From a virus: a DNA stretch of 52,592 nt. The stretch covers positions 1 through 52,592 of the IMG/VR virus record IMGVR_UViG_3300010389_000023; one strand, 5' to 3'. This document shows, one piece after another, positions 1 through 52,592 of the stretch. Each line of letters begins with the position of its first letter. Positions within the stretch are counted from its first letter, which is position 1. The position numbers and the translations under genes were made by a program. Under the pieces are notes generated by a model. It worked only from the letters and a program-made list of their open reading frames with translations, searched no databases and had not been told where the DNA came from.

Positions 1-344
1 ACAAACATAGCATTGTTTGTGACCTTGGTTGGACCTTTCTTTTCCTCATCAAGATCCTTCATCTTCTTATGAAGATCCTGTAGTTTCTCAGTCATGTCTG
101 CAACGTGCTTCATTGCCGCTACAGCGACCTCATATGCTCTCGGGTGTCCACTCTCCTGAGCGACCTCTAAAGCGCCTCTGACCGCCTCCTGACCCTGATC
201 TATGAGGCTGTATAGTTCGCCTCTGGTATATTCATAATCTTTCTGGCGATCGTCATCAGTTTTCTCAACCTTTACTGGTGGTTTTTCTTCCACAGGTTCA
301 GCACTGATATTGAGGATCTCCTCCATGTTCTCTTCTAGGCTCAT
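1..344 (-). CDS. 16: Terminase small subunit gp16 (partial, 3' end outside window)
   Basis: Only the first 114 codons are present; the gene runs off the left edge. The product should be the small terminase subunit, which recognises and regulates cutting of concatemeric DNA and stimulates the large subunit gp17. The visible protein begins with an acidic, flexible stretch (SLEENMEEILNIS, then EEKPP). A helical core follows with DYEYTRGELYSLIDQGQ, an alanine-rich helix ending in HPRAYEVAVAAMKHVADM, and a charged coiled coil with LHKKMKDLDEEKK. The HPRAYEV / LHKKMKDL pattern matches what I recall of T4 gp16 (SPRHMEV / LHKDMKD). The start ATG overlaps the gp15 stop in an ATGA, and the gene order gp13-gp14-gp15-gp16 is that of T4, so the identification is strong. 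An internal ATG eight codons later is a possible alternative start. Confidence 0.9.
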   Translation of the reverse strand, partial: MSLEENMEEILNISAEPVEEKPPVKVEKTDDDRQKDYEYTRGELYSLIDQGQEAVRGALEVAQESGHPRAYEVAVAAMKHVADMTEKLQDLHKKMKDLDEEKKGPTKVTNNAMF

Positions 345-1141
345 AAGAATTCAATTCCTTCATTAAATCCAAAGTCATCATCAGCAGTCAATAGAAGATC
401 ATCTAGACCATCAATATTTCCATCATTATTAATATCTGTTGTTGCTTTGGGTGTATATGTTCTTGTAATAGTTCTGCGACTTACGTTATTATCACCAAGC
501 GTTTCGTGAATAATTGCTTTTTTAATAACGTTTGCGGTGTTGTATGGACCGTAGAGATAAGTTTTTGCAGTGAAACTTAATGTATATGTAATATATCTAC
601 GTTGTAAAAAATCACCGTCCCAAGTATCTTCGTGACTAATGTTATTTAAAACAATAGCAACATCTCTCTTTTCATCCATATCTGGAATCATATTAAGAGT
701 TAGAGAAAATGAAGGTTGAAAATATGGAAGTATTTGTTCAACCATTTGCAAAGCATCATCTTGAGATTTGGCAATAAGTCCTAGTTCAAAACTTATATTA
801 TAAGGAACAGGAACATATTGAACTCTGACTTCATTACCATCATCATCAATGATCGTTTTATATTTTTGAATTGGTGATGTCTTACGAGTAGAATCGTAAT
901 CAAGACCTGTCATTTCAAAATAAAGACGTGGTAGAGTGATTGATACTTTTCTTAGGTCTGGATTTTCTTCTAATCTAACAATAAATTTTTGCTTAGGTCC
1001 GTAAGCAAGTGGAACTTTCTGCTGTTCAATAACCGAACCATCAGAAGGATCTATTCTTTTTATTTCTAAGTTATTAAAAAGAGTACCGAAGGCAATAACT
1101 GTTCTTCTTATTGCTTCGTTATAAAAATGAGAACCTAACAT
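341..1141 (-). CDS. 15: Tail sheath stabiliser / tail completion protein gp15
   Basis: 266 residues, close to the 272 of T4 gp15. In T4 this protein forms a hexameric ring at the head-proximal end of the tail, stabilises the contractile sheath and provides the docking face for the neck. The N-terminal SHFYNEAIRRTVIAFGTLFNN, the LPRLYFEMTGLDYDSTRKT segment, the MVEQILPYFQPSF motif near residue 140 and the KRDVAIVLNN segment all align by eye with T4 gp15 (FYNSSFRRY, EQILPYFQPHF, KRDIKIVL). The C-terminal 60 residues are more variable and end in an acidic tail (DINNDGNIDGLDDLLL), which looks like an EF-hand/dockerin-type calcium loop. The start overlaps the gp14 stop (TAATG) and the stop overlaps the gp16 start, so translation is probably coupled. 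Confidence 0.95.
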   Translation of the reverse strand: MLGSHFYNEAIRRTVIAFGTLFNNLEIKRIDPSDGSVIEQQKVPLAYGPKQKFIVRLEENPDLRKVSITLPRLYFEMTGLDYDSTRKTSPIQKYKTIIDDDGNEVRVQYVPVPYNISFELGLIAKSQDDALQMVEQILPYFQPSFSLTLNMIPDMDEKRDVAIVLNNISHEDTWDGDFLQRRYITYTLSFTAKTYLYGPYNTANVIKKAIIHETLGDNNVSRRTITRTYTPKATTDINNDGNIDGLDDLLLTADDDFGFNEGIEFL

Positions 1142-2088
1142 TAGAATGGATCAGTAAAGTTACCGTATTCGCCAAATGGATTTCTCTCAGTGAAATCGAG
1201 AATATCGTCAGCAGCTTGCTCAATATATTTATTATCATCATATTCATTATTACCATTATCGATATTCACAGTTGGATCTTGTGTATCAATAATCCATACA
1301 CCATCACTTTCGAAGTATGATCCATTTTCTTTTAGAACTGCTTGTCCAGCAGCAAAATCTCCAGTCACATTAATTAGTTTTAAAATTCTATCTGGAGCAT
1401 ACCAGTTAGCAACTTCTCCTGTGATGCCAAGTGGTACAAAAATAAGTCCTCCCTGTCCATCATCGGAAACAGAATGATATTCAATAGTATCTCCCTTAAC
1501 AAAATCTCCAGTACCACCTTCAGCAAGTAGAATAGAAATTGCATAATCATTTTCTAATTCCACATTATCAACTTCAACAATGTCAGTATTAAATACATCA
1601 TTGCCAACATCATATATCTCACAAGTCATTGTGTAAAAATAGATTTTGCCTAATTGATAAAATGGTGCTTCTCTTTCTACATATTTAATCTCATATAAAT
1701 TTTCTGTTAGAGGAAAGTATATTAAGTCTCCTTCGTTTGGTCTATCTCTTATCTTAATTGCATCTTGTATTTTTAAAACTTCATGCTCCCATCTTCTCTT
1801 AGATACGGTAATTTTAATTTCATCAGTAATCTTTAGACCAAATTTACTAATAAATTCTGTATTATCTCCAAATCCCTGTACATTTTGAAGCATAACTTCT
1901 AATGTAATATGACGATTGAATTCTGAATGAATAATTTCATCCAAAACACCATCTGTAATATTTTGTCTAGGCAAATATACCACATCAGCACCAAACAGTT
2001 TGATCTGTTCGTCTACTAAATCTTGAATTAAGTTTGTTTCTGAACTATTATTTTGAAAGTCCAGAGGAAAATAGTGACTAGTAGGCAT
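1141..2088 (-). CDS. 14: Neck protein gp14
   Basis: 315 residues, longer than the 256 of T4 gp14. In T4, gp14 joins gp13 in the neck and closes the portal side of the filled head so that the tail can attach. The opening MPTSHYFP followed by ETNLIQDLVDEQIKLFGADVVYLPR is characteristic of the family, as is the ITVSKRRWEHE segment near residue 100 and the GDLIYFPLTENLYEIKYVEREAPFYQLGKIYFY stretch near residue 130. The extra length sits in a C-terminal half with a beta-rich insertion (residues about 185-260: ILLAEGGTGDFVKGDTIEYH ... GITGEVANWY), which resembles the small beta modules repeated in the baseplate proteins of this phage. It begins two bases after the gp13 stop. Confidence 0.95.
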   Translation of the reverse strand: MPTSHYFPLDFQNNSSETNLIQDLVDEQIKLFGADVVYLPRQNITDGVLDEIIHSEFNRHITLEVMLQNVQGFGDNTEFISKFGLKITDEIKITVSKRRWEHEVLKIQDAIKIRDRPNEGDLIYFPLTENLYEIKYVEREAPFYQLGKIYFYTMTCEIYDVGNDVFNTDIVEVDNVELENDYAISILLAEGGTGDFVKGDTIEYHSVSDDGQGGLIFVPLGITGEVANWYAPDRILKLINVTGDFAAGQAVLKENGSYFESDGVWIIDTQDPTVNIDNGNNEYDDNKYIEQAADDILDFTERNPFGEYGNFTDPF

Positions 2089-2089
2089 T

Positions 2090-2890
2090 TTATCCGATCA
2101 TGTCCATTGGTGGAATAGCATACTTACTGAGAACTTCGCTTTCTATTTGCTGAATTTCTGCTAGAGCATCTTCATACAATTGTCTTCCATTCATAGTAAT
2201 ACCACCAGGAAGTTGAACATTATTAAACTTGATCATATTCTGTCCCCATTGTCTTTTAATTAAGGAAGTAGCATATCTCTTCAAAAACATATCATTATAC
2301 ATCTCTGTTGCATCACTAGGATCAATAAGACGATGTGCTTCGATCAAAAGATATTTTCCTTCGGAAAGAAAATCGGCATCTACATCAAGATATAAACGAT
2401 CGCGGCGTTGTGTGTATCTAAACTGTTGGAATGATCCATTGTTCAGAACCATATCAAGAGTTTCTAAATATTGTTTAGTCATGAAATAATTTAGAATATC
2501 AAGTGATCCAAAAGCATAGAGATCATTTAGGTATAACTGATATTCAACTCCCCATAAATTTGAGCGGATCGTATTGCTTACTAATCCAAATACTTTACTG
2601 ATGCCAACTACATGATCTGGAATAGGAATATAATTTGTTGCTTCATTCCAAGATGTAGTTCCTTCAGTAGTAGTTACAGTTGCCTTAAATCTTGCAATAT
2701 CATCGGCAGTCAAAGAATGTGTGAGATAGCATCTCTCCATACCGTTATAACAGTTCTCTTGAAAAAATTGAATAGCATCATCAACAAGATCATCAACTTG
2801 ATCTACATCAACATTGATTTCTAATACTGGTGCTCCTAATTTTCTCAGACAATAATCGGTAAACTCTGTCCTAGATGCTGGTTGAGCCAT
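2090..2890 (-). CDS. 13: Neck protein gp13
   Basis: 266 residues (T4 gp13 has 309). In T4 this is the head-completion protein that binds the portal and, with gp14, makes the connector for the tail. The N-terminus ASRTEFTDYCLRKLGAPVLEINVDVDQ followed by QVDDLVDDAIQFFQENCYNGMER is the classic gp13 signature in cyanomyoviruses. The middle (about 85-150) is predicted to be beta-rich with IPIPDHVVGISKVF, and the C-terminal third is helical (RYATSLIKRQWGQNMIKF, then LYEDALAEIQQIESEVL). A CATAAATA late-promoter motif lies about 20 bases upstream at 2912-2919, so this gene probably opens a neck transcription unit of gp13-gp14-gp15-gp16. Confidence 0.95.
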   Translation of the reverse strand: MAQPASRTEFTDYCLRKLGAPVLEINVDVDQVDDLVDDAIQFFQENCYNGMERCYLTHSLTADDIARFKATVTTTEGTTSWNEATNYIPIPDHVVGISKVFGLVSNTIRSNLWGVEYQLYLNDLYAFGSLDILNYFMTKQYLETLDMVLNNGSFQQFRYTQRRDRLYLDVDADFLSEGKYLLIEAHRLIDPSDATEMYNDMFLKRYATSLIKRQWGQNMIKFNNVQLPGGITMNGRQLYEDALAEIQQIESEVLSKYAIPPMDMIG

Positions 2891-2911
2891 TATTGCAAAG
2901 TAATTTAGAAA

Positions 2912-2919
2912 TATTTATG
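2912..2919 (-). promoter_or_regulatory. T4-type late promoter (CATAAATA) before gp13
   Basis: The minus strand reads CATAAATA about 20 bases before the gp13 start. T4 late promoters have the single element TATAAATA, recognised by gp55 with the gp45 sliding clamp, and cyanomyoviruses keep close variants. The position, in the short gap between gp13 and the small gene at 2940-3125, supports it. Confidence 0.55.
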
Positions 2920-2939
2920 TGTTAACATCATTCATAAAT

Positions 2940-3125
2940 TCAAACTATTATTGCTGGGTCTGTAAACAAACCAGTTTCTTCATCATAAGTCCACCCAATA
3001 TCAACAAGTTGTTCTTCTTGTAATTGTATTAAACTCAATCCTGGTCCTGGTGACCATTCGGAAACTCCATCCCATAAAACAATATTTACAACATAGTTGT
3101 TAGAATCTATGACTGCGTATCTCAT
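2940..3125 (-). CDS. Small protein, possible adhesin/tail-fibre assembly chaperone
   Basis: 61 residues: MRYAVIDSNNYVVNIVLWDG, a Pro-Gly turn (SPGPGLSLIQL), then VDIGWTYDEETGLFTDP. The 'YAVIDSNNxVVNIVLWDG ... IGWTYD' pattern is common in small phage proteins encoded next to tail-fibre or adhesin genes. It resembles the N-terminal domain of lambda-type tail-fibre assembly proteins (Tfa). It lies directly downstream of the 834-residue adhesin, consistent with a dedicated chaperone or a small adhesin-binding cap. This function is inferred from pattern and neighbourhood only. The protein is too short for the complete Tfa architecture. Confidence 0.8.
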   Translation of the reverse strand: MRYAVIDSNNYVVNIVLWDGVSEWSPGPGLSLIQLQEEQLVDIGWTYDEETGLFTDPAIIV

Positions 3126-3147
3126 ATGAAAAATAGAAATAGAAACT

Positions 3148-3161
3148 CTAAATTAATTTAG
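3148..3161. repeat. 14-bp perfect palindrome between adhesin and small chaperone-like gene
   Basis: CTAAATTAATTTAG is self-complementary and occupies the short gap between the genes at 3179-5683 and 2940-3125. On the minus strand it partly resembles a CTAAATA-type late promoter, but the match is imperfect. An AT-only palindrome of this size can occur by chance in this composition. Confidence 0.35.
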
Positions 3162-3178
3162 GAAAGTATTTTATCCGT

Positions 3179-5683
3179 TTATGCTGGATTTAATGCGATA
3201 GTATATGCTTTCCAAGCATCGTCTCCTGGTGTAGTAAATGCACCAGGATTCTCAGCACCTGCAGTTGATTGGAGTAAGTAAGCAGTCATAATTGTCGCAC
3301 CAGAACCATTATTTGCGCCAGTATCTTCAGTAGGTCCAAGAGTATAACCAGAAGGTGCTGTTGTACCACTTGCGGAGTCATCATCGTCCAAGAATCCCAC
3401 ACTTACAATCATACATCCATCGGTTGTTGTAGTAATGGATGGAGAATTTGGATCTCCGCTGCCTGCAGTGGCTTCTTGAGTTGTTGTATTAAATACGGTT
3501 GTTGTATTTACATTTCTAAACGCCATCATTACATACACTGCGCCAGAGTTTGGATCCGTTAGGTTATTAGCACTTACTGAAGTTCCTGAAGATACGATAT
3601 AGTAGAAGGAGCTATCTGGAACATTATCGTTATCTGGTTGAGCGCCAGTATTATTAGTAGTTCCTTCGCTCCATCCAGTAGGATCAGCTCCCATATTACC
3701 CGAGTCAGTAGCACCAAAAAGAAGAACAACATCACCAGACTGTATGCCTGTTAATGTCATTGTTCCACCAGACTGTGATGTAGTTCCTGTTACATATTCT
3801 ATACCTGATGCGGTTTCAGTTGATAATCCTGCTTGAGATAGTCCGAGAGCAACTGCCTTTGCGTTATAAATTTGTCCGATTTCGGAATGACTGAGTTCTC
3901 TGTTATAAATCAAAACCTTCGCAACTTGACCATCTACATAACCTTCTTCTCCAGCATTAGCACGACCTATGGCAACATTTGTTGACGTTGTAGTATTAAT
4001 GGTTTGAGTTCCAGTATTATAATTCACAAGTTTTTCTGCATTGTGATATAGAGTTATACCTTCAAGATCATTATTTGCTCCTGTACCAATAGTAATGGTA
4101 TTTGTTCCTGTAGTTCCTGATGCTCCTTCTGTGTTTGTATCTGATATTGAGATACTGGAAGAACCACCAGAACTTCCACTATCACCATCTCCACTTCCTC
4201 CGTCTCCACCAGAACCAACGGTTACTGTGTATTGTTGCCCAGCAGATACTGTCCAGCTTCCGTAAGCAAGAGCACCGCCGCCACCGCCACCGCCACCTTC
4301 ATCATCCTTATCGGGGTCATTATCACCACCACCGCCACCACCACCGACTACAACAGCAGAAACAGATGTTACGCCAGAAGGAACTGTGAACGTTCCACTA
4401 GAAGTAAATGTTTGTTGATTTGATATTCCATCTGCTGCATTTGATGGGTACGAATAACTACCCCAAACAAATCTCACAACACCATTTCCACCATCACCAC
4501 CAGAACCAAAACCACCGTCTCCTTCAACGCCGCCACCGCCGCCGCCATAGTTACCACCATCGCCGCCAGTACCATTGGTATTTTGTCCATCAACACCACC
4601 AGAACCGCCACCTCTTGGAGCAGTTCCACTAGAACCAGCTCCATATATTCCTACACCACCACCACCATCACCATCATTAGAACCACCAGCACCACCGCCA
4701 CCAGAACCATTTTGGTTTTCTCCACCACCATTACCAGTATATCCACCAGCTCCAGCGCCACCGCCACCGTCTTCATTTCCACTGCCGCCAGAACCACCAG
4801 ATCCTCCATTAGTCCTCGATAATCCACCAGAAGACCCACCATTACCACCACCACCGCCGCCACCGCTTCCGCCGCCACCGCCTCCAGCAGTTAAGTGGTT
4901 ATTGGTGAAGGTTAAAGTTGTGCCAGATATAGTAGTTGTAAGGTTGTTTGATAGGGTAATAGTTCCTGAAGAGCTATTAAACGCCGTAACTGTTGTGTTG
5001 TTAGGAACTCCTGTTCCAGTGACTACAGTTCCTACCTCAATAAAATCAAAAATGGCATCAGGCGTTCCACCACCCGAACTACCTGGCCAGGTAGCTGAAA
5101 TCATATTCCAACCATTTACTGTGAGAGTTTTTGTTGCTAGTTGAGCACCACCAGCAACTCCCATATTAAACTGATTAGAAGTATTGAGTTCCATTGCCCA
5201 TTTACCACCACTAGTGGCAGGGTCTCCCCAAGTAAGAAGTCTTTGTTGACTTGTAATAGTATTAGAGTCTAGTTTAAAAAATATAATAGATGTTCTTGCT
5301 GTTGTGCCAGTGACTCCATTGTATCCAGACAGGTTTACATAGTCATCAACGCCATCAAATACTAACTTACCAAAGTCACCAGAATTATAAGATGCTCCAT
5401 TTGTAAGTGTTCCGTTTCTATCAAAAGTTCCTATATCTTCAACTCCACCTGTACCAGTGTTACTCTCTGATATTTGTCCATCCCAATGAAGTTGAAGTCC
5501 ACTTGCTGGGACACCATCTGTACCATAAAAATTTGAAAAACTTATGGCACCACTTGTTGGAGCATTATCCTGACCATAATATTCACCAAGTTCCAGTGGA
5601 CCTGCTGTAGTTGGAGCAGTATCTCCACTGAACTCTTGGTGAATAGCTGATAGTGATATTGATCCTGAAGCAGGTAGTGTCAT
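3179..5683 (-). CDS. Glycine-rich LamG-like adhesin / tail tip protein with nested domains
   Basis: 834 residues, probably a receptor-binding or fibre-tip protein. Residues 1-54 hold two repeats of the short virion-attachment motif (ASGSISLSAIHQEF..., SGAISFSNFYG). Residues about 60-203 look like the first half of a concanavalin A/LamG jelly roll (LQLHWDG, KLVFDGVDDYVNL, WNMISATWPG). Residues 204-270 are a beta module (VVTGTGVPNNTTVTAF...TISGTTLTF). Residues 266-535 are glycine-rich, with runs of up to seven glycines and the tip signature VVRFVWG near 402. Residues 536-615 then continue the LamG fold (LEGITLYHN, VDGQVAKVLIYNRELSHSEI). Residues 620-834 form a separate beta-sandwich-like domain ending in WKAYTIALNPA. 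The glycine-rich part recalls the polyglycine-II adhesin domain of T-even gp38. The order of its two halves is unusual (see findings). Receptor binding is inferred. Confidence 0.85.
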   Translation of the reverse strand: MTLPASGSISLSAIHQEFSGDTAPTTAGPLELGEYYGQDNAPTSGAISFSNFYGTDGVPASGLQLHWDGQISESNTGTGGVEDIGTFDRNGTLTNGASYNSGDFGKLVFDGVDDYVNLSGYNGVTGTTARTSIIFFKLDSNTITSQQRLLTWGDPATSGGKWAMELNTSNQFNMGVAGGAQLATKTLTVNGWNMISATWPGSSGGGTPDAIFDFIEVGTVVTGTGVPNNTTVTAFNSSSGTITLSNNLTTTISGTTLTFTNNHLTAGGGGGGSGGGGGGGNGGSSGGLSRTNGGSGGSGGSGNEDGGGGAGAGGYTGNGGGENQNGSGGGGAGGSNDGDGGGGVGIYGAGSSGTAPRGGGSGGVDGQNTNGTGGDGGNYGGGGGGVEGDGGFGSGGDGGNGVVRFVWGSYSYPSNAADGISNQQTFTSSGTFTVPSGVTSVSAVVVGGGGGGGDNDPDKDDEGGGGGGGGALAYGSWTVSAGQQYTVTVGSGGDGGSGDGDSGSSGGSSSISISDTNTEGASGTTGTNTITIGTGANNDLEGITLYHNAEKLVNYNTGTQTINTTTSTNVAIGRANAGEEGYVDGQVAKVLIYNRELSHSEIGQIYNAKAVALGLSQAGLSTETASGIEYVTGTTSQSGGTMTLTGIQSGDVVLLFGATDSGNMGADPTGWSEGTTNNTGAQPDNDNVPDSSFYYIVSSGTSVSANNLTDPNSGAVYVMMAFRNVNTTTVFNTTTQEATAGSGDPNSPSITTTTDGCMIVSVGFLDDDDSASGTTAPSGYTLGPTEDTGANNGSGATIMTAYLLQSTAGAENPGAFTTPGDDAWKAYTIALNPA
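5079..5094. repeat. 16-bp perfect palindrome inside adhesin gene at a domain junction
   Basis: CTACCTGGCCAGGTAG is perfectly self-complementary and encodes the ATWPGS part of the adhesin. This is the point where the first half of the LamG-like fold stops and inserted material begins. Confidence 0.6.
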
Positions 5684-5700
5684 AAGTCGTTTCTAACTTA

Positions 5701-5961
5701 TCATGCAGGTTCTTCTTCTGCTGGTGGTTCTTCTACAGCATCTGGATCTACAAAAGAAATTGCACCAATTGCTGCCTTATTCTCAACTCCTCTAAGTTGA
5801 CCTTCGAGAATTTCTTCAAAATAATCCTCATCAATAGAACCATCTTCTAGATGTGGAATGTTGACCGCTCTGGTGTGAGTAAATCCATCAGCATTGGTAT
5901 ATGTAACCTCAACTGTCTTATCTTCTTCAGCATAATCTGCTACTGTGTATGTAATATTCAT
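5701..5961 (-). CDS. Hypothetical acidic protein between the giant fibre and the adhesin
   Basis: 86 residues, strongly acidic. An N-terminal beta-rich segment (MNITYTVADYAEEDKTVEVTYTNADG) is followed by NIPHLEDGSIDEDYFEEIL, a helix with a short hydrophobic patch, and a Pro/Glu-rich tail (EEPPAEEEPA). I do not recognise a family. It lies four bases after the 3755-codon fibre gene and 17 bases before the adhesin, in one transcription unit, so a role in fibre or adhesin attachment or assembly is plausible but unproven. Confidence 0.75.
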   Translation of the reverse strand: MNITYTVADYAEEDKTVEVTYTNADGFTHTRAVNIPHLEDGSIDEDYFEEILEGQLRGVENKAAIGAISFVDPDAVEEPPAEEEPA

Positions 5962-5965
5962 TATC

Positions 5966-8900
5966 CTATTTTCTAAGTTCAGTAATTTGTTGCTTGAGAC
6001 TATTTATCTGATTTTGTTGCTCTTTAATTGCCTCAATCAATAATCCAACCATATTGCCATAAGCAACAGATTTGATTCCATCTTCATTAGTTTCTACTGC
6101 TTCAGGAAGAACTTCTTCAACCTCTTGGGCAATGACACCAGTGTGGCGCTTATCACTATCCAAATCTGTTCTATCGTAAGTGATGCCTCTAAGTGATTGA
6201 AGTTTATCAAGAGCATTTGGAATAAGTTCAATGTTTTCTTTAAGAGTTATATCCGAATATGCAGTTACATTTCCTGTTGCAGTAAAATCACCTGTAGATC
6301 TTGCAAATGTAAATCTTGTTGTTGTTCCATCTCTCATAAACAATGAACCAACACCAGTGCTGTTCATATCAAAATACATATTCGACCCATTGCAGAACAT
6401 TTCAAAATCATCTCCAGTTCCAAAAGTCTGGATAATATTATCATTGAATCTTAAAGTTCCAGATGTTTTTTGATCAGCAGCATCAGACCTTAAGAACTGA
6501 GAACTATCGACACCATCAAGAGTCCCTGCATTGGTGGCGGTGGCAGCATTGCCAGTGATACTAATACCCCAAGTTCCTGAAGCATTAGCACCAGTTGTAC
6601 TTGGAGCACCAATCGTATTATAAGAAACTGTTAAAGCACTACCTCCATTAAATGTACTGCCAGATGCACCACCACTGCCTCCATTATTAAATGTAACACT
6701 ATTAGAAGTATTAGCAGTAATAGTAATGTTTGCAGAACCATTAAAACTTGTTCCGTTGATGGTTCTTGCGGTTTGTAAAGTAGTTGCTGTAGCAGAATTG
6801 CCAGTGATATTAATACCCCAAGTTCCTGAAGCATTGCCACCAGTTCTTGTGGGGACATCTAATACTGTTCGGAAGTTTGTTGGAGTATAATAACGAATAT
6901 ATCCATCCTGAGAAGCATAAACTCTAGTAATAGCAGTTGTGCCATTATCACCTGAGATTGTATTAATCCAACCTGCTTGAATATATCCATTGCCATCAGT
7001 TCTTACAATTCTATTTGCTACATTGTTTGTTCCTGTATGAACTTGAAGTCCATCAACAGTATCAGCATCTAGACCACTACCAGAACCATCGTTACCAGCG
7101 TGCCATACAATATTAGCATTGCCTGCGTAGATGTTGTTTGAAGCAACTCTTAATTGACCATTAGATTCAATTTGGAATACATTAGTAGTATTATTTTTAA
7201 ATACAAAACCTCTATTAGTTCCTCCAGTCATTCTGAAGTACATATTATAGTCAGAAGTTGAATCTAGTCTTCCACCCCAAGTTGCATTGACCGCAGAGGA
7301 CATCCATATCTTATAACTATCACTATCCCAGAATCTCAAACCGCGACCATCACCCGCAGCAAGTCTTGCATCTACAGAATTTGCAGCATCCGATCTAAAG
7401 AACTGAGTGCTATTAAGACCATCAAGTAAATCAGAATCTGCTGCTTTACCTGTAGTAGATAACTTACCATCTAGAGCAGTTTGGAGACCGTCTACATTAC
7501 TGATGATATGGTTGTGTGAGTCATCTGCAACAACAATAGCATTATAAGTTCCTGATACATCTCCACCAAAACTTGTGGATGTAGTTAGTGCTGTAGATGC
7601 TGGTTGATAATAAGAACTTTGTTGTCCATCAAGTAGGTCGGCATCCAATCCAGAACCAGCTCCTTGATATGAAATTTGTGCTGGGTGAACCATTCCAGTT
7701 CCTTCATATCCAGCATTATCATTCTTTGTCCAGGCAATGCCTGTTAAGTGCAATCTTCCAACTCTATTTAGAATTCTGATAGCAGTAAAATGGTCCAAAC
7801 CACTACCAACATGGGTAATAGACATACCATCATGTTGATCTGGATCACCCTCATTTGTATTTTCTACAGTTTGTCTTGTATTAATCCTTCTTAAAAATAC
7901 CAATCCACCATCAGATTGTACTCCATAACAATCAGCATATCCACCACTGCTCCACTGAAGTTGACTTATCCAACAAGACTTATATCCAGAAGGAATGTTA
8001 TATTGAACATATCCAGAACCATCAACATATCTATATTCATCATAAACATTATTAAACTTGGGATCTCCCCAAGAACTGGTATTTGATGCAGTTGTCCAAG
8101 TTCCAGATACTGCATCTGGAGAGTTGATATTAGTTTCGTAGTAGTTTTGGAGGAATCCAGTCGAATCAATACCATCAAGTAAATTAGAATCTGCTGCTTT
8201 ACCTGTAGTAGATAATTTGCCATCTAATGCTGTTTGGAGACCGTCTACATTACTAATGATATGGTTGTGGGAATCATCGGCAACGGTGGCAGTAATCGTG
8301 ATGTTGGAACTTCCGTTAAAGTTCGCAGAACCACTCAGGTCGCCGCCAAGTGCAATGTTGCGACTGTTGGCAAGAGTAGAGGCAGTTGATGCGTTACCAG
8401 TAATGCTAATGCCCCAAGTTCCCGAAGCATCGCCACCAGTTCTTGTGGGGACATTCAGGGATGATCTCATACCAGTAGCATTATTCTTTCTGATGTAATC
8501 ATCAGTGGATGAGTAAAAGATGGTGTCACTAGAACGAGTTCCAGTGGCGTGAGACATATTAAAGTAAGTTCCAAATCCATATCTTACGGTTAAATCTCCA
8601 GATCCATTTCTCAATGCGATAGTGTTTGCGGTTGCTCCCGTTGCTGTGTTGTATCCATCCAATAAATCAGCATCTAAACCAGATCCAGCACCATCATTAC
8701 CAGCGTGCCAATACTTGGAACCACTATTATCTGCACCGCCTTTCCACAAGTCACCATCTGAACCCATCCAAGCAACAATACCACTAGCACCATTGCCAAA
8801 TCCAACACCTGCAGTTCCAGCATAATAATTCAAGTACATTGCTGATGAAGTAGCGGCATCCATATGAAGATTACCGTTTGTAGTTGCTAAACTTACCGTA

Positions 8901-11900
8901 TTCGCATTACCACCATATCCATTACCTCCAACTCTTAAGTATTTGCCCCAAGTGCTATTAGGTCCGAATAGGATATTTGCGTTTCCGCTGCCAGTTAAGT
9001 TGCCAGTGAAAGTATCATCAGCATCAGACCTTAAGAACTGAGAGCTATCAATTCCATCAAGTAAATTTGAATCTGCTGCTTTGCCTGAAGTAGATAACTT
9101 ACCATCTAGAGCAGTTTGGAGACCGTCTACATTACTGATGATATGGTTGTGAGAATCATCAGCAACAACAATGGCATTATAAGTTCCACTGACATCTCCA
9201 CCAAAGGTTGTGGATGTATTGAGGTAATAAGAACCTTGTTGTCCATCAAGCAGATCGGCATCTAAACCATTGCCAGTTCCTTCATCAGCAGTAGTAAGAA
9301 CCCTAGAAAGAGTCCCAGTTGTTGTTCCTCCAGCATAAATGTTTCCAAGAACCGAAAAAGAAAGAGATCCCGTAGTTGGAAATTGGCTATTATTTGGAGA
9401 TTGTTTTAATATTAATCCATATCCAGAAATAGGAAGTTCGCCATCAAATTCATTATGCTCTAAGAGAACACCTTGACTATTAGCCGTATCAAATTGAATT
9501 GCTGGATAAGATCCAGTAACGGAATCGGTATCGCTAAGAATTAGTTTTGGAGACGTTTTACTAATAGTAATGTTTCCAGTTGTAGTATCACTAGCATCTG
9601 ATCTTAAGAACTGAGAACTATCAAGACCATCAAGTAAATTAGAATCTGCTGCTTTACCTGAAGTAGATAATTTACCATCTAAAGCAGTTTGTAGACCGTC
9701 AACATTACTAATGATGTGGTTATGAGAATCATCGGCAACTACAATGGCATTATAAGTTCCACTAACATCTCCACCGAAACTTGTGGATGTAGTTAATGCT
9801 GTAGATGCTGGTTGGTAATAAGAACCTTGTTGACCATCAAGTAAGTCAGCATCTAAACCAGATCCAGCACCATCATTACCAGCGTGCCAAACAGTATTTC
9901 CTAAGCATGTTGCCCCACTTTCACTCATAGTAAATAAATTATCTAACCCTACAGCAACACCAGAAGTAACATTAGATTTTCCTTCAAACCAAATAGTTGC
10001 TCCTGTTGTAGAGTCAACATTTGTCTCTATCCTAAATGCATTACCTGTTTTATCTGGGACACCACTACGGTGATTAAATGTTAGATTTGCATTCCCATAA
10101 CCATCATTTGTGGTCATTACCACACCACCACCATCACCTGTGATTCCTATATAAGTGCCTGAGGTAAGAATATTACCTGACCCTGTTAAAGTTCCGCTAA
10201 AACTATCATCAACATCAGATCTTAAGAAGCTGCCGCTATCAATTCCATCCAGAAGATTAGAGTCTGCTGCTTTACCTGAAGTAGATAATTTACCATTTAA
10301 AGCAGTTTGTAGACCGTCAACATTACTAATGATGTGGTTATGAGAATCATCAGCAACAACAATGGCATTATAAGTTCCTGATACATCTCCACCAAATGTA
10401 GTTGATGTAGTTAGTGCGGTGGAAGCAGGTTGGTAATAAGAACCTTGTTGTCCGTCAAGTAAATCAGCATCTAGACCAGATCCAGCACCATCATTACCAG
10501 CGTGCCAAGTAGTATTACCACTAATAGTCGCTGCAACCTGACGCCAAGTCTGTTCTGTACCATTCTCACAAGTTCTAATCCATAGATTACCTGGAGCTCC
10601 ACCTTGAGAATACCTTGGAATGGCCATCTCCATCCAATAATCGCTAACGTCAGATCCTAATCCATATTGATTTCCTAGAGAAAATCTTCCCCTGTACCAT
10701 TGAATGGAACTGGTATTTGGTGCATTTGTAGTTCCATTTAAAAAAGTCCATCCCCAATATGTTGGAGGAACATTAAAATCATTATAGGCAGTGTGACCTT
10801 CCCATTGTCCAAAATTGCCTACAGGGGATCTCCCAAGTTCAGTATAACTTAATCTCGCGTCATTTAGTGTTCCTGCATTAATATTTGATGCATTATGATT
10901 GTGTGAATTATCAGCAACAACAATTGCATTATAAGTTCCTGATACATCACCACCGAATTGAGTAGTAGTTGATAGCTTTGTAGCAAGAGAGTTTGTAACT
11001 GTGGTAGCAAAATTAGGATCGTCTCCCAATGCTGCTGCCAATTCATTTAATGTATCAAGTGTAGTAGGTGCAGAATCTACAAGATTTGCTACCGCAGTTC
11101 CAACAAAAGCAGTGGTGGCAATCTGTGTTGTATTAGTTCCAGCAGCAGCAGTTGGTGCAGTTGGAGTTCCTGTAAGAGCAGGTGATGCTAAAGGTGCTTT
11201 AGCATCTAGTGCTGTTTGAAGTCCATCAACATTGCTAATAATGTGATTGTGAGAATCATCCGCAATCACAATAGCATTATAAGTTCCAGATACATCACCA
11301 CCAAAAGTTGTATTTGTATAGAGACCATTAGTTACAGTGGCAGCATTACCAGTAATATTAATACCCCAAGTTCCTGAAGCATTACCACCAGTTCTTGTAG
11401 GAACATTTAAGAAAGTTCTAATTGCTCCAGTATCACTACATACTCTCAGGTAATTATCCGTTGAGTTATTAGTTCTAAAGACCATACCACCAGAAATGGT
11501 TGATTGATTGGGGTATGTTTGTCTAATTAATCGCGCATAGATATCTCCAGCTCCATCTCTTCCAGCTACAGTATTTGCTGTTGCTGCACTATTAACTAAA
11601 TTTTGTCCATCAAGTAAATCAGCATCTAAACCAGATCCAGATCCATCGTTTCCTGCGTGCCAGACAGTATTGCCATGAACCTGAAGACTAGCCGTTCCAG
11701 TTGTTCTTTGAAAGTTTAAAATAGAACTAGTTGCAGTTACATCAATATACGCTGCTCCGTCGTAGTAAGCATGTCTGAAATTAGAAGTAGCACCAGTATC
11801 TGATACTCCGAACCAATGCAATCTTGAAAAATTTGTTGCATCGTCTCTTGCGTCAGCTCTTTGATAAGCAGCGTCCGAAGAGCTTACTTGCCATCCTTCA

Positions 11901-14900
11901 GCGCCAAGATGCATGGCGGCAACTCCAGAGTTTGTAAAGGTTAACTGTGTTCCTGTATAACTATCAGAAGCATCAGACCTTAAGAACTGAGTACTATCAA
12001 TACCATCAAGTAAATTGGAATCTGCTGCTTTACCTGTAGTAGATAATTTACCATCTAGAGCAGTTTGAAGTCCATCAACATTACTAATAATGTGGTTGTG
12101 TGAGTCATCAGCAACTACGATGGCATTATAAGTTCCAGAAACATCTCCACCAAATGTAGTTGATGTATTGAGGTAATAAGAACCTTGCTGTCCATCGAGT
12201 AAGTCAGCATCTAAACCACTACCAGCACCATCGTTTCCTGCGTGCCAGACTGTGTTTGATCCTACTGTTGGAGTAAACCCAAATCTAAATACACCTGCTT
12301 GAGTAACATCAAAAACAGAATCTGCTCTAATTCCAGATCCACCTGTTAAACCATTACGAAGTAAACCGAAATTATTTGTACCATTTTGCCCAAGATTACC
12401 AATTGCCCAAGTATTTGTACTGCTAGTTAAAGTTGCGCTTGTTCTAAAAAATGCAAGAGCATAACCATTATCTGCGGAAGGATGCACTGCAAGTCCTTCG
12501 GACCAACTACTTCCTCCAGATCTTATTCTTACCGCAGGAGTTGCTGAGGAACCACCTAAGAAGTCAATAACTCCATTAGCAGTATCACTGGCGTTAGACC
12601 TTAAGAAACTTGTGGAATCAAGACCATCAAGTAATTCAGAATCTGCTGCTTTACCTGTAGTAGATAACTTACCATCTAATGCTGTTTGGAGTCCATCAAC
12701 ATTACCGATGATATGGTTATGGGAATCATCAGCAACTACAATGGCATTATAAGTTCCTGATACATCTCCACCGAAACTTGTGGATGTATTGAGGTAATAA
12801 GAACCTTGCTGCCCATCAAGTAAATCTGCATCTAACCCAGACCCAGCGCCATCGTTTCCTGCGTGCCAGACTGTGTTTCCATTTGCTGCAGTTATTGAAC
12901 CATATACATTTAGATTTCCACTGGTTGTAAATTCAAACTGTATGCTACTATTAGTTCCGCCTGTATGGGATTCAAATGAAGGTAGAGAATTGCTAGCATT
13001 TCCCCAAATATAAAGATTGTTGGGGGCATCATGAGCACCAATTCCCCAGAAAACATCATTGTCAACATCATCAAATTGTATCTTGGGATTGTTTGTGCCG
13101 TTTCCAAAACCTAAGTTTAATCTTCCACTATTACTTGCTCCAGAATTAGATCTAATACTCAATCCAGTTGTTGTATTTCCACAGTCAATCGTAACAGTCC
13201 CGTTAATATCTAAGACTCCAGTAAATGTATCACTGGTATCAGACCTTAAGAACTGAGAACTATCGATTCCATCAAGTAAATTAGAATCTGCTGCTTTACC
13301 TGTTGTAGATAATTTACCATCTAAAGCAGTTTGTAGACCGTCTACATTACTGATGATGTGGTTGTGGGAATCGTCAGCAACTACAATTGCATTATAAGTT
13401 CCTGATACATCTCCACCAAATGTTGTGGATGTAGTTAGTGCGGTGGAAGCAGGTTGGTAATAAGAACCTTGCTGTCCATCAAGTAAATCAGCATCTAATC
13501 CAGAACCAGATCCATCATTACCAGCGTGCCATATAGTATAAGTAGTAGCTAAATTTCCACCATATATGTCACTTCCCGTTCTCCAAGATAACCCAGAAAT
13601 TCCTCTTTCAATAGAAAGACCATAGTCTGCAGTTGCCGAAGATCCTGCTGCTCTTTGAGGTCCAACATAAAGATGAATACTTCCATCAGTATTGTCGGAA
13701 CTTAAAGTAATAGCAGACATGCCACTATTACCAGAAGAAGAACTTACATGAAGTTGATCATTATCATGACCTGCACGAATATTAAAATTACCAGCAGCAT
13801 CATTTGATGTAATCATCTTCTGACCTTCATCAAATTTCAATAACACTTCATCATGAGATACTGAAATATATCCAGCAGTTAAGTTAAAAGTTGGAGTATC
13901 TGAAATGTCACTTCCCCCACCAGAGAAAGTATAAGTCCCAGAAGCACTATCATTAGCATCGGACCTTAAGAAACTTGCGGAATCAAGACCATCAAGTAAT
14001 TCAGAATCTGCTGCTTTACCTGTAGTAGATAACTTACCATCTAATGCTGTTTGGAGACCGTCTACATTACCGATGATATGGTTATGAGAATCATCAGCAA
14101 CAACAATGGCATTATAAGTTCCTGATACATCACCACCAAATTGAGTAGTAGTTGATAACTTACTATCCAAAGAAGTTTGAAGTCCATCTATATTACTGAT
14201 GATATGGTTGTGAGAATCATCAGCAACAACAATGGCATTATAAGTTCCACTGACATCTCCACCAAATGTTGTGGATGTAGTTAGTGCTGTAGATGCTGGT
14301 TGGTAATAAGAACCTTGCTGTCCATCAAGTAAGTCAGCATCTAGACCACTTCCAGATCCATCGTTTCCTGCATTCCATACTGTGTTTCCACCAACAGTTA
14401 ATACACTGTTGGTCAGTCTCATCATTTCTGTCGTCCCACCATACCATCTGTGTATAGAAGATGTACCTGGAACAGAATACCAAAGTGTACCGCTGTCAAT
14501 ACCTAATGCATAATCGACATTAGAAGCACTGACTTGAGGATATAAGACTAACTTAGTACCAACACTTCTGGTGGTGGTTGATGGAGCAGCAACACCATTT
14601 GTGGTCCAATCTATTCTATTGCCAGTAGCTCCATTCAGAAAGATTTGACCACCACCATTAGCAGTGCTATTTGCTTTCGTGAATATTATCTGACCACTAG
14701 TAGTATCATTAGCATCAGACCTTAAGAAACTTGTACTATCAATTCCATCGAGTAAATTAGAATCTGCTGCTTTACCTGTTATAGATAACTTACCATCTAA
14801 TGCAGTTTGTAGACCATCTACATTACTAATAATATGGTTATGGGAATCGTCAGCAACCACAATAGCATTGTAAGTACCAGATACATCTCCACCGAATTGA

Positions 14901-17233
14901 GTAGTAGTTGATAACTTACTATCCAAAGCAGTTTGTAGACCGTCTACATTACTGATGATGTGATTGTGGGAATCATCAGCAACTACGATGGCATTATAAG
15001 TTCCTGATACATCTCCACCAAATGTAGTTGATGTATTGAGGTAATAAGCACCTTGCTGTCCATCAAGTAAATCTGCATCTAAACCAGATCCAGCGCCATC
15101 GTTACCAGCGTTCCAAACAACATTTCCTGCGATAGTTACATTATTTACTCCACTACCCGTAACATTAATACCGCCAGTTGTTGCGCCACCACCAAAGATT
15201 CTTGTAATTCCACTATTTCCATTTCCATATCCAAGATACATTCCATCTGCCCAACTGCCACTAGAATTTGTATTTCTAATTACTCGCATTGCAGCATAAT
15301 TATCATTTGTCGCCAAATCAATAGCATTAGTTGCACCAGACAAAGCACCAGTCAGTGTGCCAGTAAAAGTATCAGCAGCATCAGACCTTAAGAAACTTGT
15401 GGAATCAATTCCATCGAGTAAATTAGAATCTGCTGCTTTACCTGTTATAGATAACTTGCCATCTAATGCTGTTTGAAGACCGTCTACGTTACTAATAATA
15501 TGGTTGTGGGAATCGTCAGCAACTACAATTGCATTATAAGTTCCAGAAACATCACCACCAAATGTAGTTGATGTAGTTAGTGCTGTAGATGCTGGTTGAT
15601 AATAAGAACCTTCTTGACCATCAAGCAAATCAGCATCTAGACCACTACCGACACCATCGACAGTTTTAATGGCAGTAAGAATTTCAGATGCAGTTTGATC
15701 TGCAGTTGCACCAGATTCAATGCCATCTAGTTTAGCACCATCAGCAGATAAATCACGACCATCTACAGTTTGAGTACCAGAAAATGTAATGTTACCTGTC
15801 ATCTGACCACCAGACAACGACAACTTTCCATCTAAAGCAGTTTGAAGTCCATCTACATTACTAATAATATGGTTATGAGAATCATCAGCAACTACAATGG
15901 CATTATAAGTTCCAGATACATCTCCACCAAATGTAGTGGAAGTGTTTAAGTAATACGAACCTTCTTGACCATCTAAGGTATCAGCATCTAAACCGTTTCC
16001 AGATCCTTCATCTGCAGTTGTTAACAGTCTATTTGCATTGTAATATGGTGCTTTATTAAATACCCACTTATCTCCGCTAGAAGCATAAGTTAATGTAGCA
16101 CTTGCTCCATCAATAGTAATTCCGCCCCCATCTGCAGCTGCCGCATTAGCAGCACCAGAAGCAAGTACTACATTTTTATCGTCGATGGTAACTGTAGTTG
16201 AATTTACAGTTGTAGTTGTTCCATCAATTTGAAGATCACCTTTAATTACAACAAGACCAGTATTGTCTCCAACTGCTGCTGGATCAATAGTTAATGTTGC
16301 TGGTCCACTGATGGTATCTGTTGAGACATTAATGCCAGTACCAGAAGCACCTGTGGAAAGTATAGTTGCTAATGCAGTTCCATTTACTTCAAGTTTCTGA
16401 GTTGGAGATGTGGTGTTTATACCAACATTACCCGCAAAATAGTTAGTAGAATCTGACCAACCAGAATAAATACCATAATTGTTTGTAATAGTAAGTCCAG
16501 TTGAATTACTTGGTGCAGTTAATTTTAATCCATAGTAGTTTGTGATTGTTGCGTTTAATGTTCCTGCTGATCCGCCTGTTCCCCAGAATGAACTAGTTTC
16601 AAATGCTGAATAATTAGTGATGTTATAGTTATGTGTTCCAGCATAAAAGTTACGGAACGATATGTTTATAAGTTTGCCTCTGGCATTTGTAATATTAATC
16701 GTGTCAGTTCCAGTTACAGACTGACCTATAAAAAGAAAATCTTCTGAATTTGCAGTAGTAACTGTTTGTGTGCCGCCTTCGGGTGGTGATAATGTTAACC
16801 TTTGTGCGTTAAGAGAACTTGATGTTCTTCCATTTGCATTAATACCCGAGTAGACAAAATTATCGTCTATGCTTACATATTGCTTACACGTATTTAAGTC
16901 AGTCCAATTAAAATTTTGGGTTATACCAGCAAAATATAATCTTTCAATATCTGAAGTATTTCCTGCACTTTTTGTGAGAGTATTTGTAATTCCTGATACA
17001 AAATTAAACCCACCTGGAGTTGAAGCATCTATTGTTTGAGATGTTCCCATCTCAATATTTTGATTAAATGCAGCAGCAACATTAAAACTGGCAGTTGTTG
17101 GATATATTTTACTTTCAGTACTAGTTACTGACAATCCACCAACAACATTTAATACGCTGTCTGGTAATTTATCAGTCTTACTTTTAATGCCGACATCAAA
17201 AGTTCTTACTCTATTCGAAAGATATTTTGTCAT
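5966..17233 (-). CDS. Giant repetitive tail fibre with C-terminal S74 intramolecular chaperone
   Basis: 3755 residues, a very large phage fibre. Residues 1-270 form a non-repetitive N-terminal region, ending in the fibre motif GNVGINTTSPTQKLEVNG near 270-290. From about residue 430 to 3260 the protein is built from a recurring block that contains FGGDVSGTYNAIVVADDSHN, a DGLQTALDGKLS helix-like segment, then AADSNLLDGIDSTQFLRSDA. Copies alternate with unique 60-150 residue inserts and with a GLDADLLDGQQGSYY linker. I count about fifteen FGGDVSGTYNAIV copies plus a variant with LGGDLSG. The last 96 residues are a peptidase S74 chaperone, with SDITLKENI carrying the Ser3660/Lys3665 dyad, HTGVIAQEVEEVLPEAV, and a final coiled coil. 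In known S74 proteins this domain trimerises the fibre and then cuts itself off just before the serine. The product is probably a long trimeric fibre. Confidence 0.93.
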   Translation of the reverse strand: MTKYLSNRVRTFDVGIKSKTDKLPDSVLNVVGGLSVTSTESKIYPTTASFNVAAAFNQNIEMGTSQTIDASTPGGFNFVSGITNTLTKSAGNTSDIERLYFAGITQNFNWTDLNTCKQYVSIDDNFVYSGINANGRTSSSLNAQRLTLSPPEGGTQTVTTANSEDFLFIGQSVTGTDTINITNARGKLINISFRNFYAGTHNYNITNYSAFETSSFWGTGGSAGTLNATITNYYGLKLTAPSNSTGLTITNNYGIYSGWSDSTNYFAGNVGINTTSPTQKLEVNGTALATILSTGASGTGINVSTDTISGPATLTIDPAAVGDNTGLVVIKGDLQIDGTTTTVNSTTVTIDDKNVVLASGAANAAAADGGGITIDGASATLTYASSGDKWVFNKAPYYNANRLLTTADEGSGNGLDADTLDGQEGSYYLNTSTTFGGDVSGTYNAIVVADDSHNHIISNVDGLQTALDGKLSLSGGQMTGNITFSGTQTVDGRDLSADGAKLDGIESGATADQTASEILTAIKTVDGVGSGLDADLLDGQEGSYYQPASTALTTSTTFGGDVSGTYNAIVVADDSHNHIISNVDGLQTALDGKLSITGKAADSNLLDGIDSTSFLRSDAADTFTGTLTGALSGATNAIDLATNDNYAAMRVIRNTNSSGSWADGMYLGYGNGNSGITRIFGGGATTGGINVTGSGVNNVTIAGNVVWNAGNDGAGSGLDADLLDGQQGAYYLNTSTTFGGDVSGTYNAIVVADDSHNHIISNVDGLQTALDSKLSTTTQFGGDVSGTYNAIVVADDSHNHIISNVDGLQTALDGKLSITGKAADSNLLDGIDSTSFLRSDANDTTSGQIIFTKANSTANGGGQIFLNGATGNRIDWTTNGVAAPSTTTRSVGTKLVLYPQVSASNVDYALGIDSGTLWYSVPGTSSIHRWYGGTTEMMRLTNSVLTVGGNTVWNAGNDGSGSGLDADLLDGQQGSYYQPASTALTTSTTFGGDVSGTYNAIVVADDSHNHIISNIDGLQTSLDSKLSTTTQFGGDVSGTYNAIVVADDSHNHIIGNVDGLQTALDGKLSTTGKAADSELLDGLDSASFLRSDANDSASGTYTFSGGGSDISDTPTFNLTAGYISVSHDEVLLKFDEGQKMITSNDAAGNFNIRAGHDNDQLHVSSSSGNSGMSAITLSSDNTDGSIHLYVGPQRAAGSSATADYGLSIERGISGLSWRTGSDIYGGNLATTYTIWHAGNDGSGSGLDADLLDGQQGSYYQPASTALTTSTTFGGDVSGTYNAIVVADDSHNHIISNVDGLQTALDGKLSTTGKAADSNLLDGIDSSQFLRSDTSDTFTGVLDINGTVTIDCGNTTTGLSIRSNSGASNSGRLNLGFGNGTNNPKIQFDDVDNDVFWGIGAHDAPNNLYIWGNASNSLPSFESHTGGTNSSIQFEFTTSGNLNVYGSITAANGNTVWHAGNDGAGSGLDADLLDGQQGSYYLNTSTSFGGDVSGTYNAIVVADDSHNHIIGNVDGLQTALDGKLSTTGKAADSELLDGLDSTSFLRSNASDTANGVIDFLGGSSATPAVRIRSGGSSWSEGLAVHPSADNGYALAFFRTSATLTSSTNTWAIGNLGQNGTNNFGLLRNGLTGGSGIRADSVFDVTQAGVFRFGFTPTVGSNTVWHAGNDGAGSGLDADLLDGQQGSYYLNTSTTFGGDVSGTYNAIVVADDSHNHIISNVDGLQTALDGKLSTTGKAADSNLLDGIDSTQFLRSDASDSYTGTQLTFTNSGVAAMHLGAEGWQVSSSDAAYQRADARDDATNFSRLHWFGVSDTGATSNFRHAYYDGAAYIDVTATSSILNFQRTTGTASLQVHGNTVWHAGNDGSGSGLDADLLDGQNLVNSAATANTVAGRDGAGDIYARLIRQTYPNQSTISGGMVFRTNNSTDNYLRVCSDTGAIRTFLNVPTRTGGNASGTWGINITGNAATVTNGLYTNTTFGGDVSGTYNAIVIADDSHNHIISNVDGLQTALDAKAPLASPALTGTPTAPTAAAGTNTTQIATTAFVGTAVANLVDSAPTTLDTLNELAAALGDDPNFATTVTNSLATKLSTTTQFGGDVSGTYNAIVVADNSHNHNASNINAGTLNDARLSYTELGRSPVGNFGQWEGHTAYNDFNVPPTYWGWTFLNGTTNAPNTSSIQWYRGRFSLGNQYGLGSDVSDYWMEMAIPRYSQGGAPGNLWIRTCENGTEQTWRQVAATISGNTTWHAGNDGAGSGLDADLLDGQQGSYYQPASTALTTSTTFGGDVSGTYNAIVVADDSHNHIISNVDGLQTALNGKLSTSGKAADSNLLDGIDSGSFLRSDVDDSFSGTLTGSGNILTSGTYIGITGDGGGVVMTTNDGYGNANLTFNHRSGVPDKTGNAFRIETNVDSTTGATIWFEGKSNVTSGVAVGLDNLFTMSESGATCLGNTVWHAGNDGAGSGLDADLLDGQQGSYYQPASTALTTSTSFGGDVSGTYNAIVVADDSHNHIISNVDGLQTALDGKLSTSGKAADSNLLDGLDSSQFLRSDASDTTTGNITISKTSPKLILSDTDSVTGSYPAIQFDTANSQGVLLEHNEFDGELPISGYGLILKQSPNNSQFPTTGSLSFSVLGNIYAGGTTTGTLSRVLTTADEGTGNGLDADLLDGQQGSYYLNTSTTFGGDVSGTYNAIVVADDSHNHIISNVDGLQTALDGKLSTSGKAADSNLLDGIDSSQFLRSDADDTFTGNLTGSGNANILFGPNSTWGKYLRVGGNGYGGNANTVSLATTNGNLHMDAATSSAMYLNYYAGTAGVGFGNGASGIVAWMGSDGDLWKGGADNSGSKYWHAGNDGAGSGLDADLLDGYNTATGATANTIALRNGSGDLTVRYGFGTYFNMSHATGTRSSDTIFYSSTDDYIRKNNATGMRSSLNVPTRTGGDASGTWGISITGNASTASTLANSRNIALGGDLSGSANFNGSSNITITATVADDSHNHIISNVDGLQTALDGKLSTTGKAADSNLLDGIDSTGFLQNYYETNINSPDAVSGTWTTASNTSSWGDPKFNNVYDEYRYVDGSGYVQYNIPSGYKSCWISQLQWSSGGYADCYGVQSDGGLVFLRRINTRQTVENTNEGDPDQHDGMSITHVGSGLDHFTAIRILNRVGRLHLTGIAWTKNDNAGYEGTGMVHPAQISYQGAGSGLDADLLDGQQSSYYQPASTALTTSTSFGGDVSGTYNAIVVADDSHNHIISNVDGLQTALDGKLSTTGKAADSDLLDGLNSTQFFRSDAANSVDARLAAGDGRGLRFWDSDSYKIWMSSAVNATWGGRLDSTSDYNMYFRMTGGTNRGFVFKNNTTNVFQIESNGQLRVASNNIYAGNANIVWHAGNDGSGSGLDADTVDGLQVHTGTNNVANRIVRTDGNGYIQAGWINTISGDNGTTAITRVYASQDGYIRYYTPTNFRTVLDVPTRTGGNASGTWGINITGNSATATTLQTARTINGTSFNGSANITITANTSNSVTFNNGGSGGASGSTFNGGSALTVSYNTIGAPSTTGANASGTWGISITGNAATATNAGTLDGVDSSQFLRSDAADQKTSGTLRFNDNIIQTFGTGDDFEMFCNGSNMYFDMNSTGVGSLFMRDGTTTRFTFARSTGDFTATGNVTAYSDITLKENIELIPNALDKLQSLRGITYDRTDLDSDKRHTGVIAQEVEEVLPEAVETNEDGIKSVAYGNMVGLLIEAIKEQQNQINSLKQQITELRK
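7370..16000. repeat. Long array of degenerate in-frame repeats in the giant fibre gene
   Basis: The array encodes about fifteen copies of the FGGDVSGTYNAIVVADDSHN block, spaced at irregular intervals of roughly 130-1000 bases by unique inserts. The amino acids are nearly invariant, while the codons differ between copies (for example, gcaacaacaatagc, gcaactacaatggc and gcaaccacaatagc on the plus strand for the same AIVVA residues). Confidence 0.85.
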
Positions 17234-17234
17234 T

Positions 17235-17567
17235 TTAGTTAAGTGTTTCTAAGATAGAGATTACGGCTTTTAGATCTGTACTATCACTCCCAGATAATAC
17301 TAGTTGATCTCCAGTCTCCAAAAATAATTTACCATCAATCAAATTTGTAGCATCATTTGGCGGAATTGGAAACCCACTTACAATTTCAGTGTCAGTTCCA
17401 CTTCTTCTATGTTTTAAAGTTATTGTTCTTAATGTAGACGTGCTAATGTTTGAAATATTCACATACAATACAACTCCAGTATATGCTACGGGTGCTGTGT
17501 AAATAACTGTGTCTGATGTATTTACTGTGGGTGTTACCGTCTGGTAAATATTAATTTTTAATGCCAT
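17235..17567 (-). CDS. Small beta-sandwich-like virion protein
   Basis: 110 residues of alternating hydrophobic and polar beta pattern: KINIYQTVTPTVNTSDTVIY, AYTGVVLYVNISNIS, LRTITLKHRRSGTDTEIV, then a short loop PIPPNDATNLI and LETGDQLVLSGSDSTDLKAVISIL. The whole looks like a single jelly-roll or Ig-like domain of the kind often found as small fibre-associated or decoration proteins in cyanophages. A good Shine-Dalgarno (AGGAGG) lies inside the last codons of the upstream 1043-residue fibre gene, and the next gene starts one base after its stop. This suggests co-translation with both fibre genes. No specific function can be assigned. Confidence 0.82.
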   Translation of the reverse strand: MALKINIYQTVTPTVNTSDTVIYTAPVAYTGVVLYVNISNISTSTLRTITLKHRRSGTDTEIVSGFPIPPNDATNLIDGKLFLETGDQLVLSGSDSTDLKAVISILETLN

Positions 17568-17570
17568 GGG

Positions 17571-20500
17571 TTATCCTCCTAGTGCAATAATATATGGCGT
17601 TACTTGAGCTAACAAACTTTGCGAATAAGATTGTCCAGAAACTGTACCAGTTGCCTGATCAATGGAAACCCCATCACCAATATTAAAATTACCAGATTCG
17701 TTTGTACTAGTATATATTACTAGTCCACCATCCTTACTTACGGCTTCATTTCCTGGTATTGGAATTCCTCCAGTTTGAGGTAAAGCAGTATTGATAGAAG
17801 TGCCAGAACCAATATATTGGAACGATTGACCACTTGCAAGTAATCTACTTTGCTTGAAAAAATATCCAACACTACCAGTAGTTAATGCAATAGGAACTTC
17901 ATTTGAAAATGTTACATCATATTCATCAGTTGCCACTTCAAATGCAGATTCGACTATAAAATATGATGGTTTCAATACAGCAGTTGCAGTAGCAGTAGTT
18001 CCAGAAGATGGAGCACTAATCGTTATTGTTGGTGGAGTGACACCATAACCTCTACCCGACGAAGTAACTTCTATTGAAGTTATTATTCCAGTGCTTGATA
18101 TATTAGCAACGGCTTGTGCAGTAATTCCCCAACTCTCTGGAGAATTTGTAATAGTAATATTTGGTGGATTGTTTGAATCATATCCACTCCCGCTATTAGT
18201 AACTACAAATTTATCTACTTCATAATATAAACTATCAAAATACACAACTTGCCCTGCATAAGGTCTCAAAATATTTATTTCTGCTGTTCCACCTGAAACA
18301 TAAGTGTGAGCAATGGTAGATGTTCCTACATTGACCGTAAACTGAGTTGCAGAAGGAGTGCTTAATACCCTGAAGACATATCCGTAGTTACCAGATGGAA
18401 ATACACCTGTTCCACTAGGAGAAGTGCAGCTAAATGTTAAATTCTGAAGTTTGACATCCATCCCAACCTGGAATCCATGTGCGTTAGAAGTTGTTACAGT
18501 TAAAACTCCAGTTGTGTTTACATAAGTAGCAGCACTAACAGTTTTTTGAGGTGTTGATATATCAACTCTTACTGTATCTGCACCAGCAGTTGTTGTCGCA
18601 GACACAGAACCCGTATATTTTAAACTACTTACGCCATCTGCAAGCAGTCCAAAATTACCAAAAGAAGAGTTAGAATTTGTTAGATCACATCCACCACCAG
18701 ATAAGCATTCTACTGATTTATGATTACATATAGTATATAATGAAACTAACTGGGCATATCCTTCATTTGAAATTTTTGCTCCAGTTCCATTTGAATTAAA
18801 TTGTGTATAAGAATCAACAACCATAGACTTAATATCACCAATAGCATTGGCGCCATTTATATCAAGACCAATACTATCAGTAATAAAATTGGTACAATTC
18901 TGAATATATGGAGATTGATTAATAAATGGAGGATCTGAAGGATCAAATGCTACTGTTGCTCCTGTACTTGAAGACGAAGAGTTGAAAGACAAATCAGAAA
19001 TATAACAACCGTTATTTACATAAAATATATCTGTATTTAAATTTTGAGGAATTACAGTAACTTCTCTCAGGGATGTTCCAACAATAGAAGTTTGTGCTGG
19101 CATTACCAAAGGATTGTTTTCTGTATATTCTCCTGGTTGAACTTTGATAACAGTTCCTGCAGTAGCTGCTGCAAGTGCTGACTTAATTGTTAGTTTTGGA
19201 TCTCTCAAAGAATTGCCATCATTACTATCACTTCCATCTTTACTAACATATAAAATATTAGTTTCAGTGATTGATGGTACTGCTGACCATTCTATAGTCC
19301 TTACGCCACTTACATCTTTACTTATAAGAACTTGATTATTAGTTCCACCACCACCAGTATTATCTAATAATGCACCATCAAACCGAATACTACCAGAGGT
19401 ATCAATTGTATGATCTGCTGAAATAGTTCTGTTTATTGATGTATGCACATATTGAGCATGATCGTCATCCGCAAGACCAGATAGAACTCCGTGATCAGTA
19501 ATGACCACTTCTCTGCCGCCTATAAGAGCAGTAAAATTAGATGTTCTTAAATCTTCATATTCAACTAATCTTGTTTTTCTCGCATTGGTATAACTATCAC
19601 TTGTTTGGTAAATAAGTTTATATAATACTCTTAAATCTCTAATTGGTGTTTGATCTGGTTCTATAAAGTTACCAAAATCATATGCTTGGAAAGATGCTGC
19701 CTTTGCTTCAGCAAAAGTTGCATATTCATCTTGACCCAGTAATGAAATAATAGGATTATTAGGATCTGATGTCGCAACAATATACATCACACCATAATAA
19801 TTATTAGTTATTTCTGTTGTTGACCAAGTTCCAGTTACTGATGAGTTATATACCATCCTCCCATTAGTAACATTTTTAATTGGAAATGTAGTTGCAGTAT
19901 CAATTACCCAAGGACCATCTGTTGTTGGTGTCGTTCCTGTGTCTTGTCCAGATCTATACATAACGGGAATAGATCCTGGATTATTAATATCTCCAAGAGA
20001 TTGCTCAAACGGATTTGCTGGAGTTGCATCCGCAACAATAGTAATTTCTAGGTCTTCATTGAAAAAAGTTCCACCTGCCATTCCAATTTGAGCATGTTGA
20101 TCTAGAGATCCATTCTGATCTTCAAAATCATAAAGGATATTAAATCCTTTATATACAACAGCTCCTCTAGTTTTATGAAGATACTCGTGAGTTGCCCAAT
20201 CTAAAACAATTCCATGTCTCGTATCATATACAAATGGTGCAACACTAGTCAATGCATTCCAAAATAATATCGCTACTGGAGTTTCACTCTCCCATACAAC
20301 ATCGGTTGCTGATGATTTATTTTGAAGAACTCCGTCTTGATCAAAATAGATATAATATAATCCAGTGGTGTTTGGAATTGTAGTGGTTTGTGCAGAGGTG
20401 AAAGCAAACCGAATACTTTTGCACCAGACATCAAATCTAGTTGCTACTGGGGCAATACTGAATACCCTAGTAGCATTGCTAAATGAAATAGTACTTTGAG

Positions 20501-20702
20501 TGCGATCTTGATGACCGTTAGGTTCTCCTGTTTCGTGAAATGCTGTGGTATCTACAACGCGCTCTGTACCATTCTGATCTCTTTTGAGAAAGAGTTTTCC
20601 ATCATGTGTATTGATGGCAACTTCTCCCAAATCTATCTGGTTTGTAGTTGGGATATTGCCAGAAGTTGCTGAACGCCTAAGGCGAATTCTTGGTGCTGCC
20701 AT
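17571..20702 (-). CDS. Tail fibre / tail spike-like protein with pectate-lyase-like beta-helix
   Basis: 1043 residues. The N-terminal module MAAPRIRLRRSAT...GEVAINTHDGKLFLKRDQNG is a fibre-anchoring segment. A similar opening occurs in the 762-residue protein at 20992-23280. Residues about 80-460 are a mostly beta region of uncertain fold. Near 484-525 stands YVSKDGSDSNDGNSLRDP followed by TIKSALAAATAGTVIKVQPG and EYTENNPL, the usual entry into a right-handed parallel beta-helix (pectin-lyase-like, DUF1565 type). The helix runs to about residue 690. It is followed by two GxGY-type beta motifs near 837 and 880 (SGSGYDSNNPP, SGRGYGVTPP). Acidic catalytic residues of a true lyase cannot be identified by eye, so receptor binding or glycan cleavage are both possible. 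Confidence 0.88.
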   Translation of the reverse strand: MAAPRIRLRRSATSGNIPTTNQIDLGEVAINTHDGKLFLKRDQNGTERVVDTTAFHETGEPNGHQDRTQSTISFSNATRVFSIAPVATRFDVWCKSIRFAFTSAQTTTIPNTTGLYYIYFDQDGVLQNKSSATDVVWESETPVAILFWNALTSVAPFVYDTRHGIVLDWATHEYLHKTRGAVVYKGFNILYDFEDQNGSLDQHAQIGMAGGTFFNEDLEITIVADATPANPFEQSLGDINNPGSIPVMYRSGQDTGTTPTTDGPWVIDTATTFPIKNVTNGRMVYNSSVTGTWSTTEITNNYYGVMYIVATSDPNNPIISLLGQDEYATFAEAKAASFQAYDFGNFIEPDQTPIRDLRVLYKLIYQTSDSYTNARKTRLVEYEDLRTSNFTALIGGREVVITDHGVLSGLADDDHAQYVHTSINRTISADHTIDTSGSIRFDGALLDNTGGGGTNNQVLISKDVSGVRTIEWSAVPSITETNILYVSKDGSDSNDGNSLRDPKLTIKSALAAATAGTVIKVQPGEYTENNPLVMPAQTSIVGTSLREVTVIPQNLNTDIFYVNNGCYISDLSFNSSSSSTGATVAFDPSDPPFINQSPYIQNCTNFITDSIGLDINGANAIGDIKSMVVDSYTQFNSNGTGAKISNEGYAQLVSLYTICNHKSVECLSGGGCDLTNSNSSFGNFGLLADGVSSLKYTGSVSATTTAGADTVRVDISTPQKTVSAATYVNTTGVLTVTTSNAHGFQVGMDVKLQNLTFSCTSPSGTGVFPSGNYGYVFRVLSTPSATQFTVNVGTSTIAHTYVSGGTAEINILRPYAGQVVYFDSLYYEVDKFVVTNSGSGYDSNNPPNITITNSPESWGITAQAVANISSTGIITSIEVTSSGRGYGVTPPTITISAPSSGTTATATAVLKPSYFIVESAFEVATDEYDVTFSNEVPIALTTGSVGYFFKQSRLLASGQSFQYIGSGTSINTALPQTGGIPIPGNEAVSKDGGLVIYTSTNESGNFNIGDGVSIDQATGTVSGQSYSQSLLAQVTPYIIALGG

Positions 20703-20720
20703 TAGTATTACCTATGTAGG

Positions 20721-20963
20721 TTAGAATTCATTACCATCCACATCTGTATCTACAGATTTTTTGCGTGGAGATGGTTTTGATTGAGATTGCTTCGAAGAAA
20801 TCGATTGACTCTCAAGTTCCGAAACTTTATATAAAGCCTCTGTCAAAAGTTTATCATATATTCGTAACTTTGATTTCATAGCAAGTAGTTGACTTTGTAA
20901 TGACTGACATTCCTCAGTCATTACTTCCACCAAAGTTGCATAATCTACTTGAATATTATTCAT
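20721..20963 (-). CDS. Small coiled-coil protein
   Basis: 80 residues. Residues about 8-52 form a continuous amphipathic helix (EVMTEECQSLQSQLLAMKSK, IYDKLLTEALYKVSELE) that should make a coiled coil. The C-terminal 28 residues are a Ser/Lys-rich linker (SISSKQSQSKPSPRKKS) ending in an acidic tip. It sits between two fibre-type genes and has its own GATAAATA late promoter just upstream. A structural linker or fibre-assembly role is plausible, but I recognise no family. Confidence 0.75.
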   Translation of the reverse strand: MNNIQVDYATLVEVMTEECQSLQSQLLAMKSKLRIYDKLLTEALYKVSELESQSISSKQSQSKPSPRKKSVDTDVDGNEF

Positions 20964-20985
20964 AATATAAGACTAATTTAAAAAT

Positions 20986-20993
20986 TATTTATC
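20986..20993 (-). promoter_or_regulatory. Late promoter (GATAAATA) before the 80-residue coiled-coil gene
   Basis: The minus strand reads GATAAATA about 23 bases upstream of the ATG at 20963, partly overlapping the stop of the preceding gene. The spacing matches the other late promoters in this window. It would drive the whole fibre unit down to the adhesin, since no comparable element is seen before the next fibre genes. Confidence 0.5.
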
Positions 20994-23280
20994 AGAAAAC
21001 TCCACCGTCAATTACGACATTGTGAATATATCTCTCTGCAACAGCATCCGAAACACCAAATTCGGTATTAGCATCACCTGCGGTAAAGTAACGAATTACA
21101 CTTTCATTAGTTCCTGCGGCGTCTGTGATGTTTAGTTGTTTTGCTAGGAATGTGACAGGTGTAATTGTTCCAGCAGTAGTAGATGCACTGGTTTCAGTAG
21201 TTAAACCAGTAACAAACACATCATTATCTTCATCGAAACCAATAAAAACATTATCGCCTGTAGTTCCACGCTCGATAATTAGACCAGAATCTTCCGTAGC
21301 ACCAGCAGATGTGGCACCAGTTGCTAAACCTAGTAATCTATCTGATACATTAGTGTTCGTCGTATTGATGTTGGTAATTGTTTGTGTTCCTTGAACAGTT
21401 AGATTACCAAAAATTGTAACAGTAGTTTGATCTGGTTCTGATGCAGAACCAATATTAACAGCAGTTGTGCTATCAGCAGCACCACTAGTAGCAATATTAA
21501 CTGTTTTGGTAGTACCAGTAGCGGTTGCACCAGTTGCAATGTTTACCGTAGTTGCACCCGTACCATCATTACCAAGATTTAGTGTTGCCGAAGCACCACC
21601 AATATTTACAGTACCAGTTGAAGTATCATACAATGCAGCAGTATTGCCAGTGTTATCTGGATCAGCAACGATGTTTCCACCTTCTACTGCAAGATCTCCA
21701 CCAATTGTGGTATTCTTTGATACTGCAAGACCACCAGCAAGTTGGATTGCACCAGTAGCTAAATTACCAAGAGTGTTATCTGCTGTATTACCATTAGTGA
21801 TTGTTCCATCTACAATTAGATTTGTAGTAACATCAAGAGAACCACCAATACTTACATTCTTTGCAACACCAAGACCACCATCCATCTGGACAGCACCAGA
21901 TGTTACAGTGCCAAGAGTGTTATCATCTGTTCCTAAGAATTCAGTTGTTCCCGCAAAAGCAGATCCAATAGTGACATTTGTTGTGCTTCCTGTAACACCA
22001 TTAGTACCAATATTAATTGTATTGGTACTAGCACTAGCGGTTGCACCATCAGCAATATTGGTTGTTGAACTTGCAGCACCATCATATGCAATATTTGATG
22101 TGGTTGCAGCACCAAATAAGTTTGCAGTACCCGTTGAAGTATCAAATAGTGCAACAGCATTGCCTAAGTTATTTGGATCAGCAACGATGTCTCCACCTTC
22201 AACTGCAAGATCTGCACCAATCGTTACATTACCAGCAACAGAAGCACCACCATCAACAACAAGAGCACCATTTAAAGTGCCAAGAGTATTTGCAGTAGTA
22301 CCGTTAATATTGGTTACGCTTGTATTAGCAGTAGAACCAATTTCAATTGTAGTTGCAGCACCAGCAAAGTTCAGTGTAGTAGCAACAGTATTATAAAGAT
22401 TTTGTGTAGTAGCAGAACCAACAACGATTGGTGAGTTGATTGTTGTCGTGCCATCGTCAGAACCAATATTGATATTGGTAGTGCTACCTGCGGCAGAACC
22501 AGTACCAACATTTACTTCTTTAGTATTACCTGAAGCAGTGGGTTCTGTTGCAAAATTAGTTGTAACCGAAGCAGTATCAGTAGAACCAGTACCAGAAAAA
22601 TATCCAGTAGATGCTACATATTCACCAACAATTTTAAGGCTGGAAATAGTTCCACCAGAATTGCCATCTTTATCTGGTAAGAAAGTTAATTGCCCTTCAG
22701 TGTAAAAATTTTCCGATGCTCCTGGCGAAGCGTTGTTATTTAAAACAAAAGTCGGATAATATACATCAGCAGTAGCATCAGTATCTTCTGGTGCTTGTTG
22801 AACAACTAATGTTGAAGATGCAACTTGCTCTGCAAAACTTAACTGGGACGTTGCTTGATCATATTCAAGAATATAGCTTCCTGCAGCTGCTGGAGCACCA
22901 ACAGGAAGAAACATAGTATAACTATTTGTAGCAGCACCTTGAACTGGGGCTTGAATAGTAATTGTTTCTGCTGTACCAGTTGGTCCGCCTTCTTCAAATA
23001 CTATTTTTGCTCCAGCACTAACCCCAGCATTATCTGCTGGAATTTGATCAACTAAGAAACTATCAACTCTTGCAGTGTAAGAAGATCCACCAATATGAAC
23101 GAACGCGCTTCCGCCATCCGCAATGTAAAAATCTCCAGTTCCAGTTCCTTCTGTTGTAGGAACACTGCCGTCTGTATCAGCAAAAAATGGTTCACCAACA
23201 AGAGCAGGTGACGTTGCAAATAATGCTACGTCTTCTGGGTTGCTTGTTCCTCTACGTAATCTTAAACGTGGTGCTGCCAT
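20992..23280 (-). CDS. Beta-repeat structural protein with fibre-type N-terminus
   Basis: 762 residues. It opens with MAAPRLRLRRGTSNPEDVAL, similar to the start of the 1043-residue fibre. A short beta domain follows to about residue 160. Then comes a long run of beta repeats with phrases such as TTNINIGSDDGTTTI, GGDLAVEGGNIVADP, NTLGNLATGAIQLAGGLAVS and TKTVNIATSGAADST. These are typical of a triple-stranded beta-helix or beta-solenoid shaft. The last 100 residues form a more ordered end domain (LIIERGTTGDNVFIGFDEDN, VIRYFTAGDANTEFGVSDA) ending in HNVVIDGGVF. A clean TATAAATA late promoter lies upstream. A fibre or collar-whisker-like role is likely; the exact position on the virion cannot be told. 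Confidence 0.88.
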   Translation of the reverse strand: MAAPRLRLRRGTSNPEDVALFATSPALVGEPFFADTDGSVPTTEGTGTGDFYIADGGSAFVHIGGSSYTARVDSFLVDQIPADNAGVSAGAKIVFEEGGPTGTAETITIQAPVQGAATNSYTMFLPVGAPAAAGSYILEYDQATSQLSFAEQVASSTLVVQQAPEDTDATADVYYPTFVLNNNASPGASENFYTEGQLTFLPDKDGNSGGTISSLKIVGEYVASTGYFSGTGSTDTASVTTNFATEPTASGNTKEVNVGTGSAAGSTTNINIGSDDGTTTINSPIVVGSATTQNLYNTVATTLNFAGAATTIEIGSTANTSVTNINGTTANTLGTLNGALVVDGGASVAGNVTIGADLAVEGGDIVADPNNLGNAVALFDTSTGTANLFGAATTSNIAYDGAASSTTNIADGATASASTNTINIGTNGVTGSTTNVTIGSAFAGTTEFLGTDDNTLGTVTSGAVQMDGGLGVAKNVSIGGSLDVTTNLIVDGTITNGNTADNTLGNLATGAIQLAGGLAVSKNTTIGGDLAVEGGNIVADPDNTGNTAALYDTSTGTVNIGGASATLNLGNDGTGATTVNIATGATATGTTKTVNIATSGAADSTTAVNIGSASEPDQTTVTIFGNLTVQGTQTITNINTTNTNVSDRLLGLATGATSAGATEDSGLIIERGTTGDNVFIGFDEDNDVFVTGLTTETSASTTAGTITPVTFLAKQLNITDAAGTNESVIRYFTAGDANTEFGVSDAVAERYIHNVVIDGGVF

Positions 23281-23305
23281 GTTATTTCTACCTTAGTTAT
23301 ATTGA

Positions 23306-23313
23306 TATTTATA
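23306..23313 (-). promoter_or_regulatory. Late promoter (TATAAATA) before the 762-residue beta-repeat gene
   Basis: An exact match to the T4 late consensus TATAAATA on the minus strand, about 26 bases before the ATG at 23280, lying between two genes. Confidence 0.65.
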
Positions 23314-23315
23314 TT

Positions 23316-23621
23316 CTAAAATGTTCCATAATCAATGTAATTATCAGCAGGATCTACTGGTTGTCCTAAAGAACTATCTGCTCTATCAACAACAACAAAT
23401 GGAGGAACATATTCATGCTTACCTTTTGAGGCATTCCATATTAATACATACCCTTCTTGTCTGTTGGAAGGATCAACATCTTGAAGGTCGGAAACTTTTC
23501 CTGATATATCAGCCTTAAGCAAATTTACATCTACTAATTTTCTCGTAGCTGCTCTTGGTAATCCAACTTGAATATTGGATGAATTTTCTAAAGTTATTTG
23601 ATATTTATATGATGAGCTCAT
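23316..23621 (-). CDS. Hypothetical virion-associated protein
   Basis: 101 residues. Beta-type opening (YKYQITLENSSNIQVGLPRA), a central segment VDVNLLKADISGKVSDLQDV, then YVLIWNASKGKHEYVPPFVV and an acidic tail (PADNYIDYGTF). The 'VSDLQDVDPSNRQEGYVLIWNASKGKHEYVPP' part is a pattern seen repeatedly in marine phage fibre proteins, where it precedes a shaft. Here it stands alone as a small protein. Its ATG overlaps the stop of the upstream 118-residue gene (ATGA), so the two are probably translated together. Confidence 0.8.
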   Translation of the reverse strand: MSSSYKYQITLENSSNIQVGLPRAATRKLVDVNLLKADISGKVSDLQDVDPSNRQEGYVLIWNASKGKHEYVPPFVVVDRADSSLGQPVDPADNYIDYGTF

Positions 23622-23974
23622 AGAACTGATCCTTTAACTGTTATTATTCCTTCTACAACTTTTTCAATTTGAGTTAATGCAGGATTTAATACTCTTATAT
23701 TATATACATATCTACCCTCGGGAATATCTTGTGTTTTTGTAACCAGAGATCCACCAGAGGCAGGAATACTGAGTTTTATTAATCCTTCATCTGGAATTAT
23801 CACTTGTGGATTTAAATCATACTGTGTATCTTTATTTGTGTAGTTCTTTGCCATTTTGGCTTCTACATTAAATTGATTCAAGTTAATAAAATTTCCCGAA
23901 GCATCTCTTAAATTAAAAATTACTTCAAAACTATCTCCTTTCTCCATTACTAAGTTTAATGGTATTGCTGCCAT
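23618..23974 (-). CDS. Baseplate upper-protein-like (BppU N-domain-like) small protein
   Basis: 118 residues with a single beta-sandwich pattern: IPLNLVMEKGDSFEVIFNLRD, GNFINLNQFNVEAKMAKNY, a GLIKLSIPASGG strand and IPEGRYVYNIRVLNP, then EKVVEGIITVKGSVL. The 'ekGdsf.v.f.lrD..G..inL..y.v.akm ... eG.y.YdI.v' pattern is that of the N-terminal domain of baseplate upper proteins (BppU) and related phage adaptor proteins. It probably attaches a fibre or neighbour protein to the baseplate. It is preceded by a strong TATAAATA late promoter and a GGGGAGGA ribosome-binding region. The family call rests on pattern memory only. Confidence 0.82.
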   Translation of the reverse strand: MAAIPLNLVMEKGDSFEVIFNLRDASGNFINLNQFNVEAKMAKNYTNKDTQYDLNPQVIIPDEGLIKLSIPASGGSLVTKTQDIPEGRYVYNIRVLNPALTQIEKVVEGIITVKGSVL

Positions 23975-23997
23975 GTCTTATATCCTCCCCTACATTA

Positions 23998-24005
23998 TAT
24001 TTATA
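23998..24005 (-). promoter_or_regulatory. Late promoter (TATAAATA) before the BppU-like gene
   Basis: An exact TATAAATA on the minus strand about 24 bases before the ATG at 23974 and immediately after the terminator hairpin at 24012-24036. The layout, terminator then new late promoter, marks a transcription-unit boundary. Confidence 0.65.
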
Positions 24006-24011
24006 AAAGAG

Positions 24012-24036
24012 CATAAAAAATGCCCCTTTCGGGGCA
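24012..24036 (-). terminator. Rho-independent terminator after the 77-residue coiled-coil gene
   Basis: On the minus strand a perfect 6-bp stem TGCCCC/GGGGCA with a GAAA tetraloop is followed by TTTTTTATGC. It lies directly after the stop at 24042. Confidence 0.8.
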
Positions 24037-24041
24037 TCTGA

Positions 24042-24275
24042 TCATTCTTCTACTGGACTATTCTCTTTAATTTCTTCTGGAGATGGTTCTCCTGTTGCTG
24101 GTTTATCCTCTAGAAGATTTAAAGTTTCAATACCACCAACTAATTTGGTTCTATATTCTCTTGCTTTTAGTAAATTAATTTCCAACTCTTCAATTTGCTT
24201 TTCTGCTTGTGAAAGTTGATCTTCGAAATTTTTTCTAAGTGCTTCAATTTCCATTTTTGTTATATAGAATGACAA
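24042..24275 (-). CDS. Small coiled-coil protein
   Basis: 77 residues. Residues 5-50 are a highly charged heptad-repeat helix (MEIEALRKNFEDQLSQAEKQ, IEELEINLLKAREYRTKLVG), followed by a Pro/Glu-rich flexible tail (KPATGEPSPEEIKENSPVEE). It resembles tail-needle or head-fibre coiled coils only in general shape, and no family is recognised. It has its own TATAAATA late promoter upstream and a terminator downstream, so it can be expressed as a single-gene unit, which suggests it is needed in a different amount from its neighbours. Confidence 0.75.
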   Translation of the reverse strand: MSFYITKMEIEALRKNFEDQLSQAEKQIEELEINLLKAREYRTKLVGGIETLNLLEDKPATGEPSPEEIKENSPVEE

Positions 24276-24283
24276 TGCATTAT

Positions 24284-24291
24284 TATTTATA
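24284..24291 (-). promoter_or_regulatory. Late promoter (TATAAATA) before the 77-residue coiled-coil gene
   Basis: An exact TATAAATA on the minus strand, about 9 bases before the ATG at 24275. This is closer than the others. Because T4-type initiation lies about 10 bases downstream of the element, the transcript may be nearly leaderless unless the true start is the internal methionine MEIEALRK, seven codons in. An ATG seven codons later would restore a normal spacing. Confidence 0.5.
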
Positions 24292-24293
24292 CT

Positions 24294-24785
24294 TTAAAAT
24301 ACAGTGAATATTCTGGTAATTTTTGTCGTAGTATCCGAAACAAGTCCCGTAAAAGTTACTCTCACATCTACGTTATTTCCATTTGCAATAAAGTTAATAG
24401 CAGATACAGGATTTACTCCTATAGACACAGAATTTAATAATTGCGAGTTTACTGTTGTCGCAGGAACAGTTCCTGTTCCATCATGAACTACTAAGTATTC
24501 TGCAAAATACACATCGTTTCCTGGTCTAATGACAGTATCATCAACAACTTCAATAATAAGTTTTAAAGATCTGTATGTGAGACTATCAAAACTAGATACT
24601 ACAACTGGAGCACCGTTATTATCTACAAAAACTTCTGCATCTATAAAAGTTCCAGTACCAAGATTAATACCAGATATTTCATTAGTACCAGTCAGAACAT
24701 TGTAGACATCCTCACCAATTTCATTAATTTTCTGCCTCTGAATTTCAAATGTATCTGTTTTAGCTACGATTTTCTGTGTTGCCAT
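24294..24785 (-). CDS. Conserved virion structural protein (beta-rich)
   Basis: 163 residues. The N-terminal 30 residues (ATQKIVAKTDTFEIQRQKIN, EIGEDVYNVL) look like a helical attachment arm. The rest alternates beta strands: GTFIDAEVFVDNNGAPVVVS, LTYRSLKLIIEVVDDTVIRP, AEYLVVHDG, INFIANGNNVDVRVTFTG, ending in KITRIFTVF. I recall this N-terminus as a recurring one in cyanomyovirus structural clusters, but no function is known to me. It overlaps the end of the upstream 71-residue gene by 26 bases, and a Shine-Dalgarno-like AAGGAA lies about 10 bases upstream. A baseplate-periphery or fibre-attachment role is inferred from position. Confidence 0.82.
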   Translation of the reverse strand: MATQKIVAKTDTFEIQRQKINEIGEDVYNVLTGTNEISGINLGTGTFIDAEVFVDNNGAPVVVSSFDSLTYRSLKLIIEVVDDTVIRPGNDVYFAEYLVVHDGTGTVPATTVNSQLLNSVSIGVNPVSAINFIANGNNVDVRVTFTGLVSDTTTKITRIFTVF

Positions 24786-24975
24786 TTCTTATTAGTTCCT
24801 TCAAGAGGTTTTTTATTTCGGACATTTCCGCCTTCAAATTATTTATGTCTTCCATGGCATTGTTAAATGTTTCAGCAAATTTTCTCTTTGATGGTGTTTG
24901 TGTATTGACAATAGCACCTGTTGAGGGGTCTCTATACAACCCCTCATAACCTTTTACTTTTATGTAATTATTCAT
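24760..24975 (-). CDS. Small protein with C-terminal coiled coil
   Basis: 71 residues. Residues 1-30 read YIKVKGYEGLYRDPSTGAIV then NTQTPSKRKFAE, a pattern in which a short beta hairpin carries a Gly-Leu-Tyr-Arg-Asp turn. Residues 32-65 are a helix with heptads (MEDINNLKAEMSEIKNLLKEL). The 'GYEGLYRDPSTGAIVN' motif occurs in several T4-like phages next to the fibre/baseplate genes. The start overlaps the stop of the 2692-codon structural gene (TAATG). Function unknown; an adaptor with an oligomerising tail is the simplest reading. Confidence 0.78.
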   Translation of the reverse strand: MNNYIKVKGYEGLYRDPSTGAIVNTQTPSKRKFAETFNNAMEDINNLKAEMSEIKNLLKELIRNGNTENRS

Positions 24976-27900
24976 TAGAAACCTGCTACAGCTCTTATGT
25001 CTTGAATTTTAGGCACATATGCTGGATCATTACTCTTCATTACAATCTTAATAGCAAAATTTGAAAATTCTGGCAAGTTAGAAACACTATACTTGAGATC
25101 TTGATAAGAAGATTGTTTTTCTACAACACCTGAGATTGTATTTTCTGGCGTGGCAATTACCAATGAATCTGGTTGTCCATTTCCATTAAAGTAAATCCAA
25201 TCTAAATCTTCTAAAGATTCTTCACTTGATGCATTCTTGTATTTGTATAGAACTTCAATATCTGAAATGTCCTTACAGTTTGCAGTTAAATGTACATCAA
25301 TAGCAACAGCTGGATTTGTAATTGATATTTCTTTTGTTACATACTTAGCAACAGAAGATCCATTCTTAGAAGTATTTTCTTCTACAAAATCAAATCCATT
25401 TGTGTAATCTACACTCTTAATTTCAAAGAACGCTTCTTCATCGTCTGGTTGATCTGGATACTTTATAATATCTCCTGTACGGAAAATATCCTTAATTTGA
25501 TCTCCAATATCAGCATTTCTATTATATAAAATATTGTCTGCTATTGCACCAGTAAAGTCATCATTAATTGGGTTTGCATCAACCTTCAGAGTTATTTGTT
25601 GTGTTTTGTTATTCCAAATAACTACACGACCAGTAATAATATTGTCGTAAGTTTGTGCTAAGTTGGATGGATTTCTAGCTACAATTACAGCAGAATCATT
25701 AATGTCTACAAACAATTGTGATGGGGGAGAATTGACAGTTACTGAAGTTAATGCAGTTTGATTGGAAAGAGTTACAGTTTCACCAACTTGGAATATAGAA
25801 GGTGTTTTTACTCTTACCCAAACAGTAGACTCATCAACTTTTGCAATAATACCAATTGCTTTTGAGTTTTCACCTTTTATAACTTGATCAGATTGTAGTG
25901 GAGCAGTTCCATTGCCAGTTAATGTAAACTGATATACAGGATAGAAAGTAAGAACTTGATCTCTTCTTCCAAATCTATCTTCTTTTCCTGAAGGTTTATC
26001 TACTCTATTTGAAATTGCTTTTACACTACAAGTAGATAGATCAATTACTGGAGATAAGTATGATACATCAGAAGAAAGAATCATCTTATATTCTAAAGAT
26101 CTATTGACATTATTAAGTACTTCGTTAATCTCAGAAGCAATTACTTTTTGATTGCCAAAATAATGAGGTTCATTGAGGAAAGTTTTTTCGTATTCTGATT
26201 GTGAATATGATACATAATTTGTAGTATTCGAATCTACTGGCACTATGTTAGTAGTCTTAACCATTGTTTCAATTTTAGTATTAGCAAAATTCAAGTATCT
26301 GATTTGTGGATATAAAGTTTCGAATTTTCTATTGTAGGAAGCATATACTTTTTCACCACCACCAAAAGAATTTCCAGAAGATTTAATTGGAGAATAAATT
26401 GTATAAGTGTCTACTCCAGAATTCTTGACTTTAAACAGTGTGTTATTTAAAACATCTGCAGTAATTCCACCCGTAGCATCTGCTGTTCTGAAGAAAACAT
26501 ATGAATTTTCAGAGTCTTCAAAACCATGATCACGATGCTTGACTTTTACTATGTTATTGTTACTTCTGAATAGTTTTGCTGTTGCATTGGTACTTGCAGC
26601 TGCGTTAGTTTCAAAAGGATTTTTGTTGAGCAATTCATATCCGAGATTTTCATTTTTAAGTAAAATCTCAGCACTTCTATTCGTAACAAACTCTGCTCTG
26701 TATAGTTTGAATTTAATATCTTCAAAGTTATCTTCTGTCCAGTTATCTACATTCTGTGATCTATAAACAGAACCAAGAGATGGTTGTGTAGTAATAACAG
26801 TGCTGGTAGAAATATCAATCTCACCGAGTCTAGATGCCCATAGATCATAATCTACAGAATCTGTTTCAATAGCCATTGCATATTCTGTATTGTTTTGTAG
26901 ATAAACTGGATGATCAAATTCAAAATAAGTAGGAACAGTTGATTGAGTAGTATTCTCATTATCAGTTGCTACTCCCATTCTTACAGCAGGAGTATCAATT
27001 TCCAAAACAGTTTCTAGAACACAACCACCAGAACCATTACCAATACCACGAATAACTACAGAAGGTGCTTCTGTATATCCAAATCCATTCAGAGCAATTT
27101 TTGCATTATAAATTTTTCCATCGGAAATATTTACACTTGCTGTTGCTATAGATCCACCTGGAAGTTGTGGACTTTCAATTGTAAGAACAGCTCCTGTGTA
27201 ATTTTGACCAGTGCTAACAACTCTGATATCAGAAATTTTTCCACTATTTTTTGCAATGCTTAAAGTTAATTGCGTTCCATTTGCAACATTATAGGCATTC
27301 AGAGAATCAACAGAAAGGTCTTCATTTTGTGCAAATGATCTGCCATTATGATTTGATAAAACTAAAGTATAAACTTGCTCATTTGTAAGTGTGTAAATTC
27401 CTCTTGAAGAAGGAACTAAGTCAACTCCATTTTTATCAATAACTTTTTCAATAGGACCACTAGCAGCAGATGACGTTCCAGTTACAAATTCTCCCTTGGT
27501 AATACTTACATTGCCATTAGTAAAACACTTAAGTAAGGTATATGGAAGTAATGTTTTTTCCGATCCAGGAATAATATTTTTTCCTGGTTTGTCGGAATCT
27601 ACATTAGTCAAATATACTTTTACTGGAATTACGTCGCTCTTCTTATTGAAGAAAAGGTCAACTCCAGTAGCAAACAATCCACCCTCATAATTTTCTATTT
27701 TAAATGTTTGCGCTAGTGGATTTGGTCTTATTGGGTTATCAGTATTACTTTCAATAAATTGAACACCTTCATTAGCTTTAAAGAATGATGGTTTTGTGGA
27801 AATAATTCCAGAAGGATTATCTGGCAAAATGCCAGTAGCATAATATTTTACTTCCGCATACGTATCTACAGTTAGTTTATTCTCATTTGTTGAACTAGAA

Positions 27901-30900
27901 GTAAATCTAAATGTCTTAACTCCAGTAGTAACTCTAACCTCTTCAGCTGAACTATCATAATCAATTGTGTCAACATCTCCAGTCCACAAAGCATTCTCTC
28001 TTGGAGGCAATCCAGCTGGAAGTAAAATAAGTCCACTTGCATTACCATTTTCATCTGTAACTACATCTCCATTAAATGCAGACAAAGAGTTTCCTGCGAC
28101 ACCTGTGAATCTAAGATCTGGGTTTACCCAACGAGAAACGTTTCTACCCTCTAAGAAAACAGAAACTTTTGTATTTGGTTTTAGTCTTCTTATAACAAAT
28201 TTTACTGGTATACTTCTAGCAAAGAATTGTATAGCAGTAGAAACAGAATTGCCTCCAATTGATGTTGTCTGTATTCCTTTTCCTACTTCATTATTTTGTG
28301 GACTGATATTAGAAGAACTGGACACAGAAGCGCCAGCAACACTGGAAACTGAATTCTCTGTATTATTTTCTCCCAAAGAATTAATAGAATTAAAAGAGAG
28401 TTTTGCGCCAATAAAGTTAACGATATATGAATTGTGGATGCTAGAGAAACTTTCCTTTACATCATCTTTTGCGAGGAAGACTTTATATACATCGGTATTT
28501 GTATCTACAATAATTGGTTCAGTAGTATCATCATACCACTGATCAATGCTAGGTTTGATTTCTGCATCTCCAACATATTGAAGGACAACAAATGGATTTG
28601 GGTTTAATGTCTTAGAAGCAAAATCATTTCCAATAACTTCTAAATTTGTGAATGGTAGAGTAACAATATCTCCAGATCTCTTATATCCAGAAATAACTCT
28701 TTGATCTTCTCTTTGATTGACTTCTTTTAGCGCAAAAGAATTTTCTTTAGATTGCGGACGAAGAACAGATTGCTGAGTATCAATAGCGCACTGATAGTCG
28801 AGAGATTTTAAATTACCAGTTTTGTGAGATTCAAAGTTATCTACAAAGAATCCACTCTTAAATCTATCAAATCCAATATCATCCTTAACTTGCATATTAA
28901 GAGCTTGCTGCTCTAGAATACTGAGAGTAGTGTAATACTCAAGACGTTCGATACGTTTTTCAAGTTTACCAATATCCCTCATTGTGTAACGACGATTATC
29001 TACATTAGTAATCCTTACATTCTTACTCGATTGTGTAAATGCAGGAATATACGCATAGAATAGAGGAATAGAATCTTCAATAGCGTCTGGTTTTGTTGGG
29101 TTTAGTGAAGAATTTCCTTCTTTAATAATAAACTCACCTTTATTGGTAAGGAAAATACCATCAATTCTATCTAAATATTGAACCTGATTAAAAGAAATTG
29201 AATACTCTAAGTTTGAATCTGATGCAGGTGAATTTGCAATAATTGCTCCAGGACCAGAGAAATTGCCAGAAGTTTGTGCCAGAGAAGTTGCGTCTTGGAA
29301 TCCAGCAATAATTTTGTTGTTATCTACTTTTGGTCTGAAATCAATAACATTTTTCAAATTAACAATTCCATGAACAGAAGAATTGAATGTTGGAATCTCG
29401 TCTTCTGTAACACCTGCTTCGTGCAGATAACTATCAATTACACAGAAATCTCCTTGAGACTGTTCAAAATAATCAAAGGCGATAACTAATTGACCAGAAG
29501 TTGGTTCAAATCCAGGCTTTAATACAATTCTAGAAACATCGTAAATAGTATCTCTTTGACCATTATCAAAAGTAAACCTATCTGTAACATCTGTTCCTGA
29601 AATTAAGTTACCAGCAGTATCCACATCTGGTGCAGCCGCTGTAGTTCCTTCATAAACATATCTTAACTTATATGCATCAGAGTAAGAAACAAGTTCAATA
29701 ACTTCGCTATCATAATCTTGACCTCTAAATGGAACTACTCTATCACCAGACGAAGTAACTAGAATCCTCTTATTTTTAATAGAAGTCTTCAATCTTGGTT
29801 TTGCATTAGCTACTTCTAGAGTAGCTGTAAGTTTTAATTTGGGGAAAGATCCGTTAAGTGCTATATTACCAAAATAATCTGATGGGAACTCTAAACTAAT
29901 AGATCCAGATGTCAATCCGCTAGATGTGTCTGTAGAAGAAGAAATATTGACATTCTCGGAAGAAATATAAATAATATCTCCAACTGAGATATTTGTAGCA
30001 TCTCCAGGATCTAATACAGTAATAACATAACTTTCTTCAGAGAAAGAAACGAATCTCTGTGTTCCAAATTCAAGTTGAGCGGCAAATGTAATATATCCTC
30101 CAGAACTAGAAGCAGTAGTGACAAAATCTCTTCTGAAGAAATACTTAATCTTAGTATCTTCAGTGCTAGCAGAAATTTTTTGAATCTGCTTACTTCCTGT
30201 TGGGAATATTAAACTACCAGAATTTGGATTATCTATTCTGGGGCGTAATCTAACGATACTAGTATTAACGACATCATTTGGCAAAGGATTATCTAGATAT
30301 ACTCTGGTCTTGAAAGAACCCTCTCTTTCAGTTGCATATTGTACAATAGATCTTACGAGATTATTCTGTTCGTCAGTGAACTGTACAATATCTCCTTGTT
30401 GTAAGAGAGGTGTTGCGTCTGCATTAAAACTAGTAGACTCAATAAATTTATATCCTTTAGATCCAAAGAAACTAAATTCTGTTATTGATTTAATCTCTGC
30501 AAATTGCTGATCTTCTACTACAACATCAGCAGTAAATTTGTTTGCATTTCCAGATCCATATCTAGAACTCATAGACTTAACATTCTGTGGACCATAAGTA
30601 ATCACAGAATTTCTGAATAGAACGGGAATAATATTCGCAGCGTCAGCTGACCCTCCACTTGGATCTAAAACACCAACTGTGGGTGGTTGGGAATATTCTT
30701 GCCTAAATTGTACTCTGTTTTCAATAGATGCTCTGTAAATTGCTCCTGTATTTGTCTTAGAAAGATTTACAACAGAAGAATCATAACTAACACCATTAAT
30801 TAGGATGCTCGAAAGATTGTCATAACCTGTTCCTCTCTTTTGTACAATAAAATGAGAAATAGTATTATCAGTTGCAATTTTTGCAGTGTTGCTTAACTCA

Positions 30901-33053
30901 TCTCGAATAGTTTCTCCAGAAACAAATCTACCAGACAAAGTTTTTACAAACAAAATATTATTTGTTGAGTATACTCCAGTTCCAGAACCTTCAATTACTC
31001 CATACGCACCACTATTCAATCCAAAAACATATTTGCCAGCTTCAAATCCATCAATAGGATCAGCTTCTAAAAGAATTCTTGTGTAGAACTCTGGATCGAA
31101 ATATGATAATCCATAAACAGAGTTATAAGATGGTGTTCCATCACCAAGTCTTCCTCTTGAAAGAACAATATCAGTATCTTGATTGAAACCAGCACCCCTC
31201 TTTTTCAAGAAGAAATTATTTGGTTTTGCACGTCCTATAATAGGAGTAATTGTATCACTGTAATCAACAATAACACCAAACTCATTACTATCTGTATTTG
31301 CATCAACTTGAGATGTGAATATTTTTCTTCTAAAACCAGCATCTCCCAAATCAAACTCTTTAAAAATTAATTCAAGTTCATCTTTTGGACCAACAACTGT
31401 AACTTCGATGTAATCCCCAGAAGAAGAAATAAGTGGTCTTTGTCCAATAGAATATGATAGAGCTCTTACAGTTCCTGTTGAACTTGGAATATTACCTGAT
31501 CCTCTGGACTTGATATAATAGAGAGTTCCTAAAATAGATTCAAACGTCCCATCTGTAATAGACTGAATAGGATTTGTTGAACTAGTTACGTTAATAGTAA
31601 TAGTTTTTATTCCTTCATTTATATCAAAAACTTTACCTCTTCCGCTGAGAGTTTGCTTATAGAAAGTAGCAGTCTCTGTATTGTTAAGACCTACAGATCC
31701 ATCACTAAAAACAGAATTTAAATATACAAAGGGATATGCAGTTAAGTCAGATCCTTCTTTATTCAAAGGAACACTACCATATACATTAAACACATTATAT
31801 GTTGGTAGACCTTTTGTTTTTAAATTGATATTGTTACTAGCAAGACTTTCTCTTGCTTTGTTTAACTCTAGATATTTTGTTTCTTTATTGACAATTTCGT
31901 ATCCTTTAATATAGGCTTTTCCAGGACCTATACTTGCAATCATTTTTCTTGACGCTTCCCCAGCAGTCAAACCATTATAATTTCCATTGCTGTCTGCTGC
32001 ATATACACCTCTGTTGCCATCTTTCTGTGCATACTCTCTGATATCAATAGAAAAATTATCAACAACATAATCTCCACTTTCATCAAACGTTCTTCTAGCA
32101 AGTGTTTGCTCTAAAAGATTGTAATCTGTTGGAGTAATTTTTTTCTGAATTGATCCTTTACTGACAGTAATTAACTGAATAAAATTCTTATCAGTAATTT
32201 CCTTTAAACCAAACTTTTTAAGATTTAAAGAAATTTTTAGTCTATGGGCTCCAGGAGCAGTAAAGTTTGAACTGCCAATAGAATTATCATATAAAGAAGA
32301 ATCTTGTTCTGGAGTAATGATATCTTCTTTAATCGTAAATCCTACCTTTGCAGATGGGCGATCATAATAAGAATCAATTATCAATAGTTGATCATCATTT
32401 CTTACAAAAAATCCATTAATAAAGTAAATACCTTCCTTAACTTGAACAGCTGAAGCATAACCTGTAGCTGGACTATCTAAGTTAGAAATATCTCCTGTAT
32501 CTGGATCTTCTACTCTAATAGAAGTTGGCAAAACGCTACCATCTGTACCAACAACCATCAGTGGAGTGTTAACTCCATCGATTACTTCTAAAGTTTCTCC
32601 TTGTCTAAATTTTTCTTCTGTGTTAGAATCACCACTGTTTAGATAATTCACATAAAGAGTATCAGAAGAAGAATCAGTTGCATTTGCCGTTGTCAATACC
32701 GTAGCTAATACACCAGAACTTAAACCTCTTAGTTGAGTTCCTACTAGTTGAGAAATATCATATTTTTTATATACAATGCCAGTGCCATCATTTATGGCAA
32801 CCTCAGAGACAGAAGATAACTTTACATAGTCTAATCTAGTGTTTAGACTAACTTCACCAGGAATTACTAATTCTCCCTGCTTGAAAGCAAATTTCCCAAA
32901 ACTTTCAACTTGATTCTGAAGAATCGATTGAAGCTGTGTTAATTCTCTACCTTGAATAGAGTACCCAGGACGGAATAGAATCTTATAAAAATTCTTATTC
33001 GCGTCAAAGTCCTCATAATAAGGATTTACATTAAGGTTAGTCTTCTGAGGCAT
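24975..33053 (-). CDS. Giant DUF4815 virion structural protein
   Basis: 2692 residues. The N-terminus NLNVNPYYEDFDANKNFYKI followed by FRPGYSIQGRELTQLQSILQ is the hallmark of DUF4815 proteins of cyanomyoviruses. The central helical signature is near residues 1355-1410 (KLEKRIERLEYYTTLSILEQ, then IGFDRFKSGFFVDNF). Between and after these lie repeated beta modules, including GxGY-type motifs (RGAGFNQDTD, RGTGYDNLSS, and the pair near 1951-1998, STGQNYTGAVL / LNGFGYTEAPSV). The last 450 residues are another beta-rich region (e.g. KVDESTVWVRVKTPS). It follows gp8 in the position where T4 encodes gp9-gp12, the peripheral baseplate and short-fibre proteins. I infer that it is a peripheral baseplate or fibre-carrier protein. 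An upstream ACTAAATA late element and a terminator separate it from gp8. Confidence 0.92.
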   Translation of the reverse strand: MPQKTNLNVNPYYEDFDANKNFYKILFRPGYSIQGRELTQLQSILQNQVESFGKFAFKQGELVIPGEVSLNTRLDYVKLSSVSEVAINDGTGIVYKKYDISQLVGTQLRGLSSGVLATVLTTANATDSSSDTLYVNYLNSGDSNTEEKFRQGETLEVIDGVNTPLMVVGTDGSVLPTSIRVEDPDTGDISNLDSPATGYASAVQVKEGIYFINGFFVRNDDQLLIIDSYYDRPSAKVGFTIKEDIITPEQDSSLYDNSIGSSNFTAPGAHRLKISLNLKKFGLKEITDKNFIQLITVSKGSIQKKITPTDYNLLEQTLARRTFDESGDYVVDNFSIDIREYAQKDGNRGVYAADSNGNYNGLTAGEASRKMIASIGPGKAYIKGYEIVNKETKYLELNKARESLASNNINLKTKGLPTYNVFNVYGSVPLNKEGSDLTAYPFVYLNSVFSDGSVGLNNTETATFYKQTLSGRGKVFDINEGIKTITINVTSSTNPIQSITDGTFESILGTLYYIKSRGSGNIPSSTGTVRALSYSIGQRPLISSSGDYIEVTVVGPKDELELIFKEFDLGDAGFRRKIFTSQVDANTDSNEFGVIVDYSDTITPIIGRAKPNNFFLKKRGAGFNQDTDIVLSRGRLGDGTPSYNSVYGLSYFDPEFYTRILLEADPIDGFEAGKYVFGLNSGAYGVIEGSGTGVYSTNNILFVKTLSGRFVSGETIRDELSNTAKIATDNTISHFIVQKRGTGYDNLSSILINGVSYDSSVVNLSKTNTGAIYRASIENRVQFRQEYSQPPTVGVLDPSGGSADAANIIPVLFRNSVITYGPQNVKSMSSRYGSGNANKFTADVVVEDQQFAEIKSITEFSFFGSKGYKFIESTSFNADATPLLQQGDIVQFTDEQNNLVRSIVQYATEREGSFKTRVYLDNPLPNDVVNTSIVRLRPRIDNPNSGSLIFPTGSKQIQKISASTEDTKIKYFFRRDFVTTASSSGGYITFAAQLEFGTQRFVSFSEESYVITVLDPGDATNISVGDIIYISSENVNISSSTDTSSGLTSGSISLEFPSDYFGNIALNGSFPKLKLTATLEVANAKPRLKTSIKNKRILVTSSGDRVVPFRGQDYDSEVIELVSYSDAYKLRYVYEGTTAAAPDVDTAGNLISGTDVTDRFTFDNGQRDTIYDVSRIVLKPGFEPTSGQLVIAFDYFEQSQGDFCVIDSYLHEAGVTEDEIPTFNSSVHGIVNLKNVIDFRPKVDNNKIIAGFQDATSLAQTSGNFSGPGAIIANSPASDSNLEYSISFNQVQYLDRIDGIFLTNKGEFIIKEGNSSLNPTKPDAIEDSIPLFYAYIPAFTQSSKNVRITNVDNRRYTMRDIGKLEKRIERLEYYTTLSILEQQALNMQVKDDIGFDRFKSGFFVDNFESHKTGNLKSLDYQCAIDTQQSVLRPQSKENSFALKEVNQREDQRVISGYKRSGDIVTLPFTNLEVIGNDFASKTLNPNPFVVLQYVGDAEIKPSIDQWYDDTTEPIIVDTNTDVYKVFLAKDDVKESFSSIHNSYIVNFIGAKLSFNSINSLGENNTENSVSSVAGASVSSSSNISPQNNEVGKGIQTTSIGGNSVSTAIQFFARSIPVKFVIRRLKPNTKVSVFLEGRNVSRWVNPDLRFTGVAGNSLSAFNGDVVTDENGNASGLILLPAGLPPRENALWTGDVDTIDYDSSAEEVRVTTGVKTFRFTSSSTNENKLTVDTYAEVKYYATGILPDNPSGIISTKPSFFKANEGVQFIESNTDNPIRPNPLAQTFKIENYEGGLFATGVDLFFNKKSDVIPVKVYLTNVDSDKPGKNIIPGSEKTLLPYTLLKCFTNGNVSITKGEFVTGTSSAASGPIEKVIDKNGVDLVPSSRGIYTLTNEQVYTLVLSNHNGRSFAQNEDLSVDSLNAYNVANGTQLTLSIAKNSGKISDIRVVSTGQNYTGAVLTIESPQLPGGSIATASVNISDGKIYNAKIALNGFGYTEAPSVVIRGIGNGSGGCVLETVLEIDTPAVRMGVATDNENTTQSTVPTYFEFDHPVYLQNNTEYAMAIETDSVDYDLWASRLGEIDISTSTVITTQPSLGSVYRSQNVDNWTEDNFEDIKFKLYRAEFVTNRSAEILLKNENLGYELLNKNPFETNAAASTNATAKLFRSNNNIVKVKHRDHGFEDSENSYVFFRTADATGGITADVLNNTLFKVKNSGVDTYTIYSPIKSSGNSFGGGEKVYASYNRKFETLYPQIRYLNFANTKIETMVKTTNIVPVDSNTTNYVSYSQSEYEKTFLNEPHYFGNQKVIASEINEVLNNVNRSLEYKMILSSDVSYLSPVIDLSTCSVKAISNRVDKPSGKEDRFGRRDQVLTFYPVYQFTLTGNGTAPLQSDQVIKGENSKAIGIIAKVDESTVWVRVKTPSIFQVGETVTLSNQTALTSVTVNSPPSQLFVDINDSAVIVARNPSNLAQTYDNIITGRVVIWNNKTQQITLKVDANPINDDFTGAIADNILYNRNADIGDQIKDIFRTGDIIKYPDQPDDEEAFFEIKSVDYTNGFDFVEENTSKNGSSVAKYVTKEISITNPAVAIDVHLTANCKDISDIEVLYKYKNASSEESLEDLDWIYFNGNGQPDSLVIATPENTISGVVEKQSSYQDLKYSVSNLPEFSNFAIKIVMKSNDPAYVPKIQDIRAVAGF

Positions 33054-33087
33054 CGTACTCCGCCAAATACTAGTATCTAGTCTCTAG

Positions 33088-33095
33088 TATTTAGT
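33088..33095 (-). promoter_or_regulatory. Late-type promoter (ACTAAATA) before the DUF4815 gene
   Basis: The minus strand reads ACTAAATA about 35 bases upstream of the start at 33053, just after a strong terminator. CTAAATA is a known late-promoter variant in cyanomyoviruses; the match to the T4 consensus is imperfect. Confidence 0.5.
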
Positions 33096-33099
33096 AGAG

Positions 33100-33130
33100 A
33101 TAAAAAAAATCCCCCGATTTCTCGGGGGAC
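33100..33130 (-). terminator. Rho-independent terminator after gp8
   Basis: On the minus strand an 8-bp stem (TCCCCCGA/TCGGGGGA) with a GAAA loop is followed by eight T residues. It lies about 20 bases after the gp8 stop. Confidence 0.9.
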
Positions 33131-33150
33131 TTTAGAATGTTTATTTTAAA

Positions 33151-34968
33151 TCAGAACTCGATGACTAGTTTGATATCTTCGATCTGATCTGCAGCGCGAG
33201 TAATAAGACGGCGGTTCTCGATGTAAATAAACTCCCCAGAGTTATTTTCAATTTCAGAACCAGCAATACCACTTGCAAATGTTACACCCAAAATAGTATC
33301 GGAATTTCCAGTGTCAATTGTTCCTTGTGCAGACGATAGAACACCAGTGATGTTATTTCCTCCACCAAAGTCTCTTACAACACCCGCATCTGTGTGAGTT
33401 TCTACAGTTTGGATATACTTAAGAACTCCATCGCCAGTTCTTGGAGATGCTTCTGGATCATCAAGTGTCCAGGAAACAACAGTTGCAAATGCAGTACCAC
33501 CTGCAACAGTCTGACTAATTCTTTCATCTGGAATATAATCAGCAGTAGATCCACTTATTTTCACTGCTTTCAGACCACTAGCACTTTGTGATACAAGTGG
33601 ATTAGTTGTTCCTGCTGCAATAGGATCTTTTAGAATTCCAATTCTGCGGAAGTCATTATCAACAGGGAAGTCTCCGTCTCCTTCTGCGTATGTCAGGCGA
33701 ATATTTGTCATGACACGCTTTGCATTAAGCTCTTGCTCAAAATCTGCTCCATGACCACCCTGAGGAGGTAGAATTGCTTCTAGCGAAGCATTACCAGTAT
33801 GTGCTGGTGCTGCAGCAGTCAATCCTACATCATTGAATAGATTACCACTGGTAACATCAATATTAACATAAGTGTAATCTTGACCTCTCTGAGCAACTGC
33901 TGCTTTGGTGATAGATCCACCAGCGTTAGTCCAAATTTCTACAACACCACCAGTTCCATCTCCTTTTAGTTCTGCATAGAGTGGGTTTCCAGATCCTCTG
34001 TTAGCTGGGAGACCTGATCCTGCATCCTCGATGAAAACAACGTCAATTCTATCTGGTTGAGCAGCTGCAGCAGCTTCAGTTGCTACTCTGGATGAATTGG
34101 ATGGAAGTACAATTGGCATAAAGTCTGAAGATAAGAACTTCAGAACATCATCGGTTTGAATAGTGTACATATACTTCCAGATATAACCAGCACCCGTGGT
34201 TTCTGTATAAAGTTGTGCTGCAGCGTCCCATCCTGGTCCACCTATGATTGGTTCTTCTGTTGCTGCAGCACCACCAGGAGTCAAGTCTTCGCCATTATAG
34301 AGGCACTTAAATACCTCATATTGGGAATTCATTACATAGAACTTAGCATTAGAAATATTGTCTTGACCAGTCGCAGTTTCTTTTCCTACAATACTGCCAG
34401 ATCCAGGAGTTGCTGAATAATCTGGCTTCCACATGTCATACTTAGGATTAGCAACAACATCCCAGTTATATCTACGAATTACTGCTCTTGCATATGGTGT
34501 TGTAATGCGCTTTGCTGCGATAATTTCGTCATAGATAGACTTCTTCTCTTTTAGGTTATCTAGAGGTAGAGGAGGAATCTCTTCTGTCGCATAGCGATAA
34601 ACTCCAGTCTTTGCTGTAGCACCACTAATTGATCCAGTCAAGGTTGAACCAGATGGAGGAACTGATTGTGTGCTTGGGAAAACATCATAAAGGATGAGAG
34701 CATTCTCTGCAACTTGTCTGACTTTAGCAATAAAAGTACCACCTACAGTGACTTGTTCATCAACTTGAAAAGGAGTAGCACTCTTATTATAAATCTCTAA
34801 ATATGCATCCCAACGTTGAGGTCTTCCAACAAAGAAATACATTCTGGATCTTTCTTCGCCTGGATTTACAACAAGATTTCCGTTACTGTCATAGACATCA
34901 TCTCCGAGAGATGTCAGGAATTGTTTCGCATTAAAAATTCTAAATTTATCAGAGATGATAGCAGCCAT
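33151..34968 (-). CDS. 8: Baseplate wedge protein gp8
   Basis: 605 residues, nearly twice the 334 of T4 gp8. In T4, gp8 dimers bind gp10 and gp7 in the wedge. The N-terminal ISDKFRIFNAKQFLTSLGDD with YFFVGRPQRWD, the RRYNWDVVANPKYDMWKPDYS segment near 165, VFKCLYNGEDLTP near 215, and GAGYIWKYMYTIQTDDVLKF near 255 follow the T4 order (SKFRTEKMLNFYNS, FITFGRSEPW, RRDWGD, GDGYVWEYLFEI). The C-terminal SGEFIYIENRRLITRAADQI closely matches the T4 end (SGEMIYMENRPPIIMAMDQ). The extra length lies in beta insertions: a hub-like one at about 62-125 and others at about 310-545 that carry a GxGY-like motif (RGQDYTYVNI). The gene has two overlapping TATAAATA late elements upstream and a strong terminator downstream. 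Confidence 0.95.
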   Translation of the reverse strand: MAAIISDKFRIFNAKQFLTSLGDDVYDSNGNLVVNPGEERSRMYFFVGRPQRWDAYLEIYNKSATPFQVDEQVTVGGTFIAKVRQVAENALILYDVFPSTQSVPPSGSTLTGSISGATAKTGVYRYATEEIPPLPLDNLKEKKSIYDEIIAAKRITTPYARAVIRRYNWDVVANPKYDMWKPDYSATPGSGSIVGKETATGQDNISNAKFYVMNSQYEVFKCLYNGEDLTPGGAAATEEPIIGGPGWDAAAQLYTETTGAGYIWKYMYTIQTDDVLKFLSSDFMPIVLPSNSSRVATEAAAAAQPDRIDVVFIEDAGSGLPANRGSGNPLYAELKGDGTGGVVEIWTNAGGSITKAAVAQRGQDYTYVNIDVTSGNLFNDVGLTAAAPAHTGNASLEAILPPQGGHGADFEQELNAKRVMTNIRLTYAEGDGDFPVDNDFRRIGILKDPIAAGTTNPLVSQSASGLKAVKISGSTADYIPDERISQTVAGGTAFATVVSWTLDDPEASPRTGDGVLKYIQTVETHTDAGVVRDFGGGNNITGVLSSAQGTIDTGNSDTILGVTFASGIAGSEIENNSGEFIYIENRRLITRAADQIEDIKLVIEF

Positions 34969-35003
34969 GGGTTTATATTTCCGACGTTAATTTATGCCTG
35001 AGT

Positions 35004-35017
35004 TATTTATATTTATA
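35004..35017 (-). promoter_or_regulatory. Two overlapping late promoters (TATAAATA twice) before gp8
   Basis: The minus strand carries TATAAATA at 35010-35017 and again at 35004-35011, sharing two bases. This double exact match lies about 36-49 bases upstream of the gp8 start, directly after the stop of the gp7-like gene. Confidence 0.65.
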
Positions 35018-35024
35018 CCGATAT

Positions 35025-38000
35025 TTATGAAATTGAAAATGGTATCAAATCATCATTCGTTGCAATCAAATTAGGACCTCTGAACAAGGTACAACCAGTA
35101 AAGCTAGTTGCTGTAATTCCTGTGTATTGAATTACAGATCCACTGCTAGTAAATAAGTATCCTTCTGAAGGGAAATTGGTTGTATTTTCTGCTAAAACAG
35201 TGGAAGGGATAGTTCCATTTGAAGTTGTCTTAGTTACTGGATTTTGAATAGAAACATTTGCTAGATTAAAATATTGACCTAAGAATGTGAAGCTAGACTG
35301 TGGTCTTTCTTCAAAATCAATAATTCTGAGTGTTGGGAAGTATGTATCTACCTCTCCAATACTAATACTAGATACATCAGTAAAACCTCCATCGAGAATC
35401 TGGTTAAAGTTTCCAATACCAGGACCAACATTTCCACGTAGATATGAGAAGTTAAGTTGATATGCGAGAGAAGAATTATTTAAAACAAATACTTCAGAAC
35501 CATCTCTTCTTTCAACTCCATATATTTCTAACAAGTCAACTAAATTTGTGTCTCTTTGGAGTAGAGGATCTTCAATCAAAATTTCATTAGCATATCCATC
35601 TGATATACCAGATGGAGGAGGAGTGATGACAATTTCTGTAGTTGTTTTTTCATCGAAAGTATTTTTAGATACAATCTGATATTGATAGAAGATTTCTACT
35701 TCTGTTTTTTGTACATCTACTTTCTGACTTGTTAGACCTGAAGTGGATTCAATACCAGCAATACCAGCATATGTTACTGTAATTGGACGTGGAATCTGAC
35801 GTAAGAAAGTTCCAGATGGCCAGAACTGAGGAGAAGTATTATCTTCTCCTCTTTGTACATTTAAGAAACGATCGCTCAGTTTGGCAGTGTAAAATACAAT
35901 TTCATCTCCAATCAGTAGGTAACCATATGGTTCAAATTTACTAGTATCAGCAACATAAACAATATTTTCGTCTGGATCCAAATCAATATCTAAATATGCA
36001 CCATTATAATGATAATTTAGATCTGTTATTATATTGTTTGGAAGTAGATACTGTGTTGATGTTGTCAATACTGGTCTAGTTGATACAATACTCTCGCTTT
36101 GGATAATTTTTTCTATAAACTTAACATATGGGGATTCGTCAACAGTATCAATCATATCCATATCAACTACATCTTCTTCATATGTTTCATATGGTCTAAT
36201 TATTTCTAGATGCTCTTTCTTTAAATTTTTTCCAGAGTTTTCAACTAACTGTATTTCTGCAGTCAAGATTTTTTCTGTGTTTTTAATACTGTTTAAAACA
36301 ACAGAGAATCTTAGATTTTGCACATAACTAAAAGTCTCTGCCGTTTGTGTAGTAGTAGAGATATTCAACATAGAAACAGATTCAGCATCTGGATTGACGC
36401 CAACTGTAATTAATGAAACACCAATTTCCCTTTCTGATAAAATTTGATATCTTCTACCCACTTCAATTCGTGGAGCTTCTGTATATCCAGAACCTTTATC
36501 GGTCAAATCTACACTAACAACTTGTCCATTGCTGACAAGAACCGTGCCTCTAGCACCTCCTCCGTCTCCATTAGTAGGAACAAAATTTAATACTGGTGGA
36601 GTATAATATTGATATGCAGTAGGTTGTGTAAGAGGATCAAAACTACGTTGATTCCACTCAAGTCTATCAACTCTTCCAGTTAAATTTCCGTTGCCATCAG
36701 TTTCCATTATAGCAACAACACTCAATCCTTCTCCTATAGTAACACCATTATACAATCCAACGTTAACAGAAGCAACTTGAGTATTAGAGACTTGTTTGTT
36801 TGGTCTCTGTTCTCTTGTGAGTGCTTTTCTTGGTAACTGTTTTACTTTTCTAAAATCACTTTCGCCTTCAAGTTTTATTAGATCACCATTAGACAAGCTC
36901 AAGAAAGGATTTCTATATGATTTTGATAAAGAAGTTCCTCTCCAAACTTCATAAGTTTCTGTTATGATTCTTCCATCATCATCTCTTTCATACACAAGAC
37001 TATAATCAGAAAATGTTACTGTAGTGTTTAGATTATATCTTCCTTTGACAGCAAAGTATAAATCTCTGGTTACATCTAATTCGCATTCAAAACCAAAGAC
37101 ATCAAATTGCATCTGACTACCAACATAACGAATATTAGATAATTCTCCTAATACATTGTATGTTCCATCATCATTAATTTGATATCCATGTAGTGGTTCG
37201 TGCTTAAAATCACCCATCCAATCATATGCATACAAATTCAGCAATCCAGAAGTAATATCAATAGTTCCTTTTGCTCTTGCATAGTAAGTATCAACAGAGA
37301 AATCATAAAGCTTCAAAGTTTGCTCTAAAGTCTGACCATAAAGAAGACGCATGTCAACATTCATTTCTTTTTGAACAGGAAATTTGAAATAAATGTTTGG
37401 TCCTATAATAGTGTAACTATAATCTCTTCTTTGTAAAACACCATCTAAAAATACATATACAAATTCATCATCTTCTATATTCTGAACTCTTCCATCTTCA
37501 ACATCTAAAATCAAGAATGGTCCTGTTTTAACGCCATCCACTAGATTTTTATCAATAGTTAATCTCTTGTAATTTCCTACACCAATGCCAGTTATTTTTT
37601 CAACTGCAGTTGGTTCACCAATTGTTTTAGCACTAAAATCTTGATCCCAAATAGGAGCGACATCAAATACAATTTTATTTGGAGATACAGTTCTGTCAAT
37701 ATAGTAAGAATCTGATCCTGGATATTCTGCGTTATATTTTGGTCTCTGCAATACAGCATTGATTAAAATAAAGAGATCTTCATCTTCTTCGGTAATAACC
37801 TCAGTAGAATCATCCCAATATAATTCAAATACTTTAGTTTCACCGTCAACATAATCTGGTAAAGTTCTAGATACTTTATTTTGATTTAATACATTCTCTA
37901 CATTACTGAATAGAGAATCCACGGAAGAAGTAACATCAGCACAAACTGGATTACTTGGATCTACTATGATATTTGAATTGATATAAGAATCTTCACTTGT

Positions 38001-41000
38001 GTATGTGCCAACATACTGAACGTTATTCCAATTGATTATGGCAAGTTTTACTAAGTCTGTAGCGTATTCTATAAGATTGATAGATTCTGCTAGATTTTGA
38101 TCAAAATAATAATATTTTTCATCTGTAATCAGAATAGAAGCTAAATCGTAAGACTTTACGTTGCCGCCAAATCTAATATCATGCTCATATGCTTCTAGTA
38201 AATATCTTATAATTTCAATATAATCGTTTAATTTTGTACTCCAGTCAATAGAAGTCTGTGTTGCTTTACCATATCCAATAGTTTCTTCTATAATAAATTT
38301 TTTGTTTCTTTCAATTTGATTAGATGCATCTAACCATCTTCCAGATCTTTGGAAAATATTTCTTATCTTTTTAAAGTATTTGTTGTTATTTTCATCTAAT
38401 TTAAATTTAAAGTATCTTCCATAGAACTGAACACCTTTGTACTCACTTAATTCTGACAAATTATTGCCAGTGAGTTTTTGATTATCTCCTAAAGGTGGTT
38501 TAGAAAATATAATATTGCTACCAGAAACAGTATAAGATACTTCTGGTTCTTGCAAGACACCATCTAAAGTTATGAATAAATGTTTTGCATTTGGTGGGAA
38601 AAATGGGAGATTATTTTCATCTCTTAATTGGAAAGTTGTAGTTCCTTGTAGTATTCCATCTGTATCATAGTAACCATCAAAAGGATCAGAAAGAGTAAAA
38701 TGGAATGCTCTGTATCTGTTGAAATCAAATTCAGATGTAGAAGCAGATCCAATACCATTCTTTAGTCTATAATTTTCAAGTTTCTCTATATTTTGGGTAA
38801 CTACTAGTCTAGTATTATCTACTGTAATTTTATTTTTTTCTGGATTCCATAGTTGAATAATGCTGAAATGATCAACTTTGTTGAGATTTTCGGGTAATGT
38901 TCCTGGTACTACCGCAGAAGCACTTGACTCAATATCAACTTGACCAAATAGTTTGAATCCTGCAGGATGAGTTGTTGACTTAATTAACTCTCTCCACTGT
39001 TCTATTGAAGTTTTTGATTTTATAACATAAGAATAATCTTGATAGAAGAAGCTATCAGTAATTTTTTGATTAGATACTCCAAGTATTCCTCTATCTGAAG
39101 TATAATATCCTAAATTGTTATAAAAACTTTTAACGACATTATTGAAAGTAGTAACAAAAATGGATGTTACTATTCCATATGCTTTTGATACTAGACCTCT
39201 GATTTCAATATTTTCTCTGATAACTCCTTCAATTTTTTCCAGTTTTAAGAGATTTGATCCAGGTCTCCATTCAGAGACTTTTGCACGAAGTACCTCTTCG
39301 TTTCCAATATACTGAACAACAGTTTCTCCAATATTGAATACGCCAGAAAAATTTTTAAGTGATGCAGTATACTTCGAAGTAAAAGTAGATGCTACTGTTT
39401 CGTCTAAATGGAAAGATCCGCCATTTTGAATAATAGAAACACTTACTGGAACTCCAATATCACTGCTGCCAGCATATGCTTGAACATCTCCTTCTATAAC
39501 TTTTATACTAGGAGGATAAGTATATCCTACTCCAGGATCAGTTATAACGATAGAAAATAGTTTTCCACTATTTTGCGTTGCTTCAAATTTAGCACCAGAA
39601 CCATCACCATCAGTTATTACTACTATTGGATTTGAATAACCAGATCCAGATTCTGTAATTGTAACACTATCAAGTTTATTCAATACGGTGTCATAAATTA
39701 CAGAAACTTTAGCTTCTGTAGAATTAGATGTAGATACACCAGTAACAATTGGCACTTTCTTATAGTTAAATCCAGAATTTGTAATCTGTACTGTATTAAT
39801 AGAACCAATTGCAAATTGACCAGTAGTGGTGTAAGTAATAGTCCCAGAACCATCCCAAAGGGGAATTGCATTTAAATCATATACAAATCTATTTGAAGTT
39901 ACATAAGAAACTCTCTTTCTTCCTTGAAGAGGATCTGTAATCAATCTAATATACTGATTATCAGAACTCACAACTCCATTTCTATCAAAATAATAAAAGT
40001 TAGTAAAATCTGTTCCTACTTTGGTTTGATAATTATTTGTTTGTAATCTAGGTCCGTATCCAAATTTAAGATCGATATGGGTAGATGTTTCAATTTTTTC
40101 TACAGTTTCTAAATTGAATAGATTACTAGGACTGACATCAAAATTAACACCATTCATAGAAACATGAGAAGTGTCAAAAATATATCTGTAAAATTCTTGT
40201 ACCTCTATAGATGGATTTGGAGTAAATATTATGTTATCTTCTGAGATTTCAAATTTATATTCCAAATCACCAACTTCTCTTACACTCACTAATCTTGGTG
40301 ATGGAGTGCTTATATCAAAGAAATTGGTAGTTGTTTGAACTTTTTCTGCGGAAAGTGGATTGATTGCATATCCATAAATGATGACAGCTTCTTGTGTTTC
40401 TGGATTATAAGATTTTATAGTTCCAGATCCAACAGCATTGGAAATGCTATAATTTGATGTGAAATTATACTGTGCCTTGTAAAGTGTTACTGGTTGATTA
40501 TTATAATGATCTACTGCAGTTGTATTTTCTACTGCTCTAGTAACGTTTACATTACTACCATTGATAGATCCGACCAGAACAATTTCTTCACCTATCTTTA
40601 ATAGATCTCCATTTGCAATATTATTAGAGGATGCTAGAGGTATAAGAGTAGAATCTACAGAAACTCCAACATGATCTACATAGATTGCTAGTCTCGCAAA
40701 ACCCAAAGATCCTCCAGATCTTTGTAATGACTCGTCATCTACGCTGAGATAATCTCCTTTTGCATAACCAGATCCACCTGTTTGAAGAACAACAGAAGAA
40801 ACAATTCCAGCAGAAGAAACTGTGATTATTGCAGTAGCACCTTCACCAGAACCACCTGTAAGAGGAATATTGTTGTATGTTCCTTCTGTGTAATCAGCTC
40901 CACCATTTAGTACTTGGAATCTTCCAACACCAGTAAAATCAATTCTCGTGTTAACTTTAGGTGTTCTAAATTTTACAGTTTGATATAATCTTTTTCTTAC

Positions 41001-44000
41001 ATAGTAAGTTTTTGTTTTTGTATCATCTGGTATAATATCAACATTTACAATATCACCTATTCCCAATCCATGTGGTGAGTCAGTTTCAATTAATGCTACA
41101 TTTTGATTTACATCAAATGGTTCTAGGTTATCACTTAAAGAAGAGATTGTTGTAATTTTAGATCCAGAAGTATTAAACAAGTTAGATGATTGAATAAAAT
41201 AATCATCATCTATGATCCAAGTTCCAGATAAAAGTTTAATAAGAACAACGTTTTGTCTTTGTGTACTCTCTAGAACTTCACCTGTAGCTATAGGTGGATT
41301 CTGTCCATCTGTTAGACTTAGAATAGCACCTTCTGTGTAAGAACTATCTTGGTCTAGTAATAAATTGAATGTTTTGATATCCGCAGAGAAAGTTCCAGTA
41401 TTATCAAAATTTCCTATAACATTTCTCAATACTATGGTGTTATCATTTTTTACTGTTCCTACTATTTGACCAGATGCATTTGAAGATGGTTGTCTTAAAA
41501 CATCATCTTCAAATAGGTATGCATTTTGAATGGTAGTCAGTCTTACTACTTTATCTTCTTTACTTTCTAAGTAATTTACATTTTTTCCATTTACAGAGGA
41601 TACAATTGCTTCTGCATCAGAACCTTCAGTTCCTGAATTTTCAAAATAAAACTTTGAATTTACAGAAAAATTTTCAGAAGAAGAATCTACAGATACAGTT
41701 TCAATAGATCCAGATCTAACAGTATTGACATTAGCAAGAACACCAGAACCATTACCAGGCATTCCTTCTATAAAATATCTTTTCGAAGTTCTAGGAATAT
41801 CATTCTGATTTATATTTGAATTGTAATTACTATCTACTGGTAAAGAATAGAAATTCTCTCCCAGAATGTATGGGAATACTGGATTTTGTGATGCATCTAT
41901 GGTAATAAAGTATGCATAAGTTCCATTTGGAAATTCTGGAGTAACACAGTATCTTCCATTATTTTGATCTAAAGATCCACTCTTAGGAACGTAAGTATAA
42001 TCATTTGTAAAAGATCCTAGTGGATATGTTGATCTTGGTGGACCGCCAGTTCTACTTCCATTCAAAGAATAACTAGAAGTCATTCTTGTAATAGAAGAAG
42101 TAGAATCTAATGGATTACCATATCCATATGGTCCATAAATCGGATTGCCATCATATGCAAATCCCAATATAGGTGAGTGTGTTAAAACTGGTGGAACAAC
42201 TTCAGAAGATGATAAATTGTCGCCCAAAATAATTCTTAAAGACTTTGGATTTGCATAATGAGCGTATCCATTATCCAAAAGTCTATTGTAGTTATCAAAG
42301 AGATAACCATAATTATTATCTAACTTAGATTTGTATTTTTCAAATCGATTAAAGTTCCACTCTTTCAAAAATGGAATAGCAGATCCATCACCACCAACAG
42401 GAATTATACGAATAATAACATTACCTTGAGTGTAGAAGTTTCCACCAGAAATTTTTTCAAATTCAACTATTCCACCATTTGTATCGATAACTGCATTATA
42501 TTCAGCAAATCTTCCTCTTCCTGATGCATCAGTTATTTGAACAATTGGAGGAGTAGAATAATATTTTCCAGGGTTATCAACTACAATACTAGTAATTTCT
42601 CCATTAGTAACAATTGCACTTGCTTCAGCACCATATCCAGACGTGATAAGTATAGTTGGATCTGCAATAAAAGTATCTTCTGTATCAACAATAATACGAT
42701 CAATAACTTCTCCCGTTAAAATTGCTCTTGCTTTATTTGCCAATCCATCAACTAAAACATAAGGTGGATTTTTATAACCTCTTCCTTTGTTTGTTAATCT
42801 AATTTCTTCTAATATTCCGTATCTGATACTTTCTTCGTCTTTATTTCCATAGAGAGGAACGCCATTAACTAATATACCAACATCTCTTTTTGGAGTCTTA
42901 TAGATCTCAGTAGTTCTTATAGATTCTTTTCTGATTAACTTAAGAAGCTTCTGATCTTTTACTGGATCTGTAATTATAGATCCATCAAAAATTTTATATG
43001 ATGGAAAACCAGAACTAGCAATATAGTAATAATTATCATCTTCAAATATTGCAGATACATCTGTTTTTACTTGATCTAATGCAGTTTCTACATTAGTATT
43101 AGTGGGTGCATCAACAGGTAATCCTTGATTTAAAAACCACCTAGTATTATTTGTACCAAACTCTACAATTTTTGGATTTGAAGTTTTAAATCCAGGATTT
43201 GAAATTTGTATACTATCACCAGAGAATGAATAAGGGGCTTCGTCTTTTGTAGAAATATTATAAACTACACCAAGTGTTAGTAATGATGCACTAGTATTTT
43301 CAATGATGACAGGTTTGTATACAGATTCTCCAGATTGATGATTAAGTGGATTTGTTCTATTTTCAATTATAAACTGATTTACAGTCTTATCACTAAAAGT
43401 AATAATCTCTTCGCCTATTAATATTTCGCCAGATGGTGTCCATCCTATAGTAGAAAATACATCTACTCTATCACCAGTAAGACTGGAAGAACTTAAATCT
43501 GCTTCTAGTCTTGTTTTTGTAGAAATAGCGAAAGTGCCATTAACAGTTTCTGGAGCTAGAATAATATTCCAAATTAATTCATTATCAATAGTTCCTTCAA
43601 TCTGAACGTTATCTACAGTTGCAGAAGCATAGTCATATTCGGAAGTTGGATTTTGTACAATCTTTGTACCAATAAGATCTTCTGGATTGCCAGATACTAC
43701 CTTTACTTTTAGTGAATAAACATTAACCCAATCAGACTTAGAAACTTTATACGTAAAGTCCTTTGGATTATATACTGATGGTTTATTATCAGCATCTTGC
43801 GAAACAATACTAGTGAAGATAAATTTAATCGAAGCATCAGTTCCTTTTGCTTTGTAAAATTTATTAATATTCTTAATTAAAGTTCTTTTATCTACTTCTC
43901 CACGCAAATATTTTTCGGGGAAAGAACCAAGATATTGTGATTCAAAGTTTTTTACTAAAGCGTATAAGAAAAGATTGCTAACGTTATAAACTACAGAACC

Positions 44001-44441
44001 AGCAATATGAGATTGTGCTTCTGTAGATTTAAAGTTTGACGATGTGTATAGATCTCCTAATGTAGTATTACCACTTACACCTCTATAACAATTTTTAAAT
44101 TCTGTATCTGTTCTAGTAGTGTAAAAAATAATCTCATCATCAATACGGATATATCCGTTCTTCTCTGGAAATGATGATGCATCATTCACTATAATAGTTG
44201 TATCTGCATCACCTACTGATATACTTAAAGTATCGCTCTGTTTTAATAAATTTTTCTCATAAAAATCAATATCAGCATATTTTTGGATATTGCTTATGAT
44301 ATCTAAAGTTCCACCTTGAACTTCCTGAGATTCATAATACTTCTGAACGAACTTCGTAAAGAGTTCGTATTCAGTAGAAATGAATTCAGGAAGCTGGGAC
44401 TCAATTAGAGTGGAGATTCTCTTAGTCTTAACAGCAGGCAT
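35025..44441 (-). CDS. 7: Giant baseplate wedge protein, gp7-like, with large insertions
   Basis: 3138 residues (T4 gp7 has 1032), located between gp6 and gp8 exactly as gp7 is in T4. In T4, gp7 forms part of the wedge core with gp6, gp8 and gp10. Residues about 14-270 (LPEFISTEYELFTKFVQKYY, RTLIKNINKFYKAKGTDASI, NPEDLIGTKI) resemble the late part of T4 gp7 as I recall it (KRDAVARFFES, FYSTKGIEASYKFLF, LTEDLVGQTI). Residues about 1805-1835 (YSYVIKSKTSIEQWRELIKS then THPAGFKLFG) resemble T4's YYVMKIKSN...HPVGFGFIAI. Between them are about 1,500 residues of beta modules, including a YHYH-like domain at about 757-860. The C-terminal 1,300 residues are further beta repeats and a helical patch near 2010-2080. 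Repeated GYI-I-xEIIxY motifs and GxGY motifs run through the protein. The family call rests on position plus two recalled segments. Confidence 0.88.
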   Translation of the reverse strand: MPAVKTKRISTLIESQLPEFISTEYELFTKFVQKYYESQEVQGGTLDIISNIQKYADIDFYEKNLLKQSDTLSISVGDADTTIIVNDASSFPEKNGYIRIDDEIIFYTTRTDTEFKNCYRGVSGNTTLGDLYTSSNFKSTEAQSHIAGSVVYNVSNLFLYALVKNFESQYLGSFPEKYLRGEVDKRTLIKNINKFYKAKGTDASIKFIFTSIVSQDADNKPSVYNPKDFTYKVSKSDWVNVYSLKVKVVSGNPEDLIGTKIVQNPTSEYDYASATVDNVQIEGTIDNELIWNIILAPETVNGTFAISTKTRLEADLSSSSLTGDRVDVFSTIGWTPSGEILIGEEIITFSDKTVNQFIIENRTNPLNHQSGESVYKPVIIENTSASLLTLGVVYNISTKDEAPYSFSGDSIQISNPGFKTSNPKIVEFGTNNTRWFLNQGLPVDAPTNTNVETALDQVKTDVSAIFEDDNYYYIASSGFPSYKIFDGSIITDPVKDQKLLKLIRKESIRTTEIYKTPKRDVGILVNGVPLYGNKDEESIRYGILEEIRLTNKGRGYKNPPYVLVDGLANKARAILTGEVIDRIIVDTEDTFIADPTILITSGYGAEASAIVTNGEITSIVVDNPGKYYSTPPIVQITDASGRGRFAEYNAVIDTNGGIVEFEKISGGNFYTQGNVIIRIIPVGGDGSAIPFLKEWNFNRFEKYKSKLDNNYGYLFDNYNRLLDNGYAHYANPKSLRIILGDNLSSSEVVPPVLTHSPILGFAYDGNPIYGPYGYGNPLDSTSSITRMTSSYSLNGSRTGGPPRSTYPLGSFTNDYTYVPKSGSLDQNNGRYCVTPEFPNGTYAYFITIDASQNPVFPYILGENFYSLPVDSNYNSNINQNDIPRTSKRYFIEGMPGNGSGVLANVNTVRSGSIETVSVDSSSENFSVNSKFYFENSGTEGSDAEAIVSSVNGKNVNYLESKEDKVVRLTTIQNAYLFEDDVLRQPSSNASGQIVGTVKNDNTIVLRNVIGNFDNTGTFSADIKTFNLLLDQDSSYTEGAILSLTDGQNPPIATGEVLESTQRQNVVLIKLLSGTWIIDDDYFIQSSNLFNTSGSKITTISSLSDNLEPFDVNQNVALIETDSPHGLGIGDIVNVDIIPDDTKTKTYYVRKRLYQTVKFRTPKVNTRIDFTGVGRFQVLNGGADYTEGTYNNIPLTGGSGEGATAIITVSSAGIVSSVVLQTGGSGYAKGDYLSVDDESLQRSGGSLGFARLAIYVDHVGVSVDSTLIPLASSNNIANGDLLKIGEEIVLVGSINGSNVNVTRAVENTTAVDHYNNQPVTLYKAQYNFTSNYSISNAVGSGTIKSYNPETQEAVIIYGYAINPLSAEKVQTTTNFFDISTPSPRLVSVREVGDLEYKFEISEDNIIFTPNPSIEVQEFYRYIFDTSHVSMNGVNFDVSPSNLFNLETVEKIETSTHIDLKFGYGPRLQTNNYQTKVGTDFTNFYYFDRNGVVSSDNQYIRLITDPLQGRKRVSYVTSNRFVYDLNAIPLWDGSGTITYTTTGQFAIGSINTVQITNSGFNYKKVPIVTGVSTSNSTEAKVSVIYDTVLNKLDSVTITESGSGYSNPIVVITDGDGSGAKFEATQNSGKLFSIVITDPGVGYTYPPSIKVIEGDVQAYAGSSDIGVPVSVSIIQNGGSFHLDETVASTFTSKYTASLKNFSGVFNIGETVVQYIGNEEVLRAKVSEWRPGSNLLKLEKIEGVIRENIEIRGLVSKAYGIVTSIFVTTFNNVVKSFYNNLGYYTSDRGILGVSNQKITDSFFYQDYSYVIKSKTSIEQWRELIKSTTHPAGFKLFGQVDIESSASAVVPGTLPENLNKVDHFSIIQLWNPEKNKITVDNTRLVVTQNIEKLENYRLKNGIGSASTSEFDFNRYRAFHFTLSDPFDGYYDTDGILQGTTTFQLRDENNLPFFPPNAKHLFITLDGVLQEPEVSYTVSGSNIIFSKPPLGDNQKLTGNNLSELSEYKGVQFYGRYFKFKLDENNNKYFKKIRNIFQRSGRWLDASNQIERNKKFIIEETIGYGKATQTSIDWSTKLNDYIEIIRYLLEAYEHDIRFGGNVKSYDLASILITDEKYYYFDQNLAESINLIEYATDLVKLAIINWNNVQYVGTYTSEDSYINSNIIVDPSNPVCADVTSSVDSLFSNVENVLNQNKVSRTLPDYVDGETKVFELYWDDSTEVITEEDEDLFILINAVLQRPKYNAEYPGSDSYYIDRTVSPNKIVFDVAPIWDQDFSAKTIGEPTAVEKITGIGVGNYKRLTIDKNLVDGVKTGPFLILDVEDGRVQNIEDDEFVYVFLDGVLQRRDYSYTIIGPNIYFKFPVQKEMNVDMRLLYGQTLEQTLKLYDFSVDTYYARAKGTIDITSGLLNLYAYDWMGDFKHEPLHGYQINDDGTYNVLGELSNIRYVGSQMQFDVFGFECELDVTRDLYFAVKGRYNLNTTVTFSDYSLVYERDDDGRIITETYEVWRGTSLSKSYRNPFLSLSNGDLIKLEGESDFRKVKQLPRKALTREQRPNKQVSNTQVASVNVGLYNGVTIGEGLSVVAIMETDGNGNLTGRVDRLEWNQRSFDPLTQPTAYQYYTPPVLNFVPTNGDGGGARGTVLVSNGQVVSVDLTDKGSGYTEAPRIEVGRRYQILSEREIGVSLITVGVNPDAESVSMLNISTTTQTAETFSYVQNLRFSVVLNSIKNTEKILTAEIQLVENSGKNLKKEHLEIIRPYETYEEDVVDMDMIDTVDESPYVKFIEKIIQSESIVSTRPVLTTSTQYLLPNNIITDLNYHYNGAYLDIDLDPDENIVYVADTSKFEPYGYLLIGDEIVFYTAKLSDRFLNVQRGEDNTSPQFWPSGTFLRQIPRPITVTYAGIAGIESTSGLTSQKVDVQKTEVEIFYQYQIVSKNTFDEKTTTEIVITPPPSGISDGYANEILIEDPLLQRDTNLVDLLEIYGVERRDGSEVFVLNNSSLAYQLNFSYLRGNVGPGIGNFNQILDGGFTDVSSISIGEVDTYFPTLRIIDFEERPQSSFTFLGQYFNLANVSIQNPVTKTTSNGTIPSTVLAENTTNFPSEGYLFTSSGSVIQYTGITATSFTGCTLFRGPNLIATNDDLIPFSIS

Positions 44442-44445
44442 TTAC

Positions 44446-46242
44446 TTACTCTTTATATGCGGTGAAACTTGAATTCTCTACATCAACATCCAGATAAACC
44501 TCACGGAGTGCCTGGATATCATTAGATAGTGGTTTTACTCTAACTGAAATTCTATTATCAAAGAATGATCCCTTGATAATAGTCAAGTCATATATTTTCA
44601 ATTCGCCCTTTGCATAATCAATATCCCCAACTTCCTTGTCAAGGACAACTTTTTCACCAGTTATAGTCTCTAGTCTATATAGGACAATTTTGCCATCCCT
44701 ATCTTCTAGATATACATCAAAGTTTGGATATTCTGTAACCCTAAATCCAGTAGTGGAAAGGGTTGGACCATCACAATCTTTATCAAATGCATTCTGGAAA
44801 CAGATCTCATAGTAAAAAGTAGAATTCAATTGAGGATAAAAATCTTTTCTCATTGTTACTTGAGTAAGATTTGAGTTGATACTACGATCAGCATCATCAA
44901 TTACACCAATAAACTTACTGTATCTAAATTTACCATTAAATCTCTCTGTATCAGATGTATCAATGTAATTTTGAACAGAACCAATAACTTTATCTCTAAT
45001 TTGTGCTGGAGTTTGATCTGTAACACTACGGTCGTAATAAATCTTACTACTTAACTCTACGTAAAGAATAGATGGATCGACAATAACTGGTTCTACAGAA
45101 GCAATAACATATTTGTCAAGTTCTGAAAGAATTTCTTGTTTTGTAAAAGAAGTAAGGTATGAAGCATCTTGTGGTTTCAATACAATGAATACTTTACCAT
45201 ACTCTGGAGGGTCTTGATCTTCGCCTCCAAAGATAATTATGTCGCTCGTGGCAGGGTATACCTTACGAACGATAGAAGCGTAGTCCTGGGCGGTTACAGC
45301 GCGGTCCTGTGTGCCATATGCCTTAGGAGCATTGTACTTAATTCTATTGGTAGATTCCATCTCTTCTCCACCAGATGATGCTACTGTCGAATTGATAGTA
45401 ACATCAAATGAATTTGGCGAAATGCCATCAGGATTTTCTAGGACACCAGAAAATACAAATGTTCTAACACCATTAGACTCTGGACCAGATGTGGTGATAT
45501 AAGAAACTTCAATTCTTGCACCGTTATCAAGTTTCTTACCTATAACACCATCACCAAATAGTAATTCATATCTTTCATCTTCAATTTCTTCTAAGAAGAA
45601 GACTTTTGAATTGGCATCAACTCCTAAGATATTATCTGCTACAAGATATGGTTCGCTAAAAGAACCACCAGTTGGAAATACCTTGACCCTAATGGTATTG
45701 GTATCAATATTTCTGTTGTCAAGTACAAATCTCTGTGACTTGAGTGAAGTATTGACAGTAAATGTATTGATTAGTTGTGTTCCCTCTCTGATAGGAACAT
45801 TTTCAAAAACTGCAGTTTGGTTTAATACTTGTGCCTTGGCATCATCAATCGCAACATACTGATAGATATTATTATCATATGAAGCAATAAACCCCGTGCC
45901 CTTCTTTAAGAAGAGTTCTGTATCGGTCGTGGGGTTGCTATAAGTAACTGTAAATGAAATATATGCTGTAGGAGAAGTAATGCTCTTAGGTCTGTACCCT
46001 AATTGCTTCGCAATCGCTACTACGTTGTCCCTCAAGGTGGCAGAATCAATGAATAGTTCATTGACTACCATGTTAGTGTTAAATGCCGTATAATAGGTGT
46101 TATAGGCGAGTGTATCGATTAGAGTCGATAACGCAGATCCATCAAAATCATAGTCAGTAAAATCTGACTGTGCTCTGAGATACTCTTTCAGAGATGCTTT
46201 GATATCTTCAAAATCTAGATTGGCAACCTGAGTATAAGGCAT
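44446..46242 (-). CDS. 6: Baseplate wedge protein gp6
   Basis: 598 residues (T4 gp6 has 660). gp6 dimers form the inner ring of the baseplate that holds the wedges together. The N-terminal block LDFEDIKASLKEYLRAQSDF, TDYDFDGSALSTLIDTLAYN, TYYTAFNTNMVVNELFIDSA and LRDNVVAIAKQLGYRPKS is the well-conserved gp6/baseplate J-like signature. Residues about 230-290 hold FGDGVIGKKLDNGARIEVSY, also typical of baseplate J family proteins. The region near 320 (KAYGTQDRAVTAQDYASIVR) is the conserved 'AvT..DY' segment. The start overlaps the gp25 stop (TAATG), and the gp7-like gene follows after four bases. Confidence 0.97.
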   Translation of the reverse strand: MPYTQVANLDFEDIKASLKEYLRAQSDFTDYDFDGSALSTLIDTLAYNTYYTAFNTNMVVNELFIDSATLRDNVVAIAKQLGYRPKSITSPTAYISFTVTYSNPTTDTELFLKKGTGFIASYDNNIYQYVAIDDAKAQVLNQTAVFENVPIREGTQLINTFTVNTSLKSQRFVLDNRNIDTNTIRVKVFPTGGSFSEPYLVADNILGVDANSKVFFLEEIEDERYELLFGDGVIGKKLDNGARIEVSYITTSGPESNGVRTFVFSGVLENPDGISPNSFDVTINSTVASSGGEEMESTNRIKYNAPKAYGTQDRAVTAQDYASIVRKVYPATSDIIIFGGEDQDPPEYGKVFIVLKPQDASYLTSFTKQEILSELDKYVIASVEPVIVDPSILYVELSSKIYYDRSVTDQTPAQIRDKVIGSVQNYIDTSDTERFNGKFRYSKFIGVIDDADRSINSNLTQVTMRKDFYPQLNSTFYYEICFQNAFDKDCDGPTLSTTGFRVTEYPNFDVYLEDRDGKIVLYRLETITGEKVVLDKEVGDIDYAKGELKIYDLTIIKGSFFDNRISVRVKPLSNDIQALREVYLDVDVENSSFTAYKE

Positions 46243-46637
46243 TATCGTGTACGCTCTAAGAAGAATTCTACTGCTACTGGAGTATCGTCGTTTCTACCAA
46301 TAATATTGTATTGCAATTCAACTTCATAACCATTATTCATATAATCTGGAGTGCAAATTACACTCTCTACGATAATTCTTGGTTCATACTTATTCAATAC
46401 ATCAACAATTTCAGATCTGATAATCGAACCAGATGCATAATCTAGAGGTTCGAATAACACATTTTGTATTCCACAACCAAGATTAGGTTGAAATGGTCTT
46501 TCACCCTTTCTAGTAAGAAGCAAGGCAGTGATCGCTTGAACGATAGCTGCCTTATCCTTTACTGTTACCAAATCATCGGAAACAGGATGCTTCTTGAAAG
46601 TAACACTCAAATCCTTGAATGTCTGAAAGGTTGGCAT
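46242..46637 (-). CDS. 25: Baseplate wedge protein gp25
   Basis: 131 residues, the same length as T4 gp25 (132). gp25 is the sheath-initiator/wedge protein with a lysozyme-like name but a structural role, and it links the baseplate inner ring to the first sheath ring. Diagnostic segments are DKAAIVQAITALLLTRKGER, PFQPNLGCGIQNVLFEPLD (the EPR-like core 'GERpf.P.fG'), and the YEPRIIVESVICTPD segment near residue 95 that carries the E-P-R motif. The neighbour gp6 overlaps at the stop. A late-type AATAAATA motif lies about 25 bases upstream. Confidence 0.97.
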   Translation of the reverse strand: MPTFQTFKDLSVTFKKHPVSDDLVTVKDKAAIVQAITALLLTRKGERPFQPNLGCGIQNVLFEPLDYASGSIIRSEIVDVLNKYEPRIIVESVICTPDYMNNGYEVELQYNIIGRNDDTPVAVEFFLERTR

Positions 46638-46661
46638 TTAGACACAGCAATAGGCTGCTAT

Positions 46662-46669
46662 TATTTATT
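46662..46669 (-). promoter_or_regulatory. Late-type promoter (AATAAATA) before gp25
   Basis: The minus strand has AATAAATA about 25 bases before the gp25 start. One base departs from the T4 consensus, and it overlaps the end of the preceding 71-residue gene. It would drive gp25-gp6-gp7-like. Confidence 0.45.
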
Positions 46670-46884
46670 CACTCGTGCCAACGCTCTACAAAGTCATCAA
46701 ATCCACCAGCACCTCCACAATGGCGTTCTAGGCGGTCTTCTGGAAGTGGGTATAGTTCTTCCTTCATCTTTGACCTGCGACGCTTTGTAGCAGCATCTAG
46801 AAGACGATCACTATCAGTTTCGCTGATAAGGGTCATACCCTCATCGATAAACTCTTTACTTTTGTCTACTGGAAATAATCCCAT
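46669..46884 (-). CDS. Small conserved hypothetical protein
   Basis: 71 residues. I choose the ATG at 46884 because a strong Shine-Dalgarno GGAGG followed by a T-run lies 8 bases upstream. The longer reading from 46899 would use that same GGAGG as its second and third codons (Glu-Val), so it is less likely. The protein starts MGLFPVDKSKEFIDEGMTLI, has a basic helix (LLDAATKRRRSKMKEELYPL) and ends in a Cys/Gly turn and ERHCGGAGGFDDFVERWHE. I do not recognise a function. Its place before gp25 suggests a late protein. Confidence 0.75.
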   Translation of the reverse strand: MGLFPVDKSKEFIDEGMTLISETDSDRLLDAATKRRRSKMKEELYPLPEDRLERHCGGAGGFDDFVERWHE

Positions 46885-46920
46885 TAAAAAAACCTCCATA
46901 AAGTCTGTTTCCAGAACTTT

Positions 46921-46942
46921 TAGAGAGGTTGCTATCTCTAAT
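46921..46942 (-). terminator. Weak hairpin after the oxygenase gene
   Basis: The minus strand reads TTAGAGA, an 8-base loop, then TCTCTAA, followed by AAGTTC. The 7-bp stem is AT-rich and there is no T-run. It could be a weak terminator, an mRNA end-stabiliser or chance. Confidence 0.3.
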
Positions 46943-46950
46943 ATTATGTA

Positions 46951-47502
46951 TTAAAGTAAAAAATTATAATTGCAAACTATTCTAATATTAGATTTTTCTG
47001 GACATGATGATGCATGATATGTTTCTCCTGGAAATAAAACACAACGACCTCTCTTTGGTGAAATAGAATTTATAATAGTTAAATCATCAAAAAAAGTTGT
47101 TGGACCATCACTATCATTTACATAATATAACATCGTGTAATGCGAATAATACTGATCGATGTGTGGTGTGTGAGATCTACCATTGTTCTGGTTTTTTATA
47201 AACATCCCAAGACGCACTCTTTTTAAGACAGATACTTTCTTATCATATGCATCTTTTACTGCTTTGTATAATATGGGTATTAATGCAGCAAGTGCTTGCT
47301 TTTCCTTGTAATTTTTTTCGAACTTAGATGAATATGCATCTGAATAAAGAAGATTTGCAAATCCGCTATTTGCATCCCCCAATCCCCCACCAGTGCTAAT
47401 GCCTGGTGTATAATGCCATGGAAAATTATTTTTAAAAATATCTTCTACTGATTGTTGAATAAATTCTGGAATAGAATTATCTAGTACAATAATATTACTC
47501 AT
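46951..47502 (-). CDS. 2OG-Fe(II) oxygenase (prolyl-4-hydroxylase-like)
   Basis: 183 residues with the double-stranded beta-helix signature of 2-oxoglutarate/Fe(II) dioxygenases. The iron ligands are H114 and D116 (in THTPHIDQYY, spaced HxD) and the distal H163 (in GETYHASSC). R174 (SNIRIVCNY) is the expected 2-oxoglutarate carboxylate binder. The middle SHYTMLYYVNDSDGPTTFFD and PKRGRCVLFPG segments match the family. Such enzymes hydroxylate proteins, nucleic acids or small molecules. In cyanophages they are common near structural genes, and their substrates are unknown. The ATG overlaps the stop of the 169-residue gene (ATGA), so the two are translationally coupled. It is intact and has all key residues, so it is probably active. 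Confidence 0.92.
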   Translation of the reverse strand: MSNIIVLDNSIPEFIQQSVEDIFKNNFPWHYTPGISTGGGLGDANSGFANLLYSDAYSSKFEKNYKEKQALAALIPILYKAVKDAYDKKVSVLKRVRLGMFIKNQNNGRSHTPHIDQYYSHYTMLYYVNDSDGPTTFFDDLTIINSISPKRGRCVLFPGETYHASSCPEKSNIRIVCNYNFLL

Positions 47503-48008
47503 AAAGTATTCCAGTGGTTATTTGGTCTTTCCCACCAAAAATGAAGATCTTTAACTGAGTCATCATAGTATAGTGAAACAATATCACTTTTAAATTTACT
47601 GTGAATATTCTCACATAATGAAAGCGTGTAATAATTCTTTTGTATGAACTTTTCCATACTCTGAGTAATCCATGTATAGTTGCCACCTCTGATGACACCT
47701 GCCTCACATAACACAAAGTTATCCCAGTCTAATACCCAATCAGCAAAATTAATTTCAAAATCAAGTTTATACTTCTCTACATTCTCATCTGGGAATGGCA
47801 CATTTACTGCCTCAATATGAAAAATCTCTCGATCCATTGACAATGAATGAGAGAGATGCTGAGTTACAATACTAGAGTAATCAGGAGATACGCACAAAAA
47901 ACAAGTCTTACTGGGATGAATATCCCAATCAGACATCTTAATCTTGTATGACATCTCCTGAATGAGTGCCATCTCGTTATCCTGTGAGATGAACAGTAAA
48001 TCTTTCAT
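47499..48008 (-). CDS. Hypothetical protein, coupled to the oxygenase
   Basis: 169 residues of mixed alpha/beta type. It begins KDLLFISQDNEMALIQEMSY with a hydrophobic strand, and residues 35-41 give another strand (TCFLCV). Residues 89-95 (ADWVLDW) precede a strand-then-loop segment, residues 97-113 (NFVLCEAGVIRGGNYTW), that superficially resembles the phosphoribosyltransferase PRPP loop (a strand, two acidic residues, small residues then a T/S-rich turn). Here the paired acidic residues are reduced to a single Glu, so catalysis of that type is doubtful. The start overlaps the 48-residue basic gene and the stop overlaps the oxygenase start, which suggests co-expression. No confident family assignment. 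Confidence 0.82.
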   Translation of the reverse strand: MKDLLFISQDNEMALIQEMSYKIKMSDWDIHPSKTCFLCVSPDYSSIVTQHLSHSLSMDREIFHIEAVNVPFPDENVEKYKLDFEINFADWVLDWDNFVLCEAGVIRGGNYTWITQSMEKFIQKNYYTLSLCENIHSKFKSDIVSLYYDDSVKDLHFWWERPNNHWNTL

Positions 48009-48154
48009 TACTTTCCTTGTCCGCGATAACGCTTTTTAGCATTGTTACGAGAAGTGGCAGCATATAGAGTATGCTTTGAATTCCCTTGGCGAGTCTTCTT
48101 CGGTTTCGACTCAATAATCTTCTTGCCGCTCAGACCAACTTTTGCTCGTGCCAT
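48008..48154 (-). CDS. Small highly basic conserved cyanophage protein
   Basis: 48 residues: MARAKVGLSGKKIIESKPKK, TRQGNSKHTLYAATSRNNAK, then KRYRGQGK. Lys and Arg make up roughly a third of residues, and it is rich in small residues with no predicted hydrophobic core, so it probably binds nucleic acid or an acidic protein surface. I recall near-identical short proteins in many cyanomyoviruses, but no function is known to me. Its stop overlaps the next gene's start (TAATG). A near-consensus sigma-70-type promoter lies just upstream at 48179-48207, unlike the late elements used by the structural genes. Confidence 0.82.
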   Translation of the reverse strand: MARAKVGLSGKKIIESKPKKTRQGNSKHTLYAATSRNNAKKRYRGQGK

Positions 48155-48178
48155 AGTGTTTTATCAATTGACTTCTAT

Positions 48179-48207
48179 ATTATACACCAATAAAGACATT
48201 ATGTGAA
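48179..48207 (-). promoter_or_regulatory. Sigma-70-type promoter before the small basic gene
   Basis: On the minus strand TTCACA and TATAAT are separated by exactly 17 bases; five of six -35 bases and all six -10 bases match the bacterial consensus. The -10 overlaps the PAAR gene stop. It would start transcription about 15-20 bases before the 48-residue gene. Confidence 0.55.
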
Positions 48208-48476
48208 CCCTCTGCAACAGTTCCACCAGGAAGCAATGTACCCCCAATCGGCATTGCTTGCTGACCATTGATCATAACTGTCGGACTTCCAACAGTATAA
48301 GTGTCAGGATGCACGTCTGTGCCGCATGTATGGGGCGCTGTGACGTTTGTAGCACAGTGGGCAGGCAGATTATTCACATAAACGTTTGGAGACGATGTAA
48401 CGCCAATTACAGGTGCATGGCATCCATGACCTGTTGTGATGTCCCCTAATCTTGACATTCCCCTAAGTGCTGGCAT
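48180..48476 (-). CDS. PAAR-repeat spike-tip protein
   Basis: 98 residues. PAAR proteins form the sharp conical tip that caps the central spike (T4 gp5.4 caps gp5) and may bind a metal at the point. The opening ALRGMSRLGDITTGHGCHAP is the typical PAAR start, with His17, Cys19 and His20 as possible metal ligands together with His40, Cys41 and His92. The middle NVYVNNLPAHCATNVTAPHT and the C-terminal PTVMINGQQAMPIGG, EGSHNVFIG complete the three-fold repeat pattern. It precedes the wedge genes, as PAAR does in T4 (between gp5 and gp6). A gp5-type lysozyme spike is not encoded in the window and would be elsewhere. Confidence 0.92.
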   Translation of the reverse strand: MPALRGMSRLGDITTGHGCHAPVIGVTSSPNVYVNNLPAHCATNVTAPHTCGTDVHPDTYTVGSPTVMINGQQAMPIGGTLLPGGTVAEGSHNVFIGV

Positions 48477-48477
48477 C

Positions 48478-49377
48478 TTACTTTGGATCGGGTATAATTC
48501 CTGTTGCCTTATTTAGATAGTACGCTAATCTCTTCTGTACAGGATCCCAATTGTTATTCACAACCATTGATCCATAGAATCTTGTAATATATGGTGGACA
48601 TGTATGAGTTACTGTCAACACATAATGATACGTCATTTTGACAATTTCTGATGGTTTCATCTTGACCCATGCAGAAACATCTGCTGTGAGACTCTCTATA
48701 AGGGCATTACCGCTCGTTACGACTGCTTCTTGATCATCGTTAGCAATAGAGTTTAGAAGTACGTTCTTGCCGCTTCTAGGGAAGAGTTGTGAAGTAATCC
48801 TCCCAGTATCTTGTTTTGCTAAAAGTTCTGTAAGTTCATTAAGCGGTATAGTCTTATTACCATTGATAAGATCAACATACGTCAACTTATCAAACCTGCT
48901 CGGCGTCTGGGTCTCATAATATGTTGCAAAAATATACTCCTGATCATAAAAATATTTCTCGGAGTAATACCCCTTAAGAGGTGCTACAAGTGTACCCACA
49001 GGAACTCCTGGCGGAGGGAATGTGATACTTCCATACTCCATCTGAGGTTCGTTGAATAATGGTAAACTAAACTCAGAAAGGTCTGTAACACCCACAGGCC
49101 CCTCTAGGATGGAACACCCCTTGCCTGCCGCAAAACTTTGTCCAGGTGACAGAGAGATGCCTGTGATGAGGTTTGGAGTGCCAGGGGGGATTGGTGGGCA
49201 GACTCCTGCAGCAACTACTTCAATGGACAATGTAGGATTGATTGTCTCATAAAGTACAGGGTCAAATCCACTACGTACTGCTGCAGAATACAGAGGTTTT
49301 GTTGCTGTAGGTTTCAGAGTGAACGTAGTGCCACTGACAAGCACCTCTTCATTTGGTGTGATTGTTATTGTCGTCAT
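48478..49377 (-). CDS. Probable virion protein upstream of PAAR
   Basis: 299 residues. The N-terminal third is beta-type (TTITITPNEEVLVSGTTFTL, NPTLSIEVVAAGVCPPIPPG), followed by EFSLPLFNEPQMEYGSITF and YSEKYFYDQEYIFATYYETQ. The last third is more ordered (DVSAWVKMKPSEIVKMTYHY, VVNNNWDPVQKRLAYYLNK). No catalytic motif is seen. In cyanomyoviruses a protein of this size just ahead of PAAR is usually annotated as a structural protein. It lies one base from the PAAR gene and overlaps the 76-residue gene's stop, so the three are probably co-translated. It might be a spike-shaft-associated or baseplate-hub protein; this is an inference from position. Confidence 0.82.
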   Translation of the reverse strand: MTTITITPNEEVLVSGTTFTLKPTATKPLYSAAVRSGFDPVLYETINPTLSIEVVAAGVCPPIPPGTPNLITGISLSPGQSFAAGKGCSILEGPVGVTDLSEFSLPLFNEPQMEYGSITFPPPGVPVGTLVAPLKGYYSEKYFYDQEYIFATYYETQTPSRFDKLTYVDLINGNKTIPLNELTELLAKQDTGRITSQLFPRSGKNVLLNSIANDDQEAVVTSGNALIESLTADVSAWVKMKPSEIVKMTYHYVLTVTHTCPPYITRFYGSMVVNNNWDPVQKRLAYYLNKATGIIPDPK

Positions 49378-49604
49378 TGTGTCTGCAAGACTCTAAATAT
49401 ATCACTTTTGATCTCTTTGACGTTATTGTGCAAATAATCTAACGTCTCTGAAAGGGTCTCGTAATCAGTTCCCGAGGGGCGGCGGTACATCAACGTGGGA
49501 CGCTCCAATTGCGATATCCGTTGGTCCAGGCTCTGCAATCTCTCGGACAGCACTAGGAGTGCTTTCTCCAGACTCTGCTGCTGCTTTTGTAACTCTTCCA
49601 TCAT
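49374..49604 (-). CDS. Small coiled-coil protein overlapping the 81-residue gene
   Basis: 76 residues: MMEELQKQQQSLEKALLVLS, ERLQSLDQRISQLE, then a Pro/Arg linker (RPTLMYRRPSGTDY) and a second helix (TLSETLDYLHNNVKEIKSDI). It should form two coiled-coil helices separated by a linker. A strong Shine-Dalgarno (AGGAG) lies about six bases upstream of the ATG, and the frame is closed by a TGA just before that, so the start is well supported. Its stop overlaps the 299-residue gene (ATGA). It shares 140 bases with the 81-residue ORF in another frame. Confidence 0.78.
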   Translation of the reverse strand: MMEELQKQQQSLEKALLVLSERLQSLDQRISQLERPTLMYRRPSGTDYETLSETLDYLHNNVKEIKSDIFRVLQTQ

Positions 49605-49710
49605 TTTGGTCTCCTCTCATAAATGCCTCAGCGGCGCGACTTTCGAACTCATCACAAAATCCATCAAAGTTATTCAGAATTGCTTCGAAGTTCTCAAAAG
49701 GGTTTTTCAT
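49465..49710 (-). CDS. Small acidic hypothetical protein, 3' part overlapping next gene
   Basis: 81 residues. The first 32 (MKNPFENFEAILNNFDGFCD, EFESRAAEAFMR) look like a genuine amphipathic acidic helix. The remaining 49 (GDQNDGRVTKAAAESGESTP and onward) are low-complexity and coincide with the coiled-coil gene in another frame. I keep the full reading because no earlier stop exists, but the C-terminal part could be functionally unconstrained. A GATAAATA late element lies about 60 bases upstream, so this gene could be the first of the late unit leading to PAAR. Confidence 0.6.
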   Translation of the reverse strand: MKNPFENFEAILNNFDGFCDEFESRAAEAFMRGDQNDGRVTKAAAESGESTPSAVREIAEPGPTDIAIGASHVDVPPPLGN

Positions 49711-49770
49711 GATTTTTTTGCTGGGAAAATTTTTTAGAATTCAAGGTTTTAAAAAAACCATTTTCAAAAA

Positions 49771-49778
49771 TATTTATC
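49771..49778 (-). promoter_or_regulatory. Late promoter (GATAAATA) at the start of the late region
   Basis: The minus strand has GATAAATA about 60 bases upstream of the ATG at 49710, after the terminator at about 49838-49869. It appears to be the first late promoter of the structural region in reading order. Confidence 0.5.
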
Positions 49779-49837
49779 GGTCGTTGGGATACTTTTGTAG
49801 GTTAGGGAAGTAGGGCATTTTCGCTTGGCGACCCTAA

Positions 49838-49869
49838 GTATAACAAAGGGGGCATAATTAACTGCCCCC
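49838..49869 (-). terminator. Rho-independent terminator ending the small-gene block
   Basis: On the minus strand a 7-bp stem (GGGGGCA/TGCCCCC) with an 8-base AT-rich loop is followed by TTTGTTATACTT. It lies about 11 bases after the HicA-like gene and marks the boundary between the small-gene block and the structural region. Confidence 0.8.
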
Positions 49870-49879
49870 AGGTATACTG

Positions 49880-50050
49880 TCAGACTGCTGCTAGTTTCTT
49901 ACTTAGTAGCACCGCTGTGTGTTGCTTAGGGCGATACGGCAATGTGATGATCTTGCCTGAAGGATGTGCCCATAGTTGATGCTTTGCTCCGTTGCGTTGT
50001 TTAATCCAACCGTTGATCTTAGCGATCTTCTGTAGTTGCTTGTCTGTCAT
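49880..50050 (-). CDS. HicA-like small protein (possible orphan toxin)
   Basis: 56 residues: MTDKQLQKIAKINGWIKQRN, GAKHQLWAHPSGKIITLPYR, then PKQHTAVLLSKKLAAV. The layout (N-terminal helix, 'xxGW..xRxxGxxHxxxxHPsGkixxlP', then a C-terminal helix) matches HicA mRNA interferases, whose fold is a double-stranded RNA-binding domain with a catalytic His in the GSHH-type loop. Here the equivalent would be His24 (GAKHQL). No HicB-type antitoxin is seen beside it. The family call is from pattern only; an RNA-binding role without toxicity is an alternative. It is followed directly by the block terminator. Confidence 0.8.
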   Translation of the reverse strand: MTDKQLQKIAKINGWIKQRNGAKHQLWAHPSGKIITLPYRPKQHTAVLLSKKLAAV

Positions 50051-50067
50051 CAGTTAGTGTAGAGAAA

Positions 50068-50256
50068 TCAACCGAATGTGGGCAGGGCGTTGATCGCTTC
50101 CTCTTGATAGCGGTCAGCATAGCACCCTGCCCACCACCAACCCTCAGCGGGGTTGATCATGCCAGCGAAGCGGGTCTGGGGTGCGGTCTCTGTCTTGCGA
50201 GCGACCCACATGGTCTCGCGGGTCTTGAGGTCGCTGCACTGTGAATAGATTGCCAT
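50068..50256 (-). CDS. Small hypothetical protein
   Basis: 62 residues: MAIYSQCSDLKTRETMWVAR, KTETAPQTRFAGMINPAEGW, then WWAGCYADRYQEEAINALPT. It is rich in aromatic residues (WWW at 40-42) with two well-placed cysteines. No known family is recognised. The leader is C/A-rich (CAACACACC) with no Shine-Dalgarno, and a -10 TATACT lies about 28 bases upstream. The HicA-like gene follows after 17 bases. Confidence 0.75.
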   Translation of the reverse strand: MAIYSQCSDLKTRETMWVARKTETAPQTRFAGMINPAEGWWWAGCYADRYQEEAINALPTFG

Positions 50257-50283
50257 GCTGTGTGGGGTGTGTTGTCTTGAGGT

Positions 50284-50289
50284 AGTATA
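50284..50289 (-). promoter_or_regulatory. Early-type -10 element (TATACT) before the 62-residue gene
   Basis: TATACT on the minus strand, about 30 bases before the ATG at 50256. No clear -35 is seen at 17 bases. The element sits immediately after the hairpin at 50291-50317. Confidence 0.4.
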
Positions 50290-50290
50290 G

Positions 50291-50317
50291 AGGCAAGGGG
50301 GGCAGCAGAGACCCCCC
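50291..50317 (-). terminator. Hairpin terminator after the DUF7249-like gene
   Basis: On the minus strand GGGGGG and CCCCCC are separated by 9 bases, followed by TTGCCTCT. A strong stem with a poor T-run lies about 12 bases after the stop at 50329. Confidence 0.55.
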
Positions 50318-50328
50318 TAGTGTGCGGT

Positions 50329-50598
50329 TCAGAGATCGACCATCATCTCATTCATCTCGTCTGCATCGATGGCGCACGAATCCCAACGCACCCCATCCTT
50401 AGTCTGCACGAGGTGGCGACCGATCTCCCCATCGGTCATGCAGCGCACGAACTTCTCCCAAGGGGTCTCATCGTCGCCACAGTACTCCACACACGCCTTA
50501 GCGGTGTTGTAAAGGAATTGATCGTTGCCAATCCAGAGGGCAGCGTTCCAGGTCTCGTAAGTTGCCCAACCGTTGTAGGTGCTGAGGGTGCTGGTCAT
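50329..50598 (-). CDS. Conserved small protein, DUF7249-like
   Basis: 89 residues. The opening STYNGWATYETWNAALWIGND is a widely seen 'YNGW.TYETWN.ALWI.ND' motif, which I associate with DUF7249-type phage and plasmid proteins of unknown function. The remainder is helical (QFLYNTAKACVEYC, PWEKFVRCMTDGEIG) with an acidic C-terminus (CAIDADEMNEMMVDL). Related proteins occur as accessory proteins of mobile elements, so an early anti-host role is possible but unproven. The leader contains CAAACAAACACAA and no Shine-Dalgarno. Confidence 0.82.
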   Translation of the reverse strand: MTSTLSTYNGWATYETWNAALWIGNDQFLYNTAKACVEYCGDDETPWEKFVRCMTDGEIGRHLVQTKDGVRWDSCAIDADEMNEMMVDL

Positions 50599-50636
50599 GT
50601 CGTTGTGTTTGTTTGGTATGTGAAAATTCTACAGGG

Positions 50637-50807
50637 TCAGGCGGCAGCAGCAGCGCCCTGGTGGACAGTAGTCAGATTGACCTCTGCCCAGTCGTATTCA
50701 TCACGCAGGCGGGCAGCGGTTGCCTCTGCTGCATCCTTATCCATCCACAGGGAGCAATGGTCGTCGGACTCGTAGAAATCGCCAGCGGTGACAACGTAGA
50801 TTTGCAT
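50637..50807 (-). CDS. Small hypothetical protein with an alanine tail
   Basis: 56 residues, read directly from the DNA: MQIYVVTAGDFYESDDHCSL, WMDKDAAEATAARLRDEYDW, then AEVNLTTVHQGAAAAA. Predicted beta-alpha-beta: a strand (QIYVVTAGD), an acidic loop, an amphipathic helix (DKDAAEATAARLRDEY) and a strand (AEVNLTTV). It ends in five Ala codons. The short 'YVVTAGDFYESDDHCSLWMDK' start is a pattern I have seen in small cyanophage proteins. The leader reads CAACACACAAACGAACC before ATG, with no Shine-Dalgarno. No function is known. Confidence 0.72.
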   Translation of the reverse strand: MQIYVVTAGDFYESDDHCSLWMDKDAAEATAARLRDEYDWAEVNLTTVHQGAAAAA

Positions 50808-50849
50808 CGGTTCGTTTGTGTGTTGAGAGTATCCTAGACGGTCTGCCGC

Positions 50850-51020
50850 TCAATCGCGGTCGCTGATGTTCCAGTTGGTGGATTGGACCTCAGGGGCAGG
50901 GAAGGGGAAAGGGCGACCCTCACGATGGGCGGCAACGTTGGCGGCAGACTGTGCCATCATGGCGCTGTAGGTCTTGGTATAGTCTGCCATGATGGCGGCG
51001 AGGTCGATTTGTTTTTTCAT
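50850..51020 (-). CDS. Small hypothetical protein
   Basis: 56 residues from the ATG at 51020: MKKQIDLAAIMADYTKTYSA, MMAQSAANVAAHREGRPFPF, then PAPEVQSTNWNISDRD. A long helix is followed by a Pro-rich turn and a polar tail. A longer reading from 51086 exists, but it would begin upstream of the -10/-35 promoter and has no ribosome site, so I reject it. A TTGATT/CATACT pair with a 17-base spacer stands just upstream. I recognise no family. Confidence 0.72.
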   Translation of the reverse strand: MKKQIDLAAIMADYTKTYSAMMAQSAANVAAHREGRPFPFPAPEVQSTNWNISDRD

Positions 51021-51026
51021 GAGACT

Positions 51027-51055
51027 AGTATGGCAGGGATGGGGGCAGAAATCAA
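51027..51055 (-). promoter_or_regulatory. Sigma-70-type promoter (TTGATT, 17 bp, CATACT)
   Basis: On the minus strand TTGATT and CATACT are 17 bases apart, and the -10 sits only about 7 bases upstream of the ATG at 51020. The transcript would be nearly leaderless unless the real start is a downstream codon such as the ATG of MADYTK. Confidence 0.45.
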
Positions 51056-51070
51056 GCGATAGTGGACAGT

Positions 51071-51259
51071 TCAGAGATTGCCCCACAAGGCATTGGCGAT
51101 GATGTCGCCAGCACCTGCCAGATCATCACGCACGATCAACCGCAGCATCTCTGCACCCTCGGTAGACTGGTGAAGCATCCGAACGTGCCCATCAGCAGCG
51201 TTAGGGCAGTTGCTGTGAACAATGGCAATAGCAAGGGCAGTTGCTTCGGTCTTAGTCAT
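51071..51259 (-). CDS. Small hypothetical helical protein
   Basis: 62 residues starting at the ATG at 51259: MTKTEATALAIAIVHSNCPN, AADGHVRMLHQSTEGAEMLR, then LIVRDDLAGAGDIIANALWG. An amphipathic helix, a short loop with Cys and His residues, then a second helix. I choose this start because the -10 TATAAT is 25 bases upstream; an in-frame extension to 51442 would read through the promoter and the upstream terminator. The leader reads CAGTCAAACGAAACCACCA with no Shine-Dalgarno. No family is recognised. Confidence 0.75.
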   Translation of the reverse strand: MTKTEATALAIAIVHSNCPNAADGHVRMLHQSTEGAEMLRLIVRDDLAGAGDIIANALWGNL

Positions 51260-51279
51260 TGGTGGTTTCGTTTGACTGA

Positions 51280-51295
51280 AGTCATTATAAGCACG
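51280..51295 (-). promoter_or_regulatory. Repeated TATAAT promoter element, copy 2
   Basis: agtcattataagcacg on the plus strand is a 16-base exact repeat of 52078-52093. The minus strand gives CGTGCTTATAATGACT with a perfect -10 TATAAT. It lies 21 bases upstream of the ATG at 51259. Confidence 0.5.
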
Positions 51296-51410
51296 CCCAG
51301 GGCACGCTTGGTGAGATTGTAGACCAGTTTGAGCACTGTCACATCGCTGCCCATGGCAGGCAGCGAAGGCATAGAATAGTGAGACAAGTTGCCGCGGCCA
51401 ATGAGTACAA

Positions 51411-51433
51411 AAAAAGGGGCAATTGATGCCCCT
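51411..51433 (-). terminator. Rho-independent terminator after the 120-residue gene
   Basis: On the minus strand AGGGGC, a 7-base loop, then GCCCCT is followed by seven Ts. It lies about 10 bases after the stop at 51443. Confidence 0.82.
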
Positions 51434-51442
51434 ATGTGTCAC

Positions 51443-51805
51443 TCAGGACAGCAGCAGAGAGTAGGGCAGATCACCAAGTTTCATACCATTGCGAAACTCA
51501 GTCACGAAGAACTCAGTGCCATTGTAGAGACGAATGAACCACTGATAGTTCTTCTGGAATACACCCTCGCCTGCAATACCATGCTCACCGAGAATAGCAT
51601 TGATGCGAGATTTGGTAGTGTTGGATTGCCAACCACCATCAAACAGACGCACATAGTTCTCACCTACGTCTGCAATGTGGTTGCCGTGCAGATACACTTT
51701 AGACTCACCAGTTTCAGGGTCAAACTCTACACGAGTGTTTGCTTTAGACCAGTTGAGGTTGTTGCTGATGGCAGCATTCATCTCACGTTCGATCTTGCGG
51801 GTCAT
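51443..51805 (-). CDS. Conserved hypothetical small protein (120 residues)
   Basis: 120 residues. It begins TRKIEREMNAAISNNLNWSK, then a beta hairpin region (TRVEFDPETGESKVYLHGNH, IADVGENYVRLFDGGW) followed by TKSRINAILGEHGIAGEGVF and QKNYQWFIRLYNGTEFFVTE. The 'MTRKIEREMNAAI' start and the HGNHIADVG hairpin recur in small proteins of cyanophages and some cyanobacteria. No function is known to me. The leader is CAACAAACCGCTTCAC, without a Shine-Dalgarno. The promoter has a TTGCAA/CATACT pair at 17 bases. Confidence 0.82.
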   Translation of the reverse strand: MTRKIEREMNAAISNNLNWSKANTRVEFDPETGESKVYLHGNHIADVGENYVRLFDGGWQSNTTKSRINAILGEHGIAGEGVFQKNYQWFIRLYNGTEFFVTEFRNGMKLGDLPYSLLLS

Positions 51806-51831
51806 GTGAAGCGGTTTGTTGAACTGTGGTT

Positions 51832-51860
51832 AGTATGGACGAGAATGGGGGCAATTGCAA
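51832..51860 (-). promoter_or_regulatory. Sigma-70-type promoter embedded in the upstream terminator
   Basis: On the minus strand TTGCAA and CATACT lie exactly 17 bases apart, and the -10 sits about 27 bases before the ATG at 51805. The -35 TTGCAA is within the loop of the terminator hairpin of the preceding gene. Confidence 0.45.
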
Positions 51861-51866
51861 CCCCCT
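51842..51866 (-). terminator. Hairpin terminator after the 57-residue gene
   Basis: On the minus strand GGGGG and CCCCC enclose TTGCAATTG, with ATTCTC after. The T-run is poor. It lies about 20 bases after the stop at 51887. Confidence 0.55.
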
Positions 51867-51886
51867 ATGTGACACTTCCTAGACTG

Positions 51887-52060
51887 TCACCCCAGGAAGG
51901 TGGCAGGGTTGCCGTAGTCTGCAATATGGTGCCCGTTGAGACGGATCTCAGCGTAACCAAACTCCTCAGCGAGGGACAGGCACAGATCGTAGGCGCGTCC
52001 CTCATCACAGACGGACTCGGACTCGTAAGGGGCAGAGGGGACTAGGACTTCGTAACGCAT
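51887..52060 (-). CDS. Small hypothetical protein with HHIADYG motif
   Basis: 57 residues, read directly from the DNA: MRYEVLVPSAPYESESVCDE, GRAYDLCLSLAEEFGYAEIR, then LNGHHIADYGNPATFLG. A strand, an acidic loop, a helix (EGRAYDLCLSLAEEFGY) and a beta hairpin ending in LNGHHIADYG. That last segment resembles YLHGNHIADVG in the neighbouring 120-residue protein. The leader is TTCAAACAAACACATG with no Shine-Dalgarno, and the -10 TATAAT lies about 22 bases upstream in a 16-base element repeated at 51280-51295. No function is known. Confidence 0.78.
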   Translation of the reverse strand: MRYEVLVPSAPYESESVCDEGRAYDLCLSLAEEFGYAEIRLNGHHIADYGNPATFLG

Positions 52061-52077
52061 GTGTTTGTTTGAACTTC

Positions 52078-52093
52078 AGTCATTATAAGCACG
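52078..52093 (-). promoter_or_regulatory. Repeated TATAAT promoter element, copy 1
   Basis: A 16-base exact repeat of 51280-51295 with a perfect -10 TATAAT on the minus strand, 18 bases upstream of the ATG at 52060. Confidence 0.5.
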
Positions 52094-52163
52094 GGGTCGG
52101 ACGCTTTGGGGTCAATGGTGGACACTGTGCCAACCGTCCACTCGCGGCCGAAAGTTTGTATAC

Positions 52164-52418
52164 CTAACTCTGTGTGGTGTAATCTATATCAAACTCGATC
52201 GAACGTTCGGGCATATCGATGTCATCCAGGATGATACGATAATCAATCGATTTGATACACCAACCAGACGCACATGTGAGTTCTTCGATTAGATCATCAG
52301 CATCATCTGCCTCCCAAATAGTGCCAATGTATTCGCTGTTAAGTTCATCCTTATCATAGGCGGTCATCTCATCATCGCCCTCAGTATCAAACTCGATGTA
52401 GGTAACTTGGAATTGCAT
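52164..52418 (-). CDS. Small acidic hypothetical protein
   Basis: 84 residues, strongly acidic: MQFQVTYIEFDTEGDDEMTA, YDKDELNSEYIGTIWEADDA, DDLIEELTCASGWCIKSIDY, then RIILDDIDMPERSIEFDIDY. An alternating strand-helix-strand pattern with a helix at ADDADDLIEELTCASG and two cysteines (in TCASGWCIK). The 'GTIWEADDADDLIEE' stretch is a recurring small cyanophage protein motif, function unknown. An acidic surface of this kind can mimic DNA, but that is speculation. The leader is CTAACTAACACAAACTC with no Shine-Dalgarno. Confidence 0.8.
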   Translation of the reverse strand: MQFQVTYIEFDTEGDDEMTAYDKDELNSEYIGTIWEADDADDLIEELTCASGWCIKSIDYRIILDDIDMPERSIEFDIDYTTQS

Positions 52419-52437
52419 GAGTTTGTGTTAGTTAGTG

Positions 52438-52592
52438 TCAGACAGTGGCGGGAGAAAGACTAACCTCAACCCTCTTGAGATTGAGACCAGCGAGTTGATC
52501 TAAAACACGATTGTGGATGCGATCACATGCATTTTTGAGGCGAGACTTCTCATACCAAATAGTTACACAACCATCGTTAGTCTCAACCTGAA
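52438..52592 (-). CDS. Small hypothetical protein (partial, 5' end outside window)
   Basis: Fifty-one codons of an open frame that runs in from the right edge: QVETNDGCVTIWYEKSRLKN, ACDRIHNRVLDQLAGLNLKR, then VEVSLSPATV. A strand (CVTIWYEKS), a helix (LKNACDRIHNRVLDQLAG) and a final strand (KRVEVSLS). This is the only frame open throughout the segment, and it ends about 20 bases before the next gene. Too little is present to name a family. Confidence 0.65.
   Translation of the reverse strand, partial: QVETNDGCVTIWYEKSRLKNACDRIHNRVLDQLAGLNLKRVEVSLSPATV

Follow-up and report, generated by a model that had tools for sequence, protein, structure and literature searches.

A predicted tail-tip adhesin with a circularly permuted glycine-rich cassette in a LamG loop, from a virus related to T4-like cyanophages

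We describe a family of virus proteins in which a LamG lectin-like domain is broken at one loop by an insert whose glycine-rich halves stand in the reverse of their usual order. P0001, the member examined here, lies on a 52.6-kb fragment of an uncultured marine virus (IMG/VR record IMGVR_UViG_3300010389_000023; 52,592 nucleotides, analysed at full length and referred to below as ‘the window’), and its frame runs without interruption from ATG to stop over 834 codons, as an earlier note made from the letters alone had stated. The same layout (Table 1), in open frames, is found on 12 further contigs from 10 other metagenome data sets which, together with the window, make up six lineages (identity to P0001 59-75% across the full length). 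Taking the explanation as a whole, we consider it probable that P0001 is a tail-tip adhesin of a T4-like phage, whose LamG loop carries a permuted glycine-rich cassette that originated by duplication, serves in receptor binding and is subject to exchange.

Table 1. Features of the P0001 locus, in window coordinates
Feature	Residues	Position	Strand	Evidence
Whole adhesin gene, P0001, 834 aa		3179..5683	minus	open frame; same-layout homologues on 12 contigs
N-terminal domain	1-57	5513..5683	minus	78-96% identity to window within the permuted family
LamG N-half	62-203	5075..5500	minus	joined-half Pfam match; LamG HMM positions 1-138
bC, beta module main part	211-261	4901..5053	minus	HMM of unsplit modules; first strand lacking here
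GC, C-half of glycine-rich domain	262-408	4460..4900	minus	GC HMM 2-168/170, 137 bits
GC-GN linker SYPSNAADGISNQQ	409-424	4412..4459	minus	form as between tandem domains in L190/L199
GN, N-half of glycine-rich domain	425-513	4145..4411	minus	GN HMM 1-91/92, 110 bits; PF21722 positions 1-114
bN, probable first beta-module strand	514-535	4079..4144	minus	missing-strand window test
LamG C-half	536-617	3833..4078	minus	LamG HMM positions 135-210; joined-half Pfam match
Exchangeable C-terminal domain	618-834	3182..3832	minus	differs in build or is unrelated in most relatives
Giant tail fibre, 3755 aa, upstream of P0001		5966..17233	minus	Pfam; Peptidase_S74 chaperone domain at 3660-3713
gp13-like head-tail connector gene, downstream		2090..2890	minus	PHROG 211, E 4e-45

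The interrupted LamG domain and the beta module

The limits that the earlier note gave for a LamG fold split in two hold in a joined-half Pfam match (about residues 62-203, then about 536-617). With the insert (about residues 204-535, some 330-340 residues) removed in silico, the protein matches Laminin_G_3 (PF13385) at E 5.4e-15, scoring 56.3 bits where the cut-off is 27.6, over profile positions 1-150 of 151, while the whole native chain gives no PF13385 match at E<=1; a six-frame search recovers profile positions 60-150 only, at 26.9 bits, or 27.9 bits with neighbours in frame, which is barely above the cut-off. Annotation that relies on domain order all but overlooks this LamG, and such proteins are therefore probably under-counted. 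Searched with an HMM built from the two halves joined, the virus loci retrieved gave matches in 214 open frames, among which a break at model position 135-138 was found only in the permuted family; 92 LamG domains of other virus loci run unbroken through this point and are contiguous over Laminin_G_3, whereas the native chain of P0001 is not.

The insertion point falls after WNMISATWPG and before NDLEGITLYHN. In the nearest unsplit LamG relatives, L096 and L090, the loop is empty (AASAPASGTANDIKLYING in L096), and at the same loop the permuted family reads SATWPGSS[insert]GTGANNDLEGITLYHN. When MAFFT aligned six members of the family and 40 ordinary LamGs without supervision, just 4 of about 7,700 residues fell in the insert. 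At the level of sequence, the LamG domain of P0001 is interrupted by the insert.

A second split, missed by the earlier note, probably affects the beta module that opens the insert, with its first strand (bN) displaced to the insert end. Matches to an HMM of unsplit beta modules start at model position 24-27 in four of the six lineages, the window included, and the upstream strand of type TSGSNAVTAL, present in the unsplit modules of other virus proteins, is absent from bC. With each 18-residue segment of the protein put in turn in place of the missing strand, TNTEGASGTTGTNTITIG (or its equivalent), located at the insert end, came out best in five of the six lineages and third in L008. Since the gain from bN is small, about 5-11 bits, we treat the split of the module as a lead with moderate support. 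Alternatively, bC might be a complete small domain and bN a mere strand of GN or LamG, which is possible, if somewhat doubtful; bC scores 57-70 bits by itself, the residues immediately before it also lengthen the match somewhat in L006 and L080, and the modest gain and the third rank in L008 fit this reading too, whereas the lack of a TSGSNAVTAL-type strand in bC and the best fit of bN in the other lineages speak for a split module.

Glycine-rich halves in reversed order

In the L001 reading of the window frame, where residue numbers are a few lower than in P0001, half-domain HMMs built from four ordinary-order proteins of other viruses locate GC at about residues 261-412 and GN at about 420-513. 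This bears out the reversed order, GC before GN, that the earlier note had described, and the usual order that it had given holds as well: of the 37 other virus proteins in which both halves occur, 32 have the order GN-GC, four are tandem (GN-GC-GN-GC) and one is nested (GN-GC-GN-[GN-GC]-GC), with GC-GN in none, while GC-GN is present in all six lineages of the permuted family.

The junction between the halves bears on how this order arose. In the GC-GN linker, the C-flank typical of one glycine-rich domain is followed by the N-flank typical of the next; among the family linkers (YPATSVADSGTNQSVFTT in L004, YPSNAADGISNQQTFTS in L107), that of L107 matches the linker between tandem domains in L199, FPSNAAENTNQQIFTT. 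This resemblance points to permutation by duplication, as also explains the permuted inserted domain of swaposin (PMC3320104), and from it we infer that the outer halves of two tandem glycine-rich domains were lost, the direction of the change being read from the rarity of GC-GN and not from a rooted tree. Tandem arrays do occur in related proteins (L093, L190, L199 and L278) and Pam3 gp24 is a trimer (PMC9608196), such that GC and GN might instead be remnants of two neighbouring tandem domains, each completed between trimer subunits by domain swapping rather than within the chain; we think this unlikely, as the linker equals an inter-domain linker and the halves can therefore also meet in one chain.

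Restoring the ordinary order strengthens the match. Recut to GN-GC, the window insert rises from 138 to 263 bits as one full-length match, against up to 207 bits for shuffled controls, and over the six lineages the recut inserts give one continuous match (profile 1-261) at 257-323 bits, compared with 138-198 bits for the best native match and maxima of 205-215 bits when GN is joined to a shuffled GC. The recut scores exceed those with shuffled GC, and the reversed-order signal is thus not due to glycine content. Native P0001 does match Gly_rich_2 (PF21722), at 33.3 bits against a curated cut-off of 24.3, without keeping the N-to-C order of the profile; the recut sequence covers positions 1-225 of 226. 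Two unrelated glycine-rich stretches, each independent, could by chance resemble swapped halves without forming a folded permuted domain, and the low-complexity composition, the lack of any Pfam match for GC alone and a structure prediction of low confidence would sit well with this; we nevertheless regard it as quite improbable, given a position-specific GC match far above that of shuffled GC of the same composition, and a canonical terminal motif in GC (VRFVWG..YPS) joined by a tandem-type linker to the canonical start of GN (NQQTFTSSGTFTVP).

The earlier note had left the choice between a real permuted nested adhesin and an assembly artefact, and it is the former that the sequences support. 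That a repeat-induced misassembly joined parts from different glycine-rich genes is scarcely credible: glycine-rich repeats are prone to such errors and the sequence comes from a virus contig fragment, but we take misassembly to be excluded because the 12 further contigs, spread over six divergent lineages, keep the layout, the open frame and the tail-gene neighbours, and no other gene in the window has both glycine-rich halves in a motif scan. Homologues in the same contiguous order, which the earlier note would have taken as the mark of an ordinary family, do exist; the family that they form is a conserved permuted one. The glycine-rich permutation is real and conserved as far as sequence goes, a rearrangement kept across lineages rather than a product of assembly. 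We did not find the permuted family in the phage isolate collection, and a tblastn search of phage isolates with the glycine-rich and beta parts gave no match, probably through the low-complexity filter.

Other arrangements were met in passing. The L008 phage has an ordinary-order copy in another, very large protein (L105, a 2789-aa frame, about residues 1640-1940), where it comes after a long PGPKPSPGPKP linker. In L094, a 2805-aa frame, residues 452-1420 hold a glycine-rich domain apparently nested in another, the insertion lying at the same GN/GC boundary, adjoining GIQGVQG collagen-like repeats.

Divergence, exchange and structure prediction

The segments of these proteins diverge unevenly, as judged from pairwise comparisons rather than a formal recombination test. 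Identity at non-glycine positions is 24-40% in GC for most lineage pairs and 48-76% in GN for the same pairs. Between L008 and L080 DNA identity is 87-100% up to codon ~160, 53-87%, mostly below 80%, from there to codon ~513, and 85-100% beyond it; between the window and L002 it is 75-100%, mostly above 90%, to codon ~580 and then about 72%, and the C-terminal domains of the two are unrelated. (With few changes between the window and L002 to go on, their dN/dS is left out of the evidence.) Such patterns suggest that the cassette is exchangeable and that its GC half changes fast. L080 (6393-9512) also has repeats of the type SYFGYFGGG...VDRIDYSNDTATASPKGPLS in its C-terminal part, between LamG and the last domain.

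An AlphaFold model from the six family rows (model 1) reached pLDDT 41 and pTM 0.37; with 40 LamG rows added (model 2) these rose to 67 and 0.52. Model 2 is good for the beta module and GN and poor in much of GC, and its first ~50 LamG residues have pLDDT below 50. We used 40 contiguous LamG rows because MAFFT misplaced both the mixed alignments with separate GN, GC and LamG fragments and a set of 60 LamG rows. Foldseek found no PDB match to the model at E<=0.001 (best E 0.0025); the top-ranking structures are jelly rolls of lectin type, among them the lectin-like subdomains of clostridial neurotoxins, a likeness of the predicted model that reflects the shared concanavalin-like fold and says nothing about toxicity. 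Against virus LamG proteins model 2 gave E down to 4e-7. The alignments that span both LamG halves have rmsd of 14-34 Å, so that model 2 does not show the halves packed as one fold.

Tail setting, known relatives and predicted function

Tail-tip proteins are believed to determine much of the host range of marine cyanophage-like viruses, and the majority of these proteins lack annotation. The gene for P0001 belongs, by its sequence relationships, to a T4-like, cyanophage-related virus, the best matches of gp8 being Synechococcus T4-like phages (62-64% identity); photosystem genes (PF00124), sought as a hint of the host, were absent within the fragments searched. In T2-type phages the gene for a gp38-type tip adhesin adjoins the fibre gene, downstream of it, and here the giant S74 fibre gene lies directly upstream of the adhesin gene in all homologous loci examined. 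On the other side, the gp13-like gene leads a gp13-gp14-gp15 block, also found downstream of the adhesin in L006 and L007 (where the contig reaches). On account of gene position, domain content and the variable GC half, we predict tail-tip adhesin to be the likeliest function of P0001, with attachment probably through its N-terminal domain.

A close comparison is with the ordinary glycine-rich tip domain of marine viruses (PF21722), which stands alone or, as in L088 (3081-5258), L090 (4641-6554) and L096 (3977-5782), in the first LamG loop. The latter three proteins share with P0001 the same halves, the same flank motifs and the combination with LamG; L088 also adjoins a giant fibre gene, and the gene next to its LamG protein carries the C-terminal domain of P0001 (44% identity). 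Unlike P0001, these proteins have the GN-GC order, use the first LamG loop rather than the one after WNMISAT, and have no beta module that we could see. The ordinary glycine-rich profile has one sequence match in the PDB, a weak one to the Pam3 tail fibre (7YFW/7YPX; E 0.03, with biased composition).

In gp24 of the myocyanophage Pam3, a TNF-like sandwich bears extended glycine loops with a variable tip, for which a part in receptor recognition has been proposed (PMC9608196), although this protein is not permuted, does not sit in a LamG and is a trimeric fibre with a helical N-terminus. The T2-type gp38 adhesin works like the Pam3 tip, and gp38 of S16, PP01 and T2 is likewise a separate tip protein of a T4-like fibre with glycine-rich motifs and hypervariable loops (PMC12892980); it differs from P0001 in having a beta-helix platform instead of LamG and in not being permuted, and no gp38 was among the PDB sequence matches at E<=1. 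By analogy with Pam3 gp24 and S16/PP01 gp38, the glycine-rich domain of P0001 probably binds receptors. Swaposin, the permuted saposin of plant aspartic proteinases, is alike in placing a circularly permuted domain inside another domain, but is unrelated in its helical fold and its function (PMC3320104). Our literature search found no paper on circularly permuted phage adhesin domains; the matches look like papers on permuted genomes.

Synthesising these findings, we suggest that the LamG domain may be the platform of a tail-tip adhesin, arranged as LamG-N [bC [GC-GN] bN] LamG-C with the cassette carried in a LamG loop. The two pieces of the split beta module would close the base of the insert, and GC and GN would, like Pam3 gp24, form a single beta-sandwich bearing extended glycine loops; the loop tips, mostly in GC, would bind the host receptor, and exchange of the cassette and of the C-terminal domain by recombination would then change the receptor range. 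More tentatively, and with less than even confidence, we speculate that the permutation is doubly nested, in that a [GN-b-GC] unit was cut inside its beta module and the rotated cassette placed in the lectin loop, to be swapped between viruses as a unit; if so, the LamG loop would be a ‘socket’ for exchangeable receptor-binding tips. The permuted family suggests that a putative glycine-rich receptor-binding domain tolerates being circularly permuted and being placed inside a lectin loop, the ordinary, tandem, nested and permuted forms would represent natural intermediates for permutation by duplication, and exchange of the cassette may track receptor switching.

Two further genes of the window deserve mention. 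The gp15-like tail sheath stabiliser (341-1141, minus strand) ends in a dockerin-like, calcium-loop-like stretch, DINNDGNIDGLDDLLLTADD, which matches Dockerin_1 in Pfam at E 0.004, under the cut-off. A 183-aa protein (46951-47502, minus strand), with HTPHIDQ...TFFDD...GRCVLFPGETYHAS, resembles by eye a 2-oxoglutarate/iron oxygenase and is a putative member of that class.
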